DNA of 33,655 bases, taken from a virus. Made by a program: the position numbers and the translations under genes. Of the stretch, positions 1 to 33,655 are shown in pieces; the first letter of the stretch is position 1; each line of letters opens with the position of its first letter. The stretch is from positions 1 through 33,655 of IMG/VR virus record IMGVR_UViG_3300026478_000008; one strand, written 5' to 3'. The notes below the pieces were generated by a model that was given only the letters and a program-made list of their open reading frames with translations, was not told the DNA's origin and ran no database searches.

Positions 1-127
1 TGAAACTGTCCCCTTGACCCTGGCTCTCTGACCCACCGATCAATGTAGGCATCTGGCATCTTTCTCAAGCTGCTTTTGATGGTCTTGATGTGGTAGATGT
101 GAGGCAATTCAGCGTGAATTTGCTTGG
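1..127. repeat. Left copy of 127-bp terminal direct repeat
   Basis: This stretch is identical, base for base by eye, to the last 127 bases of the window. A coding frame continues through it from one end of the window to the other, so the simplest reading is a circular assembly graph written out with an overlap of one k-mer. 127 is a common maximum k in short-read assemblers. A genuine short terminal repeat on a linear virion DNA is the alternative. Confidence 0.95.
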
Positions 128-191
128 CAGTCTTGCCATTAGGACTGCCCCTGAGAACTGCCCTGATCGCTGGTGTGTGTGGCTTTTTCAC
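1..191 (-). CDS. Winged-helix-like small phage protein, 5' part (split by contig ends)
   Basis: First 63-64 codons of a 96-residue protein whose remainder lies at the right end of the window. The GTG start is chosen because AGGA sits six bases upstream; an ATG at 221 is in frame but has no comparable ribosome-binding site. The sequence (MKKPHTPAIRAVLRGSP...) has an alternating helix pattern with a Pro-Asn-Gly-Lys turn and a basic GSRGQ segment. It resembles the layout of the 105-residue protein at 497-814. A DNA-binding role is inferred. Its start lies inside the preceding HTH gene (53-base overlap), so it is the last gene of the leftward operon. I recognise no named family. Confidence 0.75.
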   Translation of the reverse strand, partial: MKKPHTPAIRAVLRGSPNGKTAKQIHAELPHIYHIKTIKSSLRKMPDAYIDRWVREPGSRGQF

Positions 192-348
192 GCTGTTTCC
201 TGAAGAACCATGCAACTGCATAGACGCTGATGCCAAATCGATCAGCAATTTGTTGGTATGAAAACCCTTCTTTTTTCAGCTTTATAGCCCTTGAATGGTC
301 AAAATTAGTTGGCTTTTTCCCTGCGCCTGGTCGTGCTCCACCTCTCAT
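139..348 (-). CDS. Small helix-turn-helix protein
   Basis: A 69-residue protein. The ATG at 348 overlaps the upstream gene's TGA (ATGA) and has GAGGGG upstream, which makes it better than the in-frame starts at 390 or 366. It opens with RGGARPGAGKKP, a basic Gly/Pro/Arg leader often found at the N-terminus of phage HTH and terminase-small-type proteins. This is followed at residues 19-52 by a clear HTH (AIKLKKEGFSYQQIADRFGI). The tail is polar (Ser/Gln-rich). It lies in a run of small DNA-binding-type genes at the end of the leftward operon. It could be an accessory transcription factor, and the DNA target is unknown. Confidence 0.7.
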   Translation of the reverse strand: MRGGARPGAGKKPTNFDHSRAIKLKKEGFSYQQIADRFGISVYAVAWFFRKQREKATHTSDQGSSQGQS

Positions 349-500
349 TTCATTCCCCTCATTTCCCATCCAAGTAAAAAGTATTTCCATCGTGTTTGGA
401 TAGATGTGTTTGCATATCCTTGGGTTTTTCTTACTAATTGTTCCTCTGAATAGCCATTTGCTTTCATCAAAGTTTCAAAGATTTTTTGAGCTTCAATCAT
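345..500 (-). CDS. Small unknown protein, 51 aa
   Basis: A 51-residue frame that fills the gap between two neighbours exactly. Its ATG overlaps the upstream stop (ATGA), and its own TGA overlaps the next gene's ATG in the same way. AGGGC precedes the start. The predicted protein (MIEAQKIFETLMKANGYSEE...) is helical and ends in an aromatic, basic segment (RWKYFLLGWEMRG). The double stop/start overlap is the main support for it being translated. I do not recognise the family. Its place between two HTH-type proteins suggests a small regulator or partner protein, which is inference. Confidence 0.7.
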   Translation of the reverse strand: MIEAQKIFETLMKANGYSEEQLVRKTQGYANTSIQTRWKYFLLGWEMRGMK

Positions 501-814
501 GTTGCCCTCATAATTCGCTGATTACGACCTGACCGACCAGGACGAGTGCCTACAATTTCAATGTGCTTTTTTCTGACTAACGCAGAAAACCGAGGGGTAA
601 TTGATGCGTATGAATACTGTGGCAAGGCAGCCAATACCTGATCAGCAATACACCCCTCTGGAAAGCCTTTAATCGTCTCCAAAACGATTTGTTCTAGCTT
701 GGTGGTATCTACCCTCTCTGCTGCCTCAAAAGATGTTACAGGGTCATCTTTTCGGACAAGCTGGTGAACTGAAGTGCCGAATTTTTCTTTAACAAACTTG
801 AAAGGGTCAAACAT
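497..814 (-). CDS. Winged-helix-type phage regulator, 105 aa
   Basis: The start follows AAGGAG by six to seven bases. After a short N-terminal region (DPVTSFEAAERV) comes a compact domain at about residues 37-105: a helix, then EGCIADQVLAALP, a second helix and a basic turn (TRPGRSGRNQR) at the C-terminus. This helix-helix-basic wing order is typical of small winged-helix proteins in phage genomes and is matched in outline by the gene that spans the contig junction. Known relatives are generally annotated as hypothetical, so DNA binding is inferred from fold-like features. It follows ssb by about 24 bases in the same operon. Confidence 0.7.
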   Translation of the reverse strand: MFDPFKFVKEKFGTSVHQLVRKDDPVTSFEAAERVDTTKLEQIVLETIKGFPEGCIADQVLAALPQYSYASITPRFSALVRKKHIEIVGTRPGRSGRNQRIMRAT

Positions 815-837
815 TTAAATCTCCTTGATTTTGTTGG

Positions 838-1242
838 TCAAAATGGAATAAGACCGTCGTCAATTACCTCGTCTTTAGGCGCACCATCAGGAACACGATC
901 ACGCTCCTGACCTCGCTTCAAGACTGTCATTTCTTGGCAGATCACATTGGTTACAGATCGTTCTTGCCCATTCTTGTCTATATATTTGTCGTGCTTGATC
1001 TGACCTTCAACATAGACCAGAGTTCCTTTGGTCAAGAATTGCCCTGCAATCTCAGCCAACTTGTCAAAAAAGATCAGTTTGTGCCATGTAGTGTCATCTA
1101 CTTTTTCGCCTGTCTGTTTATCTTTGCGCTTGCTAGATGTGGCGATTGAGACATTTGCCACTGCTTTGCCAGTAGCGGTGTATCTGACCTCGCAGTCTTG
1201 ACCGCAAGAGCCGACCAAAATCACTTTATTTACTGATGCCAT
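838..1242 (-). CDS. ssb: Single-stranded DNA-binding protein
   Basis: Binds and protects single-stranded DNA during replication and recombination. The 134-residue protein starts MASVNKVILVG and carries the OB-fold hallmarks: an N-terminal strand, RYTATGKAVAN at about 20-30, TTWHKLIFFDKLAE at 51-64 and GTLVYVEGQI at 73-82. It ends in an acidic tip, DDGLIPF, close to the canonical DDDIPF that recruits partner enzymes. The linker is short, so it is smaller than the E. coli protein. The start lies 17 bases inside the upstream exonuclease gene with AAAGG before it. With the exonuclease and ERF genes it forms a recombination cassette. Confidence 0.95.
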   Translation of the reverse strand: MASVNKVILVGSCGQDCEVRYTATGKAVANVSIATSSKRKDKQTGEKVDDTTWHKLIFFDKLAEIAGQFLTKGTLVYVEGQIKHDKYIDKNGQERSVTNVICQEMTVLKRGQERDRVPDGAPKDEVIDDGLIPF

Positions 1243-1855
1243 TTTTTGCCTTTGCTTTAAGTTTGTTTTCCAACACATCGAGTTCCGCTAAAAACTTGAT
1301 GACTTCTGCTTCCATCGTTTCAATCTTCTTATTGTCCCGATGCAATCTCTTAACATAGAGCTGTAAACCTTCAGGTGCTCTATCGTCAAAGCAGACATAA
1401 TCGCACCACTTCCGACCTGTGCAAGCCATTTGCCAAAGCATTTGCTTTTCATGGTCTGAATCAATCTCATCTTTCAAGATCGATTCAAAATGGTTATGAG
1501 TCTCTTTGCATTTGATCTCGACAAGCCCATCTTCACCAATGCACCCATCTGGAGAGCAACCAGCGTTTTCAATGGTTGGATGATTGACCCAAGCCACCTG
1601 ATCGACCATCTGGTTTGTCTCGACCTCATAGGCTGCTCTTGCGATTGGCTCAAGTTCTGTGCCTCTCTCCATTGGCTTTGTGATCTTAAACTCGGTGGGG
1701 TTGCCTGTCATACGCTCGACCACCAACTGAGCCATGTATTTAGCCCTAGTTGCTGCTGCCGATCCTGTCTTTGTGGTGGCTAACAGATCCCCCATTCGTG
1801 ATGCACTAACCTTGCCAAGTCGGATCTGCTTCCATTCGTCTGTGCCTTGTTCCAT
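1226..1855 (-). CDS. YqaJ/lambda-exonuclease-type 5'-3' exonuclease
   Basis: Expected to resect double-stranded DNA ends so that the ERF protein can anneal the single strands. In the 209-residue protein the PD-(D/E)XK core is visible: conserved GT-E-LEPIAR near 65-73, SPDG at 101-104 (candidate metal-binding D103) and VEIKCK at 112-117 (E113, K115). The N-terminal EWKQIRLGKVSASRMGDLL matches the family's substrate-loading helix. ATG at 1855 overlaps the upstream stop as TGATG and has AAGGAG eight bases ahead; a TTG at 1858 is a possible alternative. No inactivating change is seen in the catalytic residues I can identify. Confidence 0.92.
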   Translation of the reverse strand: MEQGTDEWKQIRLGKVSASRMGDLLATTKTGSAAATRAKYMAQLVVERMTGNPTEFKITKPMERGTELEPIARAAYEVETNQMVDQVAWVNHPTIENAGCSPDGCIGEDGLVEIKCKETHNHFESILKDEIDSDHEKQMLWQMACTGRKWCDYVCFDDRAPEGLQLYVKRLHRDNKKIETMEAEVIKFLAELDVLENKLKAKAKNGISK

Positions 1856-2352
1856 CAAAGTGTCTCCTTTATGAGATCGTCAAACTGTTGTTTTAAAATT
1901 CCATAATTCATCGGCAAGATGTGCTTTGCTTTGATGTGCTGACTTACTGCAACAGAACCATCTTTTAGAGCATGACAGACTGTATTGTGAAACTCTCCCA
2001 GTTCATAAACCGATTCATAAATGCCTAAAGCATTTTCTGTTGCCCATTGCCACTTCTCAAGCAATAAGCAAACTTCGTTCATTTCTTTCTGGATTCTTTT
2101 ACCAATAAGTGTGTTTTTCTTTGGCTTAATAAGCCAGTATTGTTCATACTTTGTCGGCAAGGTAAACCCAGATCGGTCAGTTCTTTCTTGGTAGATCAAG
2201 CCTATTCCAATTGATTCCATGCGGAGAATCGCAATTGCTTTTTCTTTGTCCAAGAAATCACGCTTTGCTTTTAATGCTGCCTCTTTAGCATCTGTGAATT
2301 TGCGGACTGCAAACCCTGCGAATGCTTCAGGCAAGTGATAGTGTTTTCTCAC
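1855..2352 (-). CDS. Unknown 165-aa protein inside the recombination cassette
   Basis: I do not recognise this protein. It begins MRKHYHLPEAFAGFAVRKF and is a mixed helical/strand soluble protein with no signal peptide, membrane segment or Cys motif. The middle part (ESIGIGLIYQERTDRSGFTLP) and a charged C-terminal half rich in His and Glu stand out. It overlaps the ERF stop by four bases (ATGA) and its own stop overlaps the exonuclease ATG (TGATG). The three proteins are therefore likely made together. A role as accessory to end-resection or strand annealing is inferred from position only. Confidence 0.8.
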   Translation of the reverse strand: MRKHYHLPEAFAGFAVRKFTDAKEAALKAKRDFLDKEKAIAILRMESIGIGLIYQERTDRSGFTLPTKYEQYWLIKPKKNTLIGKRIQKEMNEVCLLLEKWQWATENALGIYESVYELGEFHNTVCHALKDGSVAVSQHIKAKHILPMNYGILKQQFDDLIKETL

Positions 2353-2948
2353 AGTTTGGCTTTCTTTGCGTCTTTGGCTGCGATGATTCGCTTGAGTGCG
2401 TCTTTATCCCCTTGGGCTGCTTTATAGGCTTGACCATAGACTTCTTTTAACTCTTCTTCTGTCGTGCAGTCATCGATGCCTGTTAGCCAATCATCAAGCC
2501 TAGAAACATCCATTCGTGCCTGGACTTCAGGAGTGTGGGCATCTGCATCGTTATCACCCTCTGTGGGGATTGCAAAGGTCTGGAAGGCCATGTATTTATA
2601 TGCTGCTGACATAGCCTTGTTGGTGGCTTTGTCACTGCTATCCATAGCCTCCCCAAAGGTTCGTGCAGTATGCTTTGAACCATCAACAGAAACCAAATCA
2701 AATTCGGCCTCAACAGTCACATAGAAAAGCGCACCACCTGACTTGCTTTGTCGCTCTTCACAAGTGCGATTCAGCATCCGAGGGATGATGCAAAGACCTT
2801 TCTCGGCCATGATTGAAGACATGGTGTTATAGACTGCATCAATGCCTCGGAAGTTATAGCCAGCACCCTGAGTATTCCTAGAGTTCTTGCTGATACCGAT
2901 CTTGGCAAGTTCTGCCTGGACTGCGTTGATTGCTTGATAGACATTCAT
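2349..2948 (-). CDS. erf: ERF-family single-strand annealing recombinase
   Basis: Anneals complementary single strands in phage recombination and genome circularisation, as P22 Erf does. The 199-residue protein has the family signature YNFRGIDAVYNTMSSIMAE from residue 31. It also has the conserved block GEAMDSSDKATNKAMSAA from residue 99, followed by YKYMAFQTFAIP. The C-terminal third is charged and variable (DDWLTGIDDCTTEEELKEVY), as is usual. It is followed by the unknown 165-residue gene and the exonuclease, so this looks like an ERF plus YqaJ pair comparable with Red beta/exo. The start is directly preceded by the stop of the upstream gene and a weak GGAGA. Confidence 0.93.
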   Translation of the reverse strand: MNVYQAINAVQAELAKIGISKNSRNTQGAGYNFRGIDAVYNTMSSIMAEKGLCIIPRMLNRTCEERQSKSGGALFYVTVEAEFDLVSVDGSKHTARTFGEAMDSSDKATNKAMSAAYKYMAFQTFAIPTEGDNDADAHTPEVQARMDVSRLDDWLTGIDDCTTEEELKEVYGQAYKAAQGDKDALKRIIAAKDAKKAKL

Positions 2949-3167
2949 TTAAATTTCTCCGATTGAGTTAAGTTCCTGTTTCATCCGTTTGAGTTCTTCC
3001 CTAGCCATTTCAAGTAATGAGTAAGCGTGATAAAGCTCTACTGTGAGAACACCTGATAGATAGGCATATTGTGAGCCTATTTCCTCAGAGTGATTTTTTG
3101 CTTTTTCTTTGCTTCGTTCAACAATCTTGTCAACCTCAGTCAAAAAATTCTTCTTTTCTGTATTCAT
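2949..3167 (-). CDS. Small charged helical protein, 72 aa
   Basis: Unrecognised. AAGGAG lies eight bases before the ATG. The protein is almost wholly charged helix (EKKNFLTEVDKIVERSKEKA, then LLEMAREELKRMKQELNSIG), with a small hydrophobic middle. This fits a short coiled-coil or partner-binding protein. It abuts the ERF start and overlaps the upstream gene by 32 bases. The co-transcribed context suggests a non-essential early accessory protein. No enzymatic motif is visible. Confidence 0.7.
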   Translation of the reverse strand: MNTEKKNFLTEVDKIVERSKEKAKNHSEEIGSQYAYLSGVLTVELYHAYSLLEMAREELKRMKQELNSIGEI

Positions 3168-3348
3168 CTTTGATCTCCTTAATGATCTTGGCTATCTCGT
3201 CATTGAAAAAATCGATTTCGATTGGTTTGTCGCATTCGTTTTTGTAGATTTCATAATCGACATGAAGATACTCATCACGGCAAACATCAACTACTCGCAA
3301 GTAGTAGCAGTCGCCATCCTTGTCTGGGAGGAAGTGCCATGTTCTCAT
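3136..3348 (-). CDS. Small acidic unknown protein, 70 aa
   Basis: Unrecognised. It begins [20 protein letters not shown] and is strongly acidic towards the middle (NECDKPIEIDFFNDE), ending in a mixed-charge helix. The ATG overlaps the previous stop (ATGA) and GAGGTG stands about nine bases upstream. The pattern looks like a compact beta-alpha fold. Its acidity could mean a protein- or DNA-mimicking partner protein, but that is only a possibility. The 3' end overlaps the next gene in another frame. Confidence 0.65.
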   Translation of the reverse strand: MRTWHFLPDKDGDCYYLRVVDVCRDEYLHVDYEIYKNECDKPIEIDFFNDEIAKIIKEIKDEYRKEEFFD

Positions 3349-3527
3349 TTTTTATGCACCTCACGCATCATCCAGAGCAACAACTTACTGAGTCGATCGT
3401 GGGCATATCCAATTTCTTCTAAATAACCATCATATTTCTTGTGAAGGCATTTGCTGTGCAAGCTCTTGATGAGTCTTTCCAACTCCATGAGGTGAGTTGA
3501 ATAATCGTCAAATTCATTTTGATTCAT
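3345..3527 (-). CDS. Small unknown protein, 60 aa
   Basis: The start [18 protein letters not shown] is chosen because AAGGAG lies seven bases ahead; an in-frame upstream start has none. The protein is predicted to be two amphipathic helices with a short basic linker ([16 protein letters not shown]). The first 14 bases overlap the preceding gene and the stop overlaps the following ATG (ATGA). I recognise no family. Consistent operon packing is the evidence that it is real. Confidence 0.65.
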
Positions 3528-3690
3528 AGTGCTTCTCCTTGTTCTCAATGGGTTGCCATCCAAACTTCTTCCAAGTCTGGGTTACATCGGTTGCTTCAGA
3601 CCGAACATACTTGAAGTTTTGATCAAGCAATGATTGAGGGCGAACCACAGTCTGTGGGCGGTGTTCCATTTCAATTGCCTTGAGTTTCAT
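3514..3690 (-). CDS. Small unknown protein, 58 aa
   Basis: A strong GGAGGGG precedes the ATG at 3690, so the longer frame starting at 3720 is not needed. Residues 28-50 ([20 protein letters not shown]) contain the stretch [13 protein letters not shown], a pattern I associate with small conserved phage proteins of unknown role. The protein is basic with no membrane segment. It lies one base after the stop of the 26-residue membrane peptide and is probably translationally linked to it. Confidence 0.65.
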
Positions 3691-3691
3691 T

Positions 3692-3772
3692 TCAACCCCT
3701 CCAAGCCAAAAGAACGCCAATGTAGGCGAAAGTGACGATGGTGATGATTGCGTAGATGATTTCAGACTTCAT
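3692..3772 (-). CDS. 26-residue membrane peptide, first gene of the leftward operon
   Basis: A very short gene with a textbook ribosome-binding site (AAGGAG, then five bases, then ATG). The peptide is a polar start (MKSE), a single hydrophobic helix of about 18 residues ([18 protein letters not shown]) and a positively charged end (WRG). It would sit in the inner membrane. As the first gene after the predicted leftward promoter it would be made very early. Possible roles are a host membrane effector or exclusion peptide; alternatively it is a leader for the operon. No family is recognised. Confidence 0.6.
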
Positions 3773-3831
3773 TAAGACTCCTTGATCTGTTAGGCGATTG
3801 CTTAACATTGACTCTATCTTAACATCACAAC

Positions 3832-3860
3832 TTAACATTGGTCTAGGGAGTTTCCCTAAT
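3832..3860 (+). promoter_or_regulatory. Predicted rightward early promoter (towards cro-like gene)
   Basis: TTAACA (five of six bases of the sigma-70 -35 consensus), 17 bases, then CCTAAT (four of six). Transcription would start near 3867, about 30 bases before the Cro-like ATG. The -35 lies inside an operator heptamer, and the -10 overlaps that of the leftward promoter, so the two promoters should exclude each other. Confidence 0.5.
3844..3858. repeat. TAGGGA inverted repeat between the divergent promoters
   Basis: TAGGGA, a three-base spacer, TCCCTA: a perfect six-base inverted repeat at the dyad centre of the operator cluster. A related inverted repeat with TAGGGAGT and CCCTA arms occurs downstream at 4274-4295. 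It may be a second operator for a different regulator or a core element of the switch. Confidence 0.55.
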
Positions 3861-3886
3861 ATGTGGCTGTTAAGCAACCCTGTTAA
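3858..3886 (-). promoter_or_regulatory. Predicted leftward early promoter
   Basis: On the minus strand TTAACA, 17 bases, then CATATT. Transcription would begin near 3851 and run into the membrane-peptide and recombination operon. Its -35 is within the TGTTAAG copy at 3881-3887. Its -10 overlaps the rightward -10 by three bases. Confidence 0.5.
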
Positions 3887-3896
3887 GATGTTAAGC

Positions 3897-4079
3897 ATGA
3901 AAAAAGAAACAGCAATCTATTTGGCGGGTTCTGCAAACAAACTGGCTAATTTGCTTGGCATTAATCGTGCTGCCATCAGTCAATGGGGGCAAGATATTCC
4001 AGTCAAGCGAGTAGAGCAGTTAAAACAATTAAAACCCGAATGGTTTGACAATTTTATTTTTTCAGGAGAAATTAAATGA
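3897..4079 (+). CDS. Cro-like helix-turn-helix repressor
   Basis: A 60-residue protein starting MKKETAIYLAGSANKLANLL. It matches the Cro/YdaS-type layout: an initial helix, then an HTH at about residues 12-32 (SANKLANLLGINRAAISQWG), then IPVKRVEQLKQL and a short C-terminal tail. It is expected to bind the CTTAACA half-sites just upstream and to tune the divergent early promoters. The start has no clear ribosome-binding site, unlike nearly every other gene here. Its leader is only about 30 bases, which may keep synthesis low. No CI-type partner is found in the genome. Confidence 0.8.
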   Translation: MKKETAIYLAGSANKLANLLGINRAAISQWGQDIPVKRVEQLKQLKPEWFDNFIFSGEIK

Positions 4080-4225
4080 AAAAACTAATCGCTGCTTGGC
4101 TAATAGCCGTTGTTTCTACGAGCGTTTGGGCTAATTGCTCAACTCATACGATTACCCAAGGTGGTCGGATGGTGACTTGCACCACTTGCTGTTTTGGTGG
4201 GAATTGCACTACCAATTGTTTTTGA
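4076..4225 (+). CDS. Small secreted cysteine-rich peptide, 49 aa
   Basis: The ATG overlaps the Cro-like stop (ATGA) and CAGGAGA lies upstream, so the two are translated together. Residues 1-19 form a signal peptide (MKKLIAAWLIAVVSTSVWA) with a type I cleavage site after VWA. The mature part is about 30 residues, rich in Thr and Gly, with six Cys residues (positions 21, 35, 38, 39, 44 and 48), including a CTTCC pair. It should go to the periplasm and be disulphide-bonded. I recognise no function. An early-expressed periplasmic peptide could alter the host envelope or block superinfection, which is speculation. Confidence 0.75.
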   Translation: MKKLIAAWLIAVVSTSVWANCSTHTITQGGRMVTCTTCCFGGNCTTNCF

Positions 4226-4231
4226 TTTTGT

Positions 4232-4260
4232 TTGACAAAAAAATCGTGTTAGGATAAATT
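4232..4260 (+). promoter_or_regulatory. Predicted sigma-70 promoter for the replication gene
   Basis: A consensus TTGACA, 17 bases, then TAAATT (four of six). Initiation would fall near 4267, at the start of the structured leader. It lies directly after the secreted peptide gene and about 100 bases before the replication gene. Confidence 0.55.
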
Positions 4261-4261
4261 T

Positions 4262-4351
4262 GAAACCTGGCTAGATAGGGAGTAGCTACCCTATCGAAAA
4301 GCGTCCCACCCTCGCCTGCCAGAAGTTTCATCAAGGGTGTTTTGAGGGTGG
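4262..4351 (+). promoter_or_regulatory. Structured leader with possible ribosome-site sequestration
   Basis: Three features can be seen. The ends pair: GAAAC and CTGGC at 4262-4271 match GCCAG and GTTTC at 4318-4329, apart from a two-base bulge. Inside is a hairpin, GATAGGG (4274-4280) with CCCTATC (4289-4295). Lastly CCACCCTC (4306-4313) is fully complementary to GAGGGTGG (4344-4351), the purine-rich stretch seven bases before the ATG. The overlapping CACCCT can instead pair with AGGGTG at 4334-4339. These are mutually exclusive pairings, as in a translational switch. If transcription starts at 4267 the first five bases of the outer stem are lost. Confidence 0.45.
4274..4295. repeat. Second TAGGGA-type inverted repeat
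   Basis: GATAGGG and CCCTATC form seven-base arms around AGTAGCTA. It shares TAGGGAGT and CCCTA with the inverted repeat at 3844-3858. It lies just downstream of the TTGACA promoter, so it could be an operator as well as, or instead of, an RNA hairpin. Confidence 0.55.
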
Positions 4352-4358
4352 AAAATTC

Positions 4359-5153
4359 ATGCACTACTACCAGTTCAATATCGGGGATTATCAATCCCAC
4401 ACGGCTCATTTGACCGAAATTGAAGATTTAGCCTATCGGCGTATGCTTGATTGGTACTATCTTCACGAAAAACCTTTCCCATGCGACTATGCAGAAATTG
4501 GCAGATTAATCCGTATGCGTTCGCATACCGATTGCATTGCGGTCGTATTGCACGAGTTTTTTGATGTTACAGATGCGGGTTGGATTCATCATCGTGCAGA
4601 CAAAGAAATTGTTAAAGCTGGAGAGAAATCCAGCAAGGCAAGTGAGTCTGCAAGAGCCAGATGGAACAAAAAACCTAATGAAAACAATAAGATATCGTCT
4701 GATGCGAACGCATTGCAAACGCAATCCGAAGGCAATGCTCCCAATACCCATAACACATTACACATAACACAAGATACAAAGAAAAAAACAACTGTCGTTG
4801 GTGCGCCTGAAGGCGTATCAATTGAGGTTTGGAAAAGTTTTGTTGAACAACGCAAAAAAGCCAGAGCAGTCATTACTGACTTGGTTATTACCCAAATTCG
4901 ATCAGAAGCTGAAAAGATTGGTTGGACGCTTGAACAAGCCATGTCTGAATGCGTGGCAAGGGGTTGGAGAGGTTTTAAGGCTGAATGGATTAAACAGCCT
5001 GTCGTGCTTAACAAGTCTGACATTGCAAGGGTGACAGTGCCTGGCACTAACGAGCGTGATCCTGCCCTTGTTAAGTTGGATGAAGATCGCAAATTGGCAG
5101 CACCGCCACCAATTGAAATCTTAAAGAAAATCCGTGAGGTAATTAACAAATGA
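4359..5153 (+). CDS. DUF1376-type phage replication protein
   Basis: A 264-residue protein with the DUF1376 N-terminal domain: MHYYQFNIGDYQSHTAHLTE, then EDLAYRRMLDWYY at 22-34, HEKPFP at 36-41 and GWIHHRADKEI at 74-84. Residues 100-150 are a polar, Asn/Thr-rich linker. Residues 153-213 form a second helical domain (VWKSFVEQRKKARA..., with GWRGFKAEWI at 202-211) found in phage replication-initiation proteins that recruit host helicase. The family's biochemistry is not settled, so origin binding or helicase loading is inferred. It is the first gene after the structured leader and the only replication-initiator candidate in the genome. Confidence 0.82.
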   Translation: MHYYQFNIGDYQSHTAHLTEIEDLAYRRMLDWYYLHEKPFPCDYAEIGRLIRMRSHTDCIAVVLHEFFDVTDAGWIHHRADKEIVKAGEKSSKASESARARWNKKPNENNKISSDANALQTQSEGNAPNTHNTLHITQDTKKKTTVVGAPEGVSIEVWKSFVEQRKKARAVITDLVITQIRSEAEKIGWTLEQAMSECVARGWRGFKAEWIKQPVVLNKSDIARVTVPGTNERDPALVKLDEDRKLAAPPPIEILKKIREVINK

Positions 5154-5335
5154 ACATTGAACAAGCCAAAAGAATCCTTGATGAACACAAAGAAAAAAGC
5201 TGCCATTCTTTGCGAACAGTCAACAAAGCCCTGTTCCTATGCGGAGACTTACGAGACTTGGATGAATCATTGTTTGAGATTAGCGAAACACCCTGGTTGG
5301 AAAGCGCACATCTGGTGGAGAGTGCAAGACCTTGA
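5150..5335 (+). CDS. Possible small protein overlapping the next gene in another frame
   Basis: The ATG overlaps the replication gene stop (ATGA) and has GAGGT upstream, so translation very likely starts here. The 61-residue product begins MNIEQAKRILDEHKEKS, which looks like a genuine helix, but the rest is less protein-like. The frame opposite, which starts inside it, carries a more convincing conserved sequence. Either two small proteins overlap, or a frame change (real shift or sequence error) near the A-rich run at about 5189-5200 joins this start to the other frame. Confidence 0.4.
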   Translation: MNIEQAKRILDEHKEKSCHSLRTVNKALFLCGDLRDLDESLFEISETPWLESAHLVESARP

Positions 5336-5402
5336 TTCAGATCGGTCTGGATTGTTCACAGGTTTCAAAGATGAATTTTTAAGGAGAATTAAAGATGAAT
5401 AA
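5181..5402 (+). CDS. Small unknown phage protein with HPGWKAH motif
   Basis: A 73-residue frame whose C-terminal half is typical of a small conserved phage protein: WMNHCLRLAKHPGWKAHIWW, then RVQDLDSDRSG and a basic end. The stop overlaps the next gene by eight bases. The start is uncertain: the ATG used here lacks a good ribosome-binding site, and a TTG at 5157 is an alternative. The well-supported start at 5150 is in a different frame. The function is unknown; Trp- and His-rich helices suggest a compact soluble fold. Confidence 0.6.
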   Translation: MNTKKKAAILCEQSTKPCSYAETYETWMNHCLRLAKHPGWKAHIWWRVQDLDSDRSGLFTGFKDEFLRRIKDE

Positions 5403-5862
5403 AGAAGAAGCATTGAGGCTGGCGTTGCAGGCGTTGGGACATTTTGAAAAAGCGGGATTGGCTACATTAAAGACGATTGATGCCATTACCGCCATCAAAG
5501 AAGCCTTGGCACAGCCAGAGGGAGAGCCTGTGGTGTGGATGTATCAAGACAAAAGCACCCATGAAGTGCGGTTTCAAAAACACATGAGAGATTTTGTTGA
5601 CCACACCAAAACATCCGAAGTGCCTTTGTATGGCGAACCATTGGCGAACCATGAATTGCAATGCGTTTGTGGTGCAGTGTGGTGCGGGGATGAAATGGTG
5701 CATCTTCCAAACAATGCATCCCCACCCAATCGTGAATGGCAGGGGCTGACGGATGTTGATGTATCAAAGATTCTTGATGAACAAAATGGTTTTTACACAT
5801 TTGAAAAATGTTTTAATTTTGCAAAAGCCATTGAAGCCAAACTCAAGGAGAAAAACACTTGA
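5395..5862 (+). CDS. Unknown phage protein, 155 aa
   Basis: AAGGAG precedes the ATG by eight bases. The N-terminus (NKEEALRLALQALGHFEKAG) and AIKEALAQPEGEPVVWMYQD at about 32-51 follow a pattern common in phage-encoded hypothetical proteins, in which a helical start leads to a strand with EPV-WMYQ. The middle has a Cys pair with more Cys nearby (LQCVCGAVWCGDE). The C-terminal part is another helical segment. This modular make-up resembles Lar- or DUF551-like early proteins, but I cannot place it firmly. It lies just ahead of the RusA-like gene. Confidence 0.7.
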   Translation: MNKEEALRLALQALGHFEKAGLATLKTIDAITAIKEALAQPEGEPVVWMYQDKSTHEVRFQKHMRDFVDHTKTSEVPLYGEPLANHELQCVCGAVWCGDEMVHLPNNASPPNREWQGLTDVDVSKILDEQNGFYTFEKCFNFAKAIEAKLKEKNT

Positions 5863-6269
5863 TGCTTCTTCAATTTCATCTGCCGATAGCCCCAATCCCA
5901 AAGGGTAGACCAAGATTCAGTAAGTTCGGGACTTACACGCCTGTTAAGACAAAGAACTTTGAAGAAGCAATCAAGATTTACGCGAGAAAGGTGATGGGTA
6001 GCCAAGAACCGCTAGAAACCGCTTTGGAGGCGTTTTTGTATTTCCGAATGGGTGTGCCGAAGTCATACTCAAAAAAACGCACAGAAGCCTGTTTAAGCGG
6101 TCTGGAACACCCAATCACCCGCAATGGCGACTTGGACAACCTAGCCAAAGCGGTTTTGGACGCATTCAATGGGATTATTTTCAAAGATGACTCACAGATT
6201 GTAACCATGCACTTAACAAAGGTGTATGCTCAGGAAGCTGGAATAGATGTAATGATCAAGGAGATTTAA
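5862..6269 (+). CDS. rusA: RusA-like Holliday junction resolvase
   Basis: Cleaves four-way DNA junctions formed in recombination and replication. The 135-residue protein begins with the strand LLQFHLPIAPIPKGRPRFS. It carries the family signature GDLDNLAKAVLDAFNGIIFK at residues 89-108, followed by DDSQI. D90, D92 and D100 plus D109/D110 supply the acidic metal site expected for RusA. The size fits the family (about 120-140). ATG at 5862 overlaps the previous stop (TGATG); a TTG three bases earlier is a possible alternative. It is followed at once by two further DNA-metabolism-type genes. Confidence 0.93.
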   Translation: MLLQFHLPIAPIPKGRPRFSKFGTYTPVKTKNFEEAIKIYARKVMGSQEPLETALEAFLYFRMGVPKSYSKKRTEACLSGLEHPITRNGDLDNLAKAVLDAFNGIIFKDDSQIVTMHLTKVYAQEAGIDVMIKEI

Positions 6270-6601
6270 TGGAAGCACCACACGCTGCGGTTGATTTTAT
6301 TCTCAAAAACGCCCCTGCTTTTGCTAAAGCAAAGAGCCAGAGGGTGCATCTTGAGGAATTCAGAAAATCCAAAAAAGCCTTGTTGATGAAGCGAGCGATG
6401 TTAAAAGGCATGGAAGCGGTAAACGCCCAAGAGCGAGAGGCGTATGCAGACCCTGAATATCAGGAATTGATCAAAGGCTTGGCAGAAGCCATAGAGCAAG
6501 AAGAAATGCTCAAATGGAAGCTAGAAGCGGCAAGGATGAGAGTGGATATCTGGAGGTCAGAAGAAGCCACCAACCGAATGCAAGACAGGGCTACGGCATG
6601 A
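6269..6601 (+). CDS. Helical unknown protein between resolvase and HNH-type genes
   Basis: The start overlaps the RusA stop (TAATG). The 110-residue protein is nearly all helix and charged, with the stretch YADPEYQELIKGLAEAIEQE followed by MLKWKLEAARMRVDIWRSEE and ATNRMQDRA. The latter part reads as a long amphipathic coiled coil. I recognise it as the kind of conserved hypothetical that often sits beside rusA-type genes, with no assigned activity. A role in DNA metabolism is inferred from neighbours only. Confidence 0.75.
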   Translation: MEAPHAAVDFILKNAPAFAKAKSQRVHLEEFRKSKKALLMKRAMLKGMEAVNAQEREAYADPEYQELIKGLAEAIEQEEMLKWKLEAARMRVDIWRSEEATNRMQDRATA

Positions 6602-6912
6602 TGTTTCCGAAGCACAAATATGTCCGATCTGTAAAGTTACTTAAACTTGTGTCAAGTTTAGAGTGTCAGAATTGTGGGTCTGGACACATGGTGCAAGCAG
6701 CTCACAGCAATTGGGGGTCAGGCAAGGGCAGGGGAATCAAAGCCGATGACAATGCGGTGGCTGCTTTATGCCTAAAATGCCATTACGAGGTTGATCAGGG
6801 CAAGAATCTGACCAAAGAGGAGAGGCAAAAAATGTGGGAAAAAGCGCACAAAAAGACCATACAGACGCTGATTAACAGCGGCAGATGGCCTGATGAAGTG
6901 CCAATTCCTTAA
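6598..6912 (+). CDS. HNH/DUF1364-like zinc-binding nuclease-type protein
   Basis: A 104-residue protein. The ATG overlaps the previous stop (ATGA). It has a first CxxC (ECQNCGSG near residue 24) and a central AAHSNWGSGKGRG. Later come ALCLKCHYEVDQG with a second CxxC-H, and a C-terminal helix. Two Cys pairs framing a conserved His are the arrangement of treble-clef HNH-type proteins, and the AHSN...CLKCH order resembles DUF1364-like phage proteins. DNA cleavage or binding is inferred. The stop shares the palindrome TTAA with the stop of the opposing gene. Confidence 0.75.
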   Translation: MMFPKHKYVRSVKLLKLVSSLECQNCGSGHMVQAAHSNWGSGKGRGIKADDNAVAALCLKCHYEVDQGKNLTKEERQKMWEKAHKKTIQTLINSGRWPDEVPIP

Positions 6913-7115
6913 TATTTCCGCATATTTGGTAGCGGAGCGTCTTTTTGAGAGCCACTACGATGAGCCTTATCCAGACCTTGAGCCTCGTGGCGTTTCAGTT
7001 CTTTTTCCACATTTTCAATGCGTTTCATTTCTTGTTGATGCACCGCTTTAGATTCATAATAACCAGTGGGAGTGGCTTTGCCCTTGACTTGCGTGATCTT
7101 GAAGTTGGTTGCCAT
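6909..7115 (-). CDS. Isolated leftward small basic protein, 68 aa
   Basis: AGGAG lies eight bases before the ATG at 7115. The protein (MATNFKITQVKGKATPTGYY...) has a strand-rich start, then a charged helix (HQQEMKRIENVEKELKRHEA) and a polar tail with many Lys and Arg. It is the only leftward gene in the rightward arm. Its 3' end meets the HNH-type gene tail to tail, both stops sharing TTAA, and its 5' end contains a rightward promoter. Independent expression, and perhaps mutual interference with the rightward genes, is implied. Function not recognised. Confidence 0.7.
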   Translation of the reverse strand: MATNFKITQVKGKATPTGYYESKAVHQQEMKRIENVEKELKRHEAQGLDKAHRSGSQKDAPLPNMRKY

Positions 7116-7133
7116 GTCAAAAACTCCTATAAT
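7105..7133 (+). promoter_or_regulatory. Predicted sigma-70 promoter with perfect TATAAT
   Basis: TTGGTT, 17 bases, then a consensus TATAAT. Initiation near 7140 would give a leader of about 35 bases for the gene starting at 7175. The -35 lies inside the first codons of the leftward gene, so the two transcription units overlap at their starts. Confidence 0.6.
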
Positions 7134-7174
7134 GGACAAGGCCAATTATGGCATTTCTTTGCAAAGGAATCATC

Positions 7175-7390
7175 ATGGGAAAAATGGACTCAATGAAGGG
7201 CGTGCCCCTGCGTACTGGTGGAGTGATGCCGAAAGGTGCTGAATCCAGTGACAAGATGGGCGAACGTCGTGAGAAAATGGTTGGTGGCGTTGCGATGGGT
7301 AAAGAGGACGCATACGGCCCTGATCACCAGTTCAACACTGGTCGCACCTCGGGCATTTGCTATACGCACGACCGTAGCAAGTATCGTTAA
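7175..7390 (+). CDS. Unknown 71-aa protein following a strong promoter
   Basis: AAGGA seven bases upstream supports the ATG at 7175 over an in-frame start at 7148. The protein is basic, Gly- and Met-rich (MGKMDSMKGVPLRTGGVMPK) and ends GRTSGICYTHDRSKYR. No known domain is visible. It is expressed alone from its own predicted promoter and is closed off by a long hairpin just after its stop, which suggests a separate short transcript and perhaps high abundance. A small virion or DNA-associated protein is one possibility. Confidence 0.65.
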   Translation: MGKMDSMKGVPLRTGGVMPKGAESSDKMGERREKMVGGVAMGKEDAYGPDHQFNTGRTSGICYTHDRSKYR

Positions 7391-7395
7391 TAGAC

Positions 7396-7433
7396 GAAGC
7401 CTCCAAGGTGGGAGAAAACACCAAGGAGGCTTC
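7396..7433 (+). terminator. Strong hairpin after the 71-aa gene
   Basis: GAAGCCTCC, AA, GGTG, an eight-base loop, CACC, AA, GGAGGCTTC: a nine-base stem plus a four-base stem separated by a symmetric AA/AA internal loop. It begins five bases after the stop codon. No T-run follows, so it is not a classical intrinsic terminator. It could stabilise the upstream message, act as a processing site, or attenuate. Confidence 0.6.
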
Positions 7434-7457
7434 TAACCAATGATAGGAGTTGTATCA

Positions 7458-7697
7458 ATGGCTAATGCAGATTGTAGTAGTTGCCACTACTTTAGGGGAA
7501 CGGGGCATATTGGTTTATGTCGCCGTTTCCCTTCTTTTCAGAACAAATCGCCTGGTGATTGGTGCGGTGAACACACTGCAAAACAGGTTGAAATTGTGCC
7601 TTTGCCTGTTGTTGATAGGCAACAAACTGACGAAAAACAGGTAGAAACACCTATAAAACGGCGTGGCAGACCGAAAAAAGAGGTGCAAGGTGATTAA
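7458..7697 (+). CDS. Small Cys-cluster (zinc-type) protein with AT-hook-like tail
   Basis: A 79-residue protein. AGGAG before the ATG at 7458 decides the start over an in-frame ATG at 7440. The N-terminal part is a Cys cluster: CSSCHYFRGTGHIGLCRRFP and then DWCGEH, four Cys with nearby His, a pattern of small metal-binding proteins found in phages and bacteria. The C-terminal end, KRRGRPKKE, has the RGRP core of an AT-hook. A DNA-associated role is inferred. The stop overlaps the following GTG-started gene by eight bases. Confidence 0.72.
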   Translation: MANADCSSCHYFRGTGHIGLCRRFPSFQNKSPGDWCGEHTAKQVEIVPLPVVDRQQTDEKQVETPIKRRGRPKKEVQGD

Positions 7698-7968
7698 ACC
7701 ATTGCGTGACAAGATCATTGTCAAGCCTGAGCCACGAATCAAATCAGAATTGTGGATTCAGAGTGCTGAAGCCGACACTGTTGGCTATGTGGTTGCGGTT
7801 GGCCCTGAAGCCGAATGGGAAGGCTTAAAGGTTGGCGACAAAATATATTTTGGAACTCTTGCCAAAAGTTATGACAACGAGTATCTTAAATATGAAGAAC
7901 TCAACATTGATGGTGAGCGACACCTGAAAATGAGTTGGCAAGATGTTTGCTTTGTGGAGGAAGTATGA
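7690..7968 (+). CDS. GroES-like co-chaperonin
   Basis: A 92-residue protein of the size of GroES. It starts (GTG) IKPLRDKIIVKPEPRIKSEL, the family's N-terminal strand, and continues TVGYVVAVGPEAEWEGLKVG and DKIYFG, matching the core GEVLAVG and VGD-V-F segments. The mobile-loop region lacks the usual GG-(I/V)-(V/I)-L anchor; SELWIQSAE is at that place. It would cap host GroEL and help fold phage proteins, as T4 gp31 does; no GroEL is encoded here. GAGGTG lies before the GTG; another in-frame GTG at 7663 is possible. Confidence 0.85.
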   Translation: MIKPLRDKIIVKPEPRIKSELWIQSAEADTVGYVVAVGPEAEWEGLKVGDKIYFGTLAKSYDNEYLKYEELNIDGERHLKMSWQDVCFVEEV

Positions 7969-8237
7969 AAAAGCACGACAAGCCCATTCCTCACAAGACC
8001 ACGGGCAAGGACAAGACCTATAACCCGACAGACAAGGGTGCGGGAATGACTGCTAAGGGCAGGGCTGAATACAACAAAAAGAACAATTCAAACCTGAAAC
8101 CGCCAGCACCGAATCCCAAGACTAAGGCAGATGAAGGCAGAAAAGCCAGCTTTTGCGCCAGAATGGAAGGCGTGGTTAAGAATGCCAAAGGCCCTGCCGA
8201 GCGTGCCAAGGCATCTTTGAAGAACTGGAATTGTTAA
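7965..8237 (+). CDS. Small basic protein, DUF6321-like
   Basis: A 90-residue, strongly basic protein. GGAGGAAGT and an ATGA overlap with the GroES-like stop fix the start. The middle is Lys/Asn/Pro-rich and disordered-looking. The C-terminal part has the conserved pattern ASFCARMEGVVKNAKGPAER and ASLKNW, found in short phage proteins (DUF6321-like, from memory). Similar proteins are found near head genes, but no activity is known. It may bind DNA or capsid components, which is inferred from charge only. Confidence 0.7.
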   Translation: MKKHDKPIPHKTTGKDKTYNPTDKGAGMTAKGRAEYNKKNNSNLKPPAPNPKTKADEGRKASFCARMEGVVKNAKGPAERAKASLKNWNC

Positions 8238-8246
8238 GGAGTCATC

Positions 8247-8390
8247 ATGCCACTTAAAAAAGGCGTAAGCGACAAGACCCGTGAGGCCAATATCAAGAAA
8301 GAAATTGCTGCTGGCAAGCCTCCAAAGCAAGCGGTTGCAATAGCGTATTCTGTGCAGAAAGAAGCCAAGAAAACGCAAAAGAAAAAATGA
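8247..8390 (+). CDS. 47-aa basic protein, DUF6496-like
   Basis: A short gene preceded by AAGGAG. The product begins MPLKKGVSDKTREANIKKEI and contains AAGKPPKQAVAIAY, the signature of a small conserved protein family (DUF6496-like, from memory) common in phages, and ends in a Lys-rich tail. Its stop overlaps the methyltransferase start (ATGA). It is highly basic and probably nucleic-acid- or protein-binding, with unknown role. Confidence 0.75.
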   Translation: MPLKKGVSDKTREANIKKEIAAGKPPKQAVAIAYSVQKEAKKTQKKK

Positions 8391-9589
8391 AAATAACAGT
8401 CAAAAAGGTCGCAGAACTAATCCCTTATGTAAACAACAGCCGCACCCACAGCGATGACCAGGTGGCACAAATAGCGGCAAGCATCAAGGAATTTGGCTGG
8501 ACTAACCCAATACTGGTAGATGGCGAAAACGGCATTATTGCTGGTCATGGAAGGCTCATGGCAGCCCGAAAGCTCGGGCATACCGAAGTGCCTACGATTG
8601 AGCTTAAAGACCTAACAGAAGCCCAAAAAAAGGCGTATGTAATTGCTGACAATAAGTTGGCATTAAACGCTGGTTGGGACAACGATGTTTTAAAAATTGA
8701 GCTGCAAAACCTTCAAGAATTAGGATTTGATCTTGATTTGCTTGGTTTTGACGCAAAAGAGCTAGATGCGTTGCTTGAGCCTGAACAGATTGAAGGCTTA
8801 ACAGATGAGGACGCAGTTCCTGAAGTTCCCGAAGAACCCAAGACTAAATTGGGCGACATTTACCAGTTGGGTAAACACAGGTTAATGTGCGGAGATTCAT
8901 GTAGCACTAACGACATGGAAAAGTTGTGCGATGGACAACTTGTGGATATGTGGTTAACAGACCCTCCATACAATGTTGCTTATGAAGGTGGTACTGGTCT
9001 GACCATAAAAAACGATGATATGGGTGATGAGCAATTTAGACAATTCTTGAGGGATGCTTATGTAACTGCTGACCTGGTTATGAAGCCAGGAGCAGTTTTT
9101 TATATCTGGCATGCTGATTCAGAAGGATATAACTTTAGAGGCGCTGCCAAAGATGCTGGTTGGCAAGTGCGCCAATGCCTTATTTGGAAAAAATCAAGCC
9201 TTGTAATGGGACGCCAAGACTACCATTGGAAGCATGAACCTTGCCTGTATGGATGGAAAGATGGTGCTGGACACCTTTGGGCATCTGATAGAAAACAAAC
9301 TACTATTCTGGAATTTGAAAAACCTTCTAGAAACGGAGAACATCCAACGATGAAGCCTGTTGCCTTGTTTGAGTATCAAATGCTTAACAATACAAAGGGT
9401 GGCGACATAGTGTTGGACTCTTTTGGTGGAAGTGGGACAACTCTTTTGGCTGCTGAAAAGAATGGACGCAAAGCCTATTTAATGGAATTAGACCCAAAAT
9501 ATTGCGATGTCATTGTTAAGCGATGGGAAGACTTCACTGGCAAAAAAGCAATCTTGCTAAATGACCAAGAAGAAGTTACCATAAGTTAA
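8387..9589 (+). CDS. ParB-like domain plus DNA methyltransferase
   Basis: A 400-residue fusion. Residues 1-90 are a ParB/Srx-like domain with GENGIIAGHGRLMAARKLG at 46-64. Residues 150-390 are an adenine-N6 or cytosine-N4 methyltransferase with the catalytic DPPY at 192-195 and, later, the S-adenosylmethionine motif DSFGGSGTT at 344-352, an order typical of the beta class. EHPTMKP at 318-324 is also conserved. It should modify phage DNA at a short site, probably to evade host restriction; no restriction enzyme is encoded. It is the last gene before the terminase genes. Confidence 0.92.
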   Translation: MKITVKKVAELIPYVNNSRTHSDDQVAQIAASIKEFGWTNPILVDGENGIIAGHGRLMAARKLGHTEVPTIELKDLTEAQKKAYVIADNKLALNAGWDNDVLKIELQNLQELGFDLDLLGFDAKELDALLEPEQIEGLTDEDAVPEVPEEPKTKLGDIYQLGKHRLMCGDSCSTNDMEKLCDGQLVDMWLTDPPYNVAYEGGTGLTIKNDDMGDEQFRQFLRDAYVTADLVMKPGAVFYIWHADSEGYNFRGAAKDAGWQVRQCLIWKKSSLVMGRQDYHWKHEPCLYGWKDGAGHLWASDRKQTTILEFEKPSRNGEHPTMKPVALFEYQMLNNTKGGDIVLDSFGGSGTTLLAAEKNGRKAYLMELDPKYCDVIVKRWEDFTGKKAILLNDQEEVTIS

Positions 9590-9609
9590 CATCATTTCCC
9601 GCCAATAAA

Positions 9610-9945
9610 ATGTTAGAACACGAGCCAACAAAAGAGCAGCGCAAATTGGTTGAATCAACCAGTGGATTAGGCTTGCCTCATGAGCAGATTTCTATCCTTG
9701 TGGGCATAGATGAAAAAACTTTGCGTAAGCATTACAGGCATGAATTGGATGCTGGCAAGGCAAAGGCTAACAGCCAGATTGCCAAAACCCTCTATTCCAA
9801 GGCATTAGCGGGTGACACGACCAGTTTGATTTGGTGGACAAAAAGCCAAATGCGATGGTCTGAAACCGTTAAGCAAGAACTTACTGGGGCTGATGGTGAG
9901 CCTTTACAGGGCATACAAGTCAGCTTTGTAAAGCCCAATGAGTGA
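9610..9945 (+). CDS. terS: Terminase small subunit-like HTH protein
   Basis: A 111-residue protein. Residues 8-40 form an HTH-type region (QRKLVESTSGLGLPHEQISI then VGIDEKTLRKHY) and residues 40-85 a helical assembly segment (HELDAGKAKANSQIAKTLYS). It would bind the packaging site and hand DNA to the large subunit, whose gene overlaps by eight bases. Sequence similarity is to general phage small terminases rather than P22 gp3. No clear ribosome-binding site is seen and the 20-base gap before it holds nothing else. Confidence 0.82.
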   Translation: MLEHEPTKEQRKLVESTSGLGLPHEQISILVGIDEKTLRKHYRHELDAGKAKANSQIAKTLYSKALAGDTTSLIWWTKSQMRWSETVKQELTGADGEPLQGIQVSFVKPNE

Positions 9946-11230
9946 AGTTCAAAACTCGGTAGCGAAGGCACAATTCCCTGCCAAGCTAGAATGCTTGTTT
10001 CAACCAGAGTCAATCCGCTATCGGGTCTTATTTGGTGGAAGGGGTGGGGCAAAGTCTTGGGGCATTGCTAGGGCATTGCTGATCAAGGCAATCCAGAACC
10101 CTTTACGCATCTTGTGTGCCCGAGAGTTTCAGACCTCCATCAAGGATTCGGTTCATAAGCTGTTAAGCGACCAGATCACGGCAATGGGTCTGGACACATT
10201 TTTTGAGATAATTCAGGCTCAGATCAGAGGAAAGAATGGGTCAGAATTTAACTTTGTGGGTCTTAAAAACAATGTGGCAAATGTTAAGTCATACGAAGGC
10301 GTGGACATTTGTTGGGTTGAAGAAGCGCAGACAGTCAGCCGACACTCATGGAATGTGTTGATTCCGACCATCCGTAAAGAAAAATCAGAGATTTGGGTCA
10401 GCTTCAACCCTGAGCTAGAGACAGACGAGACTTACCAGCGGTTTGTGGCTAACCCGCCCACCAATGCAGTCATCCAGAAGATTAACTGGTCGGACAATCC
10501 GTGGTTTCCTGAAACCTTGCGGGAAGAAAAGGACGCACTGAAAAGCCGAGACATTCAGGCTTACAACACGGTTTGGGAAGGAATGTGTCGCCAGACCATT
10601 GATGGGGCTATTTTTGCTCGAGAAATGCAACTGGCAGAGGCAGAAGGTCGCATCACCAAAGTGCTGTATGACCCTGTTAAGCCCGTCCATGCGGTATTTG
10701 ACTTGGGTTGGGCTGACATGACTGCGGTTTGGTTTGTTCAGTTTATAGGCATGGAAACCCGCCTAATTCGGTATTTTGAGGTCAACCAGACCACAATGAC
10801 TGAAATCCTGGCCAAGATGCAGACCTTTGGGTATTTGTATGACACGATCTGGTTGCCACACGATGCCCAAAACAAGACACTGGCAAGCAATGGTCGAAGC
10901 ATTGAGGATATTGTCAGGTCAGCAGGGCACAAAACCCGCATCCTAGAGCGTGTGCCAGTGGTGGATTCAATCAACGCAGCTCGGTCAATGTTTAGGTCGT
11001 GTTATTTTGATAGAGAAAACTGTCACGAAGGGCTACAATGCCTGAGACACTATCGCTATGAGGTTGACCCTGAAACCAATCAGTTCAGTCGCACACCGCT
11101 TCACGACCATTACAGTCATGGGGCTGATGCGTTTAGATACATTGGATTGATGGTCAATGAGCCTCGTCAGCGTAGGGTTCAGAGACAAATCCCGCAAGGC
11201 TACGGTCAAGCGCACTCATGGATGGGCTAA
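9938..11230 (+). CDS. terL: Terminase large subunit (PBSX type)
   Basis: The DNA-packaging motor and nuclease, 430 residues. The Walker A-type motif GGRGGAKS is at 33-40, the Walker B strand VDICWVEEAQ at 122-131, followed by coupling residues in VSFNPE. The nuclease domain begins near HAVFDLGWADMTAVW at 251-265 (D255), with PHDAQNKT at 307-314 and SHGADAFRYI near the C-terminus. This is the PBSX-type large terminase, whereas the portal and coat are P22-like, so the packaging and head modules may have different origins. Confidence 0.95.
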   Translation: MSEVQNSVAKAQFPAKLECLFQPESIRYRVLFGGRGGAKSWGIARALLIKAIQNPLRILCAREFQTSIKDSVHKLLSDQITAMGLDTFFEIIQAQIRGKNGSEFNFVGLKNNVANVKSYEGVDICWVEEAQTVSRHSWNVLIPTIRKEKSEIWVSFNPELETDETYQRFVANPPTNAVIQKINWSDNPWFPETLREEKDALKSRDIQAYNTVWEGMCRQTIDGAIFAREMQLAEAEGRITKVLYDPVKPVHAVFDLGWADMTAVWFVQFIGMETRLIRYFEVNQTTMTEILAKMQTFGYLYDTIWLPHDAQNKTLASNGRSIEDIVRSAGHKTRILERVPVVDSINAARSMFRSCYFDRENCHEGLQCLRHYRYEVDPETNQFSRTPLHDHYSHGADAFRYIGLMVNEPRQRRVQRQIPQGYGQAHSWMG

Positions 11231-11232
11231 AT

Positions 11233-13356
11233 ATGGCGACAAAACAGAATCCTGAACAATACGACCCGAGAATTGACGAGGCAAAGCAATTTTTGAAGGT
11301 TGCTAACGATGCCGACACCATGAATCGGCAAGAGGCGTTAGAAGATTTAAAGTTTGTAAATGGCGACCAATGGCCTGTTGAGCTGCAAAACTCACGCAAT
11401 TTGGAGTCACGCCCTGTGCTGACCATCAACAAGCTCGATGGTTACTGTCGCCAGGTGGTCAACCAGATACGCCAGCAACGCCCTCGCCCCAAAGTGCATG
11501 GGATGAACAGCCAATCTGACCAGAAGATTGCAGAAATCATCCAAGGCTTGATTCGCCACATTGAGGCTAATTCCAACGCTGACAATGCTTACGACTCGGC
11601 AGCAGATTATGCCGTTCGCATGGGTTGGGGCTACATCCGAATCAGAACAGATTATGTGCGTGACGATAGCTTTGAACAGGAAATCTACATTGACCCTGTG
11701 GATAACCCTTTCAGTGTGTATTACGACATAAATTCTGTGTTGCCTGATGGGTCTGATGCTGAGAAGTGCTTGATCACCACGATGGTGAGCAAAAAAGACT
11801 TTGAAAAGATGTATCCAGACGCTGATCTGATGAGCTTCAGCCAGCGTGGAACAGGCGACAGCCAAAGCGAGTGGATTACCAAAGAGGACATTCGCCTTGC
11901 CGAGTATTTTTACACTGTCAGAAACCGTGAAAAGCTATTGCTGTTGAGTGATGGTTCAAGCATTTTTGAGTCTGATTTCAAGCGGTCTGAGGAATTGCTG
12001 ACCCGTGGTGGCATTTACCCAATCGATGAACGCATGAGCGTTAAGAAGTCAATCAAGTGGTGCAAACTGACAGGCGTAGAGGTGTTGGAAGAAGGCGAAT
12101 GGCCTGGTCGCTACATTCCGATCATTCCTGTTTACGGGCGGCATTGCGTGGTGGGCGACAAGCGCAAGAAGTTTGGCATGGTGCGTCATGCTAAAGATGC
12201 CCAAAGGATGTATAACTTTTGGCAGACCTCGCTAACTGAGTCTGTTGCTCTTGCCCCCAAAGCCAAATTTATGATGGCAGAAGGTCAAGACGAGGGACAT
12301 GAAAACGATTGGGCACAAGCCAACGTCAAGTCTTTCCCGATTCTGCGCTACAAGCAAACCGACATTGAGGGGCGTGCAGCCCCTGCGCCTGTTCGCTTGC
12401 AACCAGAACCACCGCCAGCGGGTATTTTGGCCTCCACAGCAGTTATTGATGACGATATCAAGACGCTGATGGGTATATTTGACCCTGCACAACTCAAGCA
12501 GGGCAATATCTCTGGCAAGGCATTGAATGGTCAGCAGCAACAAGTTGACCTGTCAAACTACGATTTCTACGACAACTTGACCAAATCTCAGTGCCAAGTT
12601 GCTCGGGTGATTCTTGACCTCATCCCCAAGATTTACGACACACAGCGTGTTTTGCGAATCATTGGCGATGATGGCAAGCCTGAACTGGTGACCGTGAATG
12701 AGTTGGATGCGGTTAATCAGGTCGTAAACAACAATCTGGCGGTTGGTTTGTATGATGTTGTGATGGATACAGGCCCTGGCTACAACTCACGCCGACAGGC
12801 AGCGGTGGATGCCATGACCCCGATCTTGGCAGCAGACCCGAATTTGATGAGCCAGATAGGGGATTTGTGGTTCAGGAATCAGGACTTTCCTGGCGCAGAT
12901 ATCATTGCAGATCGTTTGGCAACCCTTAACCCATTGGCACAGCTTGATGAGAAGTCGGATATCCCGCCCCAAGCGCAAATGGCTCTTAAACAGCTTCAGG
13001 CGCAGAATGAGGAACTCCAGAAGGCACTTGAACAGTTCCAAGTGGAACGCAAGCAACGCATGGATATTGAGTCTGTTAAGCAAGAGGCTGAGACAAAGCG
13101 GGAATTGCTGAGACAGACAGGCAAAGCCTATAACGTCGAAACGATGGCTGAAGTGCGTGTTAACGACCAGAACACCCGATCAATCACCTCGCAAAACAAG
13201 ATGGAGATCGATGCGATTGTTCAGCTTTTGCTCAAGAACATGGACACCTCAAGGCTAAATGCCGAGATTGACCGAAGGAATGCGGAGCAACAAAGGGCAA
13301 TGGAAACCGCAGTGGTTGACATTGACAGCACACAGAACCCCTTGATGCCTCAATAA
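11233..13356 (+). CDS. P22-like portal protein
   Basis: Forms the dodecameric ring through which DNA enters and leaves the head. The 707-residue protein is close to P22 gp1 in size (725). Features include the N-terminal FVNGDQWPVELQNSRNLESR followed by PVLTINKLDGYCRQVVNQIR, the conserved YIDPVDNPFSVYYDIN, and the basic loop YIPIIPVYGRH. A C-terminal helical tail (QLQAQNEELQKALEQFQVER) would make the barrel-like crown. The start at 11233 gives MATKQNPEQYD with GGATGGG upstream; an in-frame ATG at 11218 overlaps terL and cannot be excluded. Confidence 0.9.
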   Translation: MATKQNPEQYDPRIDEAKQFLKVANDADTMNRQEALEDLKFVNGDQWPVELQNSRNLESRPVLTINKLDGYCRQVVNQIRQQRPRPKVHGMNSQSDQKIAEIIQGLIRHIEANSNADNAYDSAADYAVRMGWGYIRIRTDYVRDDSFEQEIYIDPVDNPFSVYYDINSVLPDGSDAEKCLITTMVSKKDFEKMYPDADLMSFSQRGTGDSQSEWITKEDIRLAEYFYTVRNREKLLLLSDGSSIFESDFKRSEELLTRGGIYPIDERMSVKKSIKWCKLTGVEVLEEGEWPGRYIPIIPVYGRHCVVGDKRKKFGMVRHAKDAQRMYNFWQTSLTESVALAPKAKFMMAEGQDEGHENDWAQANVKSFPILRYKQTDIEGRAAPAPVRLQPEPPPAGILASTAVIDDDIKTLMGIFDPAQLKQGNISGKALNGQQQQVDLSNYDFYDNLTKSQCQVARVILDLIPKIYDTQRVLRIIGDDGKPELVTVNELDAVNQVVNNNLAVGLYDVVMDTGPGYNSRRQAAVDAMTPILAADPNLMSQIGDLWFRNQDFPGADIIADRLATLNPLAQLDEKSDIPPQAQMALKQLQAQNEELQKALEQFQVERKQRMDIESVKQEAETKRELLRQTGKAYNVETMAEVRVNDQNTRSITSQNKMEIDAIVQLLLKNMDTSRLNAEIDRRNAEQQRAMETAVVDIDSTQNPLMPQ

Positions 13357-13383
13357 TTTCGTGGTAAATTTGCCACAACCTTA

Positions 13384-13400
13384 CCTGTGAGGTTCACAGG
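13384..13400 (+). other. Short perfect hairpin between portal and scaffold genes
   Basis: CCTGTGA, three bases, TCACAGG: a perfect seven-base stem in the 65-base gap ahead of the scaffold gene, with no T-run. A weaker GTGG/CCAC pair precedes it. It may be an RNA processing or stability element that sets different levels of portal and scaffold protein. Confidence 0.5.
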
Positions 13401-13421
13401 GCACAAATCGTAGGGATACGT

Positions 13422-14321
13422 ATGTCCGAAACAGTGGCTAGTAATGTTCTTACTAGCGAGAATGCGGCTGAGTTCTATGCACAAAAATTGGGTTTAGCCC
13501 CCGATAGCCAATCGTCTGAGGCTGATGTTGCAGAAAAGCAACAGGCAGAGCCAGAACAAGGTGAAGCGGAAGGGAGTGAACCTGAAGCAAGAGAGGAAGC
13601 CAAGCCACAGGACGAGCCTAAAAAGCAAAATCCGAAGCTAGAAAAGCGGTTTAGCGAGATTACTAAGCAACGTGAGGAAGCACGCAAAGAAGCGGAGGCC
13701 GAGCGTCAGCGAAGGGTTGAGCTGGAACAGAGGTTAGCGGCACTTGAGCAACAAGCCCCCAAAAAGGAGTTTGTAGATCAAGAACCACAACCGAGTCAGT
13801 TCCAAGATGCGTTTGAATATGCCAAGGCTCTAGCAGAGTACACGGCTGACAAGCGGATTGAGGAAATGAAGCGGCAAGAAGCAGAGGCAAAAGCCGAAGC
13901 AGCACGACAGTCAATGATTCAGGAATGGTCAAAGAAGGTCGAAACTGCCAAAGCCGAGTTGCCTGACTTTGATGACATGGTTGCATCTTCTGATGTGGTT
14001 GTGTCGGACGATATTCGTGATGCGATCTTAGAGAGTGATGTAGGCCCAAAAATCCTATACCACCTTGCAGAGAACAGCGAATTCGCCAAAAAAGTTGCTT
14101 CAATGCCGACAAGGGCTGCTTTGAAAGAAATCGGTAAGCTAGAGGCACGATTTGAGGCGAAAGCCGAAGAAAAGCCTGTGGTCAGAAGTAAAGCACCAGC
14201 ACCTGTCACGCCAATTAAGGCTGCTTCTGGTGTAGCGGATACCAAGCTATCTAGCGATGGCAACTGGTATGGAAGCTATGCTGAATGGAAAGCGGCACGA
14301 AAAGCGGGTAAGGTTCGGTAA
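13422..14321 (+). CDS. Head scaffolding protein
   Basis: Guides coat assembly and then leaves the procapsid. The 299-residue protein nearly equals P22 gp8 in length (303) and lies in the same portal-scaffold-coat order. Residues 1-75 are acidic and disordered (many Glu, Gln, Pro). Residues 70-175 are a long charged coiled coil (KREEARKEAEAERQRRVELE type). The C-terminal end is basic (YAEWKAARKAGKVR), like the coat-binding helix-turn-helix of scaffold proteins. Identification rests on composition and position more than on direct sequence motifs. AGGGA precedes the start. Confidence 0.85.
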   Translation: MSETVASNVLTSENAAEFYAQKLGLAPDSQSSEADVAEKQQAEPEQGEAEGSEPEAREEAKPQDEPKKQNPKLEKRFSEITKQREEARKEAEAERQRRVELEQRLAALEQQAPKKEFVDQEPQPSQFQDAFEYAKALAEYTADKRIEEMKRQEAEAKAEAARQSMIQEWSKKVETAKAELPDFDDMVASSDVVVSDDIRDAILESDVGPKILYHLAENSEFAKKVASMPTRAALKEIGKLEARFEAKAEEKPVVRSKAPAPVTPIKAASGVADTKLSSDGNWYGSYAEWKAARKAGKVR

Positions 14322-14330
14322 CCCTTTTTT
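14310..14330 (+). terminator. Weak hairpin plus T-run between scaffold and coat genes
   Basis: AAGGTT, CGGT, AACC (then a bulged C) followed by six T. The stem is short, so it may only weaken transcription. It overlaps the scaffold stop codon. Confidence 0.3.
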
Positions 14331-14357
14331 GTCCATTGAATTTGAAAGGAGAGCGTA

Positions 14358-15584
14358 ATGTCTAATACGCTTCTGACAATTAGCAAGATCACCAATGAAG
14401 CATTGATGGTCTTGGAAAACGAGTTGACTTTCACGTCGGAAGTTGACCGCAACTATGATGACCAGTTTGCTGTGGTCGGTGCGAAGATCGGTAACACCGT
14501 CAACGTCCGTCGCCCTGGTCGTTTCATCGGCACAACTGGCCCCGCCCTGAACGTTGAAGATTTCAACGAAACGAGCGTGCCCGTTACGCTGTCCACCCAG
14601 TTCCACGTTGACACCCAATTCACCACTCAGGATTTGGCTCTGTCTCTGGATATGTTCTCTGACCGAGTGCTGAAACCCGCTATCGCTGCAATCGCCAACA
14701 AGATTGACAACGATGGATTGGCAATGGCTCGTCTGAACACCGCCAACATCGTTGGTACTCCTGGCACTCCAAGCACCGATTTGGGCACTTACCTGACCGC
14801 TGGTGCTTATCTGGATGCCGAAGGCGCACCTCGTGATGGACGTCGTTCTTGCATCGTTGAACCCTTCACCTCTGCAGTGATCGTCAACAGCCTGAAAGGT
14901 CTGTTCGTTCCCCAAGAGGCGATTGGCGAGCAATACCGCAAGGGCTTGATGGGTCGTGACTCTGCTGGCATGAACTGGAAACTCGACCAGAACGTTAGCC
15001 CTCAGACGTTTGGTTCGTTTGCTGGCACTGCCACTGCTGACACCACCTCGAGCAACACTGGTATCCTGACCTCTGGTTGGGCTTCTACCAGCACCATCAC
15101 CATCACCAAGTCTGGTACTGTGACCCCCAACGTGGGCGACACCTTCACCATTGACGGCGTGTATGCTGTGAACCCGCAGAACCGTCAAGCCTACGGCTCT
15201 AACCGTCTGCGTAACTTTGTCATCAAGTCGATCAGCGGTTCTACCGTTGTGGTCAGCCCCGCTATCATCAGCGGTGGTCAGTTCCAGAACGTAAGCATCC
15301 CGTCAACCAGCGCAACCGCTGCGATCAACTTCTACAACAAAGCTGGCGCAGTTTCTCCGCAGAACATCATCATGCACCGCAATGCGTTCACGCTGGCAGT
15401 GGCTGATCTTGAGCTGCCCGAGGGCGTGCATTTTGCGGGTCGTGCTTCCGACAAGGAAATCGGTCTGTCAATGCGTGTGGTTCGCCAGTACACCATCAAC
15501 AACGACTCCATCCCGACTCGTCTGGATGTGTTGTATGGATGGGCACCGTTGTATCCCGAACTCGCTTGCCGAGTGGCTTCTTAA
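14358..15584 (+). CDS. Major capsid protein, P22 coat-like
   Basis: The main shell protein, 408 residues against 430 in P22 gp5. The start MSNTLLTISKITNEALMVLE is typical of this coat family, followed by FTSEVDRNYDDQF and VRRPGRF. A Thr/Gly-rich strand region at about 220-320 (TSGWASTSTITITKSG, SGSTVVVSPAII) corresponds in place to the inserted I-domain of P22. The C-terminal part has LELPEGVHFAGR and SMRVVRQYTINNDS. Codon use is visibly different from neighbours, rich in C-ending codons, CTG and CGT, as expected for very high expression. AAAGGAG precedes the ATG. Confidence 0.93.
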   Translation: MSNTLLTISKITNEALMVLENELTFTSEVDRNYDDQFAVVGAKIGNTVNVRRPGRFIGTTGPALNVEDFNETSVPVTLSTQFHVDTQFTTQDLALSLDMFSDRVLKPAIAAIANKIDNDGLAMARLNTANIVGTPGTPSTDLGTYLTAGAYLDAEGAPRDGRRSCIVEPFTSAVIVNSLKGLFVPQEAIGEQYRKGLMGRDSAGMNWKLDQNVSPQTFGSFAGTATADTTSSNTGILTSGWASTSTITITKSGTVTPNVGDTFTIDGVYAVNPQNRQAYGSNRLRNFVIKSISGSTVVVSPAIISGGQFQNVSIPSTSATAAINFYNKAGAVSPQNIIMHRNAFTLAVADLELPEGVHFAGRASDKEIGLSMRVVRQYTINNDSIPTRLDVLYGWAPLYPELACRVAS

Positions 15585-15603
15585 TTAGGAAAGGAAACAG
15601 ATC

Positions 15604-15837
15604 ATGTCTAATCCTGGACCCGCTTCCACAGTCACCCCCGTTTATCTGCTCAATGGTAATGCCGCTGATGGCGTTGCTGTTGGCGTTGCGGGTGGTTTGG
15701 TCGGTTTTTATGGTGAAACCCCTGTCGCACAGGCGGGTGCTATCACCGCATTGACCGCTGGCCCCACCACTGCTGAGTTTGTCGCAGCTACCAATGCGAT
15801 CATCACGGCACTCAAGAATGTCGGCATCACAGCCTAA
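15604..15837 (+). CDS. Small virion-type protein after the coat gene
   Basis: A 77-residue protein starting MSNPGPASTVTPVYLLNGNA. It has a Gly/Val-rich strand segment (GVAVGVAGGLVGFYGETPVA) and a C-terminal helix (AATNAIITALKNVGITA). The VGFYG-TPVAQ pattern is common in short proteins encoded next to phage coat genes and thought to decorate heads or trimerise fibres. A head decoration role is inferred. It has AGGAAAGGA upstream and is followed directly by an intrinsic terminator, so it shares the coat transcript. Confidence 0.65.
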   Translation: MSNPGPASTVTPVYLLNGNAADGVAVGVAGGLVGFYGETPVAQAGAITALTAGPTTAEFVAATNAIITALKNVGITA

Positions 15838-15851
15838 TTCATTCTGACCTG

Positions 15852-15887
15852 AACCTCCCTGCTCAAAAAGTGGGGAGGTTTTTTTTT
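15852..15887 (+). terminator. Intrinsic terminator after the coat and decoration genes
   Basis: AACCTCCC pairs with GGGAGGTT around a 13-base loop, and the 3' arm runs into nine T. This is the clearest rho-independent terminator in the window. It should end or thin out the highly expressed coat transcript; the downstream late genes would then depend on readthrough. Confidence 0.9.
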
Positions 15888-15896
15888 GGAGAAACC

Positions 15897-16556
15897 ATGC
15901 ACGTAATGATTGCCATCCCCGCATATACAGGCGTTGTCCACATGGGCACGATGCGGTCACTGTTCACAGACCTTATCACGCTGGTTAACAGAGGCGATAC
16001 ATTTACATTGGTAGACGATATTGGAAACGCCCTGATTGCTGACAGCAGGGGGGTAATCGCAACCCAATTCTATGAGTCTGATTGCGATTGCTTGGTGTTT
16101 ATCGATAATGATGTTTCTTGGGAAAAAGGCGCACTGTTAAGATTGATTGATGCGCCTGTTGATGTGGTAGCAGGGGTTTACCCTAGGAGGCGTGACCCAA
16201 TTGAATACCCGATTCATTACCTTGACAAGCCTCAATTGTGGGCAGACCCTGCAACTGGATTGTTGGAGGTCAAGTCTGTTGCCACTGGGTTTCTCAAGTT
16301 AAGCCGTAATTGCATAGCCAAGATGATTGAGGCTTATCCAGAAAAGCATTACTACACGGCAGAGCGTGACAAACAGTTTTACCCCCTTTTTGACCATGAA
16401 TTTGAGGATGGTTACAAGTGGGGAGAGGATTACAGTTTCTGCATTAAATGGCGAAAAATTGGTGGTCAGGTATGGATTGACCCTGAAATGGCGATGGGGC
16501 ATACTGGACTAAAAATTTTTCAAGGGCACATAGGAAAGTGGTTAAAAAACCGCTAA
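15897..16556 (+). CDS. Glycosyltransferase (GT-A-like)
   Basis: A 219-residue protein with a GT-A-like layout: the N-terminal nucleotide-binding strand MHVMIAIPAYTGVVH and a second strand with GNALIADSRG. CLVFIDNDVSW at 65-75 contains the DND metal/nucleotide-sugar site. Near the C-terminus are GYKWGEDYSFCIKWRKIG and WIDPEMAMGHTG. GGAG follows the terminator T-run immediately and sets the ATG at 15897. Possible acceptors are phage DNA, the coat/fibre proteins next door or host surface sugars. Between coat and fibre genes, virion glycosylation is the most economical guess. Confidence 0.8.
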   Translation: MHVMIAIPAYTGVVHMGTMRSLFTDLITLVNRGDTFTLVDDIGNALIADSRGVIATQFYESDCDCLVFIDNDVSWEKGALLRLIDAPVDVVAGVYPRRRDPIEYPIHYLDKPQLWADPATGLLEVKSVATGFLKLSRNCIAKMIEAYPEKHYYTAERDKQFYPLFDHEFEDGYKWGEDYSFCIKWRKIGGQVWIDPEMAMGHTGLKIFQGHIGKWLKNR

Positions 16557-16592
16557 TGGGCTAAAATAAAACATCTTTCAAAAGGAAGGTCT

Positions 16593-16934
16593 ATGGCTAC
16601 CACCTCCACCATTCGCAAAATTGGCGTAACAACGGCTGTATCGGTGGGGGCTTCTGCCACCTCTGAAGCACTGATTGTTTCAAGCACCAATGACCAAAAC
16701 AATTTTGTTTCTTTGATTAACACTGGCGCAACCTCTGTGGCTGTCAAATTTGGCCCTACTGGTTTGAGTGCCCCTGTGTTGCCTGTAAGTGGCTCAACCA
16801 CTGGCGATTTTGTTCTGCCTCCGAACATGAACAACGCCATTATTTTTGAAGTTCCGACTACGCCTTGTTATGTGCGAATGATTGGCTCGGCTGCTGGCCC
16901 GTCCATCGTTTATGTGACACCTGTGGGGCTGTAA
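16593..16934 (+). CDS. Unknown virion-type beta protein, 113 aa
   Basis: AAGGAAGG before the ATG. The protein is Ser/Thr/Val-rich with repeated beta strands (KIGVTTAVSVGASATSEALI, then FVSLINTGATSVAVKFGP and IVYVTPVGL) and almost no charge, the style of a compact beta-sandwich. Its stop overlaps the fibre gene start (TAATG). It is probably a minor structural or fibre-base protein, since the only support is composition and position. No signal peptide or enzymatic residues are seen. Confidence 0.65.
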   Translation: MATTSTIRKIGVTTAVSVGASATSEALIVSSTNDQNNFVSLINTGATSVAVKFGPTGLSAPVLPVSGSTTGDFVLPPNMNNAIIFEVPTTPCYVRMIGSAAGPSIVYVTPVGL

Positions 16935-19054
16935 TGTCTAATCCCGCCGATTCGTCAGTACAAAACTTACTGCCAGTTCAGGCGTATTTTTCGACTGATG
17001 GCACTTTCCAGACCTTTATTGGTCAGGGTCAACCCTTTTACGCATCGGTTAATCCTAGCCAATCTGGTCTGAACATAACCAACAGCACGATCAATAGCAC
17101 TACGATAGGCGCAACATCGCCCTCTAGTGCTATTTTTACGACTGCACAGGTTAATACTGCTCCATCAACTGCTTTGGATGTTGCTAATAAGCAATATGTT
17201 GATGGGTATGTGGCGGGAATTTCATGGAAACCGCCCGTCAATTACGGCACAACTGCTGACATTACCCTCTCAGGTCTAACGACTCAGGGTGGTGGCGATT
17301 GGGCATCGTCTTTGACTGCTGGCATGAGGGTTTTGGTCAAGAACCAGAACACAGCATCAGAAAATGGCATTTACACGGTTGCATCTGGCGCATGGTCACG
17401 ATCTGCTGACGCAAATGTGTGGGATGAGCTGGTTTCTGCCATTTGTTTTATTGAAAGCGGTGCGTCTTTGGCTGGTTCGGCATGGTATTGCCCTGCACAA
17501 CCTGGCGGCACTCTTGGTGTAACCGCAATCACATGGTCTAACTTCAGCGTTGCGGCAACTTACACCGCTGGCACAGGACTGACGCTATCTGGTTATCAGT
17601 TCAGCATCACCAACACAGGTGTTGCGGCTGCGACCTATGGCTCTGGTTCTAGCGTCCCTGTCTTTGCTGTGAATGCACAAGGTCAATTGACCTCTGTGAC
17701 CAACACATCGATTGGGATTAATGCCAATCAGATCACCTCTGGAACAATCACTAACGCCCAACTGCAAAACAGCACTTTTACGCTGAATGGCACATCTGTC
17801 ACATTGGGTGGAAGCGCAACGATTACCGCAGCCAATCCGCAAACCCTGACATTTGGCACAGGTTTGTCAGCGGGTAGTTACGATGGTTCTTCCGCACAGA
17901 CCATTAGCATTGCAGCCACAGGGGTTAGCGCATCAACCTATGGGTCAGCGTCTGCTGTGCCTGTGTTTGCGGTCAACGCTCAAGGGCAGATCACAAGTGT
18001 TACTAACACCAACATCAGCATAGCCAATACGCAAGTGACGGGTTTGGGCACTATGTCCACCCAAAACGCAAATGCGGTGGCAATCACTGGTGGAACTGCA
18101 ACAGGGCTGACAAACCTTGGTGCTGACTATTTGCAGTTCAACACAGGTGCAACTGTTACCGCTGCGGTTGGAAAAATTTGGTGGGATGGCGGTACAACTG
18201 TCAATGTTGGCATGACCACTAATGTGACAGGCCATGCATTAGAAGATCAATACTATTACATCAAAGCCTCGTCTGCCATCACTAAGGGTGAAGTGGTGAT
18301 GTTTACAGGCTCTGTGGGGGCTTCTGGCGTTGCCACAGGCGCACCCGCAACGGGTATCTCTGATGGTTCATACATCATGGGTATTGCGGCAGAGGACATT
18401 GCCTTAAATAGCTTTGGTTTGGTGCAATATGAAGGCACTTTGCGTAATGTCAACACTTCTGGCATTGGCGATGGTGAGGTGCTTTGGTACAACCCTGCGG
18501 TCACAGGTGGTTACACGGCGACCAAGCCAAGCGCACCCAACGTCAAGGTTCAAGTTGGTGCGGTCATCAACGGAAACTCTAGCGGTGGTGGCGTTATTCT
18601 GGTTCGTGTCAATGCTGGTTCTGTTTTGGGCGGCACAGATTCCAATGTGCAGTTTGGGACACTGGCAAACAATGACCTGATTCGCTATAACTCAACCGCT
18701 GGATACTGGCAAAACGTTGCTTCTAGTAGCGTGTCGGTGGGCACTGCCACCAATCTGGCGGGTGGTGCTGCGGGTTCTGTGCCTTATCAAACCGCATCTG
18801 GCACGACTGCAATGTTGGCAGCGGGTACAAATGGTCAGGTTTTGACCATCGATGGCTCTGGTTTGCCCACATGGTCAACGCCAACAGCGTATGCGACTGT
18901 GACTGATGACACCACGACCAATGGAACTCGGTACATTCTGTTTGCCAATCAAACCACAGGCAATTTGACCACAGAGTATGTGTCATCCACAAAACTTCAA
19001 TTTAACCCAAGCACAGGGGCTTTGAGAGCCTCACAACTGGTGATTGCACCGTAA
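16934..19054 (+). CDS. Long fibre-like virion protein with repeated beta units
   Basis: A 706-residue protein low in charge and rich in Thr, Ser, Gly and Asn. Around residues 80-160 is a stretch common in phage fibres (ALDVANKQYVDGYVAGISWK, then RVLVKNQNTASENGIYTV). Two close repeats follow (VPVFAVNAQGQLTSVTNTSI near 240 and VPVFAVNAQGQITSVTNTNI near 340). The C-terminal half has VQFGTLANNDLIRYNS-type modules. These features fit a trimeric receptor-binding or side fibre. It starts by overlapping the preceding stop (TAATG); an in-frame ATG within the previous gene is not needed. Confidence 0.8.
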   Translation: MSNPADSSVQNLLPVQAYFSTDGTFQTFIGQGQPFYASVNPSQSGLNITNSTINSTTIGATSPSSAIFTTAQVNTAPSTALDVANKQYVDGYVAGISWKPPVNYGTTADITLSGLTTQGGGDWASSLTAGMRVLVKNQNTASENGIYTVASGAWSRSADANVWDELVSAICFIESGASLAGSAWYCPAQPGGTLGVTAITWSNFSVAATYTAGTGLTLSGYQFSITNTGVAAATYGSGSSVPVFAVNAQGQLTSVTNTSIGINANQITSGTITNAQLQNSTFTLNGTSVTLGGSATITAANPQTLTFGTGLSAGSYDGSSAQTISIAATGVSASTYGSASAVPVFAVNAQGQITSVTNTNISIANTQVTGLGTMSTQNANAVAITGGTATGLTNLGADYLQFNTGATVTAAVGKIWWDGGTTVNVGMTTNVTGHALEDQYYYIKASSAITKGEVVMFTGSVGASGVATGAPATGISDGSYIMGIAAEDIALNSFGLVQYEGTLRNVNTSGIGDGEVLWYNPAVTGGYTATKPSAPNVKVQVGAVINGNSSGGGVILVRVNAGSVLGGTDSNVQFGTLANNDLIRYNSTAGYWQNVASSSVSVGTATNLAGGAAGSVPYQTASGTTAMLAAGTNGQVLTIDGSGLPTWSTPTAYATVTDDTTTNGTRYILFANQTTGNLTTEYVSSTKLQFNPSTGALRASQLVIAP

Positions 19055-19063
19055 GGATTGAAC

Positions 19064-19693
19064 ATGGGACAACTTGTTTTTCAGGCAAATTTGGGTGGGG
19101 CAGTTAACCTTGCTGGCCCTAACACTGCTTCAACTGTCACATTCACCTTGCCAAGTGCTGATGGCACAAGTGGTCAGGCAATTACCACCAACGGCTCGGG
19201 CACTTTGGCGTTTTCCACTGTTGGTGATGTAACCCTAACTGGCGCACAGACCTTCACAGGCACAAAGACCTTTGCTGGCACATCGTCTGCTTTGTCTGCG
19301 GTGATTTCTGATGTTGCAGAAACAATCACTGTATCTGCTACTGCGGCAACTGGCACGATTAACTACGATGTGACCACTCAATCGGTTCTCTACTACACTA
19401 GTAACGCATCTGCTAACTGGACTGTTAATTTCAGAGGCTCAAGTGGCACAAGCCTGAACACGCTAATGTCAACGGGTCAGTCTTTGACTGTGGCGTTTTT
19501 GGTGACTCAAGGCGCAACGGCTTACTACAACAGCGCAGTGCAAATTGATGGTTCATCTGTGACCCCGAAATATCAGGGTGGAACGGCATGGGCTGCGGGT
19601 AACGCCAGTGGAATTGATGCGTATGTTTATACGATCATCAAGACAGGCAGTGCCGCATTCACCGTTCTTGCCAGCCAAACTCAATTCAAGTGA
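19064..19693 (+). CDS. Fibre-type structural protein, 209 aa
   Basis: Starts MGQLVFQANLGGAVNLAGPN with AAGGA six bases upstream. The first 70 residues have strands and Gly turns (TFTLPSADGTSGQAITTNGS), then GDVTLTGAQTFTGTKTFAGT, the sort of short beta-helix linker seen in fibres. The rest is a strand-rich domain ending FTVLASQTQFK. It is nearly free of Lys and Arg, as are its neighbours. Likely a fibre or spike component working with the flanking large proteins. Confidence 0.72.
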   Translation: MGQLVFQANLGGAVNLAGPNTASTVTFTLPSADGTSGQAITTNGSGTLAFSTVGDVTLTGAQTFTGTKTFAGTSSALSAVISDVAETITVSATAATGTINYDVTTQSVLYYTSNASANWTVNFRGSSGTSLNTLMSTGQSLTVAFLVTQGATAYYNSAVQIDGSSVTPKYQGGTAWAAGNASGIDAYVYTIIKTGSAAFTVLASQTQFK

Positions 19694-19700
19694 GATTAGT

Positions 19701-21737
19701 ATGCCCGTAGTTGAAACAAAAGGCTCTGCATCTTCACAAGGCTTTGGTGAGTTTGCCAAAAGCGGTGGCCCTGCCAACTACATTGAGGATGTGTTCCAAA
19801 CGTGGCTCTACACGGGTAACAGCACATCTGGCGGTACTCAAACCATCACAAACAACATCGACCTTTCTACAAAAGGTGGTCTTGTTTGGATTAAAGGTCG
19901 GAGTGCGGCATCAAACCATATCTTGACCGACACAACCCGTGGTGCGGGTGCTAGTGCCACAAACAACAATGCCTTAGCAAGCAACTTAACAGATGCTGAA
20001 GATTTAGGTGGAAGTTCTTACGACTACTTATCTTCTTTTTCTACTACTGGGTTTGTTGTTACGCAAGGCGGGACAACCACAGCGACTAGAGGCACAAATT
20101 ACAACAATGTTACCTATGCCTCATGGACTTTTAGGAAACAGGCTAAGTTCTTTGATGTTGTGACTTACACGGGTACTGGGTCTGCACAGACCATTAATCA
20201 CAATCTTGGTTCTGTGCCAGGTTGCATGATTATTAAGAGGACTGACTCATCAGCCAGTTGGGGCGTTTATCATCGCTCTTTGCAAACAACTCCAGGTTTA
20301 GAAAACAAGGGCATTGTTTATTTAAATTTAACTAATGCTGTTGCTTATGGTTCTTCGCCTTGGAGTAACACGGCGCCAACTGCAACACAATTTACAGTAG
20401 GTTTTGCGGCAGAAACAAACGCATCTGGCGCAACCTATATAGCCTACCTATTCGCCCACGATGCTGGTGGCTTTGGACTGACTGGCACAGACAATGTGAT
20501 TTCTTGTGGGTCGTTTACGACTAGCGGAACTTCTCCAAACAATGCGACAGTAAATCTTGGGTACGAACCTCAGTTTTTGCTTTACAAGATTTCAAGTAGC
20601 ACAGGAGACTGGCGCATCGTAGATAACATGAGGGGTTTTCTTGCGTCTGGTGGTTCGCCTACTTCTCCTCAGTTGCGTCCCAATCTGTCGAACGCAGAGC
20701 AAAATACCTCTTTTGTCCAATTAACTTCAACAGGGTTTACAACAGACACAGGTGTTGATGCCGAGAGCTATATTTATGTTGCCATTCGCCGTGGGCCGAT
20801 GAAAACGCCTACGAGTGGGACGAGTGTTTATGACGCAGTTACAAGGACGGGTACAGGTGCAAATGCCACTGTGGCAAGTTCATTCCCTGTTGATTTGTAT
20901 GTTGTTCAACCTAGATCAAATCTGGCGGGTACTCCCGCAACTTGGATAAATCGTCTTGCAGGGGGAGATTTATATCTAAGGTCAAATGCAAACTTTGGTG
21001 AGGCCACTTTAGGAACAAGTGCTTTTGGCACTGTTATGAATGGCGTTTCTTTGGGCGGTGATACAGAAACAAATTATTCATCTTCTACTTTTATCAACTG
21101 GTTTATGCGCCGTGCCCCCGGCTTTATGGATGTGGTTTGCTATGACGGGACGAATAACGATATTGCTCTAACTCACAACTTAGGAGTTGCACCAGAAGCA
21201 ATCATTTTGAAGAAGCGTAGTAGTTCTGGTGATTGGGATTATGATACAAACTTCACCAGCACTCAACACACATATTTAACACTGAACGACACAATTGCTG
21301 GTAGCACAGCAAATTACTCAGGCGGAGTTAACCTAGCGGCGCAACCAACATCGACAACAGTAACGGTTGCGGGAGGGGCATACAGCACTAGCGGTAGCAC
21401 CTATGTGATGTACCTGTTTGCCACTTGCGCTGGCGTGAGCAAGGTTGGTTCATACACAGGAACTGGCACAACTCTACAAATTGACTGTGGATTCACTGGC
21501 GGCGCAAGGTTCGTCCTGATTAAGCGCACCGACAGCACAGGTGCTTGGTATGTGTGGGACTCTGCTAGGGGCATTGTTGCTGGTAACGACCCATATCTGC
21601 TCTTAAATAGCACAGCCGCAGAAGTCACCAACACCGACTATGTAGACACCTACTCTGCTGGTTTTGAGATCAGTAGCACAGCACCAGCGGCAATAAATGC
21701 CAATGGTGGGACATTCATTTTCTTGGCGATAGCGTAA
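19701..21737 (+). CDS. Large fibre protein with four DUF7483-like repeats
   Basis: A 678-residue protein, start MPVVETKGSASSQGFGEFAK. Four copies of one beta unit can be lined up by eye, beginning near 20148, 20492, 21119 and 21438. Examples are FDVVTYTGTGSAQTINHNLG and VGSYTGTGTTLQIDCGF, each followed by a strand such as MIIKRTDSSASWGVYHRS, FLLYKISSSTGDWRIV or FVLIKRTDSTGAWYVWDS. Such units are known from aquatic phage fibres (DUF7483-like, from memory). They may bind surface polysaccharide or act as spacers. The gene lies in the fibre block between the coat and gp4-like genes. Confidence 0.78.
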   Translation: MPVVETKGSASSQGFGEFAKSGGPANYIEDVFQTWLYTGNSTSGGTQTITNNIDLSTKGGLVWIKGRSAASNHILTDTTRGAGASATNNNALASNLTDAEDLGGSSYDYLSSFSTTGFVVTQGGTTTATRGTNYNNVTYASWTFRKQAKFFDVVTYTGTGSAQTINHNLGSVPGCMIIKRTDSSASWGVYHRSLQTTPGLENKGIVYLNLTNAVAYGSSPWSNTAPTATQFTVGFAAETNASGATYIAYLFAHDAGGFGLTGTDNVISCGSFTTSGTSPNNATVNLGYEPQFLLYKISSSTGDWRIVDNMRGFLASGGSPTSPQLRPNLSNAEQNTSFVQLTSTGFTTDTGVDAESYIYVAIRRGPMKTPTSGTSVYDAVTRTGTGANATVASSFPVDLYVVQPRSNLAGTPATWINRLAGGDLYLRSNANFGEATLGTSAFGTVMNGVSLGGDTETNYSSSTFINWFMRRAPGFMDVVCYDGTNNDIALTHNLGVAPEAIILKKRSSSGDWDYDTNFTSTQHTYLTLNDTIAGSTANYSGGVNLAAQPTSTTVTVAGGAYSTSGSTYVMYLFATCAGVSKVGSYTGTGTTLQIDCGFTGGARFVLIKRTDSTGAWYVWDSARGIVAGNDPYLLLNSTAAEVTNTDYVDTYSAGFEISSTAPAAINANGGTFIFLAIA

Positions 21738-21746
21738 GGAAGCATC

Positions 21747-22247
21747 ATGGAAATCAGAACACAAGACGGGCAAGTGATGTTTGAGAGCGAGTTTCGTTCT
21801 TACATCAAAGCCAATGGTGGCCCGACATGGGCAGAAACAACTGAAGAAATCTTAAATTCTTTGGGTGCTGATGTTGTTTTTGAAGGCCCACAGGCATCTG
21901 GTGGCACAGTCTATCAATACAGCCAGCGTCAAGGCGTTGAGCAGATTGATGGCAAGTGGTACACCAAGTATGTGCTTGGCCCGATTTTCACTGATCGCCC
22001 TGCTACTGATGACCAACCCGCTAAGACTGCGGCAGAGCAAGAAGCAGAATACAAGGCTCAAAAAGACGCAGAGCAAGCCAAATCTGTGCGTAATGACCGT
22101 GACCAACGCTTGAAAGACAGCGATTGGACGCAACTGTCTGACAGCACTGCTGATAAACAATTATGGGCTACATACCGACAAGCATTGCGTGATGTGCCGA
22201 CCCAAGCTGGTTTTCCTTGGTCTGTTGAATGGCCTGTTAAGCCGTGA
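21747..22247 (+). CDS. Tail fibre assembly/chaperone-like protein
   Basis: A 166-residue protein, AAGGA before the ATG. The N-terminus looks like a distinct domain (MEIRTQDGQVMFESEFRSYI). After a charged linker rich in Ala, Glu and Gln, the C-terminal part has RNDRDQRLKDSDWTQLSDST, then WATYRQALRDVPTQAGFPW and WPVKP. The pattern RD-RL--SDWTQL...YRQALRD-P-Q-GFPW-V-WP is a known phage domain linked to tail fibre assembly or chaperone-type proteins. Position right after two fibre genes supports this. Whether it remains in the virion is not known. Confidence 0.82.
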   Translation: MEIRTQDGQVMFESEFRSYIKANGGPTWAETTEEILNSLGADVVFEGPQASGGTVYQYSQRQGVEQIDGKWYTKYVLGPIFTDRPATDDQPAKTAAEQEAEYKAQKDAEQAKSVRNDRDQRLKDSDWTQLSDSTADKQLWATYRQALRDVPTQAGFPWSVEWPVKP

Positions 22248-22540
22248 AGTGGGAAATTCTTGAAGTTCATACTGAGGGCGAACTGATCACCCATGTTCGC
22301 TACTTGGTGACTGAGGGACAAGTTGCCTCAGAGGGTTATTGGTACTTTGACAAGCCTGAATTAACGATTCCGTTGGCGCAAACCAATGAGGAAATGGTCG
22401 TTAATTGGGTGCGTCAGGCTACTATGAAAGATGGTAAAAACGCCGTAGAATCACGCATAAAAGAGCAGATTGAGGCGTTGAATTTGACCAAAGAAATTCA
22501 CCCGCCTTGGAAACCAAAAACCTTCACGGTGGCAGTATGA
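22244..22540 (+). CDS. Unknown 98-aa protein in the fibre block
   Basis: The GTG start overlaps the preceding stop (GTGA). The protein begins MKWEILEVHTEGELITHVRY and has a two-layer pattern of strands then a helix (NEEMVVNWVRQATMKDGKNA VES in sequence). It ends WKPKTFTVAV. Resemblance to small phage proteins of the DUF7936 type is from memory and uncertain. The 3' end overlaps the next start (ATGA). It has no membrane segment. Confidence 0.68.
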   Translation: MKWEILEVHTEGELITHVRYLVTEGQVASEGYWYFDKPELTIPLAQTNEEMVVNWVRQATMKDGKNAVESRIKEQIEALNLTKEIHPPWKPKTFTVAV

Positions 22541-22701
22541 ACGAAGTGAAACTAGAACTTACTGTCGAAGAATTGCAAATAGTGGCTGGCGCATTACGCG
22601 AGCTGCCCTATAAAGTTGTTGTTAATCTGCTACACAAGATTGATAGGCAGGTCATCCCGCAACTTCAAAAGGGCACAGAAAATGGCGACAACCCCACTTG
22701 A
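22537..22701 (+). CDS. Small helical protein, 54 aa
   Basis: GGTGG before an ATGA-overlapping start. Sequence MNEVKLELTVEELQIVAGAL followed by RELPYKVVVNLLHKIDRQVI. This VEEL---AGAL-ELP---V--L--KI pattern is a very common short phage protein of unknown role, predicted to be a helical hairpin. Its 3' end overlaps the gp4-like gene by 20 bases. Confidence 0.72.
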   Translation: MNEVKLELTVEELQIVAGALRELPYKVVVNLLHKIDRQVIPQLQKGTENGDNPT

Positions 22702-23668
22702 TATTATCAGCCGAGCATTAAAAGACATTGGCGCACTAGAAGCGGGAGAAACCCCGACCCCTGAAGCGGCTCAGGATGCGTTTGATATGTTCAACGATTT
22801 GATCGATCAATGGTCAAACGAGAACATGATGGTTTTCAATGTCACTGAAATCATCTTCACGGTTGTGCCAGGTCAGACCCAATACACGATTGGCCCAAAT
22901 CCTAGCACCCAAAACTTTATTGGTTCGCAGTTTACTGGCTCTATCACTGGGAATGTTTTAACAGTGACCAGCATCCAGCAAGGTGCAGTGGCTCAAGGGC
23001 AGACTTTGAGTGGCACTGGCATTGCTGAAGGCACAAAAATTGTGTCTTTTGGCACTGGCGCAGGGGGCAATGTCAACGAGCAAGGCACATACATTCTGAA
23101 CAAATCTCAGACTGTTGCCAGCACTAGCATTACGGCTTACTACCAAAAGCCTTTGAGCATTGATTCTGCTTTTGTGCGTATCAACACCAATTCCAATGGT
23201 GTGCCCATCATCAATGGCGGTCTGGACTATCAGGTGGCTATTCTTGCCTTGCAAGACTACGAGCTGATTGGTCTGAAAACACTCAGTGGCCCGTGGCCCA
23301 AGGCTTTGTATTTCAATCCTGGCGAGGAATCGGGTAACTTGTTCTTGTGGCCTAACCCGTCGCAAGGCGAAATGCACATATTTGCCAACACGATTTTCAG
23401 CCGATACGAGAGCTATTACACGCCAATTTCCATGCCTCAAGGCTATGTAATGGCGATGCGGTGGTGTTTGGCTGAACGGCTGATGCCCATGTATGGCAAG
23501 AATGACCCGCAACAGATTGCCATGATTACAGCCTATGCAGCACAGGCTAAATCAACAATCAAGCGCACGAATATGTCGCCATTGCAAACGGCAAGGTATC
23601 CTGACGCATTGTTGGCAAATAAATCTAAAGACGCTGGTTGGATTCTCACGGGCGGTTTCTTCAATTAA
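22682..23668 (+). CDS. P22 gp4-like head-completion (tail accessory) protein with inserted domain
   Basis: Closes the portal vertex and starts tail assembly. The N-terminal helix pair ATTPLDIISRALKDIGALEA and AAQDAFDMFNDLIDQWSNEN (residues 2-48) is the family signature. Residues about 84-154 are a beta-rich insert (TGSITGNVLTVTSI ... LNKSQTVASTSIT). The family core then resumes (LWPNPSQGEMHIFANTIFSR, MRWCLAERLMPMYG). The total of 328 residues is about twice P22 gp4 (166). The insert matches units in the following gp10-like protein. AAGGG precedes the ATG. Confidence 0.85.
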   Translation: MATTPLDIISRALKDIGALEAGETPTPEAAQDAFDMFNDLIDQWSNENMMVFNVTEIIFTVVPGQTQYTIGPNPSTQNFIGSQFTGSITGNVLTVTSIQQGAVAQGQTLSGTGIAEGTKIVSFGTGAGGNVNEQGTYILNKSQTVASTSITAYYQKPLSIDSAFVRINTNSNGVPIINGGLDYQVAILALQDYELIGLKTLSGPWPKALYFNPGEESGNLFLWPNPSQGEMHIFANTIFSRYESYYTPISMPQGYVMAMRWCLAERLMPMYGKNDPQQIAMITAYAAQAKSTIKRTNMSPLQTARYPDALLANKSKDAGWILTGGFFN

Positions 23669-23677
23669 GGAGCTGCA

Positions 23678-25651
23678 ATGCCTGATTTTGGATTTGTCGG
23701 CCCAAGTTACGAAGCACCTAGCATCTATCAGGATGCACAGGAGTGTATTAACTTCTTTCCCGAGATTGACCCGCTGAAAGAGCCTGGCACTCGAGGAGTG
23801 GTTGCCCTTTACCCAACGCCTGGCTTGACCACCAAGGCTGTTTTGCCCAATAAGCAAGAGATTCGTGGGCTACGCACTGTGTCTGGTGGTCAGCAAATGG
23901 TGGCGGTTTGTGGCCCGTATGTGTATGTTTTGTCGGCTAACCTTGTCCCTGCGGTTGTTGGGATTCTTAACACCTCGTCAGGCATTGTTGGCATTACAGA
24001 CAATGGCACAAATGTGTATATCGTGGATGGGGCATATCGCTACACATGGCGCATTTCAGCACCTGCCACAGCGGTTTTGACAGGTTCTATCAGTGGGACA
24101 ACCCTGACTGTCAATACACTTTCCAGTGGTACGATAGCCACAGACCAACAAGTTTTGGGCGTAGGGGTATTGTCCGAAACAATTATCACTGCTGGTTCTG
24201 GCTCGTCTTGGACTGTTAACCGAAGCCAAACCGTTGCCAATGGTGCGCTAAACACTGCGGCTGTAAGTGCCACATTCACAGGGACAATTTCTGGTACGAC
24301 TCTGACTGTCAGTGGCGTAACAGGAAATATATATGTTGGTCAGACCATCCAAGGCACTGGCGTAACTCTTGGGACGATTGTGGTTGAGCAACTGACCTCA
24401 ACCACTTTCAAGCTAAGTAATAGCCACACGATTTCCGTTGGCGTGACCATGTGGGCGTTGAATTTCTCGGTTTTGCCCTCGTCTGATGGGGCGTTTTCGG
24501 GTGCGACCACTGTGGACATTATGGACAATTACTTTGTCTATAACCGACCTGATTCGCAGTGGTGGGGTGCATCTGATCTGAATTCGCCAATCAGCCCTGC
24601 GTTAAGTTATGGCGTTAAGGATGGTGGCCCTGACAACTTGGTGGCGTTGATTGTTGACCATAGAGAAGTTTACCTACTTGGTGAACAATCTTCTGAGGTC
24701 TGGACAGATGTTGGGGCGGTTCAGTTTCCTTTCCAGCGTATTCCTGGCACATCAACCCAACATGGTTGCGTGGCTGAGTTTTCTTTGGCACGTTTGGGCA
24801 ACTCGTTTGCGTATGTGAGCCGAAACAATCGTGGTCAAGGCCAGATCATGCAAATGAATGGCTATATCCCGCAGCGTATTTCTACCCATGCGGTTGAAAA
24901 CACTTTGGTTGGGCAAGTCATTGATGACGCAATTGCTTGGACATACCAACTTGAAGGTCACGAAATCTATGTGGTGAACTTCCCGAGCATTGGCGACAAT
25001 GGCTTAACATGGGCGTACGACACTGTGACTCAAATGTGGCACAAGTGGTTATATTGGGAAGCTGATCAGACCTTTGGGCGGCATCGTGGTAATTGTTGTT
25101 GTGTCTTTCAGGGCATGGTGATGGTTGGCGACTATGAGAATGGCAAGCTGTATATGTTGGACAAAGCCAACTACACAGACGATGGCAATACCATTCGCCG
25201 TGTCCGTCGTGCGCCTCACTTGGTGACTGATTTGCAACGCCAATACTTCAATGAATTGCAGATTCAGTTTCAGCCTGGTGTTGGCACAACTGGTTTGTCG
25301 GTAAATTTCACAAATTACACCAACAATCCAGAGGAATACATCATTTATCCTGAAGCATTCCTTACAATTGGCCCGACTGAATCTTTAATTATTGGCAATC
25401 AAAGCAGTGGCGTGCCACAAAACGTGACCACGACTCAGCCAAAAGCCATGTTAAGGTGGTCAAACGATGGTGGCTCTACTTGGTCAAAAGAGTATTGGGT
25501 CAACATTGGCGCACAAGGAAAGTATCAAAATCGAGCCATTTGGAGGCGTTTGGGCATGGCACGTGACCGCATTTATGAGGTTGCCATTACCGACCCTGTA
25601 AAGGCTGTGATTGTGTCAGCAAACCTTAAAGCAAGTGTGGGGGCTAACTGA
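23678..25651 (+). CDS. P22 gp10-like tail hub protein with two inserted domains
   Basis: Stabilises packaged DNA and forms the tail hub. The family features are GPSYEAPSIYQDAQECINFF at 9-28, VDIMDNYFVYNRPDSQWWGA after residue 275, the beta-propeller-like middle (EVYLLGEQSSEVWTDVG) and the C-terminal LRWSNDGGSTWSKEYWVNIG. Between about residues 133 and 262 are two tandem copies of a beta unit (TGSISGTTLTV, TGTISGTTLTV) related to the insert in the preceding protein. This makes it 657 residues against 472 in P22. AAGGAG precedes the ATG. Confidence 0.87.
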   Translation: MPDFGFVGPSYEAPSIYQDAQECINFFPEIDPLKEPGTRGVVALYPTPGLTTKAVLPNKQEIRGLRTVSGGQQMVAVCGPYVYVLSANLVPAVVGILNTSSGIVGITDNGTNVYIVDGAYRYTWRISAPATAVLTGSISGTTLTVNTLSSGTIATDQQVLGVGVLSETIITAGSGSSWTVNRSQTVANGALNTAAVSATFTGTISGTTLTVSGVTGNIYVGQTIQGTGVTLGTIVVEQLTSTTFKLSNSHTISVGVTMWALNFSVLPSSDGAFSGATTVDIMDNYFVYNRPDSQWWGASDLNSPISPALSYGVKDGGPDNLVALIVDHREVYLLGEQSSEVWTDVGAVQFPFQRIPGTSTQHGCVAEFSLARLGNSFAYVSRNNRGQGQIMQMNGYIPQRISTHAVENTLVGQVIDDAIAWTYQLEGHEIYVVNFPSIGDNGLTWAYDTVTQMWHKWLYWEADQTFGRHRGNCCCVFQGMVMVGDYENGKLYMLDKANYTDDGNTIRRVRRAPHLVTDLQRQYFNELQIQFQPGVGTTGLSVNFTNYTNNPEEYIIYPEAFLTIGPTESLIIGNQSSGVPQNVTTTQPKAMLRWSNDGGSTWSKEYWVNIGAQGKYQNRAIWRRLGMARDRIYEVAITDPVKAVIVSANLKASVGAN

Positions 25652-25887
25652 TGAGCAATGGACTTTACTCAACGCCACAGGTCAATCCATACCCGCAAAG
25701 CGAGTTTCTTGACCCGAATACAAAGCGACCAACACGGGCATGGCAGCAGTTCTTTTTGAATTTGCTTAACTTCACATCTTTTTCAAGCGCAACGGCTGGC
25801 TCGGCAACTTTGCCATCCAATCCTGTTGGATTCATCAAAATTACGGTTGATGGCAAACCGTACAAAGTTCCTTATTACAACGAATAA
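25651..25887 (+). CDS. Small unknown virion-region protein, 78 aa
   Basis: The start overlaps the gp10-like stop (TGATG). The protein has a Pro/Asn-rich start (GLYSTPQVNPYPQSEFLDPN), a helical stretch (RAWQQFFLNLLNF) and ends with VDGKPYKVPYYNE. The latter motif is frequent in small phage structural proteins near tail genes. P22 has the tail needle gene at this place, but this protein is much too short and lacks a long coiled coil, so it is not a needle homologue in any obvious sense. Confidence 0.65.
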   Translation: MSNGLYSTPQVNPYPQSEFLDPNTKRPTRAWQQFFLNLLNFTSFSSATAGSATLPSNPVGFIKITVDGKPYKVPYYNE

Positions 25888-25916
25888 GGAATAAAATTTA
25901 ACAAAGAGGTGATCTT

Positions 25917-27029
25917 ATGGGATGGTTCAGTCAATTAACAAGTGGCAATATTGGTGGGGCTTTTGAATCCGCTGTAGGCAATGTCGCCTCTGGTGTTAGC
26001 AACATCGGGCAACAAATTGACGATACTGTCAACAAAATCCCTGGCGGTTGGGGCACTGTTGGTCTTGCCACAGGAATTTACTTTAGTCCTGAAATTGGTG
26101 GCTATGTAAATTCAGCCACTGGCGAAACATTAGCGCAAGAAAGTGTATTGGCAGCAGCAAACGATGTGGCAGCCCAACAAGCGGCAGCAGCAAGTATGGC
26201 TGGCGGTGGTTCATCTTTGGCAAGTATTGCTGGTGGCACATTGGCTGATGATGTGGCGGCACAACAAGCGGCTGCTGCTGGCATGGCAGGGGCTGGCGGT
26301 GCGGCGGCGGGTGGTGCATTAAGTAATGCGGCAGCAGGGGCAGCAGGGGCGGCGGCTGGTAATAAATTAGCTGATGCGTTGCCATACATTGCTGGTGGAA
26401 GCGTTGTCAGCGGTCTTATTGGTGCAGATGCGGCTAAGTCTGCGGCACAGGCTCAAGTGGATGCAGCTAATCGTGCGGCTGAGACACAGAAATACATTTT
26501 TGACACGCTGAACCAACAACAAGCCCCATATCGTGAGGCTGGATACAGCGCACTCAAAGACATTCAAGGTCAACTGCCTTATCTGACTAGCCAATACAGC
26601 CCTGAAGATTTTGCGAAGGGTATTGACCCTGGCTATGCATTCCGACTCAAGCAAGGACAAATGGCTGCCGAGCGTGCTGGCAACATAAGAGGCATGACAG
26701 GTAATGTGTTGACAGGCTTGCAAGACTATACGCAAGGTCTTGCCTCGCAAGAATATGCCAATGCCTTTCAACGTAACTTGGCTCAAAAACAGAACATTTA
26801 CAACACATTGGCAGGGATTGCTGGTCTTGGTCAAACGGCTCAAGGTCAAACCACCACTGCGGCTGGTAACTATGGAACCAATGTGGCAAATCTGATGACA
26901 GGTGGCGCAGCAGCTCAAGCAGCAGGGCAAATTGGACAAGCCAATGCTTTGACAGGTGCTTTGAACAATGTCATGAACACTTACACACTTGCAAACTTGT
27001 TGGGTCAAACTGGCAAAGTTGGCCCATAA
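25917..27029 (+). CDS. Ejection/internal virion protein with Ala-Gly repeats (gp7 position)
   Basis: A 370-residue protein, GAGGTGATC before the ATG. The first 160 residues are Ala/Gly-rich, with a direct repeat (NDVAAQQAAAASMAG and DDVAAQQAAAAGMAG) and a hydrophobic small-residue segment (AAGGALSNAAAGAAGAAAG). The rest is long Gln/Ala helix (QAQVDAANRAAETQKYIFDT) with a conserved-looking PGYAFRLKQGQMAAERAGNI. Such sequences fit pilot proteins that leave the head with the DNA and cross the envelope. Assignment rests on composition and on lying where P22 has gp7. Confidence 0.72.
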   Translation: MGWFSQLTSGNIGGAFESAVGNVASGVSNIGQQIDDTVNKIPGGWGTVGLATGIYFSPEIGGYVNSATGETLAQESVLAAANDVAAQQAAAASMAGGGSSLASIAGGTLADDVAAQQAAAAGMAGAGGAAAGGALSNAAAGAAGAAAGNKLADALPYIAGGSVVSGLIGADAAKSAAQAQVDAANRAAETQKYIFDTLNQQQAPYREAGYSALKDIQGQLPYLTSQYSPEDFAKGIDPGYAFRLKQGQMAAERAGNIRGMTGNVLTGLQDYTQGLASQEYANAFQRNLAQKQNIYNTLAGIAGLGQTAQGQTTTAAGNYGTNVANLMTGGAAAQAAGQIGQANALTGALNNVMNTYTLANLLGQTGKVGP

Positions 27030-27041
27030 AAAGGAAAAATC

Positions 27042-28373
27042 ATGCCTGTTTTTACCGATCTCAGCCCTAAACAGCAAGGAATGACCCTTGGTGATCTTGT
27101 TGGCCTTGCAAGAGGCGTGCAGTCGTATCAACAAGCAGAACAGATGAATCCTTTATTGGTTCGTGAGCAAACCGCCAAAACCAATGTTGTTGAACAAAAA
27201 GCACCAGAAGAAATCCAACAAGCAAAGCAATTAACAGAAAAAAACCGATTGGAGATAGCTGGAACAAACTTTAAGCAATTCCAAAACATTGTTGGCGGGT
27301 TGGCAACTGATAAACGATTGCTTGATGCAGTTGAAAAAAACGATGTTCAAGGCGCACAAAGGGTTTTGTCGCAAGGTATTCAGCAAATGATCAATGCTGG
27401 ATTTAATGCGGAAGAAGTTTACACAGGCGCAGCAGAAATGATGCAAGCGGCTAAATCAAACCTTAAAGATTTGCCGACCTTGTTGGGCACAATCAACAAG
27501 CAAGCAGTTGGCCCTGAGTCAAGATTGCAACTTCAAACGCCGACACTTGGCACATTTGGTGGTCAGCCTGGCACATTCACATCTGGCACAAGTCAAATTG
27601 CGCCTGTGCAGTTTCCTCAAGCCGCACCGCAAGCCATGCCTCAAGGTCAAGCTGCGCCTCAAGGTCAAGCTATGCCTCAGACAACCATGCAGTTGCCCTA
27701 CCCCGTCCGTCAGGCGGGTATGCCGTTTGCTGGTGCGCCGAGCGAAGAAGCAGATCGATCAAAAGGCCAGTTGTATCGCCAAAGTTTGGTGAACAAGCAA
27801 TCTGAGTTTCCGACCCTAAAACGCAACTTGGATGAAGTCATCAAAGAGGCGACCAAACTTGACCCTGGTAGTATTTGGTCATCTGGTGTTTTGGGCACAA
27901 TCAGACGCAATTTTGCCAACTATGCTGGCGACCCGACCTATAAACAATTGAGCAAGGATTTGGCTAACGTTGCCATTTCCAACATTCAAGCGGTTGGCGG
28001 GTCTATGGACACAGTAGCGGGTCAGCAACTGGCACGCATGGCTAATGGCGATGAAACTTACCCGCCAGAAGTTTTGCTCAATATTGCAAGACGCACCTAT
28101 GCTGATCTGACCAATTTGAATATGCAAGCGCAAGGCGCACAGGCTTTTGCCAATAAGTTTGGTGACAATAACCTTAACGCCTTCAGACAAGAATGGAACA
28201 AAAACGCTGATTCCAAAGTGTTTGAGGCAATCAGCGTTTACGAGAATGTGCAAGACCCCGCAGAACGCAAAAAATTGATTGATGGCCTATTAGGAAGCAA
28301 TCAAAAAGTGCGTGAAGATTTTGCAAGACGTTATAAAAACATCAAGAAATTGACTGAAACTGGGGAGTTGTGA
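27042..28373 (+). CDS. Ejection/internal virion protein (gp20 position)
   Basis: A 443-residue, Gln-rich helical protein. It starts MPVFTDLSPKQQGMTLGDLV. A central low-complexity segment is Pro/Gln/Ala-rich (PQAMPQGQAAPQGQAMPQTT) with a short repeat, then a helical domain (LVNKQSEFPTLKRNLDEVIK) resumes. No enzymatic motif. It is placed between the Ala-rich protein and the transglycosylase protein, matching the P22 gp7-gp20-gp16 order. A role in DNA ejection is therefore inferred. The stop overlaps the following ATG (TGATG). Confidence 0.7.
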   Translation: MPVFTDLSPKQQGMTLGDLVGLARGVQSYQQAEQMNPLLVREQTAKTNVVEQKAPEEIQQAKQLTEKNRLEIAGTNFKQFQNIVGGLATDKRLLDAVEKNDVQGAQRVLSQGIQQMINAGFNAEEVYTGAAEMMQAAKSNLKDLPTLLGTINKQAVGPESRLQLQTPTLGTFGGQPGTFTSGTSQIAPVQFPQAAPQAMPQGQAAPQGQAMPQTTMQLPYPVRQAGMPFAGAPSEEADRSKGQLYRQSLVNKQSEFPTLKRNLDEVIKEATKLDPGSIWSSGVLGTIRRNFANYAGDPTYKQLSKDLANVAISNIQAVGGSMDTVAGQQLARMANGDETYPPEVLLNIARRTYADLTNLNMQAQGAQAFANKFGDNNLNAFRQEWNKNADSKVFEAISVYENVQDPAERKKLIDGLLGSNQKVREDFARRYKNIKKLTETGEL

Positions 28374-30802
28374 TGGATGAACTTGAGCAACTTATCAGGG
28401 GCGGTCAGCCCTCTACCAAAAAAGATTACAGCAACCTTGTTACTGAGGATTTGCTAGATCGTTTGCGTAAAGTTGAAAGCGGCAAAGATGATTTTGCTGT
28501 TAACAAGCAGACCAAAGCACTTGGTGCATATCAATTCATGCCTGAAACAGTGGCTGATATGCACCGCAAGGGCAAGAAATTCAATCCATTTGACGAAAAA
28601 GAAGCACGTCAAGCTGCCAAAGAATATCTCATTGATCTGGTCAACCGAAACAATGGCGATTTAGACAAGGCGTTGGCTAACTATGGCGGGTTTGTCACTA
28701 AAGACCCGAGCCAATATGTTTCAAAGGTCAAAGGCGATGGTAAGCCAAGTGCGCCTGTTGACGAGCTTGAGCAATTGATTCGTGGCACACCCACACAGCA
28801 AGCCCCTGCAAAGCCCGAGCCTGTTAAGCCTCAAGGCGTGTCTGAAGCAGATATGTCAAAGCCTTTTATTGGCTTTCCGTCTGCCAAGAAGCCGACTGCA
28901 CAAAAGCCTAGTGAGGCAAATGTTCAGCCTATGCGTGAGTTGGGGCAATCATTTGCTAGTTTGGCAGATCAACCAATCAATATGCTAACTGGCGCATTAG
29001 ATTATGCTGCTTATCCTTTGGCAAGGGCTTATTATGGATTCAAAATGTCTCCAGAAGAAGCCGCAGCAAAAGCAAGGGCTGAAACTACAAGTCCAAAGAA
29101 CATTATTGGTCGTGCGCTTGGAATTGAGCAAACGCCTGGTTACCAAGCAGAAGTAACAAGAGCCGTTCCAAGAGCAATTATGGAAACTGATGCGGCAAAA
29201 TACATTGCTGCAAATGTGTCACAAGGAATTGACGCACTAAGTGCAAAAACTGGTTTGCCTAAAGCAGATGTAGAAAGCATTATCCAAAGTTTGGGTATAG
29301 CGGCTACTCCAGCAGTGACTAAAGGGCTAGAAGCAACGGCTAAAGGCGCAAAGTCTGTGGTCGGCACAATTCAAGAAGCACGTGAGTTGGCACAAACAAG
29401 AGCCACCCCCGCTACGCCTCAAGCCCCTCAAGTTGCGCCACAAAAAGGCATGGTTAGCATGGGTTCAGCGGCAGCCCCCACAGAAACCACAATCAAGGCT
29501 GCTTTAACCCAAGCTAGTCCAGATTTGCAACAGGCTATTGGCAATATACCTGTAAACAAAGTCAATATGCCTGTGCTTCAACGACACATTGAAGCGGATA
29601 CTTTGCCTGTTCCTCTACGACTGACAGAAGGGCAAGCAACTGGCGACCCGATCATTATTTCTAATGAAATGAACCGTCGTGGTAAGCCTGGCAATGAGGC
29701 TTTGGTTGCTCGATTGAATGAGCAAAACCAGCAATTGATTGACAACCTTAACGCTATTCGGGAAAAGGCTGCACCTGATGCGTTTGGCACACGCCCAATT
29801 GAGTTTGGCGAATCAATTATTGACTCTTACAAGCAGAAAAACAAACTGCTAGAAGATGACATAAACGCCAAATATACAGCCTTGCGTGATGCGGCTGGTG
29901 GTCAATTTCCTGTTGATGCACCACAACTGCTGAAGAATGTTGAAACAACTCTGCGTAAAGAATTGTTAACCAACGATGCCAAGCAGATTTCTCAATTCAA
30001 AGAATTGCAAAGGTTGGCAAAAGATAACTCAATGACTTTTGAGGATTTCTTGAGCCTAAGAAAGAACCTTGGGAATGTGGCTAGAACAGCGCAAGATGGC
30101 AATGTTCGCATGGCTGCTAGTCGCATGATTGATGAGCTTGAAAAATTGCCTTTGAGCAAACAAGCCCAAAACCTTAAGCCTTTGGCTGATGAGGCTCGTA
30201 AAGCGGCACGTGAACGATTCCAGATGCTGAGTAAAGACCCCGCATTTAAGGCGGCGGTTGACGATACAGTGCCAGCAGACAAGTTTGCCCAAAAGTTTGT
30301 GATCAACGGCGTTAACAAGAATGTTAAGCAGATGATTGACAATCTTGGGTCTGAATCACCCGCACATCAAAGCATGAAGGCTGCGATTCTTAGCCACCTA
30401 AAAGAAAAGGCTGGCATTATTGATGACAAGGGTAATTTTACGCAAGCTGGATACAACAAGGCTTTACGCAACCTTGACAACATGAACAATCTAAACATTG
30501 TCATGGATGGCGAAACTGCGGGACAATTGAAATCATTGGGGAATGTGGCTAGCTACATTCAAAATCAACCCAAAGGGTCGTTTGTTAACAACTCTAATAC
30601 GCTAGTTGGTGCGTTGGCTGAAAAGGCTGCTGGCCTTGCTGAAACCGCTGGCAATGTGATGTTGGGTGGCAAATTTGGTATCCCTGCGGGTTCAATTGTG
30701 CGTGGCAAAGTGCAAGAATTTAAATCCAAAAAAGAAGCCGAAAAGTCTTTGCGTCCAGGCGCAGGGGTTGAACTCAGAAACATTGGTAAGGAAGAAAAAT
30801 GA
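28373..30802 (+). CDS. Ejection protein with N-terminal lytic transglycosylase domain
   Basis: An 809-residue protein. Residues about 24-115 form a lytic transglycosylase-like domain: RLRKVESGKDDF (candidate catalytic E35), LGAYQFMPETV at 50-60 and ALANYGG at 100-106. It would open a hole in the cell wall during DNA entry. The nine residues DELEQLIRG occur twice, at 2-10 and 130-138, framing the domain. The long remainder is helical with Pro/Gln linkers and ends basic. It lies last in the ejection-protein set, as gp16 does in P22. GGGGAG precedes the ATG at 28373, which overlaps the previous stop (TGATG). Confidence 0.85.
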   Translation: MDELEQLIRGGQPSTKKDYSNLVTEDLLDRLRKVESGKDDFAVNKQTKALGAYQFMPETVADMHRKGKKFNPFDEKEARQAAKEYLIDLVNRNNGDLDKALANYGGFVTKDPSQYVSKVKGDGKPSAPVDELEQLIRGTPTQQAPAKPEPVKPQGVSEADMSKPFIGFPSAKKPTAQKPSEANVQPMRELGQSFASLADQPINMLTGALDYAAYPLARAYYGFKMSPEEAAAKARAETTSPKNIIGRALGIEQTPGYQAEVTRAVPRAIMETDAAKYIAANVSQGIDALSAKTGLPKADVESIIQSLGIAATPAVTKGLEATAKGAKSVVGTIQEARELAQTRATPATPQAPQVAPQKGMVSMGSAAAPTETTIKAALTQASPDLQQAIGNIPVNKVNMPVLQRHIEADTLPVPLRLTEGQATGDPIIISNEMNRRGKPGNEALVARLNEQNQQLIDNLNAIREKAAPDAFGTRPIEFGESIIDSYKQKNKLLEDDINAKYTALRDAAGGQFPVDAPQLLKNVETTLRKELLTNDAKQISQFKELQRLAKDNSMTFEDFLSLRKNLGNVARTAQDGNVRMAASRMIDELEKLPLSKQAQNLKPLADEARKAARERFQMLSKDPAFKAAVDDTVPADKFAQKFVINGVNKNVKQMIDNLGSESPAHQSMKAAILSHLKEKAGIIDDKGNFTQAGYNKALRNLDNMNNLNIVMDGETAGQLKSLGNVASYIQNQPKGSFVNNSNTLVGALAEKAAGLAETAGNVMLGGKFGIPAGSIVRGKVQEFKSKKEAEKSLRPGAGVELRNIGKEEK

Positions 30803-31341
30803 GCGTCCTATTAGCACCCATCGGTAATGGCTTTCAATTCTTTGATGCCAATGGACAACCCCTAAATGGCGGGTTTCTGTACACCTATCAAGCTGGTTCA
30901 ACTACGCCAGCATCAACTTTCACCACCAATTCAGGTGCGGTTGCGAACACCAATCCTATTGTGCTTGGTTCTGATGGTCGCCCACCGCAAGAGATTTGGC
31001 TGACTGCTGGTTCAAGTTATAAATTTGTACTGTCAACAAGCGCAAACGTCACGATTGGCACATACGACAACCTGTATGGCATTGTTAATGCTGCGCCTGT
31101 GGCTAACCCTGTGCCTAGCGGTGCAATTGTGATGTGGAGTGGGTCTATTGGCTCAATTCCCGCTGGATACTATTTGTGCGATGGCAATAACGGCACTCCT
31201 GATCTGCGTGATCGGTTTGTGGTTGGCTCGGGCAATTCCTATGCTGTTGGCAATACTGGTGGTTTCACTAGTTCTGTAACCTCTAGCATTGGCACTAATC
31301 TACCTCTCTATTATTCACTCGCATTCATTCAGAAGGCTTGA
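30799..31341 (+). CDS. Tail fibre/collar-type protein
   Basis: A 180-residue protein. The first half has a fibre N-terminal pattern, FQFFDANGQPLNGGFLYTYQ and VLGSDGRPPQEIWLTAGSSY, typical of podovirus fibre proteins that bind the virion. The second half has GAIVMWSGSIGSIPAGYYLC, DGNNGTPDLRDRFVVGSG, a phage tail-collar domain. It is short and may be one of several receptor-binding parts. The start overlaps the preceding stop (ATGA). It stands apart from the main fibre block, next to the lysis genes. Confidence 0.85.
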   Translation: MSVLLAPIGNGFQFFDANGQPLNGGFLYTYQAGSTTPASTFTTNSGAVANTNPIVLGSDGRPPQEIWLTAGSSYKFVLSTSANVTIGTYDNLYGIVNAAPVANPVPSGAIVMWSGSIGSIPAGYYLCDGNNGTPDLRDRFVVGSGNSYAVGNTGGFTSSVTSSIGTNLPLYYSLAFIQKA

Positions 31342-31343
31342 AG

Positions 31344-31556
31344 ATGGACTCAGGAGAGATTGACCCCGTGAAATATGGTGTTCTGTGGGAAAGAGTGCAG
31401 AACATGGACAAGAAGATTGACAAGATGGAAGGCCAGATTGGTGAGCTTCTTGAACTAGCCAATAAATCAAAGGGTGGCTTTTGGATGGGCATGACCATAG
31501 CTTCTATGGTTGGCGGCGCATTCACATGGATAATAGGACACTTTAAAGGCGGGTAA
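31344..31556 (+). CDS. XhlA-like membrane protein (coiled coil plus one TM)
   Basis: A 70-residue protein. The N-terminal half is a charged coiled coil (RVQNMDKKIDKMEGQIGELL). One membrane helix follows (FWMGMTIASMVGGAFTWIIG) and then a basic end (HFKGG). The layout resembles haemolysin XhlA-type lysis accessory proteins. ATG at 31344 is preferred over TTG at 31338, with AGAAGG upstream. It is the first of the lysis-region membrane genes. Confidence 0.7.
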   Translation: MDSGEIDPVKYGVLWERVQNMDKKIDKMEGQIGELLELANKSKGGFWMGMTIASMVGGAFTWIIGHFKGG

Positions 31557-32044
31557 TGGAGCCGATCAGCACCGCCTTGGCTGCGTTTGCCGCTGTTCAA
31601 AAGACAGTTCAACTGATCAAACAGGCGCAAAAGACTGTTAATGATGTTTCTTCTCTTGGCCCCTTACTTGGAAATTACTTTGGGGCTAAACAGCAGACAG
31701 TCAAAGCGTTAGAAGAAGCAAAGAAAAAGGGCGGTTCTTCACTATCTCAGGCAATCCAGATTGAGATGGAATTGCTGAGTCAAAAGAAGTTTGAAGATGA
31801 ATTGAAGATGATATTTTTCCAAACAGGTCATGCTGACATTTGGGAAAACATCATGAAGCGAGTGCAAGCTGGCGAGGAAGCTGAACGTGAAGCTCGTAGA
31901 AGGGCGAACGATGCCGCAAGAGTTAAAGCAAGAAAAATGGCAGAATTAATTAATCTTGTCATTGGTATTGTTCTTGTTGTTTTGCTTGTTCCTCCTCTTG
32001 TTTGGTTGGTAATTCAAGGCATCATGTTTGCAAAGGACAAATGA
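31556..32044 (+). CDS. Helical protein with C-terminal membrane segment, 162 aa
   Basis: The start overlaps the previous stop (TAATG). Residues 1-125 are helical and charged (VQKTVQLIKQAQKTVNDVSS, then EEAEREARRRANDAARVKAR). Residues 130-156 form a hydrophobic membrane segment (INLVIGIVLVVLLVPPLVWL). It ends with a short Lys-rich tail. A tail-anchored inner-membrane or virion protein is indicated. It could serve in lysis (spanin-like or holin partner) or DNA injection; no family is recognised. Confidence 0.68.
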   Translation: MEPISTALAAFAAVQKTVQLIKQAQKTVNDVSSLGPLLGNYFGAKQQTVKALEEAKKKGGSSLSQAIQIEMELLSQKKFEDELKMIFFQTGHADIWENIMKRVQAGEEAEREARRRANDAARVKARKMAELINLVIGIVLVVLLVPPLVWLVIQGIMFAKDK

Positions 32045-32265
32045 TGATTCGCTTTGGTCAGATCATCATCTTTTTTCTTTACATTACTTTACTTGGAGTC
32101 ATAGTCGTTGGATGCGATATGCCTGAGTTTTATCGTTACCAATGTATGTCATCTAAGAATTGGAATAAACAAGAATGCAAGCGGCCTGATTGCGAGATTC
32201 TTGGTGAATGTCCTGACCAACTGATGAAACCAGAACTGACTAAGGGGCAAACCAATGAACGTTGA
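32041..32265 (+). CDS. Small Cys-rich lipoprotein-like protein
   Basis: A 74-residue protein. N-terminal helix IIIFFLYITLLGVIVVGC ends in a lipobox-like VVGC (Cys near 25), suggesting an outer-membrane or periplasmic lipoprotein. The rest has a further four Cys (YRYQC, QECKRPDCEILGEC), possibly disulphide-bonded. In the lysis region a lipoprotein could be an outer spanin, but it lacks the usual Pro-rich body, so this is open. Start ATG at 32041 overlaps the previous stop; ATG at 32044 is also possible. Confidence 0.65.
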   Translation: MMIRFGQIIIFFLYITLLGVIVVGCDMPEFYRYQCMSSKNWNKQECKRPDCEILGECPDQLMKPELTKGQTNER

Positions 32266-32572
32266 AACTATTGAAGCCAAGATCAAACTTATGATTGCCG
32301 CCACCTTCTGTTTTACAGTGGTGTGCATGGTCAGTCTGTCCATGTTTAGCCTTGTATTTGTTCCTCAGCCCATGTCTGGGATTGCCCCTGCTGACAAACA
32401 ATTCTTTTATCTTCTTTCAGATATGTCCAAATACATTTTGGGCAGTTTAGGCACTTTGCTGGCAATCAAAGGCAAAGACATTGTGCAAAGCATGAGAAAG
32501 GATGATGATGATACCCCTACCAGCCCTGATGGAAGTAGGCAGCAAGATACTGGACAAAGTGCTTCCAAATGA
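32255..32572 (+). CDS. Two-TM membrane protein, holin-like
   Basis: A 105-residue protein, AGGGG before the ATG. Membrane segment 1 at about 11-36 (MIAATFCFTVVCMVSLSMFS). Segment 2 at about 56-71 (KYILGSLGTLLAIKG). It has a hydrophilic, acidic C-terminal tail (MRKDDDDTPTSPDGSR). This fits a small holin or antiholin. Its last 65 bases overlap the next gene in another frame, which encodes a second holin-type protein. Confidence 0.68.
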   Translation: MNVETIEAKIKLMIAATFCFTVVCMVSLSMFSLVFVPQPMSGIAPADKQFFYLLSDMSKYILGSLGTLLAIKGKDIVQSMRKDDDDTPTSPDGSRQQDTGQSASK

Positions 32573-32927
32573 GGAAGCCAAAACCAAAGCACTTGCTGAA
32601 CTAAAAAAGATTGAGTCGGATGGCAAACTAGGTGAGCTGAATGTTGACTTAGAAGCCTATAAGACCGAGCAAAACAACCTCACAGAGCGTTTAAAGGCCG
32701 ATATGGGGTCTGACTCTTGGCTATCCAAGAATATTCGCCCATTGACGCTTATATTCATTCTTGGGGCGTACTTTACATTTGCCATGATGTCTGCGTTTGA
32801 TTATGAAACCAGAGGGGCGTATGTAGAGCTTTTGGGGCAGTGGGGTATGTTAATCATGTCGTTTTACTTTGGTGGACGTACGCTTGAGAAAATCATGGAC
32901 ATGAAAGCCAAAAAGGACGGAAAATGA
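32508..32927 (+). CDS. Holin, 3TM-type
   Basis: A 139-residue protein. Start ATG at 32508 is six bases after AAAGG; two ATGs just ahead are too close. The N-terminal part is a charged helix (LMEVGSKILDKVLPNEEAKT, then ALAELKKIESDGKLGELN). After WLSKNIRPLTLIFILGAYFT come further hydrophobic segments (YVELLGQWGMLIMSFYFGGR). This matches the three-membrane-segment phage holin family (Holin_3TMs). It forms membrane holes to release the endolysin, whose gene overlaps the stop by four bases. Confidence 0.78.
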   Translation: MIPLPALMEVGSKILDKVLPNEEAKTKALAELKKIESDGKLGELNVDLEAYKTEQNNLTERLKADMGSDSWLSKNIRPLTLIFILGAYFTFAMMSAFDYETRGAYVELLGQWGMLIMSFYFGGRTLEKIMDMKAKKDGK

Positions 32928-33439
32928 AAGAAAACTTTGATGACGCTTTGAAAGCACTATTGAAGCATGAGGGTGGTTTTGTGAATCATCCTAAAGACCC
33001 TGGCGGGATGACCAATCTTGGTGTGACCAAAAAAGTCTGGGAGGAGTTCGTAGGCCATGAAGTCGATGAACAAACCATGCGAGGACTCACCCCTGAGTCA
33101 GTCGCCCCCCTTTATAAGCAACGATATTGGGATGCTGTCAGAGGGGATGATTTACCTTCTGGGGTTGATTTCGTTGTGTTTGACTGCGCTGTCAATTCTG
33201 GTGTTGGGCGTGCTTCTAAGTTTCTTCAGAGGGCTGTTAATGTAGCTGATGATGGCAAGATCGGTTCAGGCACATTGGCTGCGGTCAACTCTAAAGACCC
33301 CAAAGAGTTAATCAATTCATTTTGTGAACAACGACAGACATTTTTAGAGGCTTTACCAACTTTTGACACTTTTGGCAAAGGGTGGACTCGCAGAGTGTCA
33401 GAGGTGCGTGAACAAGCAACCCACATGGCTACGGTCTGA
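32924..33439 (+). CDS. GH108 family endolysin (N-acetylmuramidase)
   Basis: A 171-residue lysin. Residues 15-35 give HEGGFVNHPKDPGGMTNLGV, the GH108 signature with catalytic E16. RYWDAVRGDDLPSGVDFVVF at 67-86 and CAVNSGVGRASKFLQRAV lead into the peptidoglycan-binding domain (GTLAAVNSKDPKELINSFCE). No signal peptide, so export depends on the neighbouring holin. The start overlaps the holin stop (ATGA). Its 3' end overlaps the opposing HTH-type gene by 11 bases. Confidence 0.93.
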   Translation: MKENFDDALKALLKHEGGFVNHPKDPGGMTNLGVTKKVWEEFVGHEVDEQTMRGLTPESVAPLYKQRYWDAVRGDDLPSGVDFVVFDCAVNSGVGRASKFLQRAVNVADDGKIGSGTLAAVNSKDPKELINSFCEQRQTFLEALPTFDTFGKGWTRRVSEVREQATHMATV

Positions 33440-33655
33440 TATCCACCCATCTGCTTTTACAAACCTCTTTAAATCGGTCTTTGGGGTGAGGGCAGTCTTG
33501 TGGCGGGACAACCACCATAAAGACTGCCTGAAACTGTCCCCTTGACCCTGGCTCTCTGACCCACCGATCAATGTAGGCATCTGGCATCTTTCTCAAGCTG
33601 CTTTTGATGGTCTTGATGTGGTAGATGTGAGGCAATTCAGCGTGAATTTGCTTGG
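33429..33655 (-). CDS. Winged-helix-like small phage protein, 3' part (split by contig ends)
   Basis: The remaining codons of the 96-residue gene that starts at 191, which reads through the contig junction; bases 33529-33655 duplicate the start of the window. The sequence after the repeat (SLRKMPDAYIDRWVREPGSR, then GQFQAVFMVVVPPQDCPHPK) has the basic GSRG turn of the wing-like segment and a Cys-containing tail. The stop lies inside the endolysin gene, so the two meet tail to tail. Confidence 0.78.
   Translation of the reverse strand, partial: KQIHAELPHIYHIKTIKSSLRKMPDAYIDRWVREPGSRGQFQAVFMVVVPPQDCPHPKDRFKEVCKSRWVDIRP
33491..33528. other. Long hairpin beside the contig junction
   Basis: GGCAGTCTT pairs with AAGACTGCC, and inside it GTGG pairs with CCAC around CGGGACAA. 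A nine-base stem plus a four-base stem, like the hairpin at 7396-7433. It lies within the junction-spanning gene, 51 bases after the endolysin stop. No T-run follows on either strand. It might end the late transcript, or act in RNA processing; coincidence with coding sequence cannot be excluded. Confidence 0.5.
33529..33655. repeat. Right copy of 127-bp terminal direct repeat
   Basis: Identical to bases 1-127 and therefore a second report of the same genomic segment in a circular assembly. Joining the two copies restores one continuous gene, so the true unit length is 33,528 bp. Confidence 0.95.

Follow-up and report, generated by a model that had tools for sequence, protein, structure and literature searches.

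The window analysed here, a stretch of 33,655 nt of viral DNA, carries on its + strand a gene for a 264-aa DUF1376 or primosomal replication protein (4359-5153; PF07120, E = 8.6e-23; phrog_6451, annotated as primosomal protein, E = 4.2e-38), preceded by a structured leader and, at 4232-4260 on the same strand, by a sigma-70-like promoter, TTGACA-17-TAAATT, that agrees with the consensus at 10 of 12 positions and gives a predicted start at about 4264-4268. Upstream of these, at 4076-4225 on the + strand, an ORF that ends just before the leader encodes a cysteine-rich peptide of 49 residues whose N-terminus is signal-like (MKKLIAAWLIAVVSTSVWANCSTHTITQGGRMVTCTTCCFGGNCTTNCF); it overlaps a small Cro-like gene (3897-4079) at the stop of the latter, and the window at 4135-4226 is matched by two Manatee Spring phage records. 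In 36 of 63 DUF1376 leaders the distance from the start of the -10 hexamer to the UA of the leader core is exactly 21 nt, and because the position of the -10 box is fixed in relatives, the predicted transcript start is the first base of the first helix, P1. Comparison shows P1 as the predicted first transcribed element, with the leader at the 5' end of the transcript. A start downstream of 4313, which the initial annotation had named as an argument against its own proposal of a translational switch, is not predicted, the promoter placing the start upstream of that position.

Every element named in the initial annotation of this leader is found in the window sequence where it had been placed, and all of them lie on the + strand. 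The 5' strand of the large stem consists of P1a, GAAAC, and P1b, CUGGC (together 4262-4271); it is conserved in relatives and pairs with GCCAG (P1b, 4318-4322) and, as indicated by sequence and folding energies, with GUUUC (P1a, 4325-4329). The inner hairpin, P2 (4274-4295), closes GATAGGG (4274-4280) on CCCTATC (4289-4295) around AGTAGCTA, a loop that contains the palindrome TAGCTA. A third short stem, P3 (4301-4315), which the annotation had not named, pairs GCG (4301-4303) with CGC (4313-4315) and displays the C-rich stretch as its loop, L3, TCCCACCCT (4304-4312), the putative switching strand; because this third stem is enclosed by the large one, the leader forms a three-way junction. Its helices are connected by short segments that make up a conserved core, UA / GAAAA / CU: UA between P1 and P2 (4272-4273; TA in 217 of 220 elements, with a parser that admits TA or CA only), GAAAA between P2 and P3 (4296-4300; GAAAAG in 205 of 220, the parser demanding GAAA), and CU, which together with the P1b 3' strand occupies 4316-4322 (CTG in 207 of 220).

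Downstream of P1, two stretches are complementary to L3. The proximal one, AGGGTG (4334-4339, copy 1), pairs with CACCCT (4307-4312) at -10.1 kcal/mol as a wider duplex, an interaction designated PK1. The other, GAGGGTGG (4344-4351, copy 2), is the ribosome-binding stretch of the gene and, as had been pointed out, is fully complementary to CCACCCTC (4306-4313), giving 8 Watson-Crick pairs and a duplex of -14.6 kcal/mol (PK2). The nested three-way junction of the window leader has a folding energy of -23.3 kcal/mol with the proximal pseudoknot not yet added, and the minimum-energy nested structure, in which P1 and P3 are opened and the C-rich stretch lies on the ribosome-binding site, has -29.9 kcal/mol, so that the two states are close in energy. 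In energy folding, one of the checks that the initial annotation had proposed, the single-sequence fold is unremarkable, the folding energy of the window leader alone not being significant against shuffles (z = -1.15).

The evidence for the fold comes from relatives. Viral contigs were searched with the protein, no RNA feature entering into the choice, and of the 80 best homologues of the gene about 90% have the same three-way-junction leader. A MAFFT alignment of all leaders shifted a marine subgroup by one base at GAAAA, and covariation was therefore counted in the register set by the conserved motifs. In this register both P2 and P3 show covariation. The second base pair in P3, which varies as CG, AT, TA or GC among leaders, is formed in 34 of 38, compared with 14.3 expected and a maximum of 23 in 2000 shuffles, and P1b, beside the core, is too invariant for a covariation test. 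The element is absent from seven of the homologues (L033, L046, L048, L049, L054, L055 and L057), in which the whole leader is replaced, and relatives that carry it mostly keep the pairings with compensation, a favourable outcome of the search for compensatory changes that had been suggested for this leader. Several of the first six of these homologues carry a different strong hairpin ahead of the start codon, in some followed directly by a T-run, which is possibly a different form of leader control.

The two loop pairings were tested across the family in a permutation analysis of 105 non-redundant elements (24 DUF1376 leaders, 50 other viral and 31 bacterial), in which loop complementarity was scored separately for copy 1, the strand 3' of P1, and for copy 2, taken from the end of copy 1 to the start codon. 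The P3 loop fits its own copy 1 with z = 20.5 and its own copy 2 with z = 14.8, values that none of 20000 permutations reached in either case; each subset is significant alone (for copy 2, z = 5.4 for DUF1376, 11.0 for other viral and 7.7 for bacterial elements). These z values assume independence after thinning and may be inflated by leftover relatedness, but the subsets and a reversed-loop control, which keeps the composition of the loop, agree with them. A stricter set of 121 elements, selected with copy 1 present and thus informative for copy 2 only, has at least 5 Watson-Crick pairs between the loop and its own ribosome-binding region in 78 cases (20.2 expected, maximum 37); expressed as a proportion, at least 5 such pairs with the ribosome-binding site are formed by 64% of own loops, 16% of foreign loops and 23% of reversed own loops. 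Copy 2 ends 2-11 nt ahead of the start codon in nearly all elements, typically 5-9 nt.

Individual leaders illustrate the same behaviour. The loop TTATCAC of L056 faces GTGATAA twice, the partner strands are likewise duplicated as AAGTGG in L020 and as TTGAAGG in L229, and L002 and L003 share one sequence from P1 as far as the P3 loop, after which the loop and both partners differ together. Copy 2 is weak, with 3-4 pairs, in some DUF1376 leaders (e.g. L001 and L010). Both pairings draw on the same L3 bases in 105 of 106 elements, and PK1 and PK2 are for that reason mutually exclusive; their median helix stabilities, -8.0 and -7.5 kcal/mol, are nearly balanced, which fits what a switch requires. 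Comparison among relatives establishes the predicted three-way junction, both pairings and their mutual exclusion. Both pairings noted in the initial annotation recur with different sequences in more than 100 non-redundant relatives, far more than in the permuted controls, and the comparative test supports its view of two exclusive pairings in a riboswitch-like translational leader that acts in cis.

That annotation erred in one respect, namely in knowing of no described element with this sequence. At curated thresholds Rfam gave no match in the window, and RF02996 (int-alpA), a family reportedly introduced in a 2017 survey, emerges under permissive thresholds and in relatives. The RF02996 match in the window (4264-4337; 25.8 bits, E = 5.1e-5) is the sole hit in the 33.7-kb record and lies under the gathering threshold of 35.8 bits, and relatives score over this cut-off (L015, 37.7 bits; L018, 36.4 bits; the L202 genome, 38.4 bits). 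The window leader has the three stems and the core CUA / CGAAAAG / CCUG, and matches the model over its full length (model positions 1-71; 4262-4329). By sequence homology through such intermediates, the window leader is a divergent member of RF02996, sharing with int-alpA the CUAG...CGAAAAG...CCUG three-way-junction core and an AAGGG segment 3' of P1, and differing from it in a bulge-split P1 and a longer P2. The location from which the family takes its name, between integrase and alpA, is not that of the window copy, which precedes a DUF1376 gene, and integrase neighbours were seen only at the bacterial copies L229, L221 and L212. RF02996 was found in 52 of 398 sampled Pseudomonadota genomes (about 13%), and pattern scans returned many more viral contigs with the element, hundreds in all; two consensus elements had no BLAST match among named phages. 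A literature search returned no function for int-alpA, the mention found being of its absence from the two test strains of one study, and a search for RF02996 found no mention.

The Rfam entry, which types the family as sRNA and marks no pseudoknot in its consensus line, differs here from the window copy, a replication-gene 5' leader with two exclusive loop pairings. The sRNA type invites the reading that the element works in trans, as an antisense or immunity RNA in the manner of P4 CI or P1 C4: its loop would be directed at ribosome-binding sites on other transcripts, such as those of an incoming related phage, and copies 1 and 2 would be its targets. L3 is indeed diverse among phages that carry the same gene, as would suit such a role, and in C4 and CI RNAs the loop likewise has two complementary targets, which precede replication or kil genes and one of which is at the ribosome-binding region; these too are phage or satellite RNAs that lie near replication genes. 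They act in trans after processing from a longer transcript, however, whereas the window element is the 5' end of its target mRNA, with about 30 nt from P1 to the start codon and no terminator, and the very similar loops (CCTTCA) common to many bacterial elements would all cross-react. We therefore regard the antisense reading as unlikely, and the gene arrangement argues for a cis leader over the sRNA type. P4 CI was also considered as a member of the same family and rejected: it matches RF01695 (C4), the P4 genome giving C4 at 74.9 bits and no int-alpA, and the C4 covariance model (RF01695) finds no match in the window.

Some viral contigs (L109, L187 and L472) carry two elements each. In L109 one element stands before a DUF1376-like gene and the other before another gene, and their loops differ, which suggests insulated control in cis.

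The RNA, and not the gene behind it, is the constant part of the system, because the phage and mobile-element proteins encoded downstream of family elements fall into 65 sequence clusters. They include DUF1376, HNH, GIY-YIG, DUF927, Dam, Rha, exonuclease and helicase genes as well as many orphans. This variety bears on the possibility of autogenous repression, in which the replication protein would bind the junction and stop its own synthesis. Such control would suit this single gene and has precedent among phage replication proteins, such as T4 gp32 (PMC535899). Unrelated products behind the same junction are nevertheless improbable sharers of an RNA-binding surface, which makes this explanation very unlikely for the family. 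More generally, a specific protein product is unlikely to be the regulator because the downstream products are unrelated, and the constant junction points instead to a small molecule, to a host factor that the elements share, or to a property of the fold itself. Among the genes behind the leader, HNH and GIY-YIG endonuclease genes form a large group, with a 29-member cluster and, for example, the loci L417, L311, L499 and L144, so that the switch may also govern homing endonucleases.

We consider it probable that this RNA works in cis as a translational switch of the int-alpA type, and we infer that its two pairings control translation. The transcript would begin at P1 and fold into the P1/P2/P3 three-way junction, after which the C-rich L3 would pair either with copy 1 (PK1), leaving the ribosome-binding site free and translation ON, or with copy 2, the ribosome-binding site itself (PK2), turning translation OFF. 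A variant of the OFF state would have P1 and P3 opened and the C-rich stretch and the ribosome-binding site joined in a longer helix. PK1 is assigned to the presumed ON state, and PK2 to OFF, because PK1 leaves the site free, copy 1 belongs to the conserved core in Rfam, and its pairing is the more strictly kept. The invariant UA/GAAAA/CU junction would be read by something that many hosts share and that tips the balance; candidates are a host protein, a small molecule or simply the kinetics of folding.

In another reading no ligand or factor takes part, and the leader would respond by itself, through folding kinetics or temperature, or would be a fixed translation attenuator holding early genes at a low level. 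Balanced helices, and the transcription of PK1 before PK2, would permit timed refolding of this kind, but a strongly conserved unpaired UA/GAAAA/CU exceeds the needs of a timer, and we judge such a device rather unlikely. For the translational switch that we prefer, the closest functional analogues would be the translational pseudoknot riboswitches SAM-II, SAM/SAH and preQ1-II/III, in which a loop likewise finds its partner in a 3' strand, sequestering or releasing the ribosome-binding site. In those riboswitches a single 3' pseudoknot strand holds the ribosome-binding site, whereas the window leader has two tandem copies that compete for the loop; Rfam gave no match of the window to SAM-II, SAM/SAH or preQ1-II/III. 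A conserved aptamer fold linked to a ribosome-binding-site platform, the arrangement by which a riboswitch is recognised, is found here at the sequence level, in the covarying junction and the exclusive pairings.

As a tentative wider reading, which we hold to be possible and somewhat short of probable, int-alpA RNAs could be orphan riboswitches of Pseudomonadota phages and integrative elements that sense a molecule which infected cells have in common and gate the translation of DNA-metabolism genes, among them replication and homing-endonuclease genes, through two competing pseudoknot strands in tandem. The element itself is already known, and its apparent mode of action is new: an RNA family without a function and typed as sRNA gains a testable mechanism as a translational switch in cis. 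Its trigger would reveal what phages and islands sense before replicating or mobilising, and if a small molecule is bound, the family would be a new class of riboswitch for which a reporter is ready to hand.

The terminal loop of P2 (4281-4288 in the window) shows a further regularity. In relatives this loop is often self-complementary and varied in sequence (UAGCUA, UCAUGA, UAAUUA, GAUC, GGCC, UGCA), and a 4-nt palindrome occurs in 48 of 66 distinct P2 loops, where shuffles give 25.6 and at most 37; the tetraloops UAGC and GACG are common exceptions. It is possible that two leaders could dimerise through a loop-loop contact of P2. Finally, in L264 (G022 contig 33) the element occurs three times within 3 kb in near-identical form, and at least two of these occurrences lack a clear copy 1; they may be degenerate or duplicated elements.
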